64,000 nt of DNA, from the NCBI GenBank assembly GCA_030524425.1, contig JAUNGN010000010.1, positions 1 through 64,000 of the forward strand. Reading direction: 5' to 3'. Shown piece after piece: positions 1 to 64,000 of the stretch. Below the pieces are notes generated by a model, which did not search any database, was not told the origin of the DNA, and worked only from the letters and a program-made list of their open reading frames with translations. A program made the position numbers and the translations under genes. Within the stretch, counting starts at the first letter, position 1. Each line of letters opens with the position of its first letter. The DNA is from Clostridia bacterium (GTDB taxonomy: Bacteria; Bacillota; Clostridia; Lachnospirales; CAG-274).

Positions 1-90
1 TAGGCATTGTATTATAGATGTTGCGAGGTGTCCGATTTGCTATTGCAATTTACATCAGACTTTTGGCATAAAAATAAAATAAAAAAGTTC

Positions 91-119
91 TTGACTTGAC
101 TAAATTTGTATGATAAAAT
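91..119 (+). promoter_or_regulatory. Promoter of the rpsF-ssb-rpsR operon
   Basis: TTGACT at 91-96 and TAAAAT at 114-119 are 17 bp apart, with a TGA just before the -10 (extended -10). Transcription would start near 126, leaving a leader of about 75 nt before rpsF. Confidence 0.75.
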
Positions 120-125
120 ATCTTT

Positions 126-199
126 TGTGTGGTATGAGGACATACCATCCTTGCTCTTGCATAAGGCAAGGGCCAAAGACCAAAAGGAGGTGCAAAAAG
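126..199 (+). promoter_or_regulatory. rpsF leader with two hairpins (candidate S6:S18 autoregulatory leader)
   Basis: The leader holds two perfect small hairpins: GGTATG-AGGA-CATACC at 131-146 and CCTTGC-N11-GCAAGG at 149-171, followed by the AAAGGAGG ribosome binding site at 183-190. Leaders of rpsF operons in many bacteria bind the S6:S18 heterodimer for feedback control; that is known for the family. I did not match the consensus CCG bulge with certainty, so the regulatory role here is inference. Confidence 0.4.
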
Positions 200-490
200 A
201 TGAAAAAGTATGAACTTTGTGTAGTTTATTCCCCATCTTTAGATGAAGAAGCATTAAATACAGCTAAGGAAGGCGTTAAGGCTCTTATTGAGAGATTTGG
301 CGGCACTGTAGAAAATGTTGATGATTGGGGTAAGAGAAGACTTGCTTACGAAATTCAGAAGGTAAACGAGGGTATTTATGAATTCGTTACTTTCAGCGCA
401 GAAACTTCAGCTCCTGCTGAGATAGAGTCTCGTATGCGTATTAATGAAAAGGTTCTTCGTTATTTAATCGTTGCTCAGGAAGAGGCTTAA
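200..490 (+). CDS. rpsF: 30S ribosomal protein S6
   Basis: Small ribosomal subunit protein of 96 residues, the usual length for S6, which pairs with S18 on the 30S platform. The N-terminus (MKKYELCVVYSPSLDEEA) and the mid-protein DDWGKRRLAYEI region are typical of S6. The start at 200 is set by the AAAGGAGG site 9 bp upstream; the open frame extends 30 codons further up through the leader hairpins, which are not coding. It is the first gene of rpsF-ssb-rpsR, the classic Firmicutes order, with an 18-bp gap to ssb. Confidence 0.97.
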   Translation: MKKYELCVVYSPSLDEEALNTAKEGVKALIERFGGTVENVDDWGKRRLAYEIQKVNEGIYEFVTFSAETSAPAEIESRMRINEKVLRYLIVAQEEA

Positions 491-508
491 TCAAAGGAGG
501 TCGCCTAT

Positions 509-961
509 ATGAACAGAGTTATATTGTTAGGAAGAATGGCGAGAGATCCGGAGGTTAGATATACTCAGGCTGCTGAACCTTTAGCAGTGTGCAGATTTTC
601 AGTTGCAGTTGACAGACCTTTTTCCAGAAACAGACAGGAAGGCGAGCCGACGGCAGACTTTATTAACTGTGTATGTTTTGGAAAACGTGGTGAGAGTATT
701 GGTCAGTATTTCCGCAAGGGCAACAGAATTGCTGTAACAGGCAGATTACAGGTTAGCAATTATACGGATCAGCAGGGTAACAAGAGATATTCAACTGATG
801 TTATAGTTGAGGATTTTGAGTTTGTTGAATCTAAGGCTGAAAGAGCTAACTCAGGTGAGGGCGGATTCGCTCCCGCACCGTCAGTCCAGCCAAGTGCTCC
901 TGCTTCTGCAGCAGGTTTTAGTATTGACAGCGATGCTGAGGACGAAGATTTACCATTTTAA
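509..961 (+). CDS. ssb: Single-stranded DNA-binding protein
   Basis: SSB binds ssDNA during replication, repair and recombination. The 150-residue protein has an N-terminal OB fold (residues 1-105: MNRVILLGRMARDPEVRYT, then a GNRIAVTGRLQ segment) and a low-complexity Ala/Pro/Ser linker. It ends in the acidic tail DAEDEDLPF, the C-terminal tip that recruits partner proteins. It lies between rpsF and rpsR in the usual operon, and an AAAGGAGG site sits just upstream. It is the housekeeping copy. Confidence 0.97.
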   Translation: MNRVILLGRMARDPEVRYTQAAEPLAVCRFSVAVDRPFSRNRQEGEPTADFINCVCFGKRGESIGQYFRKGNRIAVTGRLQVSNYTDQQGNKRYSTDVIVEDFEFVESKAERANSGEGGFAPAPSVQPSAPASAAGFSIDSDAEDEDLPF

Positions 962-1002
962 TTGAATTTTGTTGAATTTTAAAGTAAGGAGGATTCTTAA
1001 TC

Positions 1003-1233
1003 ATGATTAATAAGAAGCGTGGCAGAAGAAAGAAGAAGATTTGTGTTTTCTGTGCAGAAAAGGCAACTTCTATTGATTATAAGGATGTTGCAAAGTTAAG
1101 AAAGTATGTTTCTGAAAGAGGTAAGATTTTACCTAGAAGAATTACCGGTAACTGTGCTAAACATCAGAGATTATTAACTACTGCTGTTAAGAGAGCAAGA
1201 CACGTTGCTCTTATGGCTTATGTAGCTGAGTAA
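1003..1233 (+). CDS. rpsR: 30S ribosomal protein S18 (Cys-containing form)
   Basis: A 76-residue basic protein of the 30S platform and partner of S6. The sequence is standard S18 ([19 protein letters not shown]). It keeps a CVFC pair near residue 14 and a GNCAKH further on, so it looks like the zinc-binding (C+) type known for several ribosomal proteins; many S18 proteins have lost these Cys. It is the last gene of the operon, and a strong terminator follows 25 bp later. Confidence 0.96.
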
Positions 1234-1257
1234 TTAAAATAAAATATGTATTTTATA

Positions 1258-1292
1258 CCCCTTAGGCAATTACAGCTTAAGGGGATTTTTTT
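1258..1292 (+). terminator. Rho-independent terminator of rpsF-ssb-rpsR
   Basis: CCCCTTA at 1258-1264 pairs with TAAGGGG at 1278-1284, with further partial pairing inside, followed by a T tract. Confidence 0.85.
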
Positions 1293-1394
1293 GTAAATAA
1301 ATTCATTTATAAAAAATTTTTCATTTTAATGCAACATTTTTATGTTTTCAGTTGTTTATATTACAGAAAATTAAAAAAGAAAGGATGTGGATAT

Positions 1395-1997
1395 ATGACC
1401 GGGTCAGGCGAGAGTTATATCGGTACGGCATTGTTAAATCAGTTTAAATTACAAAGCTTTTTTAACGGGATACTGTATATAATTTCTCCGTTAACTAAAA
1501 GGGCTGCAGCTAAAGAGGAAGTAAAGCTAAAAGTCGAAAGAGTGTTTAATGAATATGGAAATTCAATACTGAGATTGGCTTATTCCTATCTTCATAATAT
1601 TCAGGATGCGGAAGATATACTTCAAAGTACCATTGTAAGCTATATAAAAGCCGAAAAAAATTTTAAAACTTATGAATATGAAAAAGCATGGTTACTTAGA
1701 GTTGCGGCTAATTTAAGTAAAAACAAAATTAAATACAACAAGGTAAGAGCGTATATTGAGCTTGATGATGCAATTCCTGCGCCTCAAAGCGGAGAGCTTG
1801 CTTTTGTATGGGATGCAGTTAAAAGTCTGCCTGAAAATTATTCGGAAGTGATTCATCTCTATTATTATGAAGGCTTTAGTACAATGGAAATTGCAGGAAT
1901 ATTAAAAAAAAATCAGGCAACGGTTCGTTCTCTTCTTAAAAGGGGACGGGATTTATTAAAGATACAGTTAAAGGAGGCATACGATTTTGAAGTATAA
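1395..1997 (+). CDS. ECF-type RNA polymerase sigma factor (sigma-70 family)
   Basis: A 200-residue sigma factor with region 2 at about residues 38-105 (RLAYSYLHNIQDAEDILQ, the usual DAED element) and region 4 at about 130-190 (SLPENYSEVIHLYYYEGFSTMEIAGIL helix-turn-helix). It has no region 3, as in ECF factors, but carries about 35 extra N-terminal residues. The start at 1395 is chosen because AAAGGA lies 10 bp upstream; an earlier in-frame ATG at 1329 has no binding site. The stop overlaps the next gene, a membrane anti-sigma-like protein, so the two are translationally coupled. Its target promoters are unknown. Confidence 0.85.
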   Translation: MTGSGESYIGTALLNQFKLQSFFNGILYIISPLTKRAAAKEEVKLKVERVFNEYGNSILRLAYSYLHNIQDAEDILQSTIVSYIKAEKNFKTYEYEKAWLLRVAANLSKNKIKYNKVRAYIELDDAIPAPQSGELAFVWDAVKSLPENYSEVIHLYYYEGFSTMEIAGILKKNQATVRSLLKRGRDLLKIQLKEAYDFEV

Positions 1998-2592
1998 AGA
2001 AATTATGGATAAAATATATGTGACTCCTGAAATGCAGAAAAGGATACTTAATAATGTTAATAAGGAAATAGAAAGAAAATATTCATCTGTGGCAATATAT
2101 TATAAGACCTTTGTATCTGTTGCTGCCTGTGCCGTAATTGTTATGGGAGTGTTATCTGTATACAATATTATGACACCGTCTGTTCCTCATGACTTTGAAA
2201 CTGCACCGCCTCTCGCTTCTCCTTATTCATCAGAAGGTTTTTTTTCGGAAGAGGAACTTTCAAAAGCTGTAGGGTATGATGTAAAATCAGTTAATTATTT
2301 GCCATTTAAGCCGACAAATACTGAATATTATAACATTGATGACATGGCGGAAATTTATTATTCAAATGATAAGGATGCCCTTACATTTAGAATGAGTAGG
2401 GGAAGCAGTGACATAAGCGGTTATTACAATGTATTTAGCAATGAAAAAACTATTGGTAATGTAACAATAAAGGGTGACGGGAATATGTATTCTCTGGCAA
2501 TATGGTCTGCTGATGGCTTCAGCTACTCTATTGATGTTACTGCACCTGTAAGTCAGGAAACCATATTAAATATTGTAAATTCTGTAAAATAA
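1987..2592 (+). CDS. Membrane-anchored anti-sigma-like protein with DUF4367-type extracellular domain
   Basis: A 201-residue protein: cytoplasmic N-terminus (1-38), one membrane span (about 40-63, VAACAVIVMGVLSVYNI), then an extracellular domain. It starts at TTG (1987), supported by AAGGAGG at 1971-1977, and overlaps the sigma gene by 11 bp. The C-terminal half (from about residue 125, FRMSRGSSDISGYYNV to AIWSADGFSYSI) matches the DUF4367 family seen in anti-sigma proteins. The pairing predicts that it holds the sigma factor at the membrane until a surface signal arrives. The next gene encodes a secreted protein with the same domain. Confidence 0.75.
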   Translation: MKYKEIMDKIYVTPEMQKRILNNVNKEIERKYSSVAIYYKTFVSVAACAVIVMGVLSVYNIMTPSVPHDFETAPPLASPYSSEGFFSEEELSKAVGYDVKSVNYLPFKPTNTEYYNIDDMAEIYYSNDKDALTFRMSRGSSDISGYYNVFSNEKTIGNVTIKGDGNMYSLAIWSADGFSYSIDVTAPVSQETILNIVNSVK

Positions 2593-2620
2593 ATAACTAA
2601 AATGAAATGAGGTATTAACT

Positions 2621-3490
2621 ATGAAAAGATTATTTACTGTTTTAACAGCTGCAGCTATTGCAATTTTAATGTCTGTATCTGCTTCGGCTCAAAGTATGTA
2701 CACTGTAACCGTAAACGGTGAAAAGGTAACAGACAAGGCCTTCCCGGGTAATACTGATAAAGGTATTCTTGTGCCTGTCAGGTCTGTAGGTGAAGCATTA
2801 GGCTTTAAAGTAGTATGGAATGCAGAGGACAAAAGTATATATTTAAATAATGGCTCTATGCAGACAACTCTTATTGTTGGTGAAGATAACTACATTGCAT
2901 CAACAAGTATTGACGGTATGGATGGCATGACTGCGCCGTTTTCGCTGGGTCAGGCACCGGAAATCATTGAATGCAGTGCTTATGTTCCTGCAGGAATATT
3001 TGTTCCCCTTTTAGGCAATAATGACAGTATTTTAAATGTAGAAGGGAATAATGTTATTATTAATACTGAGCAGGAAGCAGATACTTATAATACTGAAACT
3101 CCAAACCCTATAAAAGAACACAAAACTATTGATGAACTTAACAGAGCTGTTGGATTTGATATTAAACTTCCTAAAATTGGCGGTGATTACAAAATCACAT
3201 TTATATCAGATATAAGCGGTGATTTAGCACAGATTGTTTACAGCAATGGCAGCAATGATATAATTTATAGAATGTCTAAAGGAAACGGTGATATAAGCGG
3301 TGATTATAATGTATATAACAGCACTAAAACTATTGAAATAAACAATACCGGAATCACATTAAAGGGCAACGAAGGCAAATATAAGCTTGCTGTATGGACT
3401 AAGGATAATTATGCTTATTCTCTGGGTTTTTATGATAATGCAGTGACGGAAAAGACGGCAGGTGCTATTGCTGAAAGTATTAAGTTTTAA
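2621..3490 (+). CDS. Secreted stalk-domain protein with C-terminal DUF4367-like domain
   Basis: A 289-residue exported protein with a signal peptide (1-23, ending SASAQ) and a copper-amine-oxidase-N-like 'stalk' domain (about 27-150; GILVPVRSVGEALGFKVVWN is the typical core). Its C-terminal domain (about 165-289) repeats the domain of the preceding anti-sigma-like protein: YRMSKGNGDISGDYNVY, then TKTI, then KLAVWTKDNYAYS. It lies 28 bp behind that gene, so the three form one operon. The shared domain suggests that both bind the same ligand or wall feature; that is inference. Confidence 0.75.
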   Translation: MKRLFTVLTAAAIAILMSVSASAQSMYTVTVNGEKVTDKAFPGNTDKGILVPVRSVGEALGFKVVWNAEDKSIYLNNGSMQTTLIVGEDNYIASTSIDGMDGMTAPFSLGQAPEIIECSAYVPAGIFVPLLGNNDSILNVEGNNVIINTEQEADTYNTETPNPIKEHKTIDELNRAVGFDIKLPKIGGDYKITFISDISGDLAQIVYSNGSNDIIYRMSKGNGDISGDYNVYNSTKTIEINNTGITLKGNEGKYKLAVWTKDNYAYSLGFYDNAVTEKTAGAIAESIKF

Positions 3491-3514
3491 TTGCAAGGCC
3501 TGAAAATTTAGTTA

Positions 3515-3543
3515 TTGAAAGTATAAAATAAATATGATATAAT
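3515..3543 (+). promoter_or_regulatory. Promoter of the GT-C-like membrane protein gene
   Basis: TTGAAA at 3515-3520 and a perfect TATAAT at 3538-3543 are 17 bp apart, with an upstream TG (extended -10). The gene therefore has its own promoter and is separate from the sigma-factor operon. Confidence 0.75.
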
Positions 3544-3587
3544 CTGTTTATACCGGTATATGGAATAAAAATACTTTGGAGGAAACC

Positions 3588-5651
3588 ATGAACAGGTCGG
3601 TTAAGAATTATATATTTTTGATTTTAATAGCAATAATATTAGAGGTTTTTTTGTTTAATTTCAGATTTTGGGAGAGTTTAAGCTATGTTCCCATAGAGCT
3701 TGAGGTTACACAAACGGGTGAGGGTTTGGAATTACAAGGTGACGGAAGCTATATATTCAGCGGAAAAGATGATTCATATCTTGAAATAACGGATATAAAG
3801 CAGGAAATTAAAAATATTTATATAGATTTATCCTGTGATATTGATGAAGGATACAGACAGTTTACAACCTTATATGTTACGGATACGGGTAACCAGCTTT
3901 ATTATAAATTGCCTCAAAGAGAGATTGTTCCTCATGTTGAACGAAGCAAATACATAAAGCTTAATATTGTAGGTGAAAGTGAAAAACTGCGTATTCAGCT
4001 GGATAAGGATAACCAGGTAAAAATATATAACGGCAAGGATATGCCTTATAAGTTAAGCTTTGACAGCATAGTTATAAATAAACCTGTTCCCTTTTTCTTT
4101 AGTGCCATAAGATTTTTTATTTTAATTATGGGAGTGTTTCTTTTATATTGTTTAAGATATAATACGGATTGCTTCAGTATTAAAACAGACCTTAATTCAA
4201 ATAAACAAAGGATGATATTATTATTTTTTATAATGTTTAATATAATATTTGCCTTGTTTATATATAAGAATAATTTATTGTATTATACATGGGACAGGCA
4301 GGTGTATACAAACCTTGCACAATCGTTGCTTCAGGGCAGGTTTGACTTGCCCATGCTTGATGTGTCGGATAAGCTTTCCCTCATGACAAATCCTTATGAT
4401 ACGGGGTTAAGGAATCAATATATAGGAGGAGCTAATTATGCATGGGATTATGCATATTTTAGAGGCAAATATTATGTTTATTTTGGAATAGTGCCTTGTC
4501 TGATTTTGTTTTTACCCTTAAAAGCTATATTTAATTATGATTTGCCTGTGAATCTTGCAGCCCTTTGTTTTACAATAATATATATTATTGCAGGTTTCAG
4601 ATTTATTTACACAATAATAAAGAGATATTTTAAGGATTTGCCGTTTTTCTTATATATTCTTATGGCAGAAATGTTTGTGTTCAGCAGTGCATTATTACCT
4701 GCATTTATAAGAAATGATTTGTATGTTATACCTAATATAACGGCATTAACATTTACTATGCTCGGACTGGACTTATGGTTAAACAGTATTGGTGCTGACG
4801 GAAATATTAAAAGTACATTAAGGGTGTTTTTAGGCTCATGGTGTATGGCACTTGTTGCAGGATGCAGACCCCAGTTTATTTTAGGTTCGTTTTTTGCAAT
4901 ACTGATATTCGGCAAAATATTTTCTGTAAAACAGCGCTTAATAAATCCGCAAAAGAATATGGCTTTAAATATAATAGCCTTTATTATACCATATATTGCG
5001 GCTGCATCCTTTTTAATGTATTATAATTATGCAAGATTCGGCTCTGTTACTGATTTTGGCGCTATGTACAATCTTACCACCAATGACATGACAATTCGAG
5101 GATTCAAGCTTGGAAGACTGCCTTACGGTATTTATGCTTATTTATTTCAGCTGCCTGAAATCACAAGCTCTTTTCCTTATTTTGATGAATGCAGAAATGT
5201 TACAAAGTATATGGGTGTGACAATTATTGAAAATATGCATGGCGGTATATTTATGTTTAATCCAATACTTTTCCTTAATTTTCTGGTTTATACTAAAGGG
5301 ATAAAGAGCAGTTTAAAAGAAAAGCAATTGTTTATTCCTGTGGTATTTGCACAAATATTTGCTTTCATTATTATTGCTGCAGATATTAATATGGCAGGTA
5401 TTGTGAACAGATATATTATAGACTTTACGTGGCTTCTTATGCTGTGTGCCTTTGCTGTATTTCTTTGTGTTTTTGAAAATGCTAAGGGAAAAAGAGCAGT
5501 AAATGTAAAGTTTGCCTTTTCCATTTGCTTTATAATATCTATGGCTTGTAACCTATTGCTTGTTTTTTCAAAATATCATTATTTTACTATGGATTTTACT
5601 AATCCTGATGTGTTTTATTCAATATTATATGGCATACAATTTTGGATGTAA
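3588..5651 (+). CDS. Polytopic membrane protein, probable GT-C-fold glycosyltransferase
   Basis: A 687-residue membrane protein. After a first span (about 8-25) comes an extracytoplasmic beta-rich segment (about 30-160), then some ten or more hydrophobic spans. The loop after the third span reads YTWDRQVYTNLAQSLLQGRFDL, which resembles the first loop of GT-C enzymes (an acidic residue followed by a LAQ-LL-GR motif), where the catalytic Asp lies. No family-level match can be proven by eye. The start at 3588 follows GGAGG; an in-frame TTG 12 bp upstream is part of that site. It probably acts on a cell-envelope polymer using a lipid-linked sugar. Confidence 0.5.
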   Translation: MNRSVKNYIFLILIAIILEVFLFNFRFWESLSYVPIELEVTQTGEGLELQGDGSYIFSGKDDSYLEITDIKQEIKNIYIDLSCDIDEGYRQFTTLYVTDTGNQLYYKLPQREIVPHVERSKYIKLNIVGESEKLRIQLDKDNQVKIYNGKDMPYKLSFDSIVINKPVPFFFSAIRFFILIMGVFLLYCLRYNTDCFSIKTDLNSNKQRMILLFFIMFNIIFALFIYKNNLLYYTWDRQVYTNLAQSLLQGRFDLPMLDVSDKLSLMTNPYDTGLRNQYIGGANYAWDYAYFRGKYYVYFGIVPCLILFLPLKAIFNYDLPVNLAALCFTIIYIIAGFRFIYTIIKRYFKDLPFFLYILMAEMFVFSSALLPAFIRNDLYVIPNITALTFTMLGLDLWLNSIGADGNIKSTLRVFLGSWCMALVAGCRPQFILGSFFAILIFGKIFSVKQRLINPQKNMALNIIAFIIPYIAAASFLMYYNYARFGSVTDFGAMYNLTTNDMTIRGFKLGRLPYGIYAYLFQLPEITSSFPYFDECRNVTKYMGVTIIENMHGGIFMFNPILFLNFLVYTKGIKSSLKEKQLFIPVVFAQIFAFIIIAADINMAGIVNRYIIDFTWLLMLCAFAVFLCVFENAKGKRAVNVKFAFSICFIISMACNLLLVFSKYHYFTMDFTNPDVFYSILYGIQFWM

Positions 5652-5658
5652 TTAAAAA

Positions 5659-5692
5659 AATGCCGGAGATTTGCAGTACTCCGGCATTTTTT
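5659..5692. terminator. Bidirectional terminator between convergent genes
   Basis: AATGCCGGAG at 5659-5668 and CTCCGGCATT at 5679-5688 form a perfect 10-bp stem. A runs to the left and T runs to the right let it stop both the plus-strand gene and the minus-strand surface protein gene. Confidence 0.9.
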
Positions 5693-5698
5693 ATTTAA

Positions 5699-7618
5699 TT
5701 ATTCGGCTGTAAAACATCTGTAAATCATTACAGCTGCTTCACCTCTTGTAATTTTGTCATTACCTCTGAAACTGTCACCTCTTACAACACCCATTGCTTT
5801 TAATATGGCAGCAGCACCTGTATACAGGTAATCCACATCTTCAAAGGGCTTTATAAATATTTCATTATATTTGGCTGCATTTTTAAAGCCAAGGTTGTCA
5901 ATAAGATACTCACAAAATTCATATCGTGTCATAGTATCCTCATCATTCTTTTTGCTTAAGTCAGCATTGCCAAAGTAATTTCCTTTGTTAAGCTCCTTAA
6001 GAGCACCATAGGTAAGGAGTTCATCTCCTTTAAATTCGTCGCTGTCAAAGGAATATCCCATATATGAAAGCAGTCTTGCTTCTTCCGCATACCACTGGTC
6101 TGAAAGATCGGTGTAACTTTTTATGGTGTCATCGTCAGGCTTATTTCCGTATAAATCCAAAAATTCCCCGGTAACAGCGTTTATGGTGAATTTATCTGCA
6201 AAGCCATATACGGGAATTGCTTCATAAGTATCTGAGCTTTTACTGTAGTTTGTTTTAATATTGTAGTAGGGTTTAAAGCCGTATTTATCTTTAGCAGAGT
6301 TAAATGCATTCTCAGGACTTATATTGCCCTTTGTTAAATCCGTAAATATTTCATCGGGATAATAAGTTGTGTTTACGGATGTAATTTTACCATTGTTGTC
6401 CAGACTTATGTATATGCTTTCGTCAAAAGAAATGATGTCATTTCTCATTAAATTACAGCTGAATATATAATTGCCATGTCTGTATTCTCCCTCCAAAGGA
6501 GTAAGGCTGTATTCGGAATTAAGTTTATTAATAAGGGACTCAGCTGTGTTTTGGGCATCCTTTTCGGATATTTTATTTTCGCTGTTTTCATAATCTCTGT
6601 CGCAGTGGTAAGAAATAAGCCTGCCTTTTGTATCTGCAGTAAAGCTGAAATAATTTTCAGCGTCATTGCTTGTAAGTGTAATACGGTAATTATCGCTGTT
6701 AAATTCTTTTTGATAGCTTGCTGTTACCTGTAAGGAGGTAATGCTGTCCTCGAAAACAGAATTGTAAATTTTAAGGGCATCATCAATTGAAAGAGTATTT
6801 TTCATATCTTCAATTCCTTTAATTTCAGCAGGGGTCAAGGCAATGTCTTCGCCCGCCATATCTGATGCCGCTGATTCCTTTGTACTGCCGTAGCTGTAAA
6901 CATCTTCTGATGTTAAAGGTGTTAAGTCGGCAGCCTTTAACAGGTAGTTCTTCATACGATACAGAGGCTTAACCTCATACTTTTTGGCTGTATAGTCGTA
7001 GTATGTCTTATAACCCAGCTGAATATTGTCCTTCATTATTTTTTCAGCGTCTTCAATGGACTTTGTATTGTTAAAGTCTGTAATTTTTATTTGAATAATT
7101 TCAGACGGGCAGCTGTAATGAGTTATTTTATTGTTATACTTGTTTACGCCGATTTTTATTTCTGCATTACTGCAGGCTATGCCGTTTAAAAGAGGTTTGT
7201 ATGAAAATGAATAGATATTGCTGTAGTTACTGCAGGACATATATTCAATATTGTCATATTTTTCCCTCAAAGCTGCCTTTAGGAAGTTCTCTGCTGTTTT
7301 TTTTGCTTCTGCATCGGTATAAACATTGCTTTTGCTTTTTACATTATCTTCATAATTATAGTATCTGTAAACTATGCCGTCACTTCCTATTAATGCTTCT
7401 ATTGAGTTTTTGTTTTCATCATCGGACCACACCATATTGTAAAGACTGATGCCATTTTTATCATATACCGATGCGATTTCAAACTCGGTGTATGTATCAC
7501 TTATCCGGCAAGCTGTTTTTGCCTGCTCAACCAGCTGTTCCCGTGTGTAATCTTCCTGTGCATAAACAGGCACTGTAAGCATTGAAAGTGCCAGTATTGC
7601 TGATATTAACTTTTTCAT
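5699..7618 (-). CDS. Secreted YcdB/YcdC-repeat protein with C-terminal SLH domains
   Basis: A 639-residue surface protein. It has a signal peptide (MKKLISAILALSMLTVPVYAQ), then two PepSY-like/YcdB-YcdC-type repeats covering about residues 25-510 (paired 'SAKxxAExFL...' segments). An SLH region follows (about 510-639), ending PFEDVDYLYTGAAAILKAMGVV...KITRGEAAVMIYRCF. SLH domains anchor proteins to secondary wall polymers. The start at 7618 is fixed by GGGAGGT directly upstream and by the signal peptide; the longer open frame is not supported. Its precise function is unknown. Confidence 0.8.
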   Translation of the reverse strand: MKKLISAILALSMLTVPVYAQEDYTREQLVEQAKTACRISDTYTEFEIASVYDKNGISLYNMVWSDDENKNSIEALIGSDGIVYRYYNYEDNVKSKSNVYTDAEAKKTAENFLKAALREKYDNIEYMSCSNYSNIYSFSYKPLLNGIACSNAEIKIGVNKYNNKITHYSCPSEIIQIKITDFNNTKSIEDAEKIMKDNIQLGYKTYYDYTAKKYEVKPLYRMKNYLLKAADLTPLTSEDVYSYGSTKESAASDMAGEDIALTPAEIKGIEDMKNTLSIDDALKIYNSVFEDSITSLQVTASYQKEFNSDNYRITLTSNDAENYFSFTADTKGRLISYHCDRDYENSENKISEKDAQNTAESLINKLNSEYSLTPLEGEYRHGNYIFSCNLMRNDIISFDESIYISLDNNGKITSVNTTYYPDEIFTDLTKGNISPENAFNSAKDKYGFKPYYNIKTNYSKSSDTYEAIPVYGFADKFTINAVTGEFLDLYGNKPDDDTIKSYTDLSDQWYAEEARLLSYMGYSFDSDEFKGDELLTYGALKELNKGNYFGNADLSKKNDEDTMTRYEFCEYLIDNLGFKNAAKYNEIFIKPFEDVDYLYTGAAAILKAMGVVRGDSFRGNDKITRGEAAVMIYRCFTAE

Positions 7619-7759
7619 AAAATACCTCCCTTTTGTATGCTTAGGCAGAGGAAAACAGTAAACAATAAGATGCCCGGTTTCCTTATCTTTCCCAAGTCTT
7701 CTTTTTAATTTCATTATAACACATTAATAATAAAATACAACCTGATAATTATTAAGAAA

Positions 7760-7792
7760 TGTCGCACTTTGTCACTGTTTATGATTTATTAT
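7760..7792 (+). promoter_or_regulatory. Shared regulon promoter, site 1 (upstream of lysis cassette)
   Basis: TGTCGCACTTTGTCAC at 7760-7775 is one base different from the element at two other phage-like operons here. TATTAT follows after exactly 11 bp (7787-7792), as at the other two sites. No consensus -35 is present: the position 17 bp before the -10 falls inside the element. The first coding start is 74 bp downstream of the element. Confidence 0.75.
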
Positions 7793-7849
7793 AACTTAAA
7801 GGGCAATAAATGATGCTCTTTAACATAGAATTTATCAGGAGGTGAAAAA

Positions 7850-8227
7850 ATGCTGTGGTCAATAATTACTGAGCATATTTTAGAAAGTATGCTAATGCTT
7901 ATTACTTCCGTGTTCACAGTATATTTAAGGCGTCATAAAGCTTTGGAACAGGGAGTACAGGCTTTATTGAGAACGGAAATTATATCCATATACAACAAAT
8001 ATTTTGAGCTGGGCTATTGTCCTATATATGCAAAGGAGAATATTGAGGCGTTGTACAAACAGTACAAGGCTCTTGGAGGCAACGGAGCCGCTGCTTCAAT
8101 GACTGAAACTATAAGGGATTTGCCTACGGAATTAAAGGAGGTTAATTTATATGAAAATAAAGAAGGAGACTATTATAAGAACAGTGGTGCTTCTGGCGGC
8201 AATTATAAATCAGATACTCACAGCTAA
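7850..8227 (+). CDS. Phage holin-like membrane protein (first gene of lysis cassette)
   Basis: A 125-residue protein with an N-terminal membrane segment (about 5-25) followed by a conserved-looking block, RRHKALEQGVQALLRTEIISIYNKYFELGYCPIYAKENIEALYKQYKALGGNG. I recognise this as the small phage protein commonly encoded beside tail and lysis genes of clostridial prophages. Its role there is probably in lysis or as a holin accessory. AGGAGGTG lies just before the ATG. The end overlaps the next gene by 77 bp. Confidence 0.65.
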   Translation: MLWSIITEHILESMLMLITSVFTVYLRRHKALEQGVQALLRTEIISIYNKYFELGYCPIYAKENIEALYKQYKALGGNGAAASMTETIRDLPTELKEVNLYENKEGDYYKNSGASGGNYKSDTHS

Positions 8228-8393
8228 GGGGAAGTGCCCCCTTCCTATAGAGGATAGTGAACTTAGTCAGCTTGTATCGGCTTTATTTACTGCAGGAGCA
8301 GCTCTTTGGGCGTGGTGGAAAAATAATTCCTTTACAAAGGCTGCAATAAATGCTGATGAGGTTTTGAATGATTTCAAGGGGAGGAAGGAATGA
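8151..8393 (+). CDS. SPP1-type phage holin
   Basis: An 80-residue protein with two hydrophobic segments (about 8-23 and 41-57, with an AGAALWAWWKNNSFTKAA turn) and a charged C-terminus. These are features of the SPP1 holin family, which makes membrane lesions that release endolysin. AAAGGAGG precedes the ATG inside the upstream gene. The stop codon overlaps the amidase start, so the three genes are translationally coupled. Confidence 0.75.
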   Translation: MKIKKETIIRTVVLLAAIINQILTAKGKCPLPIEDSELSQLVSALFTAGAALWAWWKNNSFTKAAINADEVLNDFKGRKE

Positions 8394-9037
8394 TGCCGTA
8401 TATTTTTTCTGTCATTAACGCAAAAAACACAAATTTTGGAAAAGAAAGACAGGTAAACAGCATAAAATATATTGTAATACATTATACTGCAAATAACGGC
8501 GATACCGCTAAGGGCAACGGCAATTATTTTGCTTATAATAATACAGGTGCAAGTGCTCACTATTTTGTAGATGAAAATAATGTTGTTCAGTCTGTAAGGG
8601 ATAATTATGCTGCATGGCACTGCGGTGCAAAAAAATATTATCACAGCAGCTGCAGAAATGAAAATTCAATCGGTATTGAACTTTGTTCCGAAAAGGATTC
8701 AAAAGGTGAATTTTACTTTAATGAAGCAACGGTGAATAATGCACTTGAGCTTACCAAAAAGCTTATGACGAAGTATAATGTAACTGCTGAAAATGTTATA
8801 CGTCATTATGATGTGACTCATAAGATTTGCCCTGCACCCTTTGTAAACAATGGAGGGGCATGGCAGAACTTTAAAAAAAGACTGGAGGTGAATGCAATGA
8901 TTGACAATTATGATGATGCGGTTAAGGTACTTGCGGATAATGGTGTTATTACTACTGCAGCCTATTGGAATAACGCTGTTAAGGTAGTTAAACATCTTGA
9001 CGCTTTAATTATAAATATGGCAAATAAATTAGAATAG
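8393..9037 (+). CDS. N-acetylmuramoyl-L-alanine amidase (phage endolysin type)
   Basis: Amidase_2 family enzyme of about 214 residues that cleaves the amide bond between MurNAc and the stem peptide. Zinc ligands are visible: His in KYIVIHYTA, His in VIRHYD and Cys in KICPAPF. The C-terminal 45 residues (NYDDAVKVLADNGVI...YWNNAVKVVKHLDALI) form the small domain usual in clostridial phage amidases. ATGATG gives starts at 8390 and 8393; 8393 has better spacing (8 bp) from AAGGGGAGG. There is no signal peptide, so release depends on the adjacent holin. No head or tail genes flank it. Confidence 0.88.
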   Translation: MPYIFSVINAKNTNFGKERQVNSIKYIVIHYTANNGDTAKGNGNYFAYNNTGASAHYFVDENNVVQSVRDNYAAWHCGAKKYYHSSCRNENSIGIELCSEKDSKGEFYFNEATVNNALELTKKLMTKYNVTAENVIRHYDVTHKICPAPFVNNGGAWQNFKKRLEVNAMIDNYDDAVKVLADNGVITTAAYWNNAVKVVKHLDALIINMANKLE

Positions 9038-9082
9038 ACTGGACAAAAGCATTTATTTGTTATAAAATAAATTATATAAGAG

Positions 9083-9105
9083 AAGGAGTTAATTTTCTCC
9101 TTTTT
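9083..9105 (+). terminator. Terminator of the lysis cassette
   Basis: AAGGAG at 9083-9088 pairs with CTCCTT at 9097-9102, followed by Ts. Confidence 0.65.
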
Positions 9106-9128
9106 AATCATTAAGGGAGGTGTTATTA

Positions 9129-9737
9129 ATGGATAAGGTCATTGTAACTATTAACAGGCAGTTTTGCAGTGGAGGTAATTATATTGGCAAAACATTATCA
9201 GAAAGGCTTGAAGTGCCTTTTTATGATAAGGAGCTTGTAAATCTTGCGGCTAAAGAGGCAGGTTATGCAGAGTCTGCCTTTGAAAAGGTGGATGAGGTTG
9301 CAACAAACAGCTTGCTTTATTCTTTAATTATGGGTGTGCATAATTCTACTCAGACAGGTATTTTGCCTGATAATGACAAGCTTTTTAACATTCAGGCTAA
9401 TATTATAAGGGAGGCGGCTAAGGAAGGCTCCTGTGTGGTTTTGGGCAGATGCTCAAACTACATACTAAGAGATGTAAAGCCTTTAGTCAGAATATTCCTT
9501 AAAGCAGATATGGATTTCAGAGCTGACAGGTATAATAAGCTTTATGATGCTCCTGAGAAGGGGACGGTTGAAGAGGCTATTGAAAAGAGAGATAAAAAAA
9601 GAGCTTCTTATTTTAAGTTTTATACGGGTCACCGCTGGGATGGTATTGAGAATTATGACCTGGTTATTAATACAGCCAAAGTGGGACTTGATAATGCTGC
9701 CGATATGATAATGGATTATATTAATAAACTTGTTTAA
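9129..9737 (+). CDS. Cytidylate kinase-like family protein
   Basis: A 202-residue P-loop protein of the cytidylate-kinase-like (AAA_26) family. It begins MDKVIVTINRQFCSGGNYIGKTLSERL, a nucleotide-binding loop with GG instead of a full Walker A. A VVLGRCSNYIL segment and a RDKKRASYFKFYTGHRWDGIENYDL segment are typical of this clostridial family. It is not the true cmk: substrate and role are undetermined. The start is ATG at 9129 with GGGAGG 8 bp upstream; an in-frame GTG at 9120 overlaps that site. Confidence 0.75.
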   Translation: MDKVIVTINRQFCSGGNYIGKTLSERLEVPFYDKELVNLAAKEAGYAESAFEKVDEVATNSLLYSLIMGVHNSTQTGILPDNDKLFNIQANIIREAAKEGSCVVLGRCSNYILRDVKPLVRIFLKADMDFRADRYNKLYDAPEKGTVEEAIEKRDKKRASYFKFYTGHRWDGIENYDLVINTAKVGLDNAADMIMDYINKLV

Positions 9738-9748
9738 TGATGTTTTCA

Positions 9749-9790
9749 GGGAGCTGTTTTAAAATGTATTTTTTGAAACAGCTCCCTTTT
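9749..9790 (+). terminator. Strong hairpin terminator
   Basis: GGGAGCTGTTT at 9749-9759 and AAACAGCTCCC at 9776-9786 pair perfectly over 11 bp, followed by TTTT. It also faces the convergent recQ gene. Confidence 0.85.
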
Positions 9791-9807
9791 ATCAGCCACA
9801 GGGCGGA

Positions 9808-11265
9808 TTAATCTTCCTTTATTATCCTCAAATATATTTCACCGTATCTTTTTATTTTAAAGCTGCCCATTCCTTCAACTGTTTTCATTTCATCGAGATT
9901 TTTTGGTCTTTTAACAGCCATATTCATAAGTACTGAGTCGTTTAGTACAGAGTAAGCGGGTATATGTTCATGTTTTGCTATTTCCGCTGTTATTGCCTTC
10001 AATCTGACAAAAAGTTCTCTGTCTTGACTTGATGTGTATCCTGTTATGTGTCCCCGTCTGACACAATTACTGCAGTATTTGCAGTTATGTGTGCTTCTCT
10101 CGCCGAAGTAGTTTAATATATATTCTCTTAAGCATCTTTTTGAAAGGGCATATGCTCTCATTTTATCGAGTTTATACATATCCTTTGCTTTTATATCGTT
10201 TTTTTCGTCCTGAGTCAGGATTTCATTTTCGTCTATAAGGTTTATTAAAAATTCATTTGTTTTGTAATCCTGGGGAGAATACAGCATTATACACTGTGCT
10301 GCCTTGCCGTCACGTCCTGCTCTGCCTGCCTCCTGATAATATGCTTCCATACTCATTGGCATATTATAGTGAAGAACATATCTTACATCAGGCTTATCTA
10401 TTCCCATACCAAAGGCATTTGTGGCAACCATAATATTCTTGCTGCCCTGTATGAAGCTTTCCTGGTTGTTTTTTCTCTCGTCATCTCCAAGACCTGCATG
10501 GTATTTTGCTGCCTTATAACCTTTTAAGCTTAAAAAGTACTCAAGTTCGTTTACGGTTTTTCTTGATATGCAATATATTATGCCGCTGTCTTCTCTATGA
10601 GCCTTAACTGTTTTAATAAGCTCATCCATTTTGTTATAGGGTCTTTTAACTGCAAAGAAAAGGTTTTTTCTGTCATAGCCCGTTGTAAGGCAATAGGGCT
10701 TATAAAGCTCTAAGCCCTTTATTATATCTTCTTTTACCCGTTCTGTGGCTGTTGCGGTAAATGCACCTACTATTGGCCTTTTGGGAAGAGCATTTATAAA
10801 ATCCTTTATGTTAAGGTAGCTTGGGCGGAAATCCTGCCCCCACTGAGAAATGCAGTGAGCTTCATCAATTGCTACAATTGAAATATTAACAGATTTGGCA
10901 AAGGCTAAAAAGCTGTCACTTAAGAGTCTTTCGGGAGCAACATAAATAATTTTATAGGTGTAATTTTTGGCATTTTCAAGTGCCTTAAAATATTGCCTCT
11001 GTGTAAGGGAAGAATTCAGATATGCAGCTCTGACTCCGCATTGTATAAGATTTCTGACCTGATCAATCATTAGTGAAATAAGAGGTGACACCACTATTGT
11101 TATTCCTTCGGCTTTTAACGCCGGAACCTGATAACATATTGATTTGCCTGCGCCTGTGGGCATTACGGCAAGTACATCTCTGCCGTTTGTTAAGTTTTCA
11201 ACTATTTCCCTTTGCCCCGGTCTAAAGGAGTTATAGCCGAATATGTTTTTTAATATGTTAAGCAT
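9808..11265 (-). CDS. recQ: RecQ-family ATP-dependent DNA helicase
   Basis: A 3'-5' DNA helicase of 485 residues. Seen in order: Q-motif region FGYNSFRPGQ, Walker A MPTGAGKS, DEAH-type box IDEAHCISQWGQDFRP, motif III FTATAT, motif VI YYQEAGRAGRDG, an RQC zinc-binding cluster (CLREYILNYFGE...CKYCSNC), and a C-terminal HRDC-like segment. It is shorter than E. coli RecQ (about 610) because the winged-helix part is reduced, a layout common in Clostridia. It follows putP on the same strand, but a terminator lies between, so it is probably expressed separately. Confidence 0.93.
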   Translation of the reverse strand: MLNILKNIFGYNSFRPGQREIVENLTNGRDVLAVMPTGAGKSICYQVPALKAEGITIVVSPLISLMIDQVRNLIQCGVRAAYLNSSLTQRQYFKALENAKNYTYKIIYVAPERLLSDSFLAFAKSVNISIVAIDEAHCISQWGQDFRPSYLNIKDFINALPKRPIVGAFTATATERVKEDIIKGLELYKPYCLTTGYDRKNLFFAVKRPYNKMDELIKTVKAHREDSGIIYCISRKTVNELEYFLSLKGYKAAKYHAGLGDDERKNNQESFIQGSKNIMVATNAFGMGIDKPDVRYVLHYNMPMSMEAYYQEAGRAGRDGKAAQCIMLYSPQDYKTNEFLINLIDENEILTQDEKNDIKAKDMYKLDKMRAYALSKRCLREYILNYFGERSTHNCKYCSNCVRRGHITGYTSSQDRELFVRLKAITAEIAKHEHIPAYSVLNDSVLMNMAVKRPKNLDEMKTVEGMGSFKIKRYGEIYLRIIKED

Positions 11266-11280
11266 AAGTTATCCTCAAAA

Positions 11281-11310
11281 TAAAAAAATAGAGCGGAAAA
11301 TTTCCACTCT
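11281..11310 (-). terminator. Terminator downstream of putP
   Basis: On the minus strand, AGAGTGGAAA pairs with a nearly complementary arm (one G-T pair), followed by a T-rich run. Plus-strand positions are 11290-11299 and 11301-11310. Confidence 0.7.
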
Positions 11311-11330
11311 ATTATTATAACCTTTAAATA

Positions 11331-12848
11331 TTAAATGTCAATAGTTTTAACCTTTTCAAAGTCGTCAAGAACTTTTTGTGACGGTGCCTTGCTGATTAAT
11401 GAAACAATAACGATAAATATAACAGAAATTACAAAGGCAGGAACTAATTCATACAATACTGTACCATTTGCATCCACAAGTAAAAACTTGCCTAAATACT
11501 GCTTCCAAAGAACAACCATACCGCCGCCTGAAATCATACCTGCCAAGGCGCCTGACATAGTCATTCTCTTCCAGAAAAGGCTTAAAAGCATTGCAGGTCC
11601 AAAGGCTGCACCTAAGCCTGCCCATGCATAGCTTACAAGACTCATAACTGAATTATCAGGATTAAGAGCAAGGAAATAAGCGATTATTGCTACTGCAATA
11701 ATTGCAATACGGCTTAATAAAAGAAGCTGTTTCTCTGTTGCCTTTTTGTTAAATAATGTCTTATAAATATCATTTGATACGGCGGAAGCTGTAACGAGCA
11801 TCTGTGAATCTGATGTAGACATAATAGCCGCAACAATTGCACAAAGTAAAATACCTGCAATAAAGCCCGGAGTTAATTTTTGAACAAGTACCATAAATAT
11901 AGTTTCGGCACCGGCTGCATCTGTAAATATTTCAAGACCTGACTTTGACATATAACAATAGCCTGTTATACCAACTACAACCGAAGCTATAAGAGTAATT
12001 GCAACCCATACTGTTGCAATGATTCTTGACTTTTTAATCATATCAGAGCTTTTAATTGACATAAATCTTACAAGAATATGAGGCATACCAAAGTAGCCAA
12101 GTCCCCAGCCTAAGTTTGAAATAATGTACTGCCATGAGTAAGCTGAGCCGTCTGCCCCTCGGGTAAAGCTCATATACTGAGGGTTTCCGGGCACAGCGTG
12201 TACAATCTGACCAAAGTCTGCACTTACGATGCCGTAAGCAATAATAGGTACAATTAAAAGAGCAAAGAACATTAACATACCCTGGAAAAAGTCTGTCCAT
12301 ACAACGGCAAAATAACCGCCTAAGAAAGTGTAAACCATAATTACAATTACACCGATTGTAAGACCTACACCGTACTTAATATCAAATACTGTATTTAAAA
12401 GCTTAGCGGCAGCATTAAAGCTTGATGCAGTGTATATTAAGAAAAATATAAAAATAATAACTGCACAGGTAACTTTTAAAGCAGAGCCTTTTGAATCAAA
12501 TCTGTTCTGAAAATATTCGGGAATAGTAATGGAATCATTGGCAACTGCTGAGTACTTTCTTAATCTTTTAGCTACAAAGAGCCAGTTTAAATATGTACCG
12601 ATGCCAAGACCAATTGCAATCCAGGCTTCACCCAGACCTGATAAATATACGGCACCGGGCAGACCCATTAATAACCAGCTTGACATATCCGATGCCTGAG
12701 CTGATAATGCCGTAAGCCAGCTGTTCATGCCTCGGCCGCCGAGAAAATAGTCACTCATGTTTGAGGACTTTTTTGAAAAGATAACGCCTATGCCTATCAT
12801 TGCCCCAAGATAAATGATAAATGCAAGTATCGTCCATAAATTATACAT
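11331..12848 (-). CDS. putP: Sodium/proline symporter
   Basis: A 505-residue solute:sodium symporter (SSS family) with about 13 membrane spans. The N-terminus, the SDYFLGGRGMNSWLTALSAQASDMSSWLLMGLPG region and the later IMSTSDSQMLVTASAVS region are characteristic of PutP and carry the sodium and substrate sites. It imports proline with Na+. GGAGG lies before the ATG, and a consensus promoter lies 35 bp upstream. It is monocistronic by its flanking terminator and promoter. Confidence 0.9.
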   Translation of the reverse strand: MYNLWTILAFIIYLGAMIGIGVIFSKKSSNMSDYFLGGRGMNSWLTALSAQASDMSSWLLMGLPGAVYLSGLGEAWIAIGLGIGTYLNWLFVAKRLRKYSAVANDSITIPEYFQNRFDSKGSALKVTCAVIIFIFFLIYTASSFNAAAKLLNTVFDIKYGVGLTIGVIVIMVYTFLGGYFAVVWTDFFQGMLMFFALLIVPIIAYGIVSADFGQIVHAVPGNPQYMSFTRGADGSAYSWQYIISNLGWGLGYFGMPHILVRFMSIKSSDMIKKSRIIATVWVAITLIASVVVGITGYCYMSKSGLEIFTDAAGAETIFMVLVQKLTPGFIAGILLCAIVAAIMSTSDSQMLVTASAVSNDIYKTLFNKKATEKQLLLLSRIAIIAVAIIAYFLALNPDNSVMSLVSYAWAGLGAAFGPAMLLSLFWKRMTMSGALAGMISGGGMVVLWKQYLGKFLLVDANGTVLYELVPAFVISVIFIVIVSLISKAPSQKVLDDFEKVKTIDI

Positions 12849-13095
12849 TGTAATTTCCTCCTAAATATAAAACTTAACATTGATTATACCTTAAATAGGC
12901 TGTATATGCAAGCTTTTTTGGAATTTATGTGAGTTTTTGACAATTTAGTGTACTAAAATAACTGAATTTTTTGTGTAAAGATTTTTCAAACTGTATTTTT
13001 ATTTATAGATGTTAAACTGCAGATAATTTATTTGAATTGGTATTTTTTTTATATTTTTGTAATATTAATTTGCATCACTTAATTTTAAGGCATAA
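12849..13095. other. Intergenic stretch between putP and the XRE regulator gene
   Basis: This AT-rich stretch contains the putP promoter at its left end. I see no open frame with a ribosome binding site and no other clear structure before the hairpin at 13096. Confidence 0.6.
12883..12911 (-). promoter_or_regulatory. putP promoter
   Basis: On the minus strand, TTGCAT (plus 12906-12911) and TATAAT (plus 12883-12888) are separated by 17 bp. Confidence 0.75.
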
Positions 13096-13145
13096 AAAAA
13101 GACTGCTGCAAAATAAAGAATAAATTATTTTGCAGCAGTCTTTTT
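13096..13145. terminator. Strong bidirectional hairpin terminator
   Basis: A perfect 21-bp stem joins 13096-13116 (starting AAAAAGACTGCTGC) and 13125-13145. A tracts on the left and T tracts on the right make it work for the minus-strand XRE gene. Confidence 0.85.
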
Positions 13146-13167
13146 AGTTATTTGAAGTCAGAATAAA

Positions 13168-13569
13168 TTATTCAGCATCTGCTTCTTCAAACATAGCTTC
13201 CTTAGGACTTGGAGTAGGAATGTACTTATTTAAAGCTTTGGCATTTGCGGCAAGAATCTGAACCTTATCTTCTGCCATAGTATTAATCATACTGATTAAA
13301 GCTCTTCTGTCCTTTTCTACTCTGTTAACACTCTTAGGAGTTGAAGCCTTACCAAGAGATAAATCCTTAGTAATAAGTTCATCAAGAGTAATATCAAAAA
13401 ATTCAGCAATTTTAACCATATTAGTGATACTTGTACCTCTCTGACCTCTTTCAATAAGACCGACAAAGCCTGGAGCCATACCGATTACCTTAGCAAAGTC
13501 GTCTATTGTAAGACCTCTTAACTTTCTTTCATACCTAATGTTAGAACCAATAATTTTTGTGTAATTCAT
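13168..13569 (-). CDS. XRE-family helix-turn-helix transcriptional regulator
   Basis: A 133-residue DNA-binding protein. The HTH_3 domain occupies residues about 6-62 (IGSNIRYERKLRGLTIDDFAKVIGMAPGFVGLIERGQRG, then MVKIAEFFDITLDELI). The rest (from about 75) is helical and ends in a short acidic tail; it carries no recognised ligand domain. It has its own promoter with two matching AAAAAGCAAC repeats, suggesting autoregulation. Target genes are unknown, and nothing ties it to the phage-like loci. Confidence 0.85.
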   Translation of the reverse strand: MNYTKIIGSNIRYERKLRGLTIDDFAKVIGMAPGFVGLIERGQRGTSITNMVKIAEFFDITLDELITKDLSLGKASTPKSVNRVEKDRRALISMINTMAEDKVQILAANAKALNKYIPTPSPKEAMFEEADAE

Positions 13570-13588
13570 AGTCTTTGTCTCCTTTATT

Positions 13589-13649
13589 AAAAAGCAACTA
13601 AATTTTTATCCAATTATTATTATACAACATATTTGATAAAAAAGCAACA
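13589..13649 (-). promoter_or_regulatory. XRE gene promoter with paired direct repeats
   Basis: On the minus strand TTGCTT (plus 13642-13647) and TATAAT (plus 13619-13624) are 17 bp apart. The string AAAAAGCAAC (plus strand) occurs over the -35 (about 13639-13648) and again about 50 bp away (about 13589-13598), downstream of the start point. This looks like a two-site autorepressor arrangement; that is inference. Confidence 0.55.
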
Positions 13650-13687
13650 ATTATATATACTGCTTTTATGAAAAAAATATTAAAAAT

Positions 13688-14197
13688 TTATTCGTTTAAA
13701 TACTTTTCATAGCCAATTTGCTCTAATTTTTCTGCTTTTTGAATAACATTTTTTTCAAGATCCAGTTTGTATTTATCAACTTTTTCAGAAAGCTCGTCAT
13801 CAAAGGCTGCAAGAGTCTGCACAGCCAGTAAGCCTGCATTTTTGCCTCCGTTAATTGCAACTGTTGCAACAGGTATGCCTCCCGGCATTTGTACAATTGA
13901 ATAGAGAGAGTCAACACCGCTTAAAGCTCTTGTTTTTATTGGCACACCTATTACGGGAAGTGTAGTAATGGCAGCTGTCATACCGGGAAGGTGAGCAGCT
14001 CCCCCGGCACCTGCAATAATAAGCTTTAAACCTCTTTTCTTAGCGGTCTTGGCATACTCGTACATTCTGTCCGGAGTTCTGTGGGCAGAAACCACGGTAA
14101 GTTCATATTTAACACCAAATTCGTCAAGTACCTTTGCAGCCTCACTCATAACAGGCAAGTCAGAGTCACTGCCCATTATTATTCCTACCTTTATCAT
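13688..14197 (-). CDS. purE: 5-(carboxyamino)imidazole ribonucleotide mutase
   Basis: Class I PurE of 169 residues; it converts N5-CAIR to CAIR in purine biosynthesis. The N-terminal [13 protein letters not shown] phosphate loop, [13 protein letters not shown] and the [13 protein letters not shown] segment with the catalytic His are all present. It follows purK by 16 bp on the same strand, the order needed for N5-CAIR hand-over. Confidence 0.95.
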
Positions 14198-14213
14198 TTT
14201 ATAATCTCCTTTC

Positions 14214-15371
14214 TTATGATTTTATTTTAATATAGCCAAAAGCTTCTTCAGCTATAGCATTTGCTTTTGCAACACTGTTGGCGGTTACGGTTATGTGTCC
14301 CATTTTTCTTTTAGGCTTTGTTTGTTTTTTTCCGTAAATATGGACAGTGACACCCTTCAGCGCCATTGCCTTGTCAAGCCCTTCAACCAAGGCGTTTCCG
14401 CTGAAGCCTTCTTCACCTAAAAGATTAATCATAACTGTGGGACTGATAAGGCTTGTGTCACCCAGGGGAAGTCCTGCCACAGCTCTTATATGATTTTCAA
14501 ACTGGCTTGTTATGCATCCCTCAATGGTGTAATGCCCTGAATTGTGGGGACGGGGTGCAACTTCATTTACTAAAATATCATTGTTATTTGTCACAAACAT
14601 TTCCACACAGAACATACCTATTCCGTCAAATATTTCCATAACCTTTGATGCAGCCTTCATAGCGGTTTTGGCAGCCTTGCCGGGAATATTGGCAGGCACA
14701 CTTGTTTTGTGTAAAATACTGTCAATGTGCTCATTATCACCTACGGGGTATACTGCAATGTCACCGTTAAGGCTTCTGCAGGCAAGTATGGAGGTTTCCA
14801 TTTTAAAGTCTACCATTTTTTCTGCCATAAGCTTTATTTTGCCGCCGCCAAGCTCCTTGTAGGCTTCCTCTAATGTATCGGCTGTTTTTACAACGGCATT
14901 TCCCTTACCGTCATAGCCTCCCGTTCTTGCCTTAAGCATATAAGGGTAGCCGTATTTTTTTCCTGCTGAAGCCATATCGTCAATGCTTTCTATAGGCATA
15001 AATTCAGGTACAGGCAAATCGGCATTTAGCATGGCCTTTTTTTGAGTGAGCTTGTCCTGTATTATTTCAAGGCTTGCGGCGGAAGGATAAACCTTGCAGC
15101 CCTTTGATTCCAGTCTTTCAAGAGCCTTTGCGTTTATATGTTCAAATTCATAGGTGATAACATCAGTCTTTTCTGCTAAAAGACGGAATGCATCCTCATC
15201 GTCAAAGTCTGCCGCAATATGCTCATCACAGATGCTGTGACACGGACAATCCTCTGCAGGGTCAAGCACAACTGCATAAAATCCCATTTTCTTTGCTTCA
15301 AGAAGCATCATTTGTCCTAACTGACCGCCTCCTATAATACCGATTTTTTTATCTAAAAAGTAATTTGCCAC
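14214..15371 (-). CDS. purK: 5-(carboxyamino)imidazole ribonucleotide synthase
   Basis: ATP-grasp enzyme of about 385 residues that makes N5-CAIR from AIR, ATP and bicarbonate. It has the N-terminal [12 protein letters not shown] loop, the ATP-grasp core ([13 protein letters not shown]; later [27 protein letters not shown]) and the C-terminal lid. Start choice: two in-frame GTG codons lie at 15380 and 15371. The first is inside the GAGGTG binding site, so GTG 15371, 8 bp downstream, is preferred; the longer form adds three residues. Confidence 0.93.
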
Positions 15372-15409
15372 ATTTGTCACCTCATAATACCATAATACTA
15401 TTTAAAACT

Positions 15410-15438
15410 AATATAACATAAAAGTAAATTTTTAGCAA
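15410..15438 (-). promoter_or_regulatory. purKE promoter
   Basis: On the minus strand, TTGCTA (plus 15433-15438) and TATATT (plus 15410-15415) are 17 bp apart, with TG before the -10. I saw no PurR box or purine riboswitch. Confidence 0.65.
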
Positions 15439-15742
15439 TGTTTTTATTGTAAGTGTATTGACGGGAATTCTTAAATCCGGCTGTAAATTTATTAATTTTT
15501 TATCAAATTATGCAAAAGGGGCGGAAGAGTATATCTTAATTACTTGCAAATAGGGTGAAAAAAACCAATGAAAACAAACGATTACGCATAAAATTAAATT
15601 AATAAATTCAATTGTCAGACAATTCCATTTAAAAACTTAAAGAAATTTTAATAAAACTCTGCTATTTCACCCAAAAAAAAGTGAAAAAAAGACAAAAGTA
15701 TGGTAATAATTAATAAAAAAGTGAATTTTCAAATACTTTCTA
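15439..15742. other. Non-coding stretch between purK promoter and DUF4914 promoter
   Basis: About 300 bp of A-rich sequence. I see no ribosome binding site with a reading frame, no long palindrome and no repeat. Confidence 0.6.
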
Positions 15743-15771
15743 TTGCTTTTTTGTAAATAAAGTGGTATAGT
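15743..15771 (+). promoter_or_regulatory. Promoter of the DUF4914 gene
   Basis: TTGCTT at 15743-15748 and TATAGT at 15766-15771 with a 17-bp spacer. The predicted start near 15778 gives a leader of about 200 nt. Confidence 0.65.
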
Positions 15772-15835
15772 ATATCTTGTATAGTTTTTAACTTATAGGT
15801 AATAAAATTAATAGTTTCTATTAACTTTAAGGTTG

Positions 15836-15890
15836 AGCACGCAAGGGGGCGTAATAGCAGAAGCTATTACTTTTCTGTGTGCTTTATTTA
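15836..15890 (+). promoter_or_regulatory. Structured 5' leader of the DUF4914 gene
   Basis: AGCACGCA (about 15837-15844) pairs with TGTGTGCT (about 15876-15883, one G-T pair). Inside, GTAATAGC-AGAA-GCTATTAC (15851-15870) is a perfect 8-bp hairpin with a tetraloop. A G-run (GGGGG) faces a pyrimidine run in the internal loop. The helix is followed by a short T-rich segment but not a full U tract. I recognise no riboswitch class; a cis-regulatory role is inference from the long leader. Confidence 0.45.
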
Positions 15891-15978
15891 TAATTGAGAA
15901 ATAAGCGGTTTTCCGTTTAACACCAAAGATTAAAATTATTGTGGAGAGTTTCACAAAATATTTAAGGAGGTTCTTAAA

Positions 15979-17883
15979 ATGGCAAAGAGAAATAAGCCGG
16001 ATGTTATTAATAAGATGGTTTTACCTCAGTGTTTAAGCGATGTTATTAAAAACAGTGATGCTAAGATTATCGTTCCTGAGACTAAAGAAGAATTAATAGA
16101 TTTAGCAATGGGCGGTAAGGATAATAAGACTAATGAGGTTAGTTTTGAGGTAAACGGCGAAACTATCAGAGAAGGCTCTGTTGTTAAATGTAAGAATGGT
16201 ATTGTTATTAACTTTGATGATCCTGCTCTTAGAAGAAGAGATCCCAACTCAATGGTTATTGCTGACGACCTTCCCACAGATAAGCCTACTCATATGGAGA
16301 GATTCGGCAAGCCTTTTGACCCAATCAGAAATGAAACCTTTGAATGGTTAAAGGCACAGGAAAGTTTAATTGTTGTTCCTTTTTATGCAGGCAATATTTC
16401 AATGGGTATCGGTTATCCATGCATGGCTGTAGTTCCCGGCAATGCTGCCTGTTTCGCAGCGGCTCTTGCCGAGCTGCAGGGATTTATTCCATGCAGCAAG
16501 GTACCTAACTTCTTTAAGCCTAAGGCTGTAATTTATGTAGCACCTACATTCCGTCATACTCATTATGAAGGCAAGCAGATTGTTGTACACAACAGATCTT
16601 ATGATATGCAGGAAATATTCAGCTATAACCTCTACTTAGGACCATCTGCAAAGAAGGGTGTATATTCTATCCTTCTCCACATTGGTGAGGAGGAAGGCTG
16701 GGTAACTCTTCATGCTTCAACTGTTAAGGTAGTTACTCCTTATGAATTAGAGCTTACCATTATGCACGAAGGTGCTTCGGGCGGCGGCAAGTCAGAAATG
16801 ACTGAGCCTGTACACAGGGAGGTAGACGGTAAGGTGCTGCTTGCCACTAATATAATGACAGGTGAAGAAACTTATGTAAGTATTACCGATACAGCTACTC
16901 TTTATCCTGTAACCGATGATATGGCACTTGCTCATCCGTCTATACAGAATGACAGCAAGAAGCTTGTTGTTTGTGATGCAGAGTACGGCTGGTTCTTAAG
17001 AGTTAATCACATTGATCAGTATGGCACTGAGCCTGAAACAGAGAAGGCTTGCTGTCATCCAAAGGAGCCGCTGGTATTTTTAAATATGAATGCTGTTCCC
17101 GATTCAACCTGTCTTATTTGGGATCATATTGAGGATGCACCGGGCGTACCTTGTCCGAACCCAAGAGTTATTATGCCTAGAAAGCTTAAGAATAACATTG
17201 TCAACGGCACTGCTGAGGTTGATGTACGAAGCTTTGGTATAAGAACTCCTCCTACAACTAAGGAGCACCCTGACTACGGTATTATTGGTATGTTCCATGT
17301 TCTCCCTCCTGCACTTGGCTGGATCTGGAGACTTGTGGCTCCAAGAGGTTTTGCTAATCCGTCTATTATAGATGCAGGCGGAAATCAGATGAAGTCAGAG
17401 GGTGTTGGTTCTTACTGGCCTTTTGCAACAGGCAAGAAGGTTGACCAGGCTAATTTATTGTTAAAGCAGATTTTAGCTACTCCAAGCACAAGATATATTC
17501 TTATTCCTAACCAGTATATTGGTGCTTATAAGATTGGCTTTGCAGGTGAGTGGGTAACAAGAGAATATCTTTCAAGACGAGGCGGTGCTAAGTTTAAGAT
17601 GAATCAGCTTGAAGAGGCAAGATGTTCTTTGCTTGGCTATATTCCTAAGTCTGTTAAGATTGACGGAACTCCTATTAATCCCGGTTTATTAAAGGTTAAT
17701 ATTCAGGGCAGAGTAGGTAATGAGGCTTATGATATTGGTGCTAAGAAGCTTACTGATTTCTTTAAGGATCAGTTAAAGCAGTTTGATGTTCCTGAGCTTG
17801 ACCCATTGGGCAGAAAGATTATTGATGCGGTTATGAACGATGCTTCTGTTCAGGAATTCTATGATTTAATTCCTAAGCTTTAA
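15979..17883 (+). CDS. DUF4914 family protein (PEP-carboxykinase-like P-loop)
   Basis: A 634-residue cytoplasmic protein that I recognise as DUF4914, an uncharacterised family of Clostridia and relatives. A P-loop-like GASGGGKS at residues 265-272 lies where PEP carboxykinases have their kinase-1a loop. A following EMTEPVHREVDGK stretch and a GEEEGWVTLHASTV stretch are also notable. It should not be called pckA: the PEPCK substrate motifs are not evident. Codon use is like highly expressed genes (many AAG and GTT), and it has a strong binding site (AAGGAGG) and its own promoter, leader and terminator. Reaction unknown. Confidence 0.75.
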   Translation: MAKRNKPDVINKMVLPQCLSDVIKNSDAKIIVPETKEELIDLAMGGKDNKTNEVSFEVNGETIREGSVVKCKNGIVINFDDPALRRRDPNSMVIADDLPTDKPTHMERFGKPFDPIRNETFEWLKAQESLIVVPFYAGNISMGIGYPCMAVVPGNAACFAAALAELQGFIPCSKVPNFFKPKAVIYVAPTFRHTHYEGKQIVVHNRSYDMQEIFSYNLYLGPSAKKGVYSILLHIGEEEGWVTLHASTVKVVTPYELELTIMHEGASGGGKSEMTEPVHREVDGKVLLATNIMTGEETYVSITDTATLYPVTDDMALAHPSIQNDSKKLVVCDAEYGWFLRVNHIDQYGTEPETEKACCHPKEPLVFLNMNAVPDSTCLIWDHIEDAPGVPCPNPRVIMPRKLKNNIVNGTAEVDVRSFGIRTPPTTKEHPDYGIIGMFHVLPPALGWIWRLVAPRGFANPSIIDAGGNQMKSEGVGSYWPFATGKKVDQANLLLKQILATPSTRYILIPNQYIGAYKIGFAGEWVTREYLSRRGGAKFKMNQLEEARCSLLGYIPKSVKIDGTPINPGLLKVNIQGRVGNEAYDIGAKKLTDFFKDQLKQFDVPELDPLGRKIIDAVMNDASVQEFYDLIPKL

Positions 17884-17898
17884 TTTATTATTAGTTTT

Positions 17899-17936
17899 AA
17901 GTCATCCAAAAGGATATCTTTTGGATGACTTTTTAA
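17899..17936 (+). terminator. Terminator of the DUF4914 gene
   Basis: AAGTCATCCAAAAG at 17899-17912 and CTTTTGGATGACTT at 17918-17931 form a perfect 14-bp stem with a 5-nt loop, followed by Ts. The 3' arm with its T run is repeated immediately downstream (about 17937-17951). Confidence 0.9.
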
Positions 17937-17954
17937 TTTTGGATGACTTTTCGG

Positions 17955-18518
17955 TTATAGTTTTATATGACCAAACAGATTATCTTTATCCTCCTGAGAA
18001 ATACACAGAAATCTTTTGGTTGAGTTATAACTTTTGTGATTAAATATTTCCATAAGAAGAGCAGGTTCGGCCCCCTTTTTCCATGCATAATAGCCAAAGG
18101 TTTTTCTTAAGGAATTACAGCTTAAATGGCCTATATTGCAGGCTTCACCGGCTTCCTTTATTATTCTGTATACCTGAACTCTGCTTATGGGCTTGCCCTG
18201 CTTATTTGTAAATATATTTTCATCAGGGCATTTATTTATGCCGTCATACAGCTTAAAGGCATCTCTTATTGCACTGTTTATGTATATTTCCTGTGCTTTG
18301 CGCGTTTTTTCATCTCTTACAGTAATGTGATTTTTGAAGCGCTTATTATCATAATCATATAAATCTTTGTGTTTGAGATTTAAAATATGGCCTATTTTTA
18401 ATGCCGTATTCAGCTGTATTGTGATTAAAAGATAATTTCTGTACTCCTTCCTTTTTATAAAGAAGAGTTTAAATTTGATTATGTCATCCTTGTTTTTAAT
18501 TGGTTTTGCTGTATTCAT
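17955..18518 (-). CDS. Short tyrosine-recombinase-family protein with lost catalytic residues
   Basis: A 187-residue homologue of the short phage-type tyrosine recombinases of Clostridia (catalytic domain only). The fold is recognisable: NTALKIGHILNLKHKDL, SRVQVYRIIKEAG, NSLRKTFGYYAWKKG, IFNHKSYNSTKRFLCI. By alignment to the family, catalytic Arg I is Lys41, the His before LRKTF is Asn135, and the nucleophilic Tyr is Phe170 (codon TTT). Lys71, Arg138 and His161 remain. It should be unable to cut DNA but might still bind it. The start at 18518 follows AAGGAGG; the longer frame runs into the shared promoter element. Confidence 0.82.
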   Translation of the reverse strand: MNTAKPIKNKDDIIKFKLFFIKRKEYRNYLLITIQLNTALKIGHILNLKHKDLYDYDNKRFKNHITVRDEKTRKAQEIYINSAIRDAFKLYDGINKCPDENIFTNKQGKPISRVQVYRIIKEAGEACNIGHLSCNSLRKTFGYYAWKKGAEPALLMEIFNHKSYNSTKRFLCISQEDKDNLFGHIKL

Positions 18519-18542
18519 ATATATGACCTCCTTCGTAATATA

Positions 18543-18575
18543 ATTATATATTAAGTAAAGTGACAAAGTGTGACA
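18543..18575 (-). promoter_or_regulatory. Shared regulon promoter, site 2 (upstream of dead integrase gene)
   Basis: On the minus strand TGTCACACTTTGTCAC (plus 18560-18575) is followed after exactly 11 bp by a perfect TATAAT (plus 18543-18548). The 16-mer is identical to site 3 at 29921-29936. The start codon is 41 bp downstream. Confidence 0.8.
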
Positions 18576-18646
18576 AATGTATGCCGTTTTATAAAAAATT
18601 TTAAAATAATTATATTTAAAAAGGTAATATATTTACAAAAAAGTAC

Positions 18647-18709
18647 TTGCATTATTATATGGAATGTGTTATAGTTCTCTCTATGGGAAACAAATGTACA
18701 TAGAGGGAG
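18647..18709 (+). promoter_or_regulatory. Promoter and SD-sequestering hairpin of ACT-hom-lysC
   Basis: TTGCAT at 18647-18652 and TATAGT at 18670-18675 are 17 bp apart. The transcript would begin near 18681. CTCTATG (18679-18685) pairs with CATAGAG (18699-18705), and the 3' arm overlaps the purine-rich ribosome binding site (AGAGGGAG, 18702-18709). The hairpin could lower translation, but it may also be incidental. Confidence 0.5.
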
Positions 18710-18716
18710 CACAAAT

Positions 18717-19160
18717 ATGAGCGGCAATTCAGACTATTACATTGTTGACAAAAAGGTAATGCCTGAGGTCTTTATAAAGGTAGTAGAGGCTAAGGAATTG
18801 TTTGATAAGGGTATAGCTGCTTCGGTGCAGGAAGCTGTAGATAAAGCAGGCGTAAGCAGGAGTGCCTATTATAAGTACAAGGATTATGTGTCCGTTCTTG
18901 GCAGTGATGCCAGAGGAAAGATAGTCATTCTTGCCTTTAACCTTGAGGATAAAGCAGGACTTTTATCTTTAGTGCTTAATATTATTGCAGATCATGGGGC
19001 AAATGTGCTTACAATCAATCAGACAATACCAATCAACAATGTGGCGAATGTTACAATTACTGCTGACACCGCCAATATGACTCTTGGTGTCAGGGAAATG
19101 CTTGATAATATTTCAAAAATACACGGAGTATTAACTCTTAAAATTATTGCGAGGGAGTGA
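18717..19160 (+). CDS. ACT domain-containing protein (UPF0735/PheB-like)
   Basis: A 147-residue protein of the family sometimes called PheB or UPF0735. The N-terminal part (residues 1-65) has a helix-turn-helix-like segment (VQEAVDKAGVSRSAYYKYKDYV). The C-terminal ACT domain (about 70-147; VILAFNLEDKAGLLSLVLNIIADHGANVLTINQTIP) is of the kind that binds amino acids. It stands 7 bp before hom and heads the operon with lysC. This points to sensing of a product of the aspartate pathway, though no experiment is implied by the sequence. Confidence 0.88.
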   Translation: MSGNSDYYIVDKKVMPEVFIKVVEAKELFDKGIAASVQEAVDKAGVSRSAYYKYKDYVSVLGSDARGKIVILAFNLEDKAGLLSLVLNIIADHGANVLTINQTIPINNVANVTITADTANMTLGVREMLDNISKIHGVLTLKIIARE

Positions 19161-19167
19161 ATGAACA

Positions 19168-20406
19168 ATGGCAGTTATTGCAGTTTTAGGTTATGGTACA
19201 GTAGGCTCAGGTGTTGTGGAGGTTATACGTACCAATAAGGAAAGTATTGAATCAAAGACAGGTCAGCCTATTGACATTAAATATGTTTTGGATTTAAGGG
19301 ATTTCCCAAATGACCCTGTTCAAAACATTATTACACACAATTATGACGATATTTTAAATGATCCCGGTGTTGAGGTTGTAGTTGAAGTTATGGGCGGCAC
19401 TAATCCTGCATACACCTTTGTAAAGAGTGCTTTACAGAAGGGCAAGAGTGTCTGCACATCCAATAAGGAGCTTGTGGCGGCTCATGGCGGTGAGCTTATG
19501 AGAATTGCTAAGGAAAATAATGTTAATTTCCTTTATGAGGCTTCTGTTGGAGGCGGTATTCCTATTATAAGACCTATTAACAGAAGTATTACTTCAGACA
19601 GAATTGAGGAAATTACAGGTATTTTAAATGGTACCACAAACTATATGCTGTCAAAAATGACAAGAGAGGACTTAGAGTATAATGATGTTTTAAGCGATGC
19701 TCAGTCCAAGGGCTATGCCGAGAGAAATCCCGATGCTGATGTTGAAGGTTATGACGCCTGCCGAAAGATTGCTATTCTTGCTTCACTTGCTACAGAAAAG
19801 ACTGTAAGCTATGATGATATATATACTGAAGGAATTACAAATATATCAAAGACTGATATTGAGTATGTTAATAAAATGGGGGGCGCTGTTAAACTCCTTG
19901 CAACTGCCAAGTTTGAAAATGACAGGGTTTGGGCAAGGGTTGCTCCTGCAATTGTTATGCCCGAGAATCCTTTAAGTATGGTTAATGATGTGTTTAATGC
20001 CATTTTATTAAAGGGAAATATGCTTGGAGATGTAATGTTTTACGGTAAAGGTGCAGGTAAGCTTCCTACGGCAAGTGCTGTTGTATCAGACGTTGTGGAT
20101 GCAATAAAGCATAAGGATGTAAATTTAGGCATTGGCTGGTCTGAAAGTAAGCAGGAGCTTATGAGTATTGATGAAGTTAGTGTGAGAAAGTTTGTCAGAG
20201 TGGAATATAATGATAAGGAAACAGCTAAGGCTGATGTCTTAAAGGTATTTGGTGTTGATGAGGTCATGGAGTTCTTTGGAATGGATAACGAGTTTGCTTT
20301 TGTTACAAATATTTCCAGAGAGGGCGAAATCAACGGCAAGCTTAATGAATTAATAAATTGTAAGGGTATTGTCAGTATCCTTAACACTATAAGAATGGAA
20401 GGCTAG
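19168..20406 (+). CDS. hom: Homoserine dehydrogenase
   Basis: A 412-residue enzyme that reduces aspartate semialdehyde to homoserine for threonine and methionine synthesis. It has the NAD(P)-binding loop GYGTVGSGVVEV, TSNKELVAAHGGEL, the catalytic-region ILNGTTNYML and KGYAERNPDADVEGYDACRKIAILA. The C-terminal ACT domain (about 330-412) is present, so threonine feedback is likely. It lies between the ACT protein gene and lysC with gaps of 7 and 10 bp. Confidence 0.95.
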   Translation: MAVIAVLGYGTVGSGVVEVIRTNKESIESKTGQPIDIKYVLDLRDFPNDPVQNIITHNYDDILNDPGVEVVVEVMGGTNPAYTFVKSALQKGKSVCTSNKELVAAHGGELMRIAKENNVNFLYEASVGGGIPIIRPINRSITSDRIEEITGILNGTTNYMLSKMTREDLEYNDVLSDAQSKGYAERNPDADVEGYDACRKIAILASLATEKTVSYDDIYTEGITNISKTDIEYVNKMGGAVKLLATAKFENDRVWARVAPAIVMPENPLSMVNDVFNAILLKGNMLGDVMFYGKGAGKLPTASAVVSDVVDAIKHKDVNLGIGWSESKQELMSIDEVSVRKFVRVEYNDKETAKADVLKVFGVDEVMEFFGMDNEFAFVTNISREGEINGKLNELINCKGIVSILNTIRMEG

Positions 20407-20416
20407 GAGGCACATT

Positions 20417-21637
20417 ATGTTAATTGTAAAGAAGTTTGGCGGTTCTTCAGTAGCTAATGCTGAGAGAATTAATCATGTTGCTCAGACTATAGTTAATAGC
20501 TACAAGGAGGGCAATCAGGTAGTTGTAGTGCTTAGTGCACAGGGTGATACGACTGATGAGCTTATTGAAAAGGCTATGGAAATTAATCCCGATGCAAGTA
20601 AAAGAGAGATGGATATGCTTTTGTCAACAGGTGAGCAGCAGTCAGTTGCTCTCATGGCTATGGCTATTGAAAAGCTTGGATATCCTGTTATTTCTCTGAA
20701 TGCTTTTCAGTGTAAGATTTATTCAACATCGACTTACAGTAATGCAAGAATAAAGGATATTTCTACCGAAAGAATCAATAATGAACTTGCAAGGAAGAAC
20801 ATTGTAATTATTACAGGATTCCAGGGTATAAACAGACACCTTGATGTTACAACTCTTGGCAGAGGCGGTTCCGATACATCAGCCGTTGCCTTGGCAGCTA
20901 AGTTAGGTGCTGATATATGTGAAATATATACTGATGTAGACGGTGTATATACCTGTGACCCTAGAATTGTTAAAACTGCCAGGAAGCTGGATGAAATTAC
21001 TTATGATGAAATGCTTGAGCTTGCAAGCTTAGGTGCTAAGGTTCTTCATAACCGTTCTGTTGAGCTTGCTAAGAAATATAATGTAAATTTAGTTGTACGC
21101 AGCTCTATGACTGATGCTGAGGGTACAGTTGTTAAGGAGGAAACAAAAGTGGAAAGAATGTTGGTTAACGGTGTTGCCGTAGATAAGGATGTTGCAAGAA
21201 TTGCTGTAGTAGGCGTTAAGGATGAGCCGGGTATTGCCTTTAAGATTTTCTCCTTATTAAGCAAGGAAAAGATTAGTGTTGACCTTATTATTCAGTCTAT
21301 CGGAAGAGATACAAGCAAGGACATTTCCTTTACCGTTACTAAGGGTGAAATGAAGGAAGCAGTTGAAATTCTTGAAGCCAACAAGGCTTCATTAGGCTTT
21401 GAATCTATAAGCTATAATGACCGTGTTGCTAAGGTAAGTGCCGTTGGTGCGGGTATGGCTACAAATCCGGGTGTTGCGTCAATGTTATTTGAGGCTACTT
21501 ACGATGCAGGTATTAATGTTAAGATGATTTCCACATCAGAAATTAAGATTACCGTTCTTGTAAGTGAGAATGAGGCTGACAGAGCAGCTATTGCTATTCA
21601 TGATAAATTTATGAATTCAGGAATTCAAATCGGTTAA
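20417..21637 (+). CDS. lysC: Aspartate kinase
   Basis: A 406-residue enzyme that phosphorylates aspartate, the entry step to Lys, Thr and Met. The N-terminal kinase domain has KKFGGSSVAN, a TTLGRGGSDTSAVALAAKL segment and an EIYTDVDGVYTCDPRI segment. Two ACT domains follow at about 265-406 (VGVKDEPGIAFKIFSLLSKEKISVDLIIQS and VGAGMATNPGVASMLFEA). GGAGG precedes the ATG. It is the last gene of the operon. Confidence 0.96.
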   Translation: MLIVKKFGGSSVANAERINHVAQTIVNSYKEGNQVVVVLSAQGDTTDELIEKAMEINPDASKREMDMLLSTGEQQSVALMAMAIEKLGYPVISLNAFQCKIYSTSTYSNARIKDISTERINNELARKNIVIITGFQGINRHLDVTTLGRGGSDTSAVALAAKLGADICEIYTDVDGVYTCDPRIVKTARKLDEITYDEMLELASLGAKVLHNRSVELAKKYNVNLVVRSSMTDAEGTVVKEETKVERMLVNGVAVDKDVARIAVVGVKDEPGIAFKIFSLLSKEKISVDLIIQSIGRDTSKDISFTVTKGEMKEAVEILEANKASLGFESISYNDRVAKVSAVGAGMATNPGVASMLFEATYDAGINVKMISTSEIKITVLVSENEADRAAIAIHDKFMNSGIQIG

Positions 21638-21744
21638 TCACATTTGGACAAAAAATTAATATACTATATTAGGGAGCATTAAGGGCAATCCCCTCTCCCT
21701 TAATGACTTCTAAAATGCTGAATGGCATTTTAGTAAATTTCCGG

Positions 21745-21786
21745 AAAAGGGTACTGCAATTTTTAACTGTGCAGTATCCTTTTTTA
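21745..21786. terminator. Terminator between convergent lysC and corA
   Basis: GGGTACTGCA (21749-21758) pairs with TGCAGTATCC (21770-21779, one G-T pair), followed by seven Ts. Two further hairpins without U tracts lie upstream (CATTAAGGG/CCCTTAATG at 21677-21705 and CTAAAATGC/GCATTTTAG at about 21710-21732). Confidence 0.8.
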
Positions 21787-21806
21787 TTATTACACGTACC
21801 TGATTA

Positions 21807-22730
21807 TTACATCATTTTCTTTTTTCTTAAAAGCATTATACACATTATACATAGGGCAACAGTTATTGCATTGACTATCCAGAAGCCTGAAGGTGAGCCG
21901 GACCAGGGCATATTAATAAGGTTCATACCGAAAATGCCGGATATTACTGTAGGTATTGCAAGTACAATTGTGAAGGAGGTCAAAAGCTTCATTGCATTGT
22001 TAAGGTCATAATCCATAAGGGCTGAATATTTTGAAATTGTGTTATCAAGAACTTCATAATAAATCTGTGTCATTTCTATAGCCTGTTTATATTCAATAAG
22101 CACATCCTCCAAAAGCTCCTCATCCTCCGGATACTGTTTTATGGCAGTCTGCTTTAAAAGTCTGTTTAAAACAATTTCGTTGCTTTTTAACGAAGTTTTA
22201 AAGTATACAAGGCTTTTTTCAAGGTCATATAGTTCCGTCAGCGTTTCCTTAGTTGATACCTTTGTTTCTATATAGGACCTCATACTGTTTATTTTAATAA
22301 GATATTCCATATAAAGTTTTGCTGAGTTATACAATATTTTGTATATAAGCTGTGTTCTTTTATATGTGCATATTTCCCTTTTGTTGTTTATAAGTTTTTT
22401 TATAACGGGAGTATCCTCTAAACAAACTGTAACAATATTTTCCCTTGAATATATTACGGAAAGTGGTATAGTAGTATATATAGCTCTTTGATTTTTCAAT
22501 ATAACGGTGGGAATATCTATTAATAAGAGAGTATAATTATCTTCTTTTTCAAGTCTTGATACTTCATCGGAGTCTAAGGCTGAACGAATGTCCTTAAGGT
22601 CGATTTTAAGACTGTCTGCAATTGTTAAAACCTCTTGATTTGAGGGAGAGCTAAGACTTATCCAGCAGCCTTTTGATATTGTATCTGTTTTTAAGGTTAT
22701 ATCTTCCTCTGTGTTAAGTATAGTCAGCAT
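21807..22730 (-). CDS. corA: CorA-family magnesium/divalent cation transporter
   Basis: A 307-residue protein. The large soluble N-terminal domain (1-240) with a long helix (KYSALMDYDLNNAMKLLTSFTIV) is followed by two C-terminal membrane spans joined by the loop FGMNLINMPW, whose GMN is the family signature. It forms a pentameric Mg2+ (or Co2+/Ni2+) channel. It is a lone gene on the minus strand facing lysC. Exact ion choice cannot be read from the sequence. Confidence 0.88.
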   Translation of the reverse strand: MLTILNTEEDITLKTDTISKGCWISLSSPSNQEVLTIADSLKIDLKDIRSALDSDEVSRLEKEDNYTLLLIDIPTVILKNQRAIYTTIPLSVIYSRENIVTVCLEDTPVIKKLINNKREICTYKRTQLIYKILYNSAKLYMEYLIKINSMRSYIETKVSTKETLTELYDLEKSLVYFKTSLKSNEIVLNRLLKQTAIKQYPEDEELLEDVLIEYKQAIEMTQIYYEVLDNTISKYSALMDYDLNNAMKLLTSFTIVLAIPTVISGIFGMNLINMPWSGSPSGFWIVNAITVALCIMCIMLLRKKKMM

Positions 22731-22915
22731 TTTCTCACCTCTTATAGTTTTTGGTATTTGTTATTATGATAGTTTAATTTTACCTCAAATATTATGCTAT
22801 GTAAAATGTTTTTTGAAATTTTACTTTGATTTTACACTTGTTTAACTGTAAGGTGCTTTAAAAATTTGTCAAAATGTAGGATATTATGTATGTAGGACAT
22901 TTAGGAGGGTATTAT

Positions 22916-24439
22916 ATGAAAAAGTGTGTTGCTGTTATTGAAATTGCCTCTAATGAGCTTAGATTAAAAATTGGTGAAAAGGGCAATGCCGGTGTTAAAA
23001 TACTGGAGTCCATTTCAAATCCTATGGCTTTGGGCAGAGATACATTTCACAGCGGAAAAATTTCCTTTGAAAGTCTTGAAAAGGCTGCCCGCATTATTAA
23101 CGGATACAAGTCCGTTGCCGGGGAATATGGTGTTAAAAATATTTTTGCCATTGCCACAACTGCTGTAAGAGAAAGTAAAAATAAGGATTTTATACTTGAC
23201 CAGTTAAAGGTAAAAACAGGTCTTGATTTAAGAGTAATTGATGATACTCAGGAAAAAATTTATATTAATAAAATGGTTATTGCAACTCTTGCAGAGGAGG
23301 AAATGAACTCTACTCTTATTGCTCATTTAGGCTCAGGCAATATCAGTATTTTTGTCCTTAAAGAAAGCAAGGTTGTTGCAGGACTTAACATAAAGATTGG
23401 CGCATTAAGAATATCTGAGCTTTTCGATGATTACAGGGAAAATACAGCTAATTATGTTCAGGTGATAAAGGAATATTTACATCCGTTTCAGGATGCAATG
23501 GGAAACTTTATTACCGAAAAACTGCAGAATTTTGTAATAAGCGGCAATGAAATTGAAACCATTTCAAAAATGTGCAAAGCCAAAAAGAAAAACGGTACTA
23601 ATATTATTACAAGACAAAGCTTTATGGAAACCTATAAAGCAATAAAAGATATGACTCCGGAGGAAATTGCCCAAAAATATGATATTTCCGTTGAAAAGGC
23701 AGAAAATATATTGCCTGCCATAATAATTTATTCAAGAATTGTTAAATTTACAGGTGATAAAAATATTATTTCACCTGCATTTACTGTTGGTGATTCCATA
23801 TTGTATGAAGAGCTTTTTCCTGAAAGTGCAAGGCTTGTCACAAAGTCTTATTGTGAGTTTACTGTAATAGCGGCAAAAAATATTGCCGCTAAATTCGGCG
23901 GAAATATGGATTATATTGATTCTGTGGCAAATACTGCGCTTAGAATTTTTGATAAAATGAAAAAGCATCACGGATTGGGAAGCAGAGAAAGACTTTTACT
24001 TCAGACTGCAGCCATACTTGAAGATGTGGGAAAGGCTGTAAATATAAGAGAGCATGACCGAATCTCATATCATATGATTAAGGGTCTTGATATTGTAGGT
24101 ATTAATGAAGATGAAAAGCATTCCATTGCAGCCATTGCCTATTATCATAACGATGTAATGCCTTATGAGGATAACGGTGTTTATGCTAATATGGATTTTG
24201 ATGAAAGAGTTAAGGTTTGTAAGCTTAGTGCCATATTAAAGCTTGCAAATGCAGTCTATTCAAGCCATAACCGCAAGTTTGAAGATGTAAATGTGAGAAT
24301 GAGCAATAATCAGCTTATTGTTACAGTATCTACCTATAAGAATATTGACCTTGAAAAGTGGTCATTTAAAAAGAATATGCAGTTATTTGAGGATGTGTAT
24401 GGTATTAAGACTGTGCTTAATAAAAGGAGTGTAATGTGA
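22916..24439 (+). CDS. ppx: Ppx/GppA-type exopolyphosphatase with HD domain
   Basis: A 507-residue protein with an N-terminal actin-fold Ppx/GppA domain (AVIEIASNELRLKIGEK; AIATTAVRESKN; LIAHLGSGNISIFVL) and a C-terminal HD-type domain (about 310-500; AAILEDVGKAVNIREHDRISYHMI). It should degrade polyphosphate or pppGpp. The Ser/Gly-rich phosphate loops are somewhat unusual (IEIASNELRL in place of IDxGSNSxRL). The start at 22916 follows TAGGAGGG. It overlaps the ppk start by one base, so the two are coupled. Confidence 0.87.
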   Translation: MKKCVAVIEIASNELRLKIGEKGNAGVKILESISNPMALGRDTFHSGKISFESLEKAARIINGYKSVAGEYGVKNIFAIATTAVRESKNKDFILDQLKVKTGLDLRVIDDTQEKIYINKMVIATLAEEEMNSTLIAHLGSGNISIFVLKESKVVAGLNIKIGALRISELFDDYRENTANYVQVIKEYLHPFQDAMGNFITEKLQNFVISGNEIETISKMCKAKKKNGTNIITRQSFMETYKAIKDMTPEEIAQKYDISVEKAENILPAIIIYSRIVKFTGDKNIISPAFTVGDSILYEELFPESARLVTKSYCEFTVIAAKNIAAKFGGNMDYIDSVANTALRIFDKMKKHHGLGSRERLLLQTAAILEDVGKAVNIREHDRISYHMIKGLDIVGINEDEKHSIAAIAYYHNDVMPYEDNGVYANMDFDERVKVCKLSAILKLANAVYSSHNRKFEDVNVRMSNNQLIVTVSTYKNIDLEKWSFKKNMQLFEDVYGIKTVLNKRSVM

Positions 24440-26553
24440 TGATAGATTTAAATAATAAGGACTATTATTATAACAGAGAATTGAGCTGGCTTGAGTTTAA
24501 TATAAGAGTTCTGGAGGAGGCTGCTGAAAAAAGCCATCCTTTGCTTGAGAGATTTAACTTTTTAGCCATTACCGCATCAAATATGGACGAATTTTTTATG
24601 GTAAGAGTTGCAGGTCTTATTACTCAGGATTTTTCAGGCTCCAAAAAGACTGACCCTGCAGGCATGACTGCTAAAGAGCAGATTGAAGCCATATCCGAAA
24701 AGGTTCATGGTATTGTTCAAAGGCAGTATAATTGCCTTAACAGAACCTTGCTGCCCCTTTTAGATGAAAATAATATAAGATTTTTAAATTTCGGTGATTT
24801 AAAAAAGGAACAGAAAGATTATGTTAAAACCTACTTTAATACTACGATTTATCCTATTTTAACACCTATGGCTATTGATAATTCAAGACCTTTTCCGCTG
24901 CTTGCAAATAAGAGTCTTAATCTTATTATTGAGCTTAAGGATGAAGAAAATGGAAATAAGTTTGCCGTTGTGCAAATTCCCTCCGTTGTACCCCGAATTG
25001 TTAAGCTGCCAAGTGAAACGGGAAAGACCGAGCTTATTTTTCTTGAGGAAATTGTTACTGCTTATATTAATAAGCTTTTTAATGCAAATGAGGTTATCTC
25101 TGCATATTGCTTCAGAATAACAAGAGATGCGGACCTTGAAATTGATGAAGAAGACAGTCATGATTTGCTTTCTGAAATTGAGGATTCCATCAAACAGAGA
25201 AAGTGGGGGGCTCCCGTAAGGCTTGAGGTGGATAAGGAGATTTGCAGGAACTCCTTTGACTTTCTTAAGGAACGGCTTGAAATTAAAGAACATGAAGTAT
25301 ATATGATACCTAATGTAATTGACCTGACCGTATGGTTTTCTCTTGGGGGAATTGTTGAAAGGCCTGACCTTTGCAATGAGCCTATGCCCCCTGTGCCCGT
25401 AATTGAGTTTGAGGATAAAGATATGTTTCAGGTTATTAAGGAAAAGGATGTACTTATGCATCATCCGTATCAATCCTTTGAGCCTGTTGTTAATTTTGTT
25501 AAAAATGCTGCCAAGGACCCTAATGTTCTTGCCATAAAGCAGACGCTTTACAGAGTTTCAAGCAATTCACCTATAATTAAGGCCCTTATTGAGGCAGCGG
25601 AAAACGGCAAGCAAGTAACGGTTTTGGTTGAGCTTAAGGCAAGGTTTGATGAGGAAAATAACATTAACTGGGCTAAGAAGCTTGAAAAAGCAGGATGTCA
25701 TGTCATTTACGGTCTTGTAGGCTTAAAAACTCACTGCAAGCTGTGTCTTGTTGTAAGACGTGAGGAAGAGGGCATTGTAAGATATTGTCATTTGGGCACA
25801 GGCAACTACAATGACAAGACTGCAAAGCTTTATACGGATATGGGCTTGTTTACCTGCAAGGAAACCATAGGCTCTGATGTTTCTGCCATATTTAATTGTC
25901 TTTCAGGCTATTCAAAGTATCCTAAATGGAATAAGATTGCCGCAGCACCAACTGATCTTAGAGAAATGTTTATTAAAAACATTGAAAGAGAGGAAAGAAA
26001 TGCCCTTGATGGCAAGCCTGCAAAAATTATTGCAAAAATGAATTCACTTGTGGATACAGGTATTATTAAGGCTCTTTACAGAGCAAGCATGGCAGGGGTT
26101 AAAATTGAGCTTATTGTAAGAGGTATATGCTGCTTAAAGACCGGTATTCCTACTGTGAGCGATAATATAACAGTAAGAAGTATTGTAGGCAGATTTCTTG
26201 AGCACAGCAGAATTTATTATTTTGAAAACAACGGTATGCCGGAGATATATCTTGCTTCTGCCGACTGGATGAACAGAAATCTTGACAGAAGAGTTGAGGT
26301 TGCATTTCCTATTGAAAATGAGGAGCTTAAAAAGAAAGTAACGGATATAATTGATATCACGTTAAGAGATAACTTAAAGGCTAAAATTCAGCAGCCTGAC
26401 GGCAGTTACAAGCCTGTAGACAAGAGAGGAGCAAAAGAGCTTTTGTCAAGTCAGATGGAATTTTACAGACTTGCCAAGTCAGAGTATGACAGCTTTAAAA
26501 AAATAAGCAAAGAGGATATTTTTGTGCCTGTCAAGGCAGAGGAGGTTAAATAA
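24439..26553 (+). CDS. ppk1: Polyphosphate kinase 1
   Basis: A 704-residue enzyme that reversibly makes polyphosphate from ATP. The N-terminal domain begins YYYNRELSWLEFNIRVLEEA. The catalytic domains carry HHPYQSFEPVVNFV, the autophosphorylated His region VGLKTHCKLCLVVRREE and YCHLGTGNYNDKTAKLYTDMGL. A second His-bearing HSRIYYFENNG is near the end. AAAGGAG lies 9 bp before ATG 24439; an upstream GTG (24436) is possible. It is paired with ppx. Confidence 0.95.
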   Translation: MIDLNNKDYYYNRELSWLEFNIRVLEEAAEKSHPLLERFNFLAITASNMDEFFMVRVAGLITQDFSGSKKTDPAGMTAKEQIEAISEKVHGIVQRQYNCLNRTLLPLLDENNIRFLNFGDLKKEQKDYVKTYFNTTIYPILTPMAIDNSRPFPLLANKSLNLIIELKDEENGNKFAVVQIPSVVPRIVKLPSETGKTELIFLEEIVTAYINKLFNANEVISAYCFRITRDADLEIDEEDSHDLLSEIEDSIKQRKWGAPVRLEVDKEICRNSFDFLKERLEIKEHEVYMIPNVIDLTVWFSLGGIVERPDLCNEPMPPVPVIEFEDKDMFQVIKEKDVLMHHPYQSFEPVVNFVKNAAKDPNVLAIKQTLYRVSSNSPIIKALIEAAENGKQVTVLVELKARFDEENNINWAKKLEKAGCHVIYGLVGLKTHCKLCLVVRREEEGIVRYCHLGTGNYNDKTAKLYTDMGLFTCKETIGSDVSAIFNCLSGYSKYPKWNKIAAAPTDLREMFIKNIEREERNALDGKPAKIIAKMNSLVDTGIIKALYRASMAGVKIELIVRGICCLKTGIPTVSDNITVRSIVGRFLEHSRIYYFENNGMPEIYLASADWMNRNLDRRVEVAFPIENEELKKKVTDIIDITLRDNLKAKIQQPDGSYKPVDKRGAKELLSSQMEFYRLAKSEYDSFKKISKEDIFVPVKAEEVK

Positions 26554-26634
26554 AAACTGCTTTAAGTATAATGCCGTGACTTTAACTGACAACATTTAAT
26601 TTATTGTGAAGCTGAAATTAATAATTATTAAAAT

Positions 26635-26673
26635 AGAGTGTATTGCATCATATAATCCTGCAATACACTCTTT
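26635..26673. terminator. Bidirectional terminator between ppk1 and the phage-like operon
   Basis: AGAGTGTATTGCA at 26635-26647 and TGCAATACACTCT at 26659-26671 form a perfect 13-bp stem followed by Ts. Confidence 0.85.
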
Positions 26674-26686
26674 AAATTGAATTTTT

Positions 26687-27319
26687 TTAATATGTTCCGT
26701 CGCATCCGCTTAGTGCTCTTATGAGTATTTCACTAAGTTCTTCAAGTACGTCATTACAGTTAGCCTCTGTTATGTTTTGAGTAACACCTCCTAAGTTGAT
26801 ATTTATATTTGAGCCTGCCTTGGAGCTGTAATTTTGAGTTGTACTGTCACTTTTTGAAATGTTGTCCACAAAGCTGTAAATTTCTTTGAAATCACTGATG
26901 CTGTGGATAAAATTTGAATTATCAACGGAGTTATTATGATTATCCGCAAAGTTTTCAGACTTATCCACAAAATTACTGTAAAAGTCCCCATAGCTTGCAG
27001 TAGTACTGGTATTTCCGCTGTGGACAACTTTAAGGAATGAATTTTCCATATTATTATATAATTCTTCTGTATTATTGATATTTTCTAATACTTCACGGGA
27101 ATTATACATATTATTTACATTATCGATTTTAGAGTAAAGGTTATCCACATATTCACATAAATTTCTTGTTGAGTTGAGTATATTGGTTTCTTTATTCACA
27201 TAGTTATTCACTGATAATGCTGATAAAGAACTGCCGGCTTCTGTTAATTTAAGTATGGGAGCAGTGCTTATGCTGTTTATTTTGTTTATTGTATTTATAA
27301 TTTCCGCTATGTTATTCAT
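26687..27319 (-). CDS. Small Asn-rich protein with tape-measure-like C-terminus (phage-like operon)
   Basis: A 210-residue, Asn- and Ser-rich, mostly polar protein with no signal or membrane segment. The C-terminal 40 residues (NINLGGVTQNITEANCNDVLEELSEILIRALSG) resemble the tail end of phage tail tape-measure proteins, but the long coiled body is absent; the match is tentative. Short V-D-N/K words recur. AGGAGGT precedes the ATG, 12 bp after the XkdP-like gene, so it is the last gene of the operon. The gene body also carries a DnaA-box cluster. Confidence 0.5.
   Translation of the reverse strand: MNNIAEIINTINKINSISTAPILKLTEAGSSLSALSVNNYVNKETNILNSTRNLCEYVDNLYSKIDNVNNMYNSREVLENINNTEELYNNMENSFLKVVHSGNTSTTASYGDFYSNFVDKSENFADNHNNSVDNSNFIHSISDFKEIYSFVDNISKSDSTTQNYSSKAGSNININLGGVTQNITEANCNDVLEELSEILIRALSGCDGTY
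26862..27200. other. Cluster of seven DnaA-box-like 9-mers inside a coding region
   Basis: Boxes seen: TTGTCCACA 26862-26870; TTATCCACA on the minus strand 26902-26910; TTATCCGCA 26940-26948; TTATCCACA 26961-26969; TTGTCCACA on the minus strand 27019-27027; TTATCCACA 27141-27149; TTATTCACA 27192-27200. Three are perfect consensus. They occur in both orientations and encode different residues (V-D-N/K in one, I-H-S or V-H-S in the other), so a protein repeat alone does not explain them. A very AT-rich stretch lies between the fifth and sixth boxes (about 27050-27080). Confidence 0.55.
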
Positions 27320-27331
27320 TTTTTTTACCTC

Positions 27332-27967
27332 CTATGGCAATATTATTGTTGTGCCGGTATATAATTTATCAGGATTTGAAATTACATTTTTATTTGCGTT
27401 GTAAATATCCTGCCATTTACTTCCGTCACCATATATGGACTTTGCTATTTTCCAAAGACTGTCACCTGATTTTACGGTATATTGGGTATTTTTTGCAGTT
27501 TGTGTATTATTAACTGATGTTACGGTGGTTTCAGATGAATAGAATTTTGCACCGTAGGCTTCATATTCCCTTAGCTTTATATCAATAGCCAAATCATAGC
27601 CGTTTTCAGCCGATTCCGTAAAAGTAAGCTCTTCAATTACCGCATATATTCCCGTGTAATTAAATACTTTTGTTCCTTTTGTTCTGGTTATTACAAAGGC
27701 TATGATTTCATTTTCATTTTTAAGGCTTTCTATAGCGTCTTTATAATAATCACTGCTCTGATACTCATTATTGCTGTAATTTGCAAAAGGATAACTGCTG
27801 TTGGGTATAAGGGCTTTAAAGGATATGGTTTTAAGCCGCGGGGATTTTAATATGTTAATCTCCTTTCCTTCTGCTATACTTATTGTTTTGTTTGATGAAC
27901 CTATGCCTATTGTGACCTTTGATGGGGCAACAGGCAGTTTAATTTCTCCTAAATAAAAATCGTACAT
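27332..27967 (-). CDS. XkdP-like phage tail protein with C-terminal LysM domain
   Basis: A 211-residue protein. The N-terminal part (MYDFYLGEIKLPVAPSKVTIGIGSSNKTISIAEGKEINILKSPRLKTISFKALIP) matches the layout of XkdP of the PBSX prophage and relatives, which sit at the base of contractile tails. A LysM domain closes the protein (about 163-211; YTVKSGDSLWKIAKSIYGDGSKWQDIYNANK). No other tail gene follows in the usual xkd order. AAGGAG precedes the ATG. Confidence 0.78.
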   Translation of the reverse strand: MYDFYLGEIKLPVAPSKVTIGIGSSNKTISIAEGKEINILKSPRLKTISFKALIPNSSYPFANYSNNEYQSSDYYKDAIESLKNENEIIAFVITRTKGTKVFNYTGIYAVIEELTFTESAENGYDLAIDIKLREYEAYGAKFYSSETTVTSVNNTQTAKNTQYTVKSGDSLWKIAKSIYGDGSKWQDIYNANKNVISNPDKLYTGTTIILP

Positions 27968-28019
27968 ATAATTTTCTCCTTTCGTTAATTATTTGATTAT
28001 GCATTTTTTTAATTGTAAT

Positions 28020-29873
28020 TTAAATAACTTCTTTCAAAACAAGGTTTTTTAATCCCTTTTCCGCACTAAGGCCTATTATCTGGCAGGGACTTTCAATAAG
28101 GTTTGTAATACTTTCTCTGTTATCAATAAATACAGGTGCATACAGATTATAGCGGCTTGAAAGGGTATTGATAATATCAATCCCGCAGTTTGTTTTCATT
28201 GCCGAATTTAAGTCCTTATAGGGCACTCCCTTTACCATGGGGATACAGCAGTCCTCTATATTGCCGTTTATAAGTTTTTTAAAAAGCTTAAATTTTACTA
28301 TACTGAAATGGGAGTTAATTTCCTTTTCAATATACTCTGCCTTTAAACTCATAAGTCTGTGTATGTCTTTAAGTCTTTTTTCTTCGTCTTTAAGCTCCTT
28401 TTTAAGTTTTTTTTCTTCGGAAATATTTTTATTGATCCGTTTTAATATTCTTTGGTTTTGTTCAAATTTAAATTTTTTTATGTTAAGTATGTTAATCCTT
28501 TCACACCACTTATCATATTCTTCTCTGAGTTTTTCCTTTTCTGAATGCTTAAGCTTTTCAAGCTCCCCTTCAAGAAGGAGGTACTCCAGGTCAGGCTCAA
28601 ATTCCTTAATTTTAATAGCCTTGTATTCTTCAAGCCTTTTATTGTATTCTTTAAGCTCCCTTTCTGTTCTTAAAATATGGGAATTTATACCTTCTATATA
28701 GTTTTCAAGTTCTTTTTTTTCGTCCTTAAGTTTTAATAAACTGCTTTGTGCTTTTTTTATACTGCTTTCTTTGTTTCTGTTAAATTCTGCAATTTTTTCA
28801 ACCCTTTTTTCTCCTGTAAGGTGTCTGCCGCAAAGCGGACAAATAAGCTTTGATTCGTCAAGTACACTTTTTTCAAGTTCAATAATAAGTTTAGCAGTGT
28901 TTTCTATATTATTTTTTACTTCCGGCAGATGTTCTTTTGATGCTGAAAGCCTTTCTGCATAGACTGTTTTATCACTTTCAAGAGAGGCAATTTTTATTTC
29001 TGATTTATGTATTTTGTTAAGTTTATCTTTGTGTTGTGCCTGATATTTTATATTAAAGCTTTCTCTTATTTCATACATTCTTTTTCCTATAAATTCATAT
29101 CTTAATTCCTTTGTATTATATTCCTTTCTTCCAAGTATTGTTTCCTTTAAAGATTCCAGTTTTTCCTTTGCTTCTTTTAAGTCTGCGTCAAGAGCCGAAA
29201 AGTCATCATATTCTATACTTTTTTTTAATTCCTCTCTTTTTATCGGCAGAGTATCAAGAGTGTTTCTTATTGCTGTTATTTTATCTGTTATGGATTTGTG
29301 TAAAGGGTCATAGCCGTATTTGTCAGCTTCTGCTGCAAGGGCAGTGTCACTCAGGGCGGTGAAGGGCGTATTATTACATAGCTCCATAAGCAACTTTCTT
29401 GCTTCCTGCCAATTCATACTACAGAAATAATCTGTATTTGTAAGCATTTTAAAAATATCTTCTCTTATAATTTCGGATATTCTGCTTCTGTATTTGCTTT
29501 GGCTTACATTTACGCCGTTTATTTTGTAGTAATGCTCGTTTCCTTTGTATTTTCTGCTGTTTTTACCGTTATTTTGCCATTTATCGCTTATGCCTGCCGT
29601 AAGGTTTAATATTTTGCCGTCAATGTCCAGGGTAATATCAGCTTCATGGTCAAGGTCAGGTATTTCCTCGCCTTTTAAGTTTAAGGTTTTTATTGCAAAT
29701 TCACTTCTGTTTTTGCTGTCGCAGTTAAAGAGGGCATACATAAAGCCATCAAAAATTGTGGTTTTACCAATACCGTTGTCACCATATAATATAGAGCTGC
29801 CATTAAAATCAAGAGATATGTGTTCAATAGACTTAAAATTTTTAAGTGTAATGTTTTTTAGCTTTATTATCAT
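28020..29873 (-). CDS. Rad50/SMC-like AAA ATPase of phage type
   Basis: A 617-residue ABC-type ATPase with Walker A GDNGIGKTT (residues about 31-39), two long coiled coils (about 190-340 and 365-520) and a hook-like CPLCGRHL at about residue 350. A C-terminal Walker-B-like APVFIDNRESI completes it. The size and the DNRES motif match ATP-binding proteins that clostridial phages encode near recombination genes. It probably acts on DNA ends, with or without a nuclease partner; no partner is in this operon. It leads the operon and has the shared promoter element 47 bp upstream. Confidence 0.8.
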   Translation of the reverse strand: MIIKLKNITLKNFKSIEHISLDFNGSSILYGDNGIGKTTIFDGFMYALFNCDSKNRSEFAIKTLNLKGEEIPDLDHEADITLDIDGKILNLTAGISDKWQNNGKNSRKYKGNEHYYKINGVNVSQSKYRSRISEIIREDIFKMLTNTDYFCSMNWQEARKLLMELCNNTPFTALSDTALAAEADKYGYDPLHKSITDKITAIRNTLDTLPIKREELKKSIEYDDFSALDADLKEAKEKLESLKETILGRKEYNTKELRYEFIGKRMYEIRESFNIKYQAQHKDKLNKIHKSEIKIASLESDKTVYAERLSASKEHLPEVKNNIENTAKLIIELEKSVLDESKLICPLCGRHLTGEKRVEKIAEFNRNKESSIKKAQSSLLKLKDEKKELENYIEGINSHILRTERELKEYNKRLEEYKAIKIKEFEPDLEYLLLEGELEKLKHSEKEKLREEYDKWCERINILNIKKFKFEQNQRILKRINKNISEEKKLKKELKDEEKRLKDIHRLMSLKAEYIEKEINSHFSIVKFKLFKKLINGNIEDCCIPMVKGVPYKDLNSAMKTNCGIDIINTLSSRYNLYAPVFIDNRESITNLIESPCQIIGLSAEKGLKNLVLKEVI

Positions 29874-29903
29874 ATAATTAACCTCCTTTGTGAGTTTAAA
29901 GAG

Positions 29904-29936
29904 AGCATATCATGAATTAAGTGACAAAGTGTGACA
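29904..29936 (-). promoter_or_regulatory. Shared regulon promoter, site 3 (upstream of phage ATPase operon)
   Basis: On the minus strand TGTCACACTTTGTCAC (plus 29921-29936) is followed after exactly 11 bp by TATGCT (plus 29904-29909), preceded by a TG. The 16-mer is identical to site 2 and one base different from site 1. Confidence 0.8.
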
Positions 29937-29958
29937 TTTATATTAAAGTATAAAAATA

Positions 29959-29987
29959 TTGTGTATTTTGTCTTATTATGTTATAAT
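29959..29987 (+). promoter_or_regulatory. nfeD operon promoter
   Basis: TTGTGT at 29959-29964 and TATAAT at 29982-29987 with a 17-bp spacer. It is divergent from the site 3 promoter, whose element ends 23 bp away. Confidence 0.65.
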
Positions 29988-30009
29988 AATTTATGTGAGG
30001 AGGGATATA

Positions 30010-30435
30010 ATGAATATAACTGTAATGTGGCTTGCTCTTGCCATAATATTATTTATTATTGAGGCTGCAACTGTAGGTATGGTATGTATGTGGTTTGGTA
30101 TTGGAGCTGTAGTTTCAATGCTGTGTTCATTTTTTATAACCAATGTGTACATACAATGGGCAATATTTATTGTGGCTGCGGTTGTTATGCTGGTTTTATT
30201 AAGACCGCTGGCAAAGGAGGCAATTTCAAAAAACAGTGAAAAGACTAATGTTTCTGCTTTAATTGGAAGGACGGCTTTTTTAACCGATGATATTAATGAG
30301 GAAAGCCACGGAAGAGTAAAGCTTGGTGATATTAGCTGGATAGCTGTTTCATCACAGGGAGAAACCATTAAAAAAGGTGAAAAGGTAAAGATTGTTTTAG
30401 TTAAGGGCAACAAGCTTGTTGTCGAAAAAGTTTAA
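30010..30435 (+). CDS. NfeD-family membrane protein
   Basis: A 141-residue protein with three membrane spans (about 1-75) and a C-terminal OB-like beta domain (about 80-141; ALIGRTAFLTDDINEESHGRVKLGDISWIA). NfeD proteins are genetically tied to SPFH/stomatin proteins, and the next gene, 12 bp away, is one; together they probably organise membrane microdomains. The start at 30010 follows GAGGAGGG. The open frame upstream has no binding site and crosses the promoter. Confidence 0.85.
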   Translation: MNITVMWLALAIILFIIEAATVGMVCMWFGIGAVVSMLCSFFITNVYIQWAIFIVAAVVMLVLLRPLAKEAISKNSEKTNVSALIGRTAFLTDDINEESHGRVKLGDISWIAVSSQGETIKKGEKVKIVLVKGNKLVVEKV

Positions 30436-30447
30436 GGGGGTTTATTT

Positions 30448-31365
30448 ATGCCGTTTATTATTGCATTAATTATTATTGTTATAGCTGTTGCAGGTTCAAG
30501 TATAAGGATTGTACCTCAGGCAAGAGCTTATGTTGTTGAATTTTTAGGTGCCTACAAGGCAACATGGAATACAGGCTTGTATTTTAAAATTCCTTTTTTT
30601 GAAAGGATTGCAAGAAATGTTAATTTAAAGGAGCAGGTTATTGACTTCCCGCCCCAGCCTGTTATTACAAAGGATAATGTAACCATGCAGATTGACACTG
30701 TTATTTTCTTTCAAATAACAGACCCTAAGCTTTACTGCTATGGTGTTGAAAATCCTATAAGTGCCATTGAAAATTTAACATCAACCACTTTGAGAAATAT
30801 TATCGGTGATATGGAGCTTGATGAAACTCTTACTTCAAGAGAGGTTATTAATGCTAAAATGGGTACATCTCTTGATGAGGCAACTGACCCATGGGGTATT
30901 AAGGTAAACAGAGTAGAGCTTAAAAACATTATGCCTCCCGCAGCTATTCAGGAATCAATGGAAAAACAGATGAAGGCTGAGAGAGAAAGACGAGAGGCTA
31001 TACTTATAGCAGAGGGTGAAAAGAAGTCTACTATCCTTGTTGCAGAGGGTAAAAAGCAGTCAGCCATACTTGAGGCAGAGGCTGAAAAGCAGGCTGCAAT
31101 ATTAAGAGCAGAGGCTGAAAAAGAGAGAAAAATCAGAGAGGCCGAGGGCCAGGCTGAGGCTATCAGAAAGGTACAGGAGGCTAATGCTCAGGGTATTAAA
31201 ATGCTTAAGGAGGCAGGTGCTGATGAAAGCGTGCTTACATTAAAAAGTCTTGAGGCACTTGGCAGGATGGCTGACGGTCAGGCTACAAAGATTGTTGTGC
31301 CCAGCGATATCCAGGGTATTGCAGGTCTTGCGGCAACATTAAAGGAAGTTATGAATAATAAGTAA
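30448..31365 (+). CDS. SPFH/band 7 (stomatin-like, QmcA-type) membrane protein
   Basis: A 305-residue protein with an N-terminal membrane anchor (PFIIALIIIVIAVAGSSIRIV). An SPFH/band 7 domain (about 25-180; VPQARAYVVEFLGAYKATWNTGLYFKIPFFERIA) is followed by an Ala/Glu-rich coiled coil (about 175-255, repeats of AEGEKKSTILVAEGKKQ type). It is a membrane scaffold of the stomatin class. It is in operon with nfeD and the AIM24-type gene. Confidence 0.9.
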   Translation: MPFIIALIIIVIAVAGSSIRIVPQARAYVVEFLGAYKATWNTGLYFKIPFFERIARNVNLKEQVIDFPPQPVITKDNVTMQIDTVIFFQITDPKLYCYGVENPISAIENLTSTTLRNIIGDMELDETLTSREVINAKMGTSLDEATDPWGIKVNRVELKNIMPPAAIQESMEKQMKAERERREAILIAEGEKKSTILVAEGKKQSAILEAEAEKQAAILRAEAEKERKIREAEGQAEAIRKVQEANAQGIKMLKEAGADESVLTLKSLEALGRMADGQATKIVVPSDIQGIAGLAATLKEVMNNK

Positions 31366-31383
31366 TGTTAAAAGGAGTTTTTT

Positions 31384-32064
31384 ATGAGATATAATATTGT
31401 TGGCACCACAGTACCTGCCGTTGAGCTTGAGCTTACAAGGGGAGAAGAAGTGTTTTCTCAAAGAGGCGGTCTTGCTTGGATGACAGAAGGTATGGATATG
31501 TCTACTAATGCAAAGGGCGGCTTGTTAAAGGGAATCGGCAGGGTTTTTGCCGGCGAATCCCTTTTTATGGTTACATATAAGTGTCAGGCTGATAATGCAA
31601 AAATTACATTTGCGTCAACAGTACCGGGATCTATTATGCCTGTTGATGTTTCTTCAAGAGAATATATTATACAAAAGGGTGCCTTTCTTGCCGCTCAGAC
31701 AAGTGTAGACTTAAAAACTGTTTTTACTAAAAAGCTTGGAGCAGGTTTGTTTGGCGGAGAGGGTATTATTATGCAGTCAATTAAGGGGCAGGGCCACTGT
31801 TTCCTTGAAATTGACGGCGATGCTGTTGAAATGGAGCTTGCACCCGGTGAGGTGCTTAAGGTTGATACAGGCAATGTAGTTGCCTTTGAAAGTACTGTTA
31901 AATATGAGGTTGAAACCGTTAAGGGCTTAGGCAATATTTTCTTTGGAGGGGAGGGGCTTTTCCTTACAAGGCTTACAGGACCGGGAAAGATTATATTACA
32001 GACTCAAAACTTCTCTGATTTTGCAGGAAGAATTGCCGGATATATACCAAGAAGCTCATCTTAA
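31384..32064 (+). CDS. AIM24/TIGR00266 family protein
   Basis: A 226-residue beta-rich protein of the AIM24 family, recognisable from the glycine-rich repeats GGLAWMTEGMDMSTNAKGGLLKGIGRVFAGESLFMVTY and GLGNIFFGGEGLFLTRLTGPGKIILQT. Its molecular function is unknown. It lies 18 bp behind the SPFH gene; that genetic link suggests a membrane role. Confidence 0.85.
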   Translation: MRYNIVGTTVPAVELELTRGEEVFSQRGGLAWMTEGMDMSTNAKGGLLKGIGRVFAGESLFMVTYKCQADNAKITFASTVPGSIMPVDVSSREYIIQKGAFLAAQTSVDLKTVFTKKLGAGLFGGEGIIMQSIKGQGHCFLEIDGDAVEMELAPGEVLKVDTGNVVAFESTVKYEVETVKGLGNIFFGGEGLFLTRLTGPGKIILQTQNFSDFAGRIAGYIPRSSS

Positions 32065-32080
32065 TAATAAATGTTTTTTA

Positions 32081-32110
32081 GGCTGTTGCATTTTGCAGCA
32101 GCTTTTTTAT
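32081..32110 (+). terminator. Terminator of nfeD-SPFH-AIM24
   Basis: GCTGTTGCA (32082-32090) pairs with TGCAGCAGC (32094-32102, one G-T pair), followed by six Ts. Confidence 0.8.
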
Positions 32111-32132
32111 TAAAAAGTATTTGTAAAAAACC

Positions 32133-32185
32133 TTGACAATCCAATATTACAAGTGTAATATATAAATATACTACAAACGTAATAT
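32133..32185 (+). promoter_or_regulatory. bla promoter with two BlaI-type operators
   Basis: TTGACA at 32133-32138 and TAATAT at 32156-32161 (17-bp spacer). A perfect palindrome ATATTACA-AG-TGTAATAT (32144-32161) covers the spacer and -10. A second, imperfect copy, ATACTACA-AA-CGTAATAT, lies at 32168-32185. TACA-N2-TGTA is the core of BlaI/MecI operators, and the same palindrome lies before blaI. Confidence 0.85.
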
Positions 32186-32208
32186 TAAATTTTAAAGGAG
32201 TGTTTTTT

Positions 32209-33024
32209 ATGAAAAAAATTTTTGCAGCTATTATTTCAGGTGTTATGCTTGCAGCGGCTTTTGGCTGCAGCAGTGCAGTCAATAATGAGCCTAAGTTAAA
32301 TATTGCAGATTACAGCTCTTCTTTTAAAGGAGTCAAGGGCTGTGCTGTATTTTATAATTATAATGACAGTACATATGATTTTTATAATGAAGAAGAATGC
32401 AGTATCAGATATTCACCTAATTCCACATTTAAAATTGTGGCAACTCTTGAAGGACTTAAATATGGTGTGGCAGAGTCTGAAAGCTCGGTCATGCACTACA
32501 ATGGTCAAAAATATCCCTTTAAAAGCTGGGAGAAAAATCTTAACCTGAAAGAGGCTTTTCAAAATTCCTGTGTATGGTATTACAGACAGCTGATTGATGG
32601 TGTCGGTCAGGAGAATATTGCGGCTGATTTAAAAAAAATAAATTATGGTAATTGTGACGTAAGCCAGTGGAAGGGAAGCGGTGCAGGTCCGACTGAGGAT
32701 ACCAATGGATTTTGGCTTGGCTCTTCTCTTGAAATATCGCCTGTTGAAATGGTTAATGTTATAGCTGATATTTTTGAGGGAAAAACAGAATATGATGATG
32801 CTCATATATCAATATTAAAAAATATTATGGAAAGTGAAGTTACCGGAGTTTATGGAAAGACGGGTACGGGAAGAGATAATTCTGCATGGTATTCGGGCTT
32901 TTATGAGGATAATGGCGGTAATATTTATTTCGCTGTTCATCTTGACAATAAAGACGGTAAAAGCATTGCCGGTGCTGATGCTAAGGCTATTGCCTGTGAT
33001 ATTATTGAAGGATACTACAGATGA
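32209..33024 (+). CDS. Class D (OXA-like) beta-lactamase, putative lipoprotein
   Basis: A 271-residue exported protein. The signal peptide ends at a Cys (AAFGC, residue 20), so it may be lipidated. Class D motifs are all present: STFK (72-75, active-site Ser), SCV (120-122), YGN (146-148) and KTGTG (217-221). It should hydrolyse beta-lactams, although spectrum cannot be judged. The start at 32209 follows AAAGGAG; an in-frame GTG lies 9 bp upstream. It has its own operator-covered promoter and precedes blaI and blaR1, whose sensor domain is related to it. Confidence 0.85.
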   Translation: MKKIFAAIISGVMLAAAFGCSSAVNNEPKLNIADYSSSFKGVKGCAVFYNYNDSTYDFYNEEECSIRYSPNSTFKIVATLEGLKYGVAESESSVMHYNGQKYPFKSWEKNLNLKEAFQNSCVWYYRQLIDGVGQENIAADLKKINYGNCDVSQWKGSGAGPTEDTNGFWLGSSLEISPVEMVNVIADIFEGKTEYDDAHISILKNIMESEVTGVYGKTGTGRDNSAWYSGFYEDNGGNIYFAVHLDNKDGKSIAGADAKAIACDIIEGYYR

Positions 33025-33040
33025 ACATAAAATTATTGTC

Positions 33041-33088
33041 TTGACAGTATTTATTAAAAACAGTATAATTATATTACATATGTAATAT
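33041..33088 (+). promoter_or_regulatory. blaI-blaR1 promoter with BlaI operator
   Basis: A perfect consensus promoter, TTGACA (33041-33046), 17 bp, TATAAT (33064-33069). It is followed by a perfect palindrome ATATTACA-TA-TGTAATAT at 33071-33088. BlaI bound here would repress its own operon. Confidence 0.88.
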
Positions 33089-33101
33089 AAGGAGTGGTGT
33101 T

Positions 33102-33473
33102 ATGAACAGATTTCCGCAGATTTCAGAGGCAGAATTTGAAATAATGAAGGTTATATGGGATAATAATCCCATAAATACAAAGGAAATAGTTGATATAGTA
33201 ACAAAGTCAAGCAGCTGGAATATGCGTACTATACACACACTTATAGCAAGACTTGAAAAAAAAGGAGCTATAAGTCACAAAAAGGAAGGACGTATATATA
33301 GCTATTCACCCATAGTTAAAAAAGAAGACTACATTAACTCAGAAAGTAAATCCTTCCTTAACAAGTTTTATAATGGTGCGGCAAACAAAATGGTTATGAA
33401 TTTTATTGAAAATGATATGCTTTCTTCAAGGGATATTCAGGAGTTAAAAAATATATTGAATAAGAAGGAATAA
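33102..33473 (+). CDS. blaI: BlaI/MecI-family transcriptional repressor
   Basis: A 123-residue penicillinase repressor with a winged-helix domain (ISEAEFEIMKVIWDNNPINTKEIVDIVTKSSSWNMRTIHTLIARLEKKGAI) and a C-terminal dimerisation part holding the cleavage region. It represses bla and itself through the TACA/TGTA palindromes. It is 2 bp before blaR1, the usual pairing. AAGGAG precedes the start. Confidence 0.93.
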   Translation: MNRFPQISEAEFEIMKVIWDNNPINTKEIVDIVTKSSSWNMRTIHTLIARLEKKGAISHKKEGRIYSYSPIVKKEDYINSESKSFLNKFYNGAANKMVMNFIENDMLSSRDIQELKNILNKKE

Positions 33474-33475
33474 TT

Positions 33476-35140
33476 ATGTTTATATATCATTTTTTAATTT
33501 CAAATTTTTTTATATCATCAGCCATATTAATAATATTTTTGGTTAAAGCTTTTATGGGAAAAAGGCTTTCTGCAAGATGCAATTATTTTATGTGGTTTTT
33601 TATTATGATACTGATGATTGCCGCTTTTGTGCCCGGTACAGGTATACCTCAATTTATAAATCAGGGTATTAAGGAAGCTGTATTTAAAAGTGAATTAAGC
33701 TCTGATATAAATTTTGGCAGTAATATTAAGGATTTGTATATTTCCGTTAACAGTTATAGCTTTTTATATGTTATTTGGATATCAGGCTTAATTATTAATT
33801 TGTTATTTCTATTTTCAGGCAGAATTAAGCTTAACAGAATAATTAAGCATAAGGAAACAAATTTATTATTTGAGGACTGCTGTAAAAGAGTTGGCGTAAA
33901 AGCTGATTTATATATAAGTCCTTCCGTCAGCTCACCCATGTCCTTTGGTATAATAAAGCCGTTAGTTGTTATTCCTGAAATTAAATTAAGCTATGTACAG
34001 TTACGGCATATTATTTTACACGAACTTATTCATCATAAGCATAAGGATATTTATATTAATTATATTTTTTGCTTTTTAGGTGCAGTATACTGGTTTAACC
34101 CTTTTGTTTATATTATGCTTGACAGAATCAGGCTTGATATGGAGATATACTGTGACTATTCCGTTATTGAATATACAAGAAATAGTATTGATTATGGCAA
34201 TACCATTTTAAGTATGGCAGAACACAAGTCTGGTCTTAAAGCAGCTAATTATTTGTCAGATAATAAAAAAAATTTAAAAAGCAGAATAATAAGAATAGCG
34301 GACTTTAATAAAAAATCTTCAATTGCAGCAGGAAAGACAGTATTTGCCTTTCTTGCTGCTGTGACATTGACTTTTTCTTTTATAATCAATTCTTACGGAT
34401 ATGATATGGGAAACAGTTCATTTGCCGTTGACGGTGATTACATTGACCTTAAGGAGCATTTTAAAGATTATGAGGGATGTTTTGTGCTGTATGATACAAA
34501 TAATGACAGGTATACAGTTTATAATAAGGCAATGGCAGAAAAAAGGGTATCCCCGGATTCTACATATAAGATAGCTTTGGCACTTAACGGGCTTGAGGCA
34601 GGTGTAATTACAGCTGAAAATAATGAGATAAACTGGGATGGCAAAGAAAATCCTTTCGATGACTGGAATAAAAATCACAATCTTGACTCAGCCATGAAGT
34701 ATAGTGTAAACTGGTATTTTCAGGACATTGACAGTAGGTTAAGTAAAAGCGAAATATCAGATTATCTGAAGCAAATATCCTATGGAAACATGCTTGCGGG
34801 CTATGACAGTGAAAATTACTGGCTTGAAAATTCTCTTAAAATTTCTGCTGCGGAGCAGGTGGATTTTTTAAAAAAGGTTTACAATAATGACTTCGGTTTT
34901 GAATCAATTAATGTAAATGCCGTTTTGAATTCCATAAAGCTTTCAGATAATTTTTATGGCAAGACGGGTACAGGTATGGTTAATGGTAAAACAGTTAACG
35001 GATGGTTTGTGGGGATTATTGACAAAGAGGATAATACCTATATATTTTCCGTAAGAATTGCCGCTAAGGATAATGCCACAGGATTGGCTGCAAAAAAAAT
35101 AACTGAGGATATTCTTGAAGATATATTAATGATAAATTAA
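33476..35140 (+). CDS. blaR1: BlaR1-type beta-lactam sensor-transducer (M56 metalloprotease + class D sensor)
   Basis: A 554-residue membrane protein. The N-terminal part has membrane spans and a gluzincin site HELIH (182-186), with a downstream glutamate in RLDMEIYCD. A further span at about 287-305 leads to the extracellular sensor domain (about 320-554) with STYK (362-365), SVN, YGN and KTGTG. Beta-lactam acylation of the sensor Ser would activate the protease and lead to BlaI loss. Length and layout match BlaR1/MecR1. Confidence 0.92.
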   Translation: MFIYHFLISNFFISSAILIIFLVKAFMGKRLSARCNYFMWFFIMILMIAAFVPGTGIPQFINQGIKEAVFKSELSSDINFGSNIKDLYISVNSYSFLYVIWISGLIINLLFLFSGRIKLNRIIKHKETNLLFEDCCKRVGVKADLYISPSVSSPMSFGIIKPLVVIPEIKLSYVQLRHIILHELIHHKHKDIYINYIFCFLGAVYWFNPFVYIMLDRIRLDMEIYCDYSVIEYTRNSIDYGNTILSMAEHKSGLKAANYLSDNKKNLKSRIIRIADFNKKSSIAAGKTVFAFLAAVTLTFSFIINSYGYDMGNSSFAVDGDYIDLKEHFKDYEGCFVLYDTNNDRYTVYNKAMAEKRVSPDSTYKIALALNGLEAGVITAENNEINWDGKENPFDDWNKNHNLDSAMKYSVNWYFQDIDSRLSKSEISDYLKQISYGNMLAGYDSENYWLENSLKISAAEQVDFLKKVYNNDFGFESINVNAVLNSIKLSDNFYGKTGTGMVNGKTVNGWFVGIIDKEDNTYIFSVRIAAKDNATGLAAKKITEDILEDILMIN

Positions 35141-35151
35141 GTATTATCAGG

Positions 35152-35180
35152 TTGACATTGTAAAAAAATGGGTTTAAAAT
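35152..35180 (+). promoter_or_regulatory. Ferritin gene promoter
   Basis: TTGACA at 35152-35157 and TAAAAT at 35175-35180 with a 17-bp spacer. I saw no clear Fur or PerR box. Confidence 0.7.
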
Positions 35181-35219
35181 CAAAGTATATTTAAATATAT
35201 TTTGAAAGGAGAAATGGTA

Positions 35220-35732
35220 ATGATTGATAAAAAAGTTGCCGAATTGTTAAATACTCAGGTAAATAAGGAGTTATATTCAGCATATTTGTACCTTGAGTTT
35301 TCTAATTTTTATGTTGAGCAGGGCTTGTCAGGCTTTGCTAACTGGTATAAAATTCAGGCACAGGAAGAAAGAGATCATGCAATGCTGTTTATGCAGTATA
35401 TGCAGAATAATGATGTAAAGGTTACATTAGAATCTGTGGATAAGCCTGATGCCGACCTTAAAGAAAATATAGATCCTCTTAAGGCAGGATATGAACACGA
35501 AATTTATGTAACAAGTCTTATTAACGATATTTATGATGCTGCTTACAGTGTTAAGGATTTCAGAACCATGCAGTTTCTTGACTGGTTTGTTAAGGAACAG
35601 GGGGAGGAAGAAACAAATGCTTCCGACCTTGTTAAAAAGATGGAGCTTTACGGTTCAGATTCAAGAGGGCTTTATCTTTTAGACAGTGAATTGGGCAGCA
35701 GAGTATACTCTGCACCATCACTTGTGCTTTAA
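35220..35732 (+). CDS. ftnA: Ferritin (non-heme iron storage protein)
   Basis: A 170-residue ferritin of the bacterial non-heme class. Ferroxidase ligands appear as Glu in NKELYSAYLYLEF, Glu and His in QEERDHAMLFM, and Glu in VKEQGEEETNASDL. It forms a 24-mer shell storing iron. The start at 35220 is preferred because AAAGGAG lies 8 bp away; ATG 35214 is too close. It is monocistronic. Confidence 0.93.
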   Translation: MIDKKVAELLNTQVNKELYSAYLYLEFSNFYVEQGLSGFANWYKIQAQEERDHAMLFMQYMQNNDVKVTLESVDKPDADLKENIDPLKAGYEHEIYVTSLINDIYDAAYSVKDFRTMQFLDWFVKEQGEEETNASDLVKKMELYGSDSRGLYLLDSELGSRVYSAPSLVL

Positions 35733-35753
35733 TTAAAAAGAGTTACATATTTA

Positions 35754-35795
35754 AGAGAAGTCTCTGAATAATTTATGGGATTTCTCTTTTTTATT
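35754..35795 (+). terminator. Ferritin terminator
   Basis: AAGAGAAGT pairs with ATTTCTCTT across about 38 bp (one G-T pair), followed by Ts. Confidence 0.65.
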
Positions 35796-35836
35796 GGTAA
35801 TAATAAAAATGAGAAATAATTTTTGAAAATGAAAAA

Positions 35837-35907
35837 ATATTTCAAAAATATTAAGAATACTCAAAATTAAAATTTACTGTTGCATAATGCAGGGCAAATC
35901 TGTTATT
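35837..35907 (+). repeat. 71-bp direct repeat, copy 1
   Basis: This 71-bp sequence is repeated exactly 250 bp downstream (36087-36157) with a single mismatch (C here at 35895, T there). It contains a TTGCAT -35-like hexamer at 35880-35885. Confidence 0.9.
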
Positions 35908-36048
35908 TGCGTTAATAAGTTGGCAGTACAAAGCAGGTATTATGGGGCTTTCATGAGAGCTTTCTTATGAGAAAGCCTGATAATTGCCTGCTTTACAGGG
36001 CTGACGCCCGGCGAACGAGGCGTTAGCCGAGTGAGGTGCTGCAAATAA
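35903..36048. ncRNA. Candidate structured RNA between two direct repeats, upstream of secA
   Basis: TTATTTGC (35903-35910) pairs with GCAAATAA (36041-36048). GCAGTAC (about 35923) can pair with GTGCTGC further in. Inside are a long interrupted hairpin closed by AAAGCAGG/CCTGCTTT (35930-35994) and a 10-bp hairpin GGCTGACGCC/GGCGTTAGCC (35999-36028, one G-T pair). The result resembles a closed multi-branch RNA, GC-richer than its surroundings. Alternatives are a MITE-like element with 8-bp inverted ends. No known family was matched by eye. Confidence 0.45.
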
Positions 36049-36086
36049 AAAGAAGAGGTAAAGATTTACCCGATTATAATATAAAT

Positions 36087-36157
36087 ATATTTCAAAAATA
36101 TTAAGAATACTCAAAATTAAAATTTACTGTTGCATAATGCAGGGTAAATCTGTTATT
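36087..36157 (+). repeat. 71-bp direct repeat, copy 2
   Basis: This copy differs from copy 1 at one base. It runs into the secA promoter region (TTGCAT 36130-36135, then TATTAT at 36154-36159), so the repeat carries part of a promoter. Confidence 0.9.
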
Positions 36158-36210
36158 ATATAAAATAGTATAGTATTGAAATAACCTAAAAGAATATGAG
36201 GTGTAAATAA

Positions 36211-38805
36211 ATGGGTTTTTTAGAAAAAGTATTTGGCTCTTACAGTGACAAGGAAATAAAAAAAATAATGCCTATTGTTACTAAAATAAATTCTCTTGAG
36301 CCTGAAATGGAAGGTTTAAGTGATGATGAGCTTAGAGCTAAGACAGATGAATTTAAAGCCAGACTTGCTGAGGGTGCAGCTCTTGATGACATTTTGCCTG
36401 AGGCATTTGCTGTTGTAAGAGAAGCGTCAAAGAGAGTAATCGGATTACGTCATTTTGATGTTCAGCTTATTGGCGGTATTGTTCTTCATCAGGGACGTAT
36501 TGCAGAAATGAAAACAGGTGAAGGTAAAACATTGGTTTCCACCTGTCCTGCTTATCTTAATGCTCTTGCAGGCAAGGGCGTGCATATTGTAACGGTTAAT
36601 GAATACCTTGCCAAAAGAGATGCGGAGGAAATGGGACAGATTCACCGCTTCTTAGGTCTTAGTGTAGGTGTTATTCTTCATGATCTTGAAAAAGCCGAAA
36701 GACAGGCAGCATATAACTGTGACATTACTTATGCAACAAATAACGAATTGGGCTTTGATTATCTGAGAGATAATATGGTAGTTTATGAGAGAGATCTTGT
36801 TCAGAGGGGGCTGCCTTTTACCATTATTGATGAGGTTGACTCAATCCTTATTGATGAGGCAAGAACACCTCTTATTATTTCAGGACAGTCAGACAAGTCT
36901 ACTAAGCTTTATGAGCTTGCTGATATGTTTGTTAAGACTCTTATTAAAGGTCAGATTTTAAATGAAGATGAAGCAATGAATCCTCTTATAAGAGAAGAAC
37001 TTAAAGAGGAGGGAGATTTTGTAGTTGATGAAAAGGCAAAGACTTCTACTCTTACTCAGCAGGGTGTTGAAAAGGCTGAAAAGTTCTTTAATGTTGAAAA
37101 CCTTTCTGACCCTGAAAATATGGCTTTACAGCATCATATTAATAATGCACTGAAGGCAAACTACAATATGTTTAAGGATCAGGACTATGTTACCGAAAAT
37201 GATAAGGGTGAGCCTGAAATCGTTATTGTAGATACATTTACAGGCAGAATGATGCCGGGACGAAGATATTCTGACGGCTTGCATCAGGCTATTGAGGCTA
37301 AGGAACACTTAGAGGTCAGAAGAGAGAGTAAAACTCTTGCAACAATTACTTTCCAGAACTTCTTTAACAAGTATGAAAAGAAGTCAGGTATGACAGGTAC
37401 TGCTCAGACAGAGGAATCTGAGTTCAGAGCTATTTATGGTATGGATGTTGTATGTATTCCTACCAATATGCCTGTTATCAGAAAAGATTTAAATGATGTT
37501 GTTTATCAGACACAGGCTGCCAAGTACAGAGCCGTTATTAAGGAAATTATTGAATCTCATGAAAAGGGACAGCCTGTTCTTGTAGGTACTGTAAATATTG
37601 AAATTTCCGAACTTTTGGGAAATATGCTTAAAAGAGAAGGTGTTAAGTGTGAGGTGCTTAATGCCAAGAATCACAGACGTGAGGCTGAGATTGTAGCTAA
37701 GGCAGGCGAAAAGGGTGCTGTAACCATTGCAACCAATATGGCCGGAAGAGGTACTGATATCAAGCTTGGAGAAGGCGTTGTTGAGCTTGGCGGACTTAAG
37801 ATTATAGGTACCGAAAGACATGAGTCAAGACGTATTGATAACCAGTTAAGAGGACGTTCAGGCCGTCAGGGAGATCCGGGTGAATCTAAGTTTTACTTAT
37901 CTCTTGAGGATGACTTATTAAGACTTTTCGGTTCTGAAAGAACTGCTGAAATGATTAAAAAGCTTGGCTTGCCGGAGGATGAGCCTATTGAAGCTAAAAT
38001 GCTTACAAAGTCTATTGAGGGCGCTCAGAAGAAGGTTGAGGGTAATAACTTCTCAGCAAGAAAGAGATTGCTGGACTATGATAAGGTAAACAATGAGCAG
38101 AGGGAGATTATTTATGCCCAAAGAAAGGAAGTACTTTTAGGTGCTGACCTTAAGGATAAAATTTTAAATATGGTTAAGGCTGTAATTACCAGATGTGCCG
38201 ATGCTGTCTGCCTTAATGATGATGACCCTGCAGAGTGGGATATGACTGAATTTAATGAGCTTGTAAGACCTTATTTTGGCTTTGAGGATATGTTTATTCT
38301 TACAGATGAGGATATTCAGACAATTACTAAGGAAAAGCTTATTGAGAGAGTTTATAATGACGCTGTTGTTAAATACGATGCCAAGGAGGCAGAGTATGGC
38401 AATGAAATGATGAGGGAGCTTGAAAGGGTTGTCACTCTTAAGGTTGTTGATACTAAGTGGATGGCACATATTGATGATATGGATCAGATGCGTCAGGGTA
38501 TTATGTTAAGAGCATTGGCTCAGAGAGATCCTCTTCTTGAATATCAGTTTGTAAGCTACGATATGTTTGAAGAGCTTTCAAATAATATTCAGAATGATAT
38601 TGTTAAGACTTTATTCCACATCAGAATTGTTGCTCCTGAACAGGGTGTTGAAAGAGAACAGGTTGCTCAGCCTACTTCAACTAACAAGGATGAGTCAGCA
38701 GGGGGAAATACAAAGGTTAGAAAAGAACCTAAGATTGGCAGAAATGACCCATGCCCTTGCGGCAGCGGCAAGAAGTATAAGCAGTGCTGCGGCAGATTTG
38801 AGTAA
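36211..38805 (+). CDS. secA: Preprotein translocase ATPase subunit SecA
   Basis: An 864-residue motor of the Sec pathway that pushes preproteins through SecYEG. Visible: ATP-binding [14 protein letters not shown]-type [57 protein letters not shown], and a C-terminal zinc-binding SEC-C tail [14 protein letters not shown]. It is followed by prfB, the common Firmicutes order. The hpf/raiA gene that often precedes secA is not found here. Confidence 0.97.
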
Positions 38806-38823
38806 AAGCAATGATGTTTTTTA

Positions 38824-38851
38824 AATAGGTGTGTCATATGACACACCTATT
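38824..38851. repeat. Perfect 28-bp palindrome downstream of secA
   Basis: AATAGGTGTGTCAT and ATGACACACCTATT form a perfect 14-bp inverted repeat with no loop. There is only a weak T run after it, so it may act as a terminator or as a protein-binding palindrome. Confidence 0.6.
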
Positions 38852-38873
38852 ATTTGATATTGACACATTAATT

Positions 38874-38906
38874 AAACAGCATAGGGGACTGTCCCCTATG
38901 CTGTTT
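38874..38906. repeat. REP-like hairpin (AGGGGACTGTCCCCT family), copy 1
   Basis: AAACAGCATAGGGGAC (38874-38889), one T, GTCCCCTATGCTGTTT (38891-38906) is a 16-bp inverted repeat. A related element (ACATAGGG-ACTGT-CCCCTATGT) lies at 46441-46467 inside the thi operon. These look like a dispersed short palindromic repeat; there is no U tract. Confidence 0.6.
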
Positions 38907-38934
38907 ATACAAACTATTAAGAAAGGTTGATTTT

Positions 38935-40041
38935 ATGATATTTGAATTAGATCAAATGGCAACGGAGCTTGCTTCTTATGAGGAAAGCCTAAAAGAGCTT
39001 AGAAATTCATTAAACATAGATGAGGCAAAGGAAAAGGTTGATGAGCTTGAGGAAATTGCAGGGGATCCTGACTTTTGGAATGATATGGATAAGGCGCAGA
39101 AAAATCTTCAGCAGACAAAACAGCTTAAAAATAAAATTGAAGGCTATGAAAAGCTTAAAACAGACTATGATGATTTAATGACTTTAATTGAAATGGGTAA
39201 CGAAATGGACGATGACTCAGTTGTTGATGAGGCAAAGGAAATGCGTATTGCCTTTGAAGAGGAATTTGAACATCTCAGAATTTCCACACTTCTTACAGGT
39301 CAGTATGACCACTGTAATGCCATTGTTACTCTTCATTCGGGAGCCGGCGGTACAGAAGCCTGTGACTGGGTTTCAATGCTTTACAGAATGTACAGCCGCT
39401 GGGTTGAAAAGCAGGGCTTTGGCTTTGACCTTATGGACTATCAGGAGGGTGACGAGGCAGGTATTAAGTCTGTTACATTTATGGTGACAGGTGAAAATGC
39501 CTATGGCTATTTAAAGGGTGAAAAGGGTATTCACAGGCTTGTTAGAATTTCTCCTTTTGACTCAAGCGGCAGACGTCATACTTCCTTTGCAAGCTGTGAT
39601 ATTATGCCTGAAATTGATGAAGATATTGAGGTTGAAATCAATCCCGATGATTTAAGAATTGATACCTACAGAGCCAGCGGTGCAGGCGGTCAGCACGTTA
39701 ATAAGACTTCTTCTGCCATAAGAATTACCCACATTCCCACAAACACCGTTGTTCAGTGTCAGAATGAAAGAAGTCAGTTCCAGAATAAGGATATGGCTAT
39801 GAAAATGTTAAAGGCTAAGCTTTATGAAATGAAGCTTAAGGAGCAGGGGGAAATGCTTGAGGGTATCAGAGGTGAGGTTAAGGATATTGCTTGGGGCAGT
39901 CAGATAAGGAGCTATGTTTTCCACCCCTACAATATGATTAAGGACCACAGAACAGGAGCTGAAACCGGTAATGTTCAGCCTGTTATGGACGGTAATTTGG
40001 ATTTGTATATTAATGCTTATTTGAAGTGGATAAATGAATAA
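38935..40041 (+). CDS. prfB: Peptide chain release factor 2 (no programmed frameshift)
   Basis: A 368-residue RF2 that reads UGA/UAA. It has the GGQ motif in RASGAGGQHVNKTSSA and the SPF tripeptide in RISPFDSSGRRHTSF. In most bacteria an in-frame UGA near codon 25 forces a +1 frameshift; here the frame reads straight through LRNSLNIDEAKEKV with no UGA, so that autoregulation is absent. GAAAGG precedes the ATG. Confidence 0.96.
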   Translation: MIFELDQMATELASYEESLKELRNSLNIDEAKEKVDELEEIAGDPDFWNDMDKAQKNLQQTKQLKNKIEGYEKLKTDYDDLMTLIEMGNEMDDDSVVDEAKEMRIAFEEEFEHLRISTLLTGQYDHCNAIVTLHSGAGGTEACDWVSMLYRMYSRWVEKQGFGFDLMDYQEGDEAGIKSVTFMVTGENAYGYLKGEKGIHRLVRISPFDSSGRRHTSFASCDIMPEIDEDIEVEINPDDLRIDTYRASGAGGQHVNKTSSAIRITHIPTNTVVQCQNERSQFQNKDMAMKMLKAKLYEMKLKEQGEMLEGIRGEVKDIAWGSQIRSYVFHPYNMIKDHRTGAETGNVQPVMDGNLDLYINAYLKWINE

Positions 40042-40082
40042 GAAATAGGAGAAACAGCTTAATATAATAAAGGAGAGGCGGA

Positions 40083-40165
40083 ATGGAAATGAAAACAGTG
40101 AACATTCCTTTATGGTAAGGGTGATAAGGAAGTTTTAATTAAATGGTTAGGTGATAATATTTAAC
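40083..40165 (+). pseudogene. Tiny frameshifted coding remnant
   Basis: AAAGGAG (40070-40076) precedes an ATG whose frame reads MEMKTVNIPLW and then stops. Removing one T in CCTTTATGG would restore a 26-residue frame (VNIPYGKGDKEVLIKWLGDNI), whose start resembles LarA-type racemase N-termini (IPYGK). This is a weak inference; it may equally be a leader peptide before the following terminator. Confidence 0.25.
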
Positions 40166-40169
40166 AGGT

Positions 40170-40215
40170 AAGATACTGCCGGCAGCCGGGTGCGGCTGCC
40201 GGCAGTATCTTTTGC
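40170..40215 (+). terminator. Very strong GC-rich terminator
   Basis: AAGATACTGCCGGCAGCC (40170-40187) pairs perfectly over 18 bp with 40194-40211, followed by TT and more T-rich sequence. Confidence 0.85.
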
Positions 40216-40264
40216 AATGTTTTTAAGTGTTTGTAATAGGAGGGATAAGACATAGCTTTGCAGT

Positions 40265-40293
40265 TTGTATTGATAAATATTTATAGGTATGAT
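40265..40293 (+). promoter_or_regulatory. Promoter of the low-MW phosphatase gene
   Basis: TTGTAT at 40265-40270 and TATGAT at 40288-40293 with a 17-bp spacer. Confidence 0.6.
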
Positions 40294-40335
40294 ATACTTT
40301 TATTCAATAAAAATTAATGTGTGGGAGAATGAAAT

Positions 40336-40797
40336 ATGATAAAGGTAATGTTTGTCTGCCACGGCAATATATGCCGTTCACCAATGGCAGAGTATATATT
40401 CAAATATATGGTTAAGGAAAAGGGTATTGAAAAGGATTTTATAATAAATTCATCTGCCACAAGCTGTGAAGAACTTGGCAATCCTGTACACAGGGGTACA
40501 AAGAAAAAGCTTTATGAAATGGGTATACCCTGCGGTGACCACAGGGCGGTAAGGCTTACCAAGGCTGATTATGATGCTTATGATTACCTTATTGCTATGG
40601 ACAGCAGCAATTTAAGAAATATAGAAAGAATAACAGGTGAAGATACTGAAAACAAGGTATATCTCCTCATGGATTTTAGCGGCAGAAAGGGACAGAGTAT
40701 TGCTGATCCATGGTACACCGGTAATTTTGATGATACATATAATGATATTTATGAGGGATGTAAGGGATTATTAAATAAAATTTGCAAATCTATATAA
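40336..40797 (+). CDS. Low molecular weight protein-tyrosine phosphatase
   Basis: A 153-residue cytoplasmic phosphatase. The P-loop CHGNICRSPMAEYI near the N-terminus (C-x5-R) carries the catalytic Cys and Arg, and the general acid Asp lies in IADPWYTGNFDDTY. It removes phosphate from tyrosine or arginine residues of unknown partners. It is a single gene with its own promoter. Confidence 0.9.
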   Translation: MIKVMFVCHGNICRSPMAEYIFKYMVKEKGIEKDFIINSSATSCEELGNPVHRGTKKKLYEMGIPCGDHRAVRLTKADYDAYDYLIAMDSSNLRNIERITGEDTENKVYLLMDFSGRKGQSIADPWYTGNFDDTYNDIYEGCKGLLNKICKSI

Positions 40798-40838
40798 AAA
40801 AGCAGGCAGAAATGGCTTGTTTTATTCTGTTTTGAATA

Positions 40839-40867
40839 TTGACAATGTTCTTTAATAGGGTTAAAAT
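40839..40867 (+). promoter_or_regulatory. fhs promoter
   Basis: TTGACA at 40839-40844 and TAAAAT at 40862-40867 with a 17-bp spacer. Confidence 0.75.
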
Positions 40868-40908
40868 AGGTTTAATCGTAAGTATAGTGTTTACAGGAGG
40901 AATTTAAT

Positions 40909-42579
40909 ATGAAAAGTGATATACAAATTGCTCAGGAATGTGTAATGGAACCTATTGTTAAGGTTGCTGAAAACTTTGGCATAAATTCCGATGACCTTGA
41001 GTTATACGGAAAATATAAAGCAAAGCTTTCCGATGACCTTTTAAAAAATAATGCAAATAACAAAAAAGGCAAGCTTGTTCTTGTAACTGCTATTAACCCC
41101 ACACCTGCAGGTGAGGGCAAGACTACTGTAACTATCGGTCTTTCACAGGCTTTAAACAAGCTTGGCAGAAAGTCCCTTGTTGCTTTAAGAGAACCTTCTT
41201 TAGGACCTTGTATGGGTATTAAGGGCGGTGCAGCAGGCGGAGGTTATTCACAGGTTGTGCCTATGGAGGATATTAATCTTCACTTTACAGGTGATATTCA
41301 TGCTATGACTACTGCAAATAATCTCTTATCATCTATGATTGATAACCATATACATCAGGGCAATGCTTTGGGTATTGACCCTAACAGTATTACATGGAAA
41401 AGAGTTGTTGACTTAAATGACAGAGTTTTAAGACAGGTTATTGTAGGTGTAGGCGGAAAGATTAACGGCGTAACAAGAGAAGACGGTTTTACCATTACCG
41501 TTGCTTCTGAAATTATGGCTATTGTCTGTCTTGCTGAAAATATTGAGGATTTAAAGGATAAGCTTTCTAAGATTGTTGTTGCTTACACTTATGAGGGCAA
41601 GCCTGTTACTCCAAAGGATTTAAATGCAGTTGGTGCTATGGCTGCTCTTTTAAAGGATGCCATTAAGCCTAACCTTGTTCAGACTCTTGAGCATACACCT
41701 GCTATTATTCACGGCGGTCCTTTTGCAAATATTGCTCATGGCTGTAATTCGGTTAAGGCTACTAAGATGGCTTTAGCTCTTAGTGATATTACTGTTACTG
41801 AGGCAGGCTTCGGCTCTGATTTGGGTGCTGAAAAGTTCTTTGATATTAAGTGCAGAAAGGCTGATTTAAAGCCTGATTGTGTTGTGCTGGTAGCAACCGT
41901 AAGAGCATTGAAATATAACGGCGGTGCAGCTAAAGCTGACCTTAATACACCTAATGCCGAGGCTGTTAAGAAGGGCTTCTGTAATTTACAGAAGCATATC
42001 GAAAACTTACATAAGTTTGGCGTACCTGTTGTAGTTACTTTAAATAATTTTGTATCAGATACCGAAGAAGAGGTAAACTATATTAAGACTCAGTGTGAGG
42101 CTATGGGTGCAGACTTCGCTATTGCCAAGGTTTGGGAAAAGGGCGGAGAAGGAGGCATTGACCTTGCAAATAAAGTCCTTGAGGTTCTTGAAACAAAGGA
42201 AAGTAATTTCCATGTTTTATATGACGAAAATGATACAATAGAAAACAAGATTAGCATTATTGCCAAGGAAATTTATGGTGCTGACGGTGTTGTAATTGAT
42301 CCTAAGACCAGGAAGGAAATTGCAAGACTTGAAGGCTTAGGCTATGATAAGCTTCCTGTATGTATTGCAAAGACTCAGTATTCATTAAGTGATAATCCTG
42401 CCCTTCTCGGCAGACCTGAAGGATTTAAGATTAGTGTTAAGGAAGTAAGAGTAAGTGCAGGTGCAGGCTTTATTGTAGTGCTGACAGGCAATGTTATGGT
42501 TATGCCGGGGCTTCCGAAGGTGCCTGCCGCTGAGAATATAGATGTTGACAGTGAAGGTAATATCACAGGCTTATTCTAA
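40909..42579 (+). CDS. fhs: Formate--tetrahydrofolate ligase
   Basis: A 556-residue enzyme that joins formate to tetrahydrofolate using ATP. The P-loop [20 protein letters not shown], the [22 protein letters not shown] stretch and [13 protein letters not shown] are characteristic. It shares the locus with folD, so both ends of the C1-folate branch are expressed together, with a lipoprotein gene in between. AGGAGG lies before the ATG. Confidence 0.97.
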
Positions 42580-42606
42580 GAAAATTTAACTAAAAGGGGT
42601 ATACTA

Positions 42607-43551
42607 ATGAAACTAAAAAAATTAACGGCAATTGCTTTTTTAGGCTGTTTAGTGCTTTCAGGCTGCGGCAGCAGGGGTGAAGTACTGCCTGAAAATGTGG
42701 GTAATACTGACGGCAACATTACTAACATAGGAAGCGTTTGTCAGAGAGGTGACATTGTTTATTATCAGAATGATAAGGATAATTTCTCTATTTACAAGTC
42801 TGTTAAGGGCAAAGAGGGTGTCAAGCTTAATGACGGCACAAGCTATTTTATAAATGCAGTTGGTGATTATGTATACTATGTACATGAGGACAGTGACTTC
42901 CACGTTTTCAGAATGAAAACAGACGGCAGTGAAAATACTGAAATCATTAAGCAGGCCGCTTATTATATGACGGTTTATAATGATAAAATTTATTATGTTA
43001 ATTATGATGATAATCAGGCAATTTACAGGGCAAATACTGACGGCAGTGAGAATGAAAAAATAGTGGAGGCACAATGTTATTATCCTATTATTGCCGAGAA
43101 TTCTCTTTTCTATGTGGATTACAGTAATGACGGCAGGATTGTAAGGGCAGAGCTTGACGGCAGTTCGCCTAAGGTTTTGGATGATAAGAATCCTATAACT
43201 GCTGCTTATCTTAACTATGACAATGGTAAGCTTTATTATACCAATGCCACAAAGGAAGCTTCGGATTCAAAAACAGCTTATGCTAATTATATTCTGAGTT
43301 ATGATCTTACTTCAGGTGCGGTAAGCACTGTTGTCGAGGAACCTTGTGCCGATGTAAATGTTTATGACGGAAGAATTTATTATTCATCTCTTAACACAAG
43401 CAGGGTTTACAGCTGTGATTTAAACGGGGAAGATGTTAAGCTTGAATATGACAGCAATGGTATTTTTCTGAATACCACTTCCGATGATTTATATTGCTAT
43501 GTTAAGCTGCAGAACAAAGACCCTTATATTGAAAAGGTTTCAATCAGGTAA
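42607..43551 (+). CDS. Lipoprotein with DUF5050-type beta-propeller-like repeats
   Basis: A 314-residue exported protein. The signal peptide ends in a lipobox (LSGC, Cys about residue 20). The rest is built of repeats such as DYVYYVHEDSDFHVFRMKTDGSENTEI and DKIYYVNYDDNQAIYRANTDGSENEKI, the DUF5050 pattern (YY..., IYR...TDGS), probably forming a beta-propeller. Its function is unknown. Odd: it lies 27 bp after fhs and 63 bp before folD on the same strand, apparently within the C1-folate operon. Confidence 0.75.
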   Translation: MKLKKLTAIAFLGCLVLSGCGSRGEVLPENVGNTDGNITNIGSVCQRGDIVYYQNDKDNFSIYKSVKGKEGVKLNDGTSYFINAVGDYVYYVHEDSDFHVFRMKTDGSENTEIIKQAAYYMTVYNDKIYYVNYDDNQAIYRANTDGSENEKIVEAQCYYPIIAENSLFYVDYSNDGRIVRAELDGSSPKVLDDKNPITAAYLNYDNGKLYYTNATKEASDSKTAYANYILSYDLTSGAVSTVVEEPCADVNVYDGRIYYSSLNTSRVYSCDLNGEDVKLEYDSNGIFLNTTSDDLYCYVKLQNKDPYIEKVSIR

Positions 43552-43614
43552 TGTCAAAGGTGACGGGTGGGGAATACTCCGCCCGTATTCTATATTTAAA
43601 AGGAGAGAAATAAA

Positions 43615-44466
43615 ATGGCTCATATTATTGATGGTAAGGTTATATCTGTGCAGATTAAGGACGAGGTTAAGTCTATGGCGGAGGAGCTTAGTGCAAAAGG
43701 CATAGAGCCTTGTTTAGCGGTAATACTGGTTGGTGATAATCCGGCAAGTCAGGTTTATGTAAGAAATAAAAAGAAGGCTTGTGAGTACTGCGGTATAAAG
43801 TCATTAAGCTATGAATTGAGTGCTGAAACTACGGAAGAAGAGCTTTTAAGCCTTATTGATGAGTTAAATGCCCATAAGGAATGTAATGGTATATTGGTAC
43901 AATTGCCATTGCCAAAGCATATTGATGAAAATAAGGTCTTATTAAGAATATTGCCTGAAAAGGATGTTGACGGTTTTCATCCTTACAATGCAGGTCTTTT
44001 AAGTATCGGCAAGGCTGATTTAAAGGCCTGCACGCCTGCAGGCTGTATTGAACTCATTAAAAGAAGCGGTGTTGATATTACAGGCAGGAACTGTGTTGTT
44101 GTAGGAAGAAGTAATATTGTAGGCAAGCCTGTAGGTATGCTTTTGCTTGCCGAAAACGGTACTGTAACAACATGCCATTCAAAGACTAAGGATATTAAAG
44201 CTGTTTGTAAAGAGGCTGATATTCTTGTGGCAGCTGTAGGTATCCCTAAGTTTGTTAAGGGGGATATGGTTAAGGAAGGTGCCTGCGTTATAGATGTAGG
44301 TATTAACAGAATGGACAACGGCAAGCTTTGCGGTGATGTGGACTTTGATGAGGTTTGTAAGAAAGCGGGTTACATAACTCCTGTTCCGGGCGGTGTAGGA
44401 CCTATGACTATTGCTATGCTTATGAATAACTGTATTGTAGCTTGCAGGAAGCAGAACAATTTATAA
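43615..44466 (+). CDS. folD: Bifunctional methylenetetrahydrofolate dehydrogenase/cyclohydrolase
   Basis: A 283-residue enzyme that interconverts methylene- and formyl-THF through methenyl-THF. The active-site Lys in VYVRNKKKACEYCGIKS, the GILVQLPLPKHI stretch, KDVDGFHPYNAGLL and the Rossmann segment VVVGRSNIVGKPVGMLL are present, as is the PVPGGVGPMTIAML end. AAAAGGAG precedes the ATG. Confidence 0.97.
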   Translation: MAHIIDGKVISVQIKDEVKSMAEELSAKGIEPCLAVILVGDNPASQVYVRNKKKACEYCGIKSLSYELSAETTEEELLSLIDELNAHKECNGILVQLPLPKHIDENKVLLRILPEKDVDGFHPYNAGLLSIGKADLKACTPAGCIELIKRSGVDITGRNCVVVGRSNIVGKPVGMLLLAENGTVTTCHSKTKDIKAVCKEADILVAAVGIPKFVKGDMVKEGACVIDVGINRMDNGKLCGDVDFDEVCKKAGYITPVPGGVGPMTIAMLMNNCIVACRKQNNL

Positions 44467-44470
44467 AGGC

Positions 44471-44508
44471 ATAAGGCGGGGGCACTGCATTTGCAGTGCC
44501 CTCAGCCT
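44471..44508. terminator. Hairpin between convergent folD and thiE
   Basis: GGGCACTGCA (44480-44489) pairs with TGCAGTGCCC (44492-44501), 10 bp perfect with a 2-nt centre. No U tract follows, so terminator strength is uncertain. Confidence 0.5.
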
Positions 44509-44565
44509 GATTACTATCAGAAAGCCCATATGAAATAATGCTTTTATTTTTCTTAGACAATATAA

Positions 44566-45102
44566 TTATTTCATGGCTTCACTCATCATACACACACCTT
44601 CAGCACCGGCTTCAATACAGCCTTGGGAATTTTCTTCATTTACTCCTCCCAATGCATACACAGGTATACTGACGCCTTTGCATATATCCTTAAGCCATTG
44701 CAGTCCTCTTGGATTAACATTTTCCTTGCATTTTGTTGCAAATACAGGACTCGCCGTTATATAAGATGCCCCCAGTATTTCAGCTTCCTGAGCTTCCTTA
44801 AGACTATGTATTGAAACCCCTATAATTTCATAGTCATTAAGTCTGTTAATTTCATCTTTAAATATATTAAAGGGTAAATGTATTTTATAGTATTTAAGCA
44901 TTTCACATACCTTTACATGGTTATGGAGTATAACTTTATTGCTTAGTTCTGTTGCCGTATCGGCAAGAGAAAGGTATGCCTCAAAGGGCAGATCCTTTTC
45001 TCTTAAAATAATATGGTGGTAGTCTGAGGCATCAAGCTTTGTAATTTTTTCTAAAAGATTAGAGCAGAGTTTTCTGTTTGTTATTGCAATTTTCTTGTAC
45101 AT
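44566..45102 (-). CDS. thiE: ThiE/TenI-family thiamine phosphate synthase-like protein
   Basis: A 178-residue TIM-barrel protein. The phosphate-binding ILREKDL and the C-terminal glycine-rich YALGGVNEENSQGCIEAGAEGVCMMS are shared by ThiE and TenI. It is short for ThiE (about 210), so it could be the TenI thiazole tautomerase. Its place at the end of thiSFGHE supports thiamine synthesis, where ThiE joins HMP-PP and HET-P. The frame starts at 45102. Confidence 0.75.
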   Translation of the reverse strand: MYKKIAITNRKLCSNLLEKITKLDASDYHHIILREKDLPFEAYLSLADTATELSNKVILHNHVKVCEMLKYYKIHLPFNIFKDEINRLNDYEIIGVSIHSLKEAQEAEILGASYITASPVFATKCKENVNPRGLQWLKDICKGVSIPVYALGGVNEENSQGCIEAGAEGVCMMSEAMK

Positions 45103-45131
45103 AATATATTTCGTTCCTTTATTGTGAAAAT

Positions 45132-46304
45132 TTAAACATATATATATTCGCTCATTACGGGCTGTAGGCCCTGTGTCTTTATAGCTTCATAAACTTCTTT
45201 AACATTTCTTCCGTCACTTATTTCAAACTGCTCATCACCTTTTTTTTCATTATTTCCGTGACCTCCAATGCCTACATCAACACCTGCTGAAATCTTTGTT
45301 GCGGCAATTTTAATTGAATTATCTCTGAAACGTGCACATTCTCTTGTTGATATTGTCATACTTGCAAAAGGCAGGAATATTCTGTAAGCACACATTACCT
45401 GCAAAAGCTGTGGTTCATGTACGTCTTTTGGATTAATTTTGTCATTGTTTATAATAGGTCTTAATCTTGGACATGAAAAGGCAATATCTGCATGAGGATA
45501 TTTCTGCTGTATGAGGCAGGCATGAGTTCCTGTTGCAAAGGCGTCTTTTCTGAAATCTGAAAGTCCCAAAAGCGCAGCAAAACCGACACCTCTCATACCG
45601 CCTCTTATTGCTCTTTCCTGTGCATTTAATCTGTAAGGAAAAATTCTTTTGTGTCCTGCAAGGTGGAGAGTTTCGTATTTGTCTGAGTCATAGGTTTCCT
45701 GAAATACTGTTACATAGTCGGCACCGCACTGGTGTAAATAGCGGTATTCATCGGTATTCATAGGATAAACTTCAAGTCCTGTTACCTTAAAATATTTCTT
45801 GGCTATTTTGCAAGCTTCGCCTATGTACTCCACATTGGACATTTTTTTGCTTTCTCCTGTAAGTATAAGTACTTCCTCAAGTCCTGTTTCCGAAATAGCC
45901 TTCATTTCTCTTTCTATTTCCTCTGTATTAAGCTTTGCCCTGTGTATTTTGTTGTGACAGTTAAAACCGCAGTAAATACAGTAGTTTTCACAATAGTTAG
46001 CAATGTAGAGCGGCGTAAACATCTGTATGCTGCTGCCAAAGTGCTTTTCTTTTTCAAGCTGTGCTCTCTGGGCAATTTCCTCAAGCATGGGAAGTGCGGC
46101 AGGTGAAAGGAGAGCACCAAAGTCATCAAGGCTTAATACATCCTTTTCAAGTGCTGTTTTTACATCCTCTGCCGTGTATCTGCCGGCATCGTAGCTTTCC
46201 ATTGCTGCAATTACCTTATCCTGTATTTCTGAGCCTATATCCTCCATATCTGGAAGATATGTCATGTGGTCAATTCTTAATTCCGGGTTTGTTAATTCGT
46301 CCAT
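45132..46304 (-). CDS. thiH: 2-iminoacetate synthase (radical SAM)
   Basis: A 390-residue radical-SAM enzyme that cleaves tyrosine to dehydroglycine for the thiazole ring. The Cys motif is in CENYCIYCGFNC. Downstream, LRPIINNDKINPKDVHEPQLLQVMCAYRIFLPFASMTISTRE is typical of ThiH. It replaces the aerobic ThiO route, in keeping with an anaerobe. It is 166 bp from thiG, with repeat-like palindromes in between. Confidence 0.95.
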   Translation of the reverse strand: MDELTNPELRIDHMTYLPDMEDIGSEIQDKVIAAMESYDAGRYTAEDVKTALEKDVLSLDDFGALLSPAALPMLEEIAQRAQLEKEKHFGSSIQMFTPLYIANYCENYCIYCGFNCHNKIHRAKLNTEEIEREMKAISETGLEEVLILTGESKKMSNVEYIGEACKIAKKYFKVTGLEVYPMNTDEYRYLHQCGADYVTVFQETYDSDKYETLHLAGHKRIFPYRLNAQERAIRGGMRGVGFAALLGLSDFRKDAFATGTHACLIQQKYPHADIAFSCPRLRPIINNDKINPKDVHEPQLLQVMCAYRIFLPFASMTISTRECARFRDNSIKIAATKISAGVDVGIGGHGNNEKKGDEQFEISDGRNVKEVYEAIKTQGLQPVMSEYIYV

Positions 46305-46470
46305 TTTTATTTCTCCTTACTAATAAGTTGTTGTTTATATGACAGTTTATCTTGTTTAATACGCAAATGCAAACATTTGCTGTAACCCCTCAGTCTGGCT
46401 CAAGGAGCCAAGAAACTGTTTTTGCCAATAGCAGTACAAACAACATAGGGAACTGTCCCCTATGTTGGTT
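46305..46470. repeat. Palindrome-rich gap inside the thi operon (REP-like copy 2)
   Basis: Seen: CAACATAGGG/CCCTATGTTG around ACTGTC at 46441-46467, related to the palindrome at 38874-38906. GGCTC-AAGGA-GCC and GCAAATG/CATTTGC inverted repeats lie nearby. It may be an insertion of a small palindromic repeat between thiG and thiH, and the genes on both sides are intact. Confidence 0.5.
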
Positions 46471-47235
46471 TTAATCATGTAAAAATCCTGTAAGGGGTGA
46501 TGAGGCGCTTGCTTTATCTCTGACTCTTCCCATGCCTGATATATAAGCAATTCTGCCAGCTTCAACAGCTTTTTTAAATGCTTCGGCCATAGCAGGAATA
46601 TTGCCGGCTGTTGCAATAGCTGTGTTAGCCATAACTGCGGCGGCGCCCATTTCCATAGCCTCGCAGGCATGGGAGGGTCTGCCTATACCTGCGTCTACAA
46701 TAACAGGCAAATCAACCTCTTCAATTAAAATCTTAATAAATTCCTTTGTAACAATGCCCTTGTTAGTGCCTATAGGGGCGCCTAAGGGCATAATAGTTGC
46801 GGCACCGGCATTCTTTAAATCTCTTGCAACATTAAGGTCGGGATACATATAAGGCATTACAATAAAGCCCTCATTAGCCAGTATTTCCGTTGCTTTAATT
46901 GTTTCGTGATTATCGGGGAGAAGATATTTGGAATCTCTCATAATTTCAATTTTAATAAAGTCACCGCAGCCCACCTCTCTTGAAAGTCTTGCTATTCTTA
47001 CAGCTTCATCGGCATTTCTTGCTCCTGACGTGTTTGGAAGAAGTGTAACTCCCTTTGGTATGTAATCCAAAATATTGTCTGCATCTGAATTTGCCCTTCT
47101 TAAAGCAAGGGTAATAATTTCGGCTCCTGCATTTTCCACTGCCGCCTTAATAAGGTCAAGGGAGTATTTGCCTGAGCCTAATATAAATCTTGAATTAAAT
47201 TCGTGACCGCCTATAATTAATTTATCATTTTCCAT
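46471..47235 (-). CDS. thiG: Thiazole synthase
   Basis: A 254-residue TIM-barrel enzyme that assembles the thiazole phosphate from DXP, dehydroglycine and ThiS-thiocarboxylate. [37 protein letters not shown], and [29 protein letters not shown] are signatures. The start at 47235 follows AAAGGAG and lies 2 bp after thiF; the longer frame reads into thiF. Confidence 0.96.
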
Positions 47236-47237
47236 TT

Positions 47238-47867
47238 TTATATCTCCTTTATTCCAAGTAAAAATCTTAAAGCCATATTTGCCTCGTGCATTGCGCATAT
47301 ACCGACTCTTGGTGCCATAAGTCCAAGCCCCTGCTCAATGCCTGATACGCCGTCACCGCATATATAAAGCCTGTCATTTATTTTTTTTGTTGATATTGTG
47401 TTGGACGAGCCGTAACCTGCCATACCTGTGGCAGAAATAACAGCTGTGCTTTCTGTTTCGGTAAGCAGCGTGTTTATAAGCATAGCCTTGTTTTCAGCCT
47501 TGTCAAAGCATTCACACACCAGCTCATAGTCTTTAAATATTTTAGAGGCATTTTCCTCTGTTACTTTTATATTCAGGGAATCAATTTCTGCAGCGGGGTT
47601 TATTTTTCTGATTATTTTGGTAAGGGCATCGGTTTTTTTCTTGCCAATGTCTTCAATAAAATACTGCTGTCTGTTAAGGTTTGTTATATCTACATTGTCA
47701 AAGTCCACAAGAAGGAGCTTTCCTACACCTGCTCTTGCAAGGGCAACGGCAACATTTGAGCCTAAACCTCCAAGTCCTGCTATGGCAGCTTTACTGTTTT
47801 TTAATTTTTCATATATTTTTATACCATGCCGTTCAATTAAGGCATTGTTAAATTCTTCTGCCGTCAT
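47238..47867 (-). CDS. thiF: ThiS adenylyltransferase ThiF (short form)
   Basis: A 209-residue E1-like enzyme that adenylates the ThiS C-terminus. It has the nucleotide loop [39 protein letters not shown]. It lacks the E. coli-type C-terminal zinc cysteines, as in the short ThiF group of anaerobes. The start at 47867 follows GGGAGGAGG. Confidence 0.92.
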
Positions 47868-47868
47868 G

Positions 47869-48066
47869 TCAGCCTCCTCCCACAAATGTTACAATTTCCA
47901 ATGTATCGCTTTCACTTATAACGTAGGTTTCATATCTGCTTTTTGGCAAAATACTGCCGTTAAGCTCAATGGCTACAAGGTCAGGTCTGTAGTTATGGCA
48001 GGAAAGATATTCCTTAACTGTCATACCTTTTGCTTTAATTTCTTCCTTGCCGTTAATTACTGTCAT
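47869..48066 (-). CDS. thiS: Sulfur carrier protein ThiS
   Basis: A 65-residue ubiquitin-fold protein ending VTFVGGG; the C-terminal Gly-Gly is adenylated by ThiF and thiocarboxylated. The start at 48066 follows AAAGGAG; the longer frame runs through the riboswitch. It is the first gene of thiSFGHE. Confidence 0.93.
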   Translation of the reverse strand: MTVINGKEEIKAKGMTVKEYLSCHNYRPDLVAIELNGSILPKSRYETYVISESDTLEIVTFVGGG

Positions 48067-48089
48067 AAATTCACTCCTTTTATTAAAAT

Positions 48090-48182
48090 AAAAAAAGGAC
48101 ACACAAAGGAAGCTGTACATTTGGCTGTACATCCTGCACCTTACAGTTTTTACCTGCGGTGGTGCACCCCTTTGTGTGACCT
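48090..48182 (-). promoter_or_regulatory. HMP-PP riboswitch (thiS motif), terminator-embedded
   Basis: On the minus strand, GGTCACACAAAGG (plus 48181-48169) pairs with CCTTTGTGTGTCC (plus 48109-48097) over 12 of 13 bp, directly followed by seven Us. The stem itself is the terminator and encloses two further helices: TGCACC/GGTGCA and TGTACA/TGTACA. An aptamer built into a terminator stem just before thiS is the hallmark of the HMP-PP riboswitch. I did not check the conserved bases against the published model. A TPP riboswitch is not a match. Confidence 0.7.
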
Positions 48183-48200
48183 TAGTCATCATCTGTGGCT

Positions 48201-48229
48201 ATTTTAACAAATTATAGTATTATTGTCAA
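48201..48229 (-). promoter_or_regulatory. thiSFGHE promoter
   Basis: On the minus strand TTGACA (plus 48224-48229), 17 bp, TAAAAT (plus 48201-48206). The start near 48194 is just before the riboswitch. Confidence 0.8.
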
Positions 48230-48324
48230 GGAATTGTAAGATAAAAATGCTTGTTTTAATAATGAAATTATTGTATACTTATAAATTGATTAAGTGCTGT
48301 ATTTTAGATTGCGGAGAGTTTTGT

Positions 48325-49047
48325 ATGAAGAAGAAAATAATGACTGCGGCAGGATTAATTCTTACTGCCTTTATGCTGTGGTTTTCACTTATTAATAATT
48401 TTAATATAGGCATTCTTATACCTATGATAATTGGTGTTATAATTGCCGTATGGTGTTATCTGCCCGATAATAATGTTATTAAGCAGCTGAAAAGACTGTT
48501 TATATTTTTTACCGGAATACTTGTTGTGTTTATGATTTTTGTGGGTGTTATGGCTCAGACAAATTCTGCTGAATTTGATGAGGATGCCGTTATTGTCCTT
48601 GGCTGCGGATTACACGGAACTGTGCCAAGCGGCAATCTTGCAGACAGGCTTAATAAGGCTGTTGAATATAACAGCAAAAATCCTGATGCTGTTATTGTAG
48701 TAAGCGGTGGTCAGGGACCACAGGAAGAATGCACCGAAGCAGAGGCAATGTATAAATATCTGGTTGAAAAGGGTGTATCTGATGATGTTATAATACAGGA
48801 ATCAAAGGCAACATCCACAAATGAAAATTACAGATTTTCAAAGGAAATTCTTGATGATATTTTGGGGGAGGATTATGAAGTTGTGTATATCACAAATTCC
48901 TTCCATTCCTACAGGGCGGGAGAGCTTGCAAAACTTAATGGTCTTAATGCAAAGGCATATAATGCAAGAACTAAGTTTTCCTCTCTTATACCAAATTATT
49001 GCAGGGAGGTTTTTGCTGTAATACAGCTTTGGGTGTTTGGCAGATAG
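48325..49047 (+). CDS. YdcF/SanA-like DUF218 membrane protein
   Basis: A 240-residue protein with three N-terminal hydrophobic segments (about 5-80) and a DUF218 domain (about 90-230; DAVIVLGCGLHGTVPSGNLADRLNKAVEY, then VVSGGQGPQEECTEAEAMYKYL, then SKATSTNENYRFSKEIL). Members are implicated in envelope or vancomycin sensitivity traits (SanA), but the biochemical role is unknown. The start at 48325 has a weak GGAGAG site. The next gene overlaps its frame only in an unused extension. Confidence 0.8.
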   Translation: MKKKIMTAAGLILTAFMLWFSLINNFNIGILIPMIIGVIIAVWCYLPDNNVIKQLKRLFIFFTGILVVFMIFVGVMAQTNSAEFDEDAVIVLGCGLHGTVPSGNLADRLNKAVEYNSKNPDAVIVVSGGQGPQEECTEAEAMYKYLVEKGVSDDVIIQESKATSTNENYRFSKEILDDILGEDYEVVYITNSFHSYRAGELAKLNGLNAKAYNARTKFSSLIPNYCREVFAVIQLWVFGR

Positions 49048-49066
49048 ATTATCAGGAGGTGAGAGC

Positions 49067-49831
49067 ATGGCCTATGAAAGCTTTGCTAAGGTATATGACA
49101 GGTTTATGGAGGATACTCCTTATGACCGATGGACTGAATATTTAAAGGAAATTTTTAAAAGACACGGACTTATAAATAATACAAATATTGTGGCTGATTT
49201 AGGCTGCGGTACCGGCAATATAACAGAAAGACTTGCTGAAAACGGCTTTGATATGATAGGCATTGATATTTCGGAGGAAATGCTTGCCAAGGCTATTGAA
49301 AAATCCGAGGAAAAGGGTCTTGATATTCTTTACCTTAATCAGGATATGAGAGAGTTTGAGCTTTATGGTACTGTTGATGCTATTGTTTCTCTTTGTGACA
49401 GTATTAATTATATTACAGAGCCTGATGATTTGCTGGAAGTGTTTAAGCTTGTTAATAATTATCTTGATCCTAACGGGCTTTTTGTATTTGATTTAAATAC
49501 TGTTTATAAATTTGAAAGTGTTTTAGGCTGTAATTCCTTTTGTGAAACTACGGAGAATTCAGCTTACACCTGGGAAAATTACTATGATGCGGAAGAACAT
49601 ATAAATGAATTTTATACTAACTTTTTTATAGAAAATGAAAATGGTCTGTATGAAAGGCATGAAGAATTTCATTATGAAAGAGGATATGAAATTGACCATA
49701 TTATTGCTCTTTTGGAAGAAGCGGGACTGGAGTTTGAAGCCTGTTATGACGAACTGACATTTCACGAGCCTACGGAAAGAAGTCAAAGAATATTTTTTGT
49801 TGCAAGAGAAGTTACGAAAGGAAGAAAATAA
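49067..49831 (+). CDS. Class I SAM-dependent methyltransferase
   Basis: A 254-residue methyltransferase of the small-molecule type. Motif I is VADLGCGTGNITERLAENGFDMIGIDISEEML, and a YDRFMEDTPYDRWTEY N-terminus resembles the CHP-type methyltransferases near DUF218 genes. Substrate unknown. The start is ATG 49067, following AGGAGGTG. Its stop is 1 bp before hslO. Confidence 0.85.
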   Translation: MAYESFAKVYDRFMEDTPYDRWTEYLKEIFKRHGLINNTNIVADLGCGTGNITERLAENGFDMIGIDISEEMLAKAIEKSEEKGLDILYLNQDMREFELYGTVDAIVSLCDSINYITEPDDLLEVFKLVNNYLDPNGLFVFDLNTVYKFESVLGCNSFCETTENSAYTWENYYDAEEHINEFYTNFFIENENGLYERHEEFHYERGYEIDHIIALLEEAGLEFEACYDELTFHEPTERSQRIFFVAREVTKGRK

Positions 49832-49832
49832 A

Positions 49833-50702
49833 ATGGATTATATTTTAAGAGCAACTGCAGGAAACGGCTCTGTAAGAGTTTTTGTTGCTGATACAAGAGA
49901 AACTGTTGAAAAAGCATTTGAATATCATAAGACATCACCTGTTATTTCAGCAGCCTTGGGAAGAGCACTGACAGGTGCCGCAATGATGGGTTCTATGCTT
50001 AAGGAAGAGGATGATATGCTTACATTGCAGATTAAGGGTGACGGTCCTGCCGGAACCATTACCGTTACATCTGACAGTAAGTCAAGGGTTAAAGGTTATG
50101 CAGGCAACCCAAGAGTTGATTTGCCTTTAAGAGAAGACGGAAAGCTTGATGTAAGCACTGCTGTCGGCAAGGGTACATTGACCATAATGAAGGATATGGG
50201 AATGAAAGAGCCGTATGTGGGACAAATTCCTTTGACATCAGGTGAAATTGCCGAAGATTTGACATATTATTTTGCAAAGTCTGAGCAGACACCTTCTGCC
50301 GTTGCTTTAGGTGTTCTTGTGGATAAGGATTACACAATTAAACAGGCAGGAGGATTTATTATTCAGCTTATGCCTGAAGCTGATGAGGACACAATTTTCT
50401 CTCTTGAAATAAAGCTTCATGAAATGGAGCCTGTTACTGAAATGCTTGAAAAGGGTATGACGCCTGAGGATATTATGGACTATCTTATAGGAGATTTGGA
50501 GCCTAATATTTTAGACAAGGTGCCTGTTGAATATTACTGCAGCTGTTCAAGGGACAGGGTTGAAAGAGCATTGGTTTCCCTGGGTAAAAAAGAACTTGCC
50601 AAAATTATTGAAGAAGACGGCAAAGCTGTGCTTCACTGTCATTTTTGTAATAAAGATTATGAATTCAGCGAAGATGACCTGCTGAATCTTATAAGGGAAT
50701 GA
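49833..50702 (+). CDS. hslO: Hsp33 redox-regulated chaperonin
   Basis: A 289-residue chaperone activated by oxidation. The N-terminal domain (ALGRALTGAAMMGSMLK; LQIKGDGPAGTITV) is typical. The C-terminal zinc site has the CSCS and CHFC pairs, the four cysteines that form disulfides under stress. The start at 49833 follows AAAGGAAG and overlaps nothing. Confidence 0.95.
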   Translation: MDYILRATAGNGSVRVFVADTRETVEKAFEYHKTSPVISAALGRALTGAAMMGSMLKEEDDMLTLQIKGDGPAGTITVTSDSKSRVKGYAGNPRVDLPLREDGKLDVSTAVGKGTLTIMKDMGMKEPYVGQIPLTSGEIAEDLTYYFAKSEQTPSAVALGVLVDKDYTIKQAGGFIIQLMPEADEDTIFSLEIKLHEMEPVTEMLEKGMTPEDIMDYLIGDLEPNILDKVPVEYYCSCSRDRVERALVSLGKKELAKIIEEDGKAVLHCHFCNKDYEFSEDDLLNLIRE

Positions 50703-50742
50703 AAAAAATTAAAAAAAAATTAAAAAAATATTAAATAAATGG

Positions 50743-50771
50743 TTGACTACAGCCAAAAAATAGTTTATAAT
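50743..50771 (+). promoter_or_regulatory. rpsU promoter
   Basis: TTGACT at 50743-50748 and TATAAT at 50766-50771 with a 17-bp spacer. Confidence 0.8.
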
Positions 50772-50840
50772 TTTTTAGTGTGCAATATTGGATTCTCAGG
50801 TTGCCGCAGGATTGATGAAACCGGAGGGAGGGAAGTAACA

Positions 50841-51017
50841 ATGTCTGAGGTTAGAGTTAAGGAAAATGAGTCATTAGATAGCGCTCTTCGTCGTTTCAAG
50901 AGAAACTGTGCTAAAGCCGGTATTATGGGCGAGGTAAGAAAGAGAGAGCATTATGACAAGCCTAGTGTAAAGCGTAAGAAGAAGTCTGAAGCTGCAAGAA
51001 AGCGTAAGTATAACTAA
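50841..51017 (+). CDS. rpsU: 30S ribosomal protein S21
   Basis: A 58-residue basic protein ([29 protein letters not shown]...[13 protein letters not shown]), standard S21. GGAGGGAAGT precedes the start; the longer frame upstream crosses the promoter. It is followed after 35 bp by yqeY, a common partner. Confidence 0.96.
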
Positions 51018-51052
51018 TTTATCTTTAATTTACACAAAGGATAGTGATTATT

Positions 51053-51505
51053 ATGTCATTGAAGGAACAGCTTTTTAATGACTTAAAAACTGCAATGAAG
51101 GAAAAGGATACTGTAAGAAAGGAAGTTATCCAGATTGTTCGTGCAGGTGTTCTTCAGATTGAGAAGGACCAAAAAATTGATAACCTTGATGACGATAGTG
51201 TTTTAACTGTTATTTCCAAGGAAATTAAAAAAATTAATGATGTTATGCCTGATTTTGAAAAGGCACAGCGTCAGGACTTGATAGATGAGGCAAACAAGAA
51301 GATTGAGCTTTTGAAGGCTTACCTTCCCGAGCAGTTGTCAGAAGCTGAAATTGAGGAAATTGTAGCTGAAACTATTAAGAATGTTGGTGCTGTATCTGTA
51401 AGGGATATGGGCAAGGTAATGGGTTCTGTTACGGCTAAGACTAAGGGCAAGGCTGATAACAGGCTTGTTAGCGATGTAGTAAAGAAGATGCTGCAGAACT
51501 TATAA
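51053..51505 (+). CDS. yqeY: GatB/YqeY domain-containing protein
   Basis: A 150-residue helical protein of the YqeY family, related to the tail domain of GatB. MSLKEQLFNDLKTAMKEKDTVRKEVIQIVRAGV and the ISVRDMGKVMGSVTAKTKGKADNRLVSDVVKKML-type end are typical. It may bind tRNA, but this is not proven. It is in operon with rpsU. Confidence 0.88.
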   Translation: MSLKEQLFNDLKTAMKEKDTVRKEVIQIVRAGVLQIEKDQKIDNLDDDSVLTVISKEIKKINDVMPDFEKAQRQDLIDEANKKIELLKAYLPEQLSEAEIEEIVAETIKNVGAVSVRDMGKVMGSVTAKTKGKADNRLVSDVVKKMLQNL

Positions 51506-51512
51506 TGAATCG

Positions 51513-51538
51513 GGACCGATTACTGTCGGTCCTTTTTT
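51513..51538 (+). terminator. Terminator of rpsU-yqeY
   Basis: GGACCGA (51513-51519) pairs with TCGGTCC (51526-51532), followed by six Ts. Confidence 0.9.
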
Positions 51539-51633
51539 GATATAAAGAATAAATGAAAAGTTAAAAATATATTGCAAAAATATTAAATTTAATGTAAAAT
51601 AATATCATATAGAATTTTAGGAGGAAAAAAATT

Positions 51634-52368
51634 ATGAAAAAGAAAATTGCTTTGGTTTTAGCTACTGTTATGTCTATGTCTGCTTTAGCTGTAAGTGCAT
51701 CTGCTGAGGACTATACTTCTGTAAACTTATTAATTGAAGGGCAGGCAGTTGAAACTGATCAGCCTGCTGTTATTGTTGACGGCAGAACTATGGTTCCTGT
51801 AAGAGTTGTTGCTGAAGCTCTTGGTACAACTGTTGACTGGGATGGCGAAACTAAGACTGTTATTTTTGAGCAGGATGGACTTACTGCATCTATGGTAGTT
51901 GGTGAAACCGTATTAAATATTTCTGACGGTGAAATTACTTATCCTGTGGAAATTGATACACCTGCTGCTATTATTAATGACAGAACTATGGTTCCTATAA
52001 GATTTTTGTCTGAGAATTTTGGTTTTGGTGTTGAATGGGATGCAGAAACTAAGACTGTTAATGTAACAGCTAAGAAGGCTGAGCTTGAGGATGATGTTGA
52101 AAGCTCTGCTGCTGTTGAAGTTGAAGCTAAGTTTAATGAACTTGATGGCTACTGTGGTAAGATAAATGCATCTGCTGAGGTTCTTGATGATGCTGACGCT
52201 GAAGCCTATGCAGGCTATTGTAATGTAGTTGCTACAGTTGGTTCTGTTTTAGGTACAGCTGATATGGATGACGAGGCTGAGTTTGAGGCTGCTTTAAAGG
52301 CTCTTGCTGAGGCTGAAGAAGGTATTAAGGCTATTGCTGAAAAGCTTAATGTTAGTCTTGCGGAATAG
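51634..52368 (+). CDS. Secreted stalk-domain (copper amine oxidase N-like) protein
   Basis: A 244-residue exported protein with a signal peptide ending SASAE and two stalk-domain halves (about 30-150; IIVDGRTMVPVRVVAEALGTTVDWDGETKTVIF and AIINDRTMVPIRFLSENFGFGVEWDAETKTVNV). The Ala/Glu-rich helical tail (about 155-244) has no recognised domain. It is probably an abundant surface protein: binding site AGGAGG, codon use rich in GCT and GTT. Monocistronic. Confidence 0.8.
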   Translation: MKKKIALVLATVMSMSALAVSASAEDYTSVNLLIEGQAVETDQPAVIVDGRTMVPVRVVAEALGTTVDWDGETKTVIFEQDGLTASMVVGETVLNISDGEITYPVEIDTPAAIINDRTMVPIRFLSENFGFGVEWDAETKTVNVTAKKAELEDDVESSAAVEVEAKFNELDGYCGKINASAEVLDDADAEAYAGYCNVVATVGSVLGTADMDDEAEFEAALKALAEAEEGIKAIAEKLNVSLAE

Positions 52369-52410
52369 TTAAATATAAAAACTTTTTTGATATAGTACTG
52401 TAATGATGAT

Positions 52411-52466
52411 ATTCCTCTTAAGCGGGTAGGGTAAATGCCTCAGTCTGCTTAGGAGGAATTTTTTTA
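52411..52466 (+). terminator. Terminator of the stalk-protein gene
   Basis: ATTCCTCTTAAGC (52411-52423) pairs with GCTTAGGAGGAAT (52447-52459, one mismatch), followed by seven Ts. Confidence 0.8.
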
Positions 52467-52592
52467 GATAATTTTTATATAGTAATATATTAAATATGCG
52501 TAAATACGTCCTTCCTGCTATCACTTTTTTTGTTTACTAAATAGGGACTTTATGGTAAAATAAAAGATAATAGTATATTATTGGAGGACAAT

Positions 52593-53285
52593 ATGAAGGA
52601 CTTACTCAATGCTTTGGGGCTTTTTACGGATATTAAGTTTTTTAAAAACAAAAAAACAGACAGTGAAAACAAATATACACTGTGTTATTTTCCTTTAATT
52701 GGATTCCTTTTGGGTTTAATTCTTATTTTATGGTATATTGTTGCTGACAAAACAGGTTTTGGCATAGTAGAAGGTATAGTTGCTGCTGTTATTGTGTCAG
52801 CTGTTACAGGCAATGTACATTTTGGCGTAATATTTGACTATATTGGCAGGTCTCTTGCAGCGATAGCCTATATTATGTTTTTGGTTGTTGTATTTTTACC
52901 TTATACATTAAAGGAAATTGTAATAGTTACAGGTGTTTTTATACTTGCAAGAGCTTTGTCCGTTCTTCTTTTTATTGACAACGACTATATTGAGGATGGC
53001 ATTTATAAGAATTTGGCTTTAAAATTACAAAGATTTGCTGTTTCAATAATTACCGTAGTTTGGATTATGGCAGCTGTTGCACTTATTCAGATGATGAGTA
53101 TTCTTTCGTTTATTGCCGTTTTTATTACCTATGCTGTTTTCTATTTTGTTTTCTCTCGCAGAGCAAGGTTTAAAAAATCCCTTACTGACGATGATATAAA
53201 TTTGTTTATTGTAGCAAGTGAGGCAGTAATACTTGTTGAAATATTTGCCGGAATGTATTTGCCTCGTATTTTGGAAAGACTGTAG
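52593..53285 (+). CDS. Degenerate CobS-like membrane protein
   Basis: A 230-residue polytopic protein whose layout follows CobS (adenosylcobinamide-GDP ribazoletransferase): an N-terminal LFTDIKFF, a YFPLIGFLLGLI span and a C-terminal EAVILVEI. However, CobS enzymes have an HxDGxxDxxD metal-binding motif after the third span; here the region reads GNVHFGVIFDYIGRS, keeping the His but none of the Asp cluster. So it is probably not a working cobalamin enzyme. It is paired with a similarly degenerate CbiB-like gene. The start at 52593 follows GGAGG. Confidence 0.5.
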   Translation: MKDLLNALGLFTDIKFFKNKKTDSENKYTLCYFPLIGFLLGLILILWYIVADKTGFGIVEGIVAAVIVSAVTGNVHFGVIFDYIGRSLAAIAYIMFLVVVFLPYTLKEIVIVTGVFILARALSVLLFIDNDYIEDGIYKNLALKLQRFAVSIITVVWIMAAVALIQMMSILSFIAVFITYAVFYFVFSRRARFKKSLTDDDINLFIVASEAVILVEIFAGMYLPRILERL

Positions 53286-53296
53286 GGAGGTATAAT

Positions 53297-54184
53297 ATGT
53301 CGGTAATTATAAGTATTGTTATTGGTTATTTGCTGGATATGCTTATCGGAACTCCTAAATTTATAAGGAAACTAAGGGTAGTGTTTGGAGCTTTGATTAA
53401 AAAGCTTTTTTCAAAACTCAATTTAAAGGTTGGGGTAGTTGTCACATTATGTATTCTTATTTTATTTGGAGGGGGAATATATGCTCTCTTAAGATTTATT
53501 GAATATTATAATATGATAATTTCCATTATTGCGGAAAGTGTTATATGCTATTTCTGCATTTCATGCAAAGATATTAAAAACAATGCCGAAAGGGTACATA
53601 AGGCGCTGAAAAGAGGTTATATTAAAAGGGCTACAAAGCTTTTTAATACCATTACGGATAACGGTGAAATAAATGAACCACGGGAAATAGCAGAAAATAT
53701 TATTGTTATGATTATGGACAGTTCTGTTGACAAGGTAATTGCACCTATGTTTTATATTCTTGTTTTTGGCGGTTTTGGCGGTGTTTGCTATAAGTTAATT
53801 GTTATTATAAGCAATTCAACAGGCAGTATTTCGGCAAGAATACTTAAAAACATTGCAGAGTTTATACCCGTAAGGTTTGCTGTTGTTTTTATGTTTATTT
53901 CAGCAAAGCTTTTAAAGATGGACTTGAAAAACGGTATTAAGATTTTTAAGCGTGACAGGTATAAGCTGAAATCTCTTAACAGAGGACTTATAATGTCGTT
54001 GTGCTCAGGAGTATTATGTGTTCAGCTTAATTTCAGAAAATCTGATGCAGTAATTGGAGATAATAACAAGGTTTTGACCCATAATGATATTAAAAGGACA
54101 TTTGAAATGATAAATATAGCAAGTCTTTTTGCTATTGTAACCTTTGTTGCGGTAAGGCTTTTTATTGTGATTTTTACCTTTTAA
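53297..54184 (+). CDS. Degenerate CobD/CbiB-like membrane protein
   Basis: A 295-residue membrane protein resembling CbiB (adenosylcobinamide-phosphate synthase): GYLLDMLIGTP at the start, RVHKALKRGYIKRA, and APMFYILVFGGFGGVCYKLI. The key AENxxDG and YKxxNTxDSMVGY motifs of CbiB have become MDSSVDKVIAPMF and YKLIVIISNSTGS. It follows the CobS-like gene by 11 bp. Both partners look inactivated but keep full-length frames, which suggests a new role. Confidence 0.5.
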   Translation: MSVIISIVIGYLLDMLIGTPKFIRKLRVVFGALIKKLFSKLNLKVGVVVTLCILILFGGGIYALLRFIEYYNMIISIIAESVICYFCISCKDIKNNAERVHKALKRGYIKRATKLFNTITDNGEINEPREIAENIIVMIMDSSVDKVIAPMFYILVFGGFGGVCYKLIVIISNSTGSISARILKNIAEFIPVRFAVVFMFISAKLLKMDLKNGIKIFKRDRYKLKSLNRGLIMSLCSGVLCVQLNFRKSDAVIGDNNKVLTHNDIKRTFEMINIASLFAIVTFVAVRLFIVIFTF

Positions 54185-54224
54185 AAAGTTTGTTCGAAAG
54201 TAGAATAAATTTTCTATAAAATTG

Positions 54225-54253
54225 TTGATTTTAATTAAAGGTTATGTTATACT
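54225..54253 (+). promoter_or_regulatory. cinA-recA promoter
   Basis: TTGATT at 54225-54230 and TATACT at 54248-54253 with a 17-bp spacer and an extended TG. I did not find a clear LexA (GAAC-N4-GTTC) box. Confidence 0.65.
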
Positions 54254-54274
54254 GTTTTTTGAGGAGAGATGTAT

Positions 54275-55513
54275 ATGAAGGCAGAAATTATTGCAGTGGG
54301 TACTGAAATTTTGCTTGGGGATATTTTAAACAGTAATGCCCGTTTTATTGCTCAGGAGCTTGCAAGGCTGGGTATTACCTGTCATTATCAGACTGTGGTG
54401 GGAGATAACTATGGAAGGCTTCTGGATACTGTCACTCTTGCTTTTTCAAGAGCTGATATTGTTATTACAAGCGGAGGTCTTGGACCTACTGATGATGATA
54501 TTACAAAAGAGGTTATGGCTGATTATTTTGGCAGAAAGCTTGAGCTGCATGAGCCTACGTGGGAAAAAATACTTAAATATTTAGAAGGCAGAGATTATAT
54601 TGCAGAGTCTAATAAAAAGCAGGCAGTTATCCCTGAAGGGGCTGTTGTTTTTGAAAATAACAACGGCTTGGCAGCAGGCTGTGCCATTGAGCAAAACGGC
54701 AAAACTGCCGTTATTTTACCCGGACCTCCAAATGAAATTATACCGATGTTTAAAGAAAGTGTAAGACCTTATCTTGAAAAAAAACAGGAGGTTACAATTA
54801 TAAGCCATGAGCTTCACCTTTCGGGTATAGGTGAAAGTGCTGCAGCCGAGGCTGTGGAAGAGCTTATGCAGAAAAGCACAAATCCCACAATTGCACCTTA
54901 TGCAAAAAATAATGAAATGCTGTTCAGAATTACGGCAAGAGGAAAAGACTCTGAGGAATGCAACGCCGTAATCAAGCCTGTAATTGATGAAATTTATTCA
55001 AGGCTTGGCAGGTATATTTACGGCAATGAGGAGGAAACTCTTGAGTCTGCTGTAATGAAAGATATAATTTCAAGGAATATGACTGTTGCAACTGCTGAAA
55101 GCTGTACAGGAGGTATGGTAGCTGCCAGACTTATTAACTATCCGGGGGCATCTCAGGCATTTATAAACGGTATGGTTACTTATACTGATGAAAGCAAGCA
55201 CAGACTGCTTGGGGTAAGCAATGATACTCTTGAAAAATACGGAGCAGTAAGCCCTCAGACTGCTGAAGAAATGTGCCTTGGAGTGGCTAAGGCAAGCGGT
55301 ACGGACATAGGTCTTTCAACAACGGGCATTGCAGGTCCGGGAGGAGGAACTAAGGAGAAGCCTGTTGGACTTGTGTACATTGGTGTTGCGATAAATGGCA
55401 GGGTTATTGTTAAAAAATTATTGAATAAAGGCTCCAGAGAAAGAATAAGGACAGCTTCAGCCGCTGCTGTTCTGGAACTTTTAAGACAGGAGCTTAAAAA
55501 ATTGGAGGATTAA
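54275..55513 (+). CDS. cinA: Competence/damage-inducible protein CinA
   Basis: A 412-residue protein with a molybdopterin-binding-like N-terminus ([45 protein letters not shown]) and a C-terminal nicotinamide-mononucleotide deamidase domain ([40 protein letters not shown]). It recycles NMN and often precedes recA. Its stop is 1 bp before recA. Confidence 0.95.
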
Positions 55514-55514
55514 A

Positions 55515-56597
55515 ATGGCTAAGAAAAGTAAAATTTTAGATTACAATACTGATGTGGATGGCAAGGAGCAATCCTTAAAAATGGCATTAAAGCAAATTGA
55601 AAAGACTTTTGGCGAAGGTTCAATAATGAAACTTGGGGACAATATGGTGGACCTTTCGGTTGAGGCCGTTCCTACAGGTTCTCTTTCTCTTGATTTGGCT
55701 TTAGGTATAGGCGGTATTCCAAAGGGAAGAATTACTGAAATATTTGGACCTGAAAGCAGCGGTAAAACTACCCTTGCACTTCATGTTGTAGCTGAAGTAC
55801 AGAAGCTTGGCGGTACGGCTGCCTATGTTGATGCGGAACATGCCCTTGACCCCATATATGCAAGAAATTTAGGTGTTGATATTGAAGAATTATATGTTTC
55901 TCAGCCTGATTCAGGTGAGCAGGCTCTTGAAATTACTGAAACAATGGTGCGTTCAGGTGCTATTGACATTGTAGTTGTTGACTCAGTTGCCGCCCTTGTG
56001 CCTAAAAGCGAAATTGAGGGCGAAATGGGCGATGCTACCATGGGCGGACAGGCCAGACTTATGTCCCAGGCTATAAGAAAGCTTGCCGCAGTTATAAATA
56101 AGAGTAATTGTATTGTTATTTTTATTAATCAGCTTCGTTCAAAAATCGGTGTTATGTTTGGCAATCCCGAAACAACTACAGGCGGTGCTGCCTTAAAATA
56201 TGGTGCTTCCGTAAGAATAGATGTGAGAAGAATTGACTCTATTAAAAACGGCAGCGAAATTATTGGCAACAGAACTCGTGCAAAAGTAGTTAAAAATAAG
56301 GTTGCACCTCCTTTTAAGAGTGCTGAATTTGATATTATGTATGGCACAGGCATAAGTCATATTGGTGATGTCCTTGATCTTGCCGCAAGCATTGACGTTG
56401 TTCAAAAGGGCGGTGCATGGTACAGCTATAATGAAAACAGAATAGGTCAGGGCAGGGAAAATGCCAAGAAGTATTTGGAGGAAAATCCTGACATTTGTCT
56501 TGAAGTGGAAAACAAGGTGAGGGAGCATTTTGGTTTAAGTCCTATTGTTTATGAAAATGATGACGTACTTGTATTGCCCGAAATTGATGAGGAGTAA
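55515..56597 (+). CDS. recA: Recombinase RecA
   Basis: A 360-residue strand-exchange protein. Walker [48 protein letters not shown] and the [21 protein letters not shown] loop are diagnostic. GGAGG overlaps the cinA end. Full length. Confidence 0.98.
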
Positions 56598-56599
56598 AT

Positions 56600-57574
56600 A
56601 TGCGTGAAATAGTGATCACTCATAATGAAAAGGGTCAGAGAATTGATAAATTTCTTATGAAATATATGGGTCTTGCACCTAAGTCCTTTATTTATAAAAT
56701 GCTTAGAAAGAAGAATATTAAGCTTAATGATAAAAGGGCAGAGGGCGGAGAAATATTAAACAGCGGAGATAATATTAAGCTTTATCTTGCCGAGGAAACT
56801 ATTGAAAAGTTTGTGGAAAATAAAAGTATCGCAAAGAGCGGAAGAGATTTTGATATAGTTTATGAGGATGAAAATATACTTATATGCGGTAAGCCTGCAG
56901 GACTTATTGTACATCCTGACAGGGAACATAAAACCAATACATTAAATGACCAGCTTCTTTATTATCTTAGTGAAAAGGGTGAGTATAATCCTGATGAATC
57001 CATGGGATTTGTGCCTTCGATATGCAACAGGCTTGACCTTAATACCGGTGGTATTGTAACAATGGGTAAAAATCTAGGTGCAGTTCAGGAGCTGAACAGA
57101 GGCTTTAGAGACAGGATTATTGACAAATATTATCTGACAATTGTTAAAGGTGTTGTGGAAATGCCGGGTGTTGCAGAGGGATATCATGTTAAGAGTGCTG
57201 ATAATGTTGCAGCTTTAAGCAGTCATAATAATGGCGGCTGTTATGTATGCACGCATTATAAGCCTGTTAAGACAAACGGCAGGTATACTCTGCTTGAGGT
57301 GAAACTTGATACGGGAAAAAGTCATCAGATAAGAGTGTGTATGCAGTCAATAAATCATCCTATAATAGGTGACAGAAAATACGGAGATAAAGACGTAAAT
57401 AAATATTTTTATGACAGATTTAAGCTTGACAATCAGTTTTTGCACAGCTATAGAATTATATTTAATTTTAATGAGGGCTGCTTGAAGTATCTGAATGGAA
57501 AAGAATTTATATACAATTTCAGCAATAAATTTTTGAAAATTTTTAACGAAATATTTACGGAAAATGTTGAATAA
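56600..57574 (+). CDS. RluA-family 23S rRNA pseudouridine synthase
   Basis: A 324-residue enzyme with an N-terminal S4 domain (RIDKFLMKYMGLAPKSFIYKMLRKKNIKLN) and a catalytic domain. The active-site Asp sits in CNRLDLNTGGIV (family RLD), with a later SHQIRVCMQSINHPIIGDRKYG. The class (RluC or RluD type) and target base cannot be fixed. It starts 2 bp after recA stops, so it belongs to the same operon. Confidence 0.9.
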   Translation: MREIVITHNEKGQRIDKFLMKYMGLAPKSFIYKMLRKKNIKLNDKRAEGGEILNSGDNIKLYLAEETIEKFVENKSIAKSGRDFDIVYEDENILICGKPAGLIVHPDREHKTNTLNDQLLYYLSEKGEYNPDESMGFVPSICNRLDLNTGGIVTMGKNLGAVQELNRGFRDRIIDKYYLTIVKGVVEMPGVAEGYHVKSADNVAALSSHNNGGCYVCTHYKPVKTNGRYTLLEVKLDTGKSHQIRVCMQSINHPIIGDRKYGDKDVNKYFYDRFKLDNQFLHSYRIIFNFNEGCLKYLNGKEFIYNFSNKFLKIFNEIFTENVE

Positions 57575-57631
57575 TGTATTTAAGTAGGGTATAATTAAAA
57601 AAGTATATTTCACATATGAAGGAGAACTATA

Positions 57632-58366
57632 ATGAAAGCAATTATTTTGGTTGCAGGCTATGCAACAAGACTTTATCCTCTTACAAAAAATACACCTAAG
57701 CCATTATTACATATTGGCGGAAAACCAATAATAGATTATATTGTGGATGAAATTAATACTCTTGATGCAGTTGACTCTATTTTTGTGATAAGTAATCACA
57801 AGTTTGCTGAAAATTTTGAGGAGTGGGCGGCAGACAGGACTAATTCTAAGCCTATTACAGTTATTGATGACGGCACTGATTCCGACGAAACCAAGAGAGG
57901 TGCCATAGGTGATATTCAGTATACCATTGAGCAGGGCAATATTGACGATGATGTTGTTATTATTGCAGGTGACAACTTATTTACTTACAGTTTAAAAGAA
58001 TATTTTGATTTCTTTAACGAGAAGGATGCCGACTGTGTTTGTGTAAAGCAGTTTGATGATATGGAAATGATTAAGCAGTTAGGTGTTGTACTCTTGGATG
58101 AAAATAATAGGGTGCTTAATCTTGAGGAAAAGCCTCAGCAGCCTAAGAGTAATAAGGCAGCTTTTGCCACTTATATGTATAAAAAAGATACAGTTAAGAT
58201 GATTAAAGATTATCTTGAGGAGGGAAATAGTCCGGATGCCCCGGGCTACTATTTACAGTGGCTGCATAAGAAAAAGCCTGTTTATGGCTATGTTATGAAC
58301 GGTGAATGTTATGATATAGGTACACATAAGGCTCTTGAAGAGGTCAGAAAAATTTACGGAGAGTAA
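57632..58366 (+). CDS. Sugar-phosphate nucleotidyltransferase-family protein
   Basis: A 244-residue NTP_transferase. The signature GYATRLYPLTKNTPKPLLHIGGKPIIDYIVDEI is at the N-terminus, with a metal-binding D in IAGDNLFTYSL. It resembles glucose-1-phosphate thymidylyl/uridylyltransferases, but the sugar is not identifiable. GAAGGAG precedes the ATG; it may be partly coupled to the recA operon. Confidence 0.85.
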   Translation: MKAIILVAGYATRLYPLTKNTPKPLLHIGGKPIIDYIVDEINTLDAVDSIFVISNHKFAENFEEWAADRTNSKPITVIDDGTDSDETKRGAIGDIQYTIEQGNIDDDVVIIAGDNLFTYSLKEYFDFFNEKDADCVCVKQFDDMEMIKQLGVVLLDENNRVLNLEEKPQQPKSNKAAFATYMYKKDTVKMIKDYLEEGNSPDAPGYYLQWLHKKKPVYGYVMNGECYDIGTHKALEEVRKIYGE

Positions 58367-58383
58367 ATGTTATGCAATAATTG

Positions 58384-58416
58384 AGGCTTTTGCTGCAGCA
58401 AAAGCCTTGTTTTTTG
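58384..58416 (+). terminator. Terminator after the nucleotidyltransferase gene
   Basis: AGGCTTTTGCTGCAGCAAAAGCCT is a 24-bp perfect palindrome (58384-58407), followed by a T run. Confidence 0.85.
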
Positions 58417-58476
58417 TGAAGTAAATATTATTTTAAGGTTTTTTATGACACTATATAAATTTAAGAGGAGAAGAAT

Positions 58477-58941
58477 ATGAAAAGGCTGGATATATATACA
58501 GACGGTGCCTGCTCAGGCAATCCCGGAGCAGGCGGATACGGAGTTGTTATGCTTTATAAGGGAGCAAGAAAGGAATTAAGTCAGGGTTATAAAACAACAA
58601 CCAATAACCGAATGGAGGTTCTTGCGGTTATAAAGGGGCTTGAGGCATTAAAGGAGCCTTGTGAGGTGACTCTATACAGCGACTCTAAATATGTGGTGGA
58701 TTCCGTAACAAAGGGCTGGGTTTATAACTGGAAAAAAAAGAACTGGATAAAGTCTGATAAAAAGAAAGCACTTAATGTTGATTTATGGGAAAGACTGCTT
58801 GTGCTCTTGGAAAAGCATGATGTAGAATTTGTATGGGTAAAGGGTCATGCGGAAAATGTGGAGAATGAACGCTGTGATGAGCTTGCAAGAGCTGCTATTG
58901 CAGGGGGAAATTTAATTGAGGATGAAAATTATAAGGAATAA
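58477..58941 (+). CDS. rnhA: Ribonuclease HI
   Basis: A 154-residue RNase H type I that cleaves RNA in RNA-DNA hybrids. Active-site residues are in YTDGACSGNPGAGGYG, NNRMEVLAVIKGLEAL, YSDSKYVVDSV and HAENVENERCDELA. Own ribosome binding site (GAGGAG). Confidence 0.95.
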   Translation: MKRLDIYTDGACSGNPGAGGYGVVMLYKGARKELSQGYKTTTNNRMEVLAVIKGLEALKEPCEVTLYSDSKYVVDSVTKGWVYNWKKKNWIKSDKKKALNVDLWERLLVLLEKHDVEFVWVKGHAENVENERCDELARAAIAGGNLIEDENYKE

Positions 58942-58945
58942 TAGA

Positions 58946-58984
58946 AAACAGTCCCAAAGTTATTATCCTTTGGGACTGTTTTTT
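58946..58984. terminator. Bidirectional terminator of rnhA and the PPIase gene
   Basis: AACAGTCCCAAAG and CTTTGGGACTGTT (about 58947-58980) form a 13-bp stem followed by Ts on the right and A run on the left. Confidence 0.85.
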
Positions 58985-60017
58985 AATATTTGTAAATATC
59001 AATACCGGTAATAATTACGTCCTTTACAGGCTTGCTGTTGCTATCTGTTTCAACTGCGGCAATTATATCCACAATGTCCATACCTTCAATGACCTGTCCG
59101 AATACAGTGTAGCCAAAATCAAGAGAAGGACAGCCTCCAAGCTCTTCATATGCCTTTAAAACATTATCGGGATAAAGCTCACTATAGGTAATATCAGTGC
59201 CTTCTATTGTCTGGTATAAAAATTCCTTTATTGAATTTGTAAAATCAGAGGTATCCTTGTTTTGAACAATATAAAACTGACTTCCGTTGCTTGGATCAAT
59301 ACCTCTGTTAGCCATGCAAAGGGCACCTCTGAAATGTCTTAAATCAGGTGTTATTTCATTTTCAAAATCAGCTCCCCATATACTTTCACCGCCTGCGCCT
59401 GAAGCATCGGGATCGCCGCCCTGAATCATAAAATTGTTTATTACTCTGTGGAAGGTAATATTGTTATAATAACCCTCCTCTGCCAGTGTAAGGAAGTTTT
59501 CAACTGCCTTTGGAGCATATTCAGGGAAAAATCTGAATTTTATGTCACCGTAATTTGTATGCATGGCGGCAATTGTTTCCCCTTTTTCTAAAGGTGAAAG
59601 CTGAGGGAGAGTGCTGCGGGATATTGTAATTGTTTTATTTTCGTATCCAACTGTCATGTTAAATCCCTCTGATAATGCTCTTACAGGAACATATGTAATT
59701 CCGTTTTCAATAAATGCCGGCGCATCAGTTATTTTTTGTGTATTATTAACACTTATACTGCTGCTTCCTATGGGTATTATAACAGTAGCTGAACTGTTAT
59801 TAAGTATGGCTGATTTATTTGATGAATCCCAGATGATATCAGCATTTAATATTTTTTCACTTATTTCCCTGAGAGGAATATAGCTTATATTGTCAATAAT
59901 TTTTATGGGATTGTCCAGTGTTACTTCCTTTCCGTCTGCAATTACAATTGTGTCCTGAGCAATAACAGGCACAGCAAGCATTGCAGTTAATAAAAATGTT
60001 AATATAGTTTTTTTCAT
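58983..60017 (-). CDS. Secreted fusion of stalk domain and cyclophilin-type peptidyl-prolyl isomerase
   Basis: A 344-residue protein with a signal peptide (MKKTILTFLLTAMLAVPVIAQ), two stalk-domain halves (about 25-135; KIIDNISYIPLREISEKI and AFIENGITYVPVRALSEGFN), then a cyclophilin domain (about 145-344). The latter shows FRFFPEYAPKAVENFLTLAEEGYYNNITFHRVINNFMIQGGDP and GSQFYIVQ. It would catalyse proline isomerisation outside the membrane while the stalk domain docks at the wall. Cyclophilins are rarely fused this way. Confidence 0.9.
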   Translation of the reverse strand: MKKTILTFLLTAMLAVPVIAQDTIVIADGKEVTLDNPIKIIDNISYIPLREISEKILNADIIWDSSNKSAILNNSSATVIIPIGSSSISVNNTQKITDAPAFIENGITYVPVRALSEGFNMTVGYENKTITISRSTLPQLSPLEKGETIAAMHTNYGDIKFRFFPEYAPKAVENFLTLAEEGYYNNITFHRVINNFMIQGGDPDASGAGGESIWGADFENEITPDLRHFRGALCMANRGIDPSNGSQFYIVQNKDTSDFTNSIKEFLYQTIEGTDITYSELYPDNVLKAYEELGGCPSLDFGYTVFGQVIEGMDIVDIIAAVETDSNSKPVKDVIITGIDIYKY

Positions 60018-60137
60018 AATGACCTCCGGATTTAATTTATTTTAATTATATCATAATATCAGGAAGATAAAAAGGGGTTTGTTGAATTTGACTATATATT
60101 TTATGATAACAAGGTGTAAATTGGTAATTCGTTGCAC

Positions 60138-60166
60138 TTGATAATTTAAAATAATGGTGTTAAAAT
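60138..60166 (+). promoter_or_regulatory. typA promoter
   Basis: TTGATA at 60138-60143 and TAAAAT at 60161-60166, 17-bp spacer, TG upstream (extended -10). Confidence 0.6.
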
Positions 60167-60235
60167 AGTAATAATGCGGTAATGTTGATTTTTTTAAATA
60201 TATTTAAATATAATAAAGAAAGAGTGGAAAAAATT

Positions 60236-62071
60236 ATGATTCAGACCAGAGATGACATTAGAAATATAGCAATTATAGCCCATGTTGACCATGGTAAAAC
60301 TACACTGGTTGATGAGCTTTTAAAGCAAAGCGGTACCTTCAGAACTAATCAGGTAGTAAGAGAGAGAGTAATGGACAGCGGTGATATTGAAAGAGAAAGA
60401 GGTATTACCATTCTTTCAAAGAATACGTCTGTTTATTATGAACACACTAAGATTAACATTGTAGATACACCGGGACATGCCGACTTTGGCGGTGAAGTTG
60501 AACGTGTGCTTAAAATGGTAAACGGTGTTGTTCTTGTTGTAGATGCTTATGAGGGTGCTATGCCTCAGACAAAGTTTGTTTTAAGAAATGCTTTGGCACT
60601 TGGTTTACCTGTAGTGGTTTGTGTCAACAAGATTGACAGACCTGAAGCAAGACCTGATGAAGTTGTTGATGAAATTCTCGAATTATTTATGGAGCTTGAT
60701 GCAACTGACGAGCAGCTGGATTCTCCCTTTGTTTTTGCTTCTGCTAAGCTTGGCAAGGCTGCCCTGACTCCTGAGGAAGCGTTGGAAGCAGCTGACATGA
60801 AGCCTCTTTTTGACACTATTGTTGAGCATATTCCTGCTCCTGAGGGCGATCCTGATGCTAACTTACAGATGCTTGTTACTACTATTGATTACAATGAGTA
60901 TGTTGGAAAAATCGGTATCGGTAAAATAGAGCATGGTACGGTTAAGGTAAATGACGAGGTGTGTATTGTAAATTATCATGAGCCTGAAAAGCTTATAAAG
61001 CTTAGGGTTACAAAGCTTTATGAGTATGAGGGTCTTGAAAGAGTTGAGGTTAAGGAAAGTACAATAGGTTCTATTGTTGCTGTTTCAGGTATGCCTGATA
61101 TTCACATTGGTGATACTATTGCAGGTGTTGAAAGCCCTGCAGCCTTAGAGGTAAACAAGATTTCAGAGCCTACATTGTCAATGACTTTCCATGTTAATGA
61201 TTCTCCTTTTGCAGGTCAGGAGGGTAAGTATGTTACTTCAAGACATCTCAGGGACAGACTTATGAAGGAATTAAATACTGATGTTTCATTAAGAGTTGAA
61301 GATACTGATGTTGCAGAAGCATTTAAGGTAAGCGGAAGAGGTGAGCTTCACTTATCTATTCTTATTGAAACAATGAGAAGAGAAGGCTATGAATTCCAGG
61401 TTTCAAGACCTGAAGTTCTCTATAAGAAGGATGAAAACGGCAAGAAGCTTGAGCCTATGGAGCTTGTTACCATTGATGTTCCTGAGGAATATGTGGGCTC
61501 AGTTATTGAAAAGCTTGGTGTGCGTAAGGGTGAAATGGTAAATATGGCGCCAAGCCATACAGGCTATACAAGAGTTGAATTTAATATTCCTGCAAGAGGA
61601 TTGATTGGATATAGAAATGAATTTATGACTGACACAAGAGGCAATGGTATTATGAACAGTCAGTTTAACGGTTATGAGCCTTTTAAGGGTGATATTCCTT
61701 CAAGGAGTCAGGGTTCTTTGGTTGCAAGCGAAACAGGTGACGCTGTTGCTTATGGACTTTTCAATGCACAGGAAAGAGGTGACCTCTTTATTGGTGCGGG
61801 TACTAAGGTTTATATGGGTATGGTTGTAGGCCGAAATGCAAGAATTGAGGATATGCCTATTAATGTTTGTAAGAAAAAACAGCTTACCAATACACGAGCA
61901 TCAGGCTCTGACGATGCATTAAAGCTTACACCTCATATTGTAATGAGCCTTGAGCAGTGTATTGACTTTATTTCTGATGATGAGCTTGTAGAGGTAACTC
62001 CTGAGTCATTAAGAATCAGAAAGAGAATTCTTGACCCTGTTGAAAGAAGAAAGGCTGCAAGAAATAACTAG
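60236..62071 (+). CDS. typA: Ribosome-associated GTPase TypA/BipA
   Basis: A 611-residue translational GTPase. G1 [13 protein letters not shown]3 [13 protein letters not shown]4 NKIDRPEAR. Later, a [36 protein letters not shown] domain and [20 protein letters not shown] mark the BipA class. The start is ATG 60236 with only a weak site (AAAGAGTGG); the longer frame has no better site. Confidence 0.95.
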
Positions 62072-62135
62072 GATATAAATTATTGTTGGGGAGGCCTGGG
62101 GTCTCCCTTTATTGACTACAGATAAAGGTGATGAA

Positions 62136-63782
62136 ATGGGGACGAATGAAAAAAACAACAATCTGTTAGGCGGCTCTTTTGTTAAAATGGCTGCCATACT
62201 TGCGGCGGCCGGTCTGCTTGTAAGAGTATTGGGCTTTTTATACAGACTGCCTCTTACCAATATGATTGGTAACAGAGGTAACGGTATTTATTCTGCGGGA
62301 TATTATATTTACAATTTCTTTCTTATAATGAGTTCTGCAGGTCTGCCTGTAGCTATATCAAAAATGATATCTGAAAAGATAGCCTATGGTGAATATACAA
62401 ATGCAAAAAAAATATTTAAGGTTTCAATGCTTGTTTCAGGCGGTCTGAGCTTTTTATGTGCATTGATTATGGCTATAGGAACCACTCTGTTAAGATATTA
62501 TTGTGAAACAAATAATGTGACAGACAGCTTGTGGTATCGAAGTACATGGTGTCTTTACAGTCTTTCCCCCACTATTTTTATTGTAGGTATTATGGCTGTT
62601 TACAGGGGGTATTTTCAAGGCTTTAACACAACTGTGCCAACTGCGGTATCTCAGCTTATAGAGCAGATATTTAATGCCTTTTTCAGTGTTTATCTTGCGT
62701 GGCTTCTTGTTGGATATGGGGTAGAGTTTGGTGCGGCAGGAGGTACTATGGGTACGGGTATTGGTGCTCTTGCAGGTCTTTTTATACTTGTTTTTTATTA
62801 TATAAAGAGTAAAAAGAGCCGTAATGCCATATATGCTGATGATAAAAGGAATTACAGAATAGAGGGAAATAGGGAAATAGCTTTAAATCTGGCTAAAATA
62901 GCTATTCCGATTATTACCGGCACAGCTATATTCAGTATGACAAATTTTGTGGATATGGCTATGGTTGATTCAAGACTTGCGGCAGCAGGCTTTGATGCAA
63001 AGAAGATTGAGGATCTTTACGGACAGCTTACAGGTAAGTATGTTACGTTATCAACACTGCCTGTTTCTATTTCCACTGCCGTGGCTACTGCTGTTATTCC
63101 GAGTATAGCAGCCAGTATGGCAAGGAAGGAACATAAGATTGTACAGTCAAAGGTAGATACTGCCTTAAGAGTAACCATGATGATTTCAATACCTGCAGCA
63201 GCAGGCTTGGGTGCACTGGGCAGGCAGATACTTGAAATGCTTTTTCCCAGATATCCTGAGGGCGGAGTTTTGATTACTGTTGGTTCATTCAGTGTGATTT
63301 TTCTTGCATTGAGTCAGATTTCAACAGGTGTATTGCAGGGAATAGGCAAGGTAAAAACACCTGCATACAATGCTCTTTGGGGGGCACTTACAAAAATACC
63401 TGTAAATTATGTGCTTATTGCAATACCTCAGATTAATGTAGTCGGGGCGGTTATAAGTACAACCGTGTGTTACATAGTATGTAGTGTGCTTAATTTCAGG
63501 GCTTTGGTTAAGGCAACAGGCGTTAAGCCTGATTATGTGGGTATGCTTGTTAAGCCGGGTATTTCGGCTGCGGCTATGAGTGCTGGAGCTATTGGCAGTT
63601 ACTATGGTATTTTTGCCCTTGTGCCAAGCAATACATTTGCAGTATTGGCGGCAATACTTATTGCAATGATGGTTTATTTAGCTGCAATGATACTTGTTAA
63701 AGGCTTTAAGAAAGAGGATTTAAAAATGATGCCTGCAGGTACTAAGCTAATTGGTTTGCTGGAAAAAATTAACAGAATTTAA
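62136..63782 (+). CDS. MurJ/SpoVB-like polysaccharide flippase (MOP superfamily)
   Basis: A 548-residue protein with about 14 membrane spans. The N-terminal AAGLLVRVLGFLYRLPLTNMIGNRGNGIYSAGYYIYNFFLIMSSAGLPVAISKMISEK and the later AVYRGYFQGFNTTVPTAVSQLIEQIFNA are typical of SpoVB and related Lipid II/polysaccharide flippases. A spore-cortex role would fit a Clostridium but cannot be proven. The start at 62136 follows AAAGGTGATG. Confidence 0.85.
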   Translation: MGTNEKNNNLLGGSFVKMAAILAAAGLLVRVLGFLYRLPLTNMIGNRGNGIYSAGYYIYNFFLIMSSAGLPVAISKMISEKIAYGEYTNAKKIFKVSMLVSGGLSFLCALIMAIGTTLLRYYCETNNVTDSLWYRSTWCLYSLSPTIFIVGIMAVYRGYFQGFNTTVPTAVSQLIEQIFNAFFSVYLAWLLVGYGVEFGAAGGTMGTGIGALAGLFILVFYYIKSKKSRNAIYADDKRNYRIEGNREIALNLAKIAIPIITGTAIFSMTNFVDMAMVDSRLAAAGFDAKKIEDLYGQLTGKYVTLSTLPVSISTAVATAVIPSIAASMARKEHKIVQSKVDTALRVTMMISIPAAAGLGALGRQILEMLFPRYPEGGVLITVGSFSVIFLALSQISTGVLQGIGKVKTPAYNALWGALTKIPVNYVLIAIPQINVVGAVISTTVCYIVCSVLNFRALVKATGVKPDYVGMLVKPGISAAAMSAGAIGSYYGIFALVPSNTFAVLAAILIAMMVYLAAMILVKGFKKEDLKMMPAGTKLIGLLEKINRI

Positions 63783-63794
63783 CGGGAGGATTTT

Positions 63795-64000
63795 ATGGAG
63801 TCTTTAATTGATTTTATGCTTAATTTGCTTAATGGTCTTAATAAGGATTTGACAGTTTTTATTATTTCCATGATACCTATTCTTGAGTTAAGGGGCGGAC
63901 TTATTGCGGCGGCAATACTAAAAGTGCCTTATTTAAGAGCTTTGGCTCTTTGTGTGATTGGTAATATTATTCCGATACCTTTTATACTTTTGTTTATTAA
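63795..64000 (+). CDS. COG2426 small multidrug-export-type membrane protein (partial, truncated by window end)
   Basis: Only the first 68 residues lie in the window. MIPILELRGGLIAAAILKVPYLRALALCVIGNIIPIPFILLFI is the signature (E-LRGG...GN) of COG2426, an uncharacterised family annotated as small multidrug export. GGGAGG precedes the ATG. Its length, fate and operon beyond 64000 are unseen. Confidence 0.7.
   Translation, partial: MESLIDFMLNLLNGLNKDLTVFIISMIPILELRGGLIAAAILKVPYLRALALCVIGNIIPIPFILLFI

Follow-up and report, generated by a model that had tools for sequence, protein, structure and literature searches.

How can a recombinase gene lose its active site and still keep its reading frame and its expression signals? 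The question is raised by a gene on the minus strand of a 64,000-nucleotide stretch of the genome of a gut bacterium of the Clostridia (hereafter, the window), at 17955–18518 (start 18518, last codon 17958, stop 17955–17957), whose 187-aa product matches Pfam family PF00589 (Phage_integrase) at 5.4e-20. A sequence-only reading had recognised a tyrosine-recombinase fold with three altered catalytic positions, and had proposed that the gene is retained for DNA binding rather than decaying. Aligned with its family, the protein does carry Lys41 for Arg, Asn135 for the His of the HSLRKTF motif, and Phe170 for Tyr; the codons involved (AAA, AAT and TTT) are each one base from the AGA, CAT and TAT of its closest paralogue. 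The observation was thus confirmed and, if anything, slightly understated, as a fourth core residue that it had missed, Asp44 (the D/E three residues past the first Arg), has become His. Scored against the seven-residue core R, D/E, K, H, R, H/W, Y as given for MrpR (PMC10516654), the protein reads K41, H44, K71, N135, R138, H161 and F170, retaining K71, R138 and H161 and losing four of the seven. With these four gone, the nucleophile included, the protein cannot cleave DNA by the usual route. Phenylalanine is unable to form a phosphotyrosine, and this established chemistry excludes recombination by the 187-aa protein alone. Judged from its residues, the recombinase is catalytically dead, and we refer to it below as the dead copy.

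Its fold is predicted to be intact. A model of the protein has a mean pLDDT of 91.4, and its best structural alignments are with catalytic domains, those of archaeal Xer/XerA, a mycobacteriophage integrase, XerH and Tn1549 Int (Z 14.5–18.7; 18.7 for 4A8E), which, together with the Pfam match, bears out the earlier fold assignment. The core-binding domain is absent, as it is from relatives of the same length. AlphaFold confidence is similar for the dead copy and its intact paralogue except across residues 161–170, the Tyr segment, where mean pLDDT is 66 versus 87; with the change of Ile166 to Ser, this amounts to a local loosening. The Q175/D179 segment at the C terminus is conserved, and no stop or frameshift interrupts the 17955–18518 frame.

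Among 88 full-length relatives other than the dead copy, drawn from unbiased whole-genome searches, the six scored residues (R-K-H-R-H-Y) are complete in 86, the exceptions L030 (H161Q) and L116 (H135Q) missing one His each. Arg41, Asp44 and Tyr170 are present in all 88 and lost only in the dead copy. Additional scans recovered the full catalytic set in 80 of 80 named-genome relatives and 65 of 66 viral-contig relatives, counts that lean towards intact copies since conserved peptides served as the seeds. The same genome holds four copies of the family: the dead one, a paralogue on contig C11 at 68% identity, and two at 44–46%. In the tree, the dead copy pairs with the C11 copy (support 97/96) on branches of 0.39 and 0.18, respectively, and we found no relative closer than this same-genome paralogue in the genus, the family, a 392-genome sample of the order or a single-protein search of genome contigs. 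The dead gene was seen in one sampled species only, and no similar dead partner copy occurs in any other genome examined. Nor did the genus relatives offer a clean empty site, as in none of them is the PEPCK-like gene next to the ACT-domain gene.

The intact relatives suggest what this protein descends from. An inverted repeat lies near the start codon in 52 of the 77 relatives with readable upstream DNA (P 0.05 or less against dinucleotide shuffles), its proximal arm mostly within ~65 bp of the start codon and its arms ~110–150 bp apart. The enclosed segment holds a sigma-70 promoter of the form TTGACA-17-TATAAT, with 11 or 12 of 12 matches, in 27 relatives. Such an arrangement is that of promoter invertons with their own recombinase, and most relatives are promoter invertases. 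Within the upstream regions of L002–L039 and L107–L139, 25 inverton promoters point away from the gene and two (L004 and L027) towards it; the presence of both orientations is consistent with two switch states. Where the recombinase is followed by a gene in the same direction, the product is often secreted, a membrane protein of chain-length type or a regulator of the XRE class, categories assigned by eye from the sequences except for domains that were searched. In G161, G219, G114 and G015, several contigs stop within ~30–80 bp upstream of a recombinase start, close to the inverted repeats; assembly breaks of this kind are expected from mixed orientations or from identical copies.

None of this architecture was found around the dead copy. 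The search upstream recovered no inverted-repeat pair (best pair score 8, P 0.49) and no consensus invertible promoter, and behind the gene there is no payload: an inverted repeat at 17899–17934 (AAGTCATCCAAAAGGATATCTTTTGGATGACTT, then a T run), a probable bidirectional terminator, separates it from a convergent PEPCK-like gene. What remains upstream is a compact set of minus-strand signals. A Shine-Dalgarno sequence, GAAGGAGG, lies 8 nt before the ATG (18527–18534) and is joined directly to a single 25-bp recombination-type site, TTTACTTAATATATAATTATATTAC (18535–18559), which matches the paralogue's distal inverton site (C11:132240-132264) at 22 of 25 positions. Within this site lies a −10 hexamer, TATAAT (18543–18548), and next to it is a promoter element, TGTCACACTTTGTCAC (18560–18575), shared with other loci. 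A genome search allowing up to three mismatches returned the dead copy's site, the paralogue's distal site and one weaker site only. We dropped the idea that the upstream site is a promoter only, as its match to the paralogue's distal site extends beyond the −10.

The shared promoter is a genome-wide feature. TGTCRCNNTTTGTCAC occurs three times in the 64-kb window (none expected from shuffles) and in eight exact copies across the genome (none for the reversed control), and all eight are followed exactly 11 nt downstream by a −10-like hexamer matching at four to six of six positions, giving TGTCRCNNTTTGTCAC-N11-TATNNT; the dead copy's promoter, TGTCRCNNTTTGTCAC-N11-TATAAT, matches the consensus exactly, −10 included. 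The sequence-only reading was therefore right about the full frame, the good ribosome-binding site and the shared promoter. Three of the eight copies precede recombinase genes (the dead copy, the 68% paralogue and another) and five precede phage-type genes. The −10 of the shared promoter and the distal inverton site overlap at the recombinase loci, the only places where the recombination-type palindrome is found; it is absent at the phage promoters. The element also occurs in other species, in front of genes for portal, terminase small subunit, tail-type proteins and recombinases, and in G006 and G013–G015 it stands before phage-type genes though the dead recombinase gene is absent. We accordingly dropped the notion that the dead protein is necessarily the regulator of this regulon.

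The five phage-type loci behind the element comprise a portal-to-tail operon that includes the terminase large subunit, a terminase small subunit gene standing alone, an operon for lysis, one of ATPase/LysM-Dit-like type, and a gene for a GDSL-domain protein. Two lie in the window. The second window copy of the element (7760–7775, plus strand) precedes the lysis operon (7850–9037, plus strand), which encodes a phage family protein of unknown function, an 80-aa ORF and an N-acetylmuramoyl-L-alanine amidase. The third (29921–29936, minus strand) precedes an operon at 26687–29873, also on the minus strand, encoding a RecF/SMC-like AAA ATPase (28020–29873), a LysM/Dit-like tail protein (27332–27967) and a 210-aa protein without a match. 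With these (7760–9037 and 26687–29936), at least five PBSX/xkd-type loci carry the shared promoter, the others being G000:C15:3915-15965 (L176), G000:C45:112956-113365 (L177) and G000:C63:34395-36292 (L178); they are candidate genes for a gene-transfer agent or PBSX-like particle. In the main portal-to-tail operon, we recognised no tape-measure gene. Its major capsid protein has homologues in 40 of 48 family genomes and 10 of 11 genera, and most genomes have one copy or two, which would be expected for a retained element; a second copy in this genome (G000:C57:30008-31063) is 77% identical. An XRE-type regulator in the window (13168–13569, minus strand), of the same kind (GF.GL.ERGQRG) as the payload genes behind recombinases L018 and L034 in other species, is a candidate regulator of the shared promoter. 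A copper-amine-oxidase N-terminal-domain type protein (L178:6142-7242, minus strand), assigned by Pfam match, is encoded behind a phage-regulon gene; the genes behind inverton recombinases L004 and L016 are of this type by resemblance only.

We asked whether the dead copy evolves as a retained or a decaying gene. Conserved positions were lost at four of seven catalytic sites versus one or two of 17–24 others (hypergeometric P 0.014–0.047), values that are optimistic because the test was run after the losses were known. With only the three originally noted catalytic losses, the enrichment is not significant (P 0.108); it becomes so on adding the recognised core residue Asp44, itself a post hoc step. 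Residue-class conservation kept by the paralogue is broken in the dead copy only at D44, A116, H135 and I166. In a neutral simulation run to the same six conserved losses, which ignored indels, the probability of meeting no stop was 0.05; for this outcome combined with four or more catalytic losses, it was 0.002. Omega varies with the assumption made, and we therefore report all values. A 19-taxon run gave a dead-branch omega of 0.25 against a background of 0.094 (likelihood ratio ~4.1), with omega = 1 not rejected; a 10-taxon run gave 0.50, again without rejecting neutrality; and assuming equal synonymous time for the two paralogues gave 0.19, with omega = 1 rejected by 21 log units. Constraint on the dead branch is relaxed about two-fold or more relative to background.

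Our best reading, which we hold tentatively and which falls a little short of being probable, is that the dead copy is a DNA-binding paralogue that regulates itself and its paralogue's inverton. A duplicated promoter invertase would have been stripped of its invertible segment and of catalysis, yet the fold and, probably, the ability to recognise DNA would have survived. The segment may have been excised instead of inverted, between two AT-rich near-palindromic sites; we infer that recombination between such near-palindromic ends is the simplest history. Excision would have taken away the enzyme's substrate and so relaxed selection on catalysis. The losses, set beside an intact gene, fold and shared promoter, suggest that the protein now only binds DNA, as a regulator. 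It could then occupy the site at 18535–18559, repressing or tuning its own promoter, and bind the similar sites of the paralogue's inverton (C11:132.2 kb), where site occupation or mixed tetramers would dampen or bias promoter flipping. Occupying its own promoter site and those of its paralogue would be its most economical function. Integrase mutants of Tn1549 with R-to-K or Y-to-F changes have been crystallised on DNA (6EMZ, 6EN2, 6EMY), so such changes need not abolish binding. The gene lies directly behind the shared promoter, whose −10 falls inside a recombination-type site, and both features favour this reading; the one-species distribution, the raised branch omega and the loosened Tyr segment speak against it.

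The last three points belong equally to the main rival, recent decay, a serious if lesser possibility in which the lost segment left catalysis without a substrate or selection, the frame is merely unbroken as yet, and promoter and ribosome-binding site persist by inertia. The missing payload gene, the longer protein branch of the dead copy relative to its paralogue, and a branch omega about twice background or more, with neutrality not rejected in the unconstrained fits, all fit such a history. Random decay is not favoured by the concentration of losses in the active site, however, and the frame has no stop although a neutral run to the same losses usually yields one; the equal-time fit rejects neutrality, and a split-frame relative, L032, shows the opposite pattern, with its catalytic residues kept. 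The proposal of retention for DNA binding thus stands in part: the losses focus on the active site while fold, promoter, ribosome-binding site and frame are kept, but dN/dS is relaxed and neutrality is rejected only under the equal-time assumption. We found no support for the further suggestion of a DNA-organising factor.

Other roles are harder to sustain. A master regulator in the manner of MrpR, binding the shared element and controlling all the scattered phage-type operons, would account for the dead gene and the phage-type loci being driven by the same promoter, and has precedent in the phage repressors MrpR and SroF, which have a recombinase fold (PMC10516654). A regulon-wide role is decidedly unlikely, because the element is conserved before phage-type genes in species that lack the dead gene and the palindrome is missing from the phage promoters; the dead copy moreover has no core-binding domain and is 13% identical in sequence to MrpR. 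Alternatively, the 68% identity and similar site sequence of the paralogue, together with the conserved C-terminal Q175/D179 segment, would suit a non-catalytic subunit that works only with the intact paralogue, in mixed tetramers setting the direction or order of strand exchange. This is very improbable: with a dead partner in no other genome examined, the family does not need one. Hardly credible is a recombinase still active by means of a non-standard nucleophile or of a tyrosine supplied in trans; Lys71, Arg138 and His161 are kept, but Phe cannot serve as nucleophile, Arg41, Asp44 and His135 are lost as well, and the locus has no repeat pair on which to act.

If a self-regulating, DNA-binding paralogue is the right reading, the dead copy extends a short list. 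To our knowledge, few cases of a site-specific recombinase becoming a DNA-binding regulator are known (MrpR and SroF), and these are highly diverged from active relatives; here, the genome also holds an intact paralogue at 68% identity, with recognisable target sites, so that the step from enzyme to regulator is directly testable. The dead copy also belongs to a promoter network that connects surface phase variation with dispersed phage-particle genes; this setting, in which PBSX-like particle genes and phase-variation recombinases have one promoter in common, is perhaps the more important result. The fullest version of the story is unlikely: an invertase would have removed its own switch by excision and, with catalysis gone, turned into the DNA-binding regulator of a regulon that spans the genome and joins scattered PBSX-like particle genes with surface-switching invertons. 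If true, phage regulators with a recombinase fold would have arisen a second time, independently, and here within a single species. We found little literature on clostridial promoter invertons with self-encoded recombinases or on scattered Firmicutes transfer agents, in a limited collection, and such work may have been published.

Compared with known systems, the dead copy most resembles the short (~190 aa) promoter-inverting tyrosine recombinases of Clostridia, which it matches in fold, length, upstream promoter element and recombination-type site, with 44–68% identity to those of its own genome; unlike them, it lacks the catalytic core, the inverted-repeat pair, the invertible promoter and the payload gene. 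PBSX and FpGTA, the only Gram-positive systems of such type named in PMC12946183, are phage-like DNA-packaging particles that parallel the co-regulated PBSX/xkd-type head, tail, terminase and lysis genes found here; in this genome, however, a single promoter unites genes dispersed over several loci, and the particle is putative. MrpR/YopR of SPbeta and SroF of phi3T share the dead recombinase fold (Z 10.8–11.4). MrpR has Asn at the His position, as the dead copy does, and binds a repeated 15-bp element (PMC10516654), and a dispersed short element likewise exists in this genome; binding to the repeated element is demonstrated for MrpR and putative for the dead copy. MrpR differs in having a core-binding domain and in keeping Tyr and Lys, and the dead-copy model aligns only to residues 103–300 of 8A0A, the catalytic domain. 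The dead copy is of independent origin from MrpR and SroF, and is an independent case of a recombinase that lost catalysis and kept its fold and expression signals.
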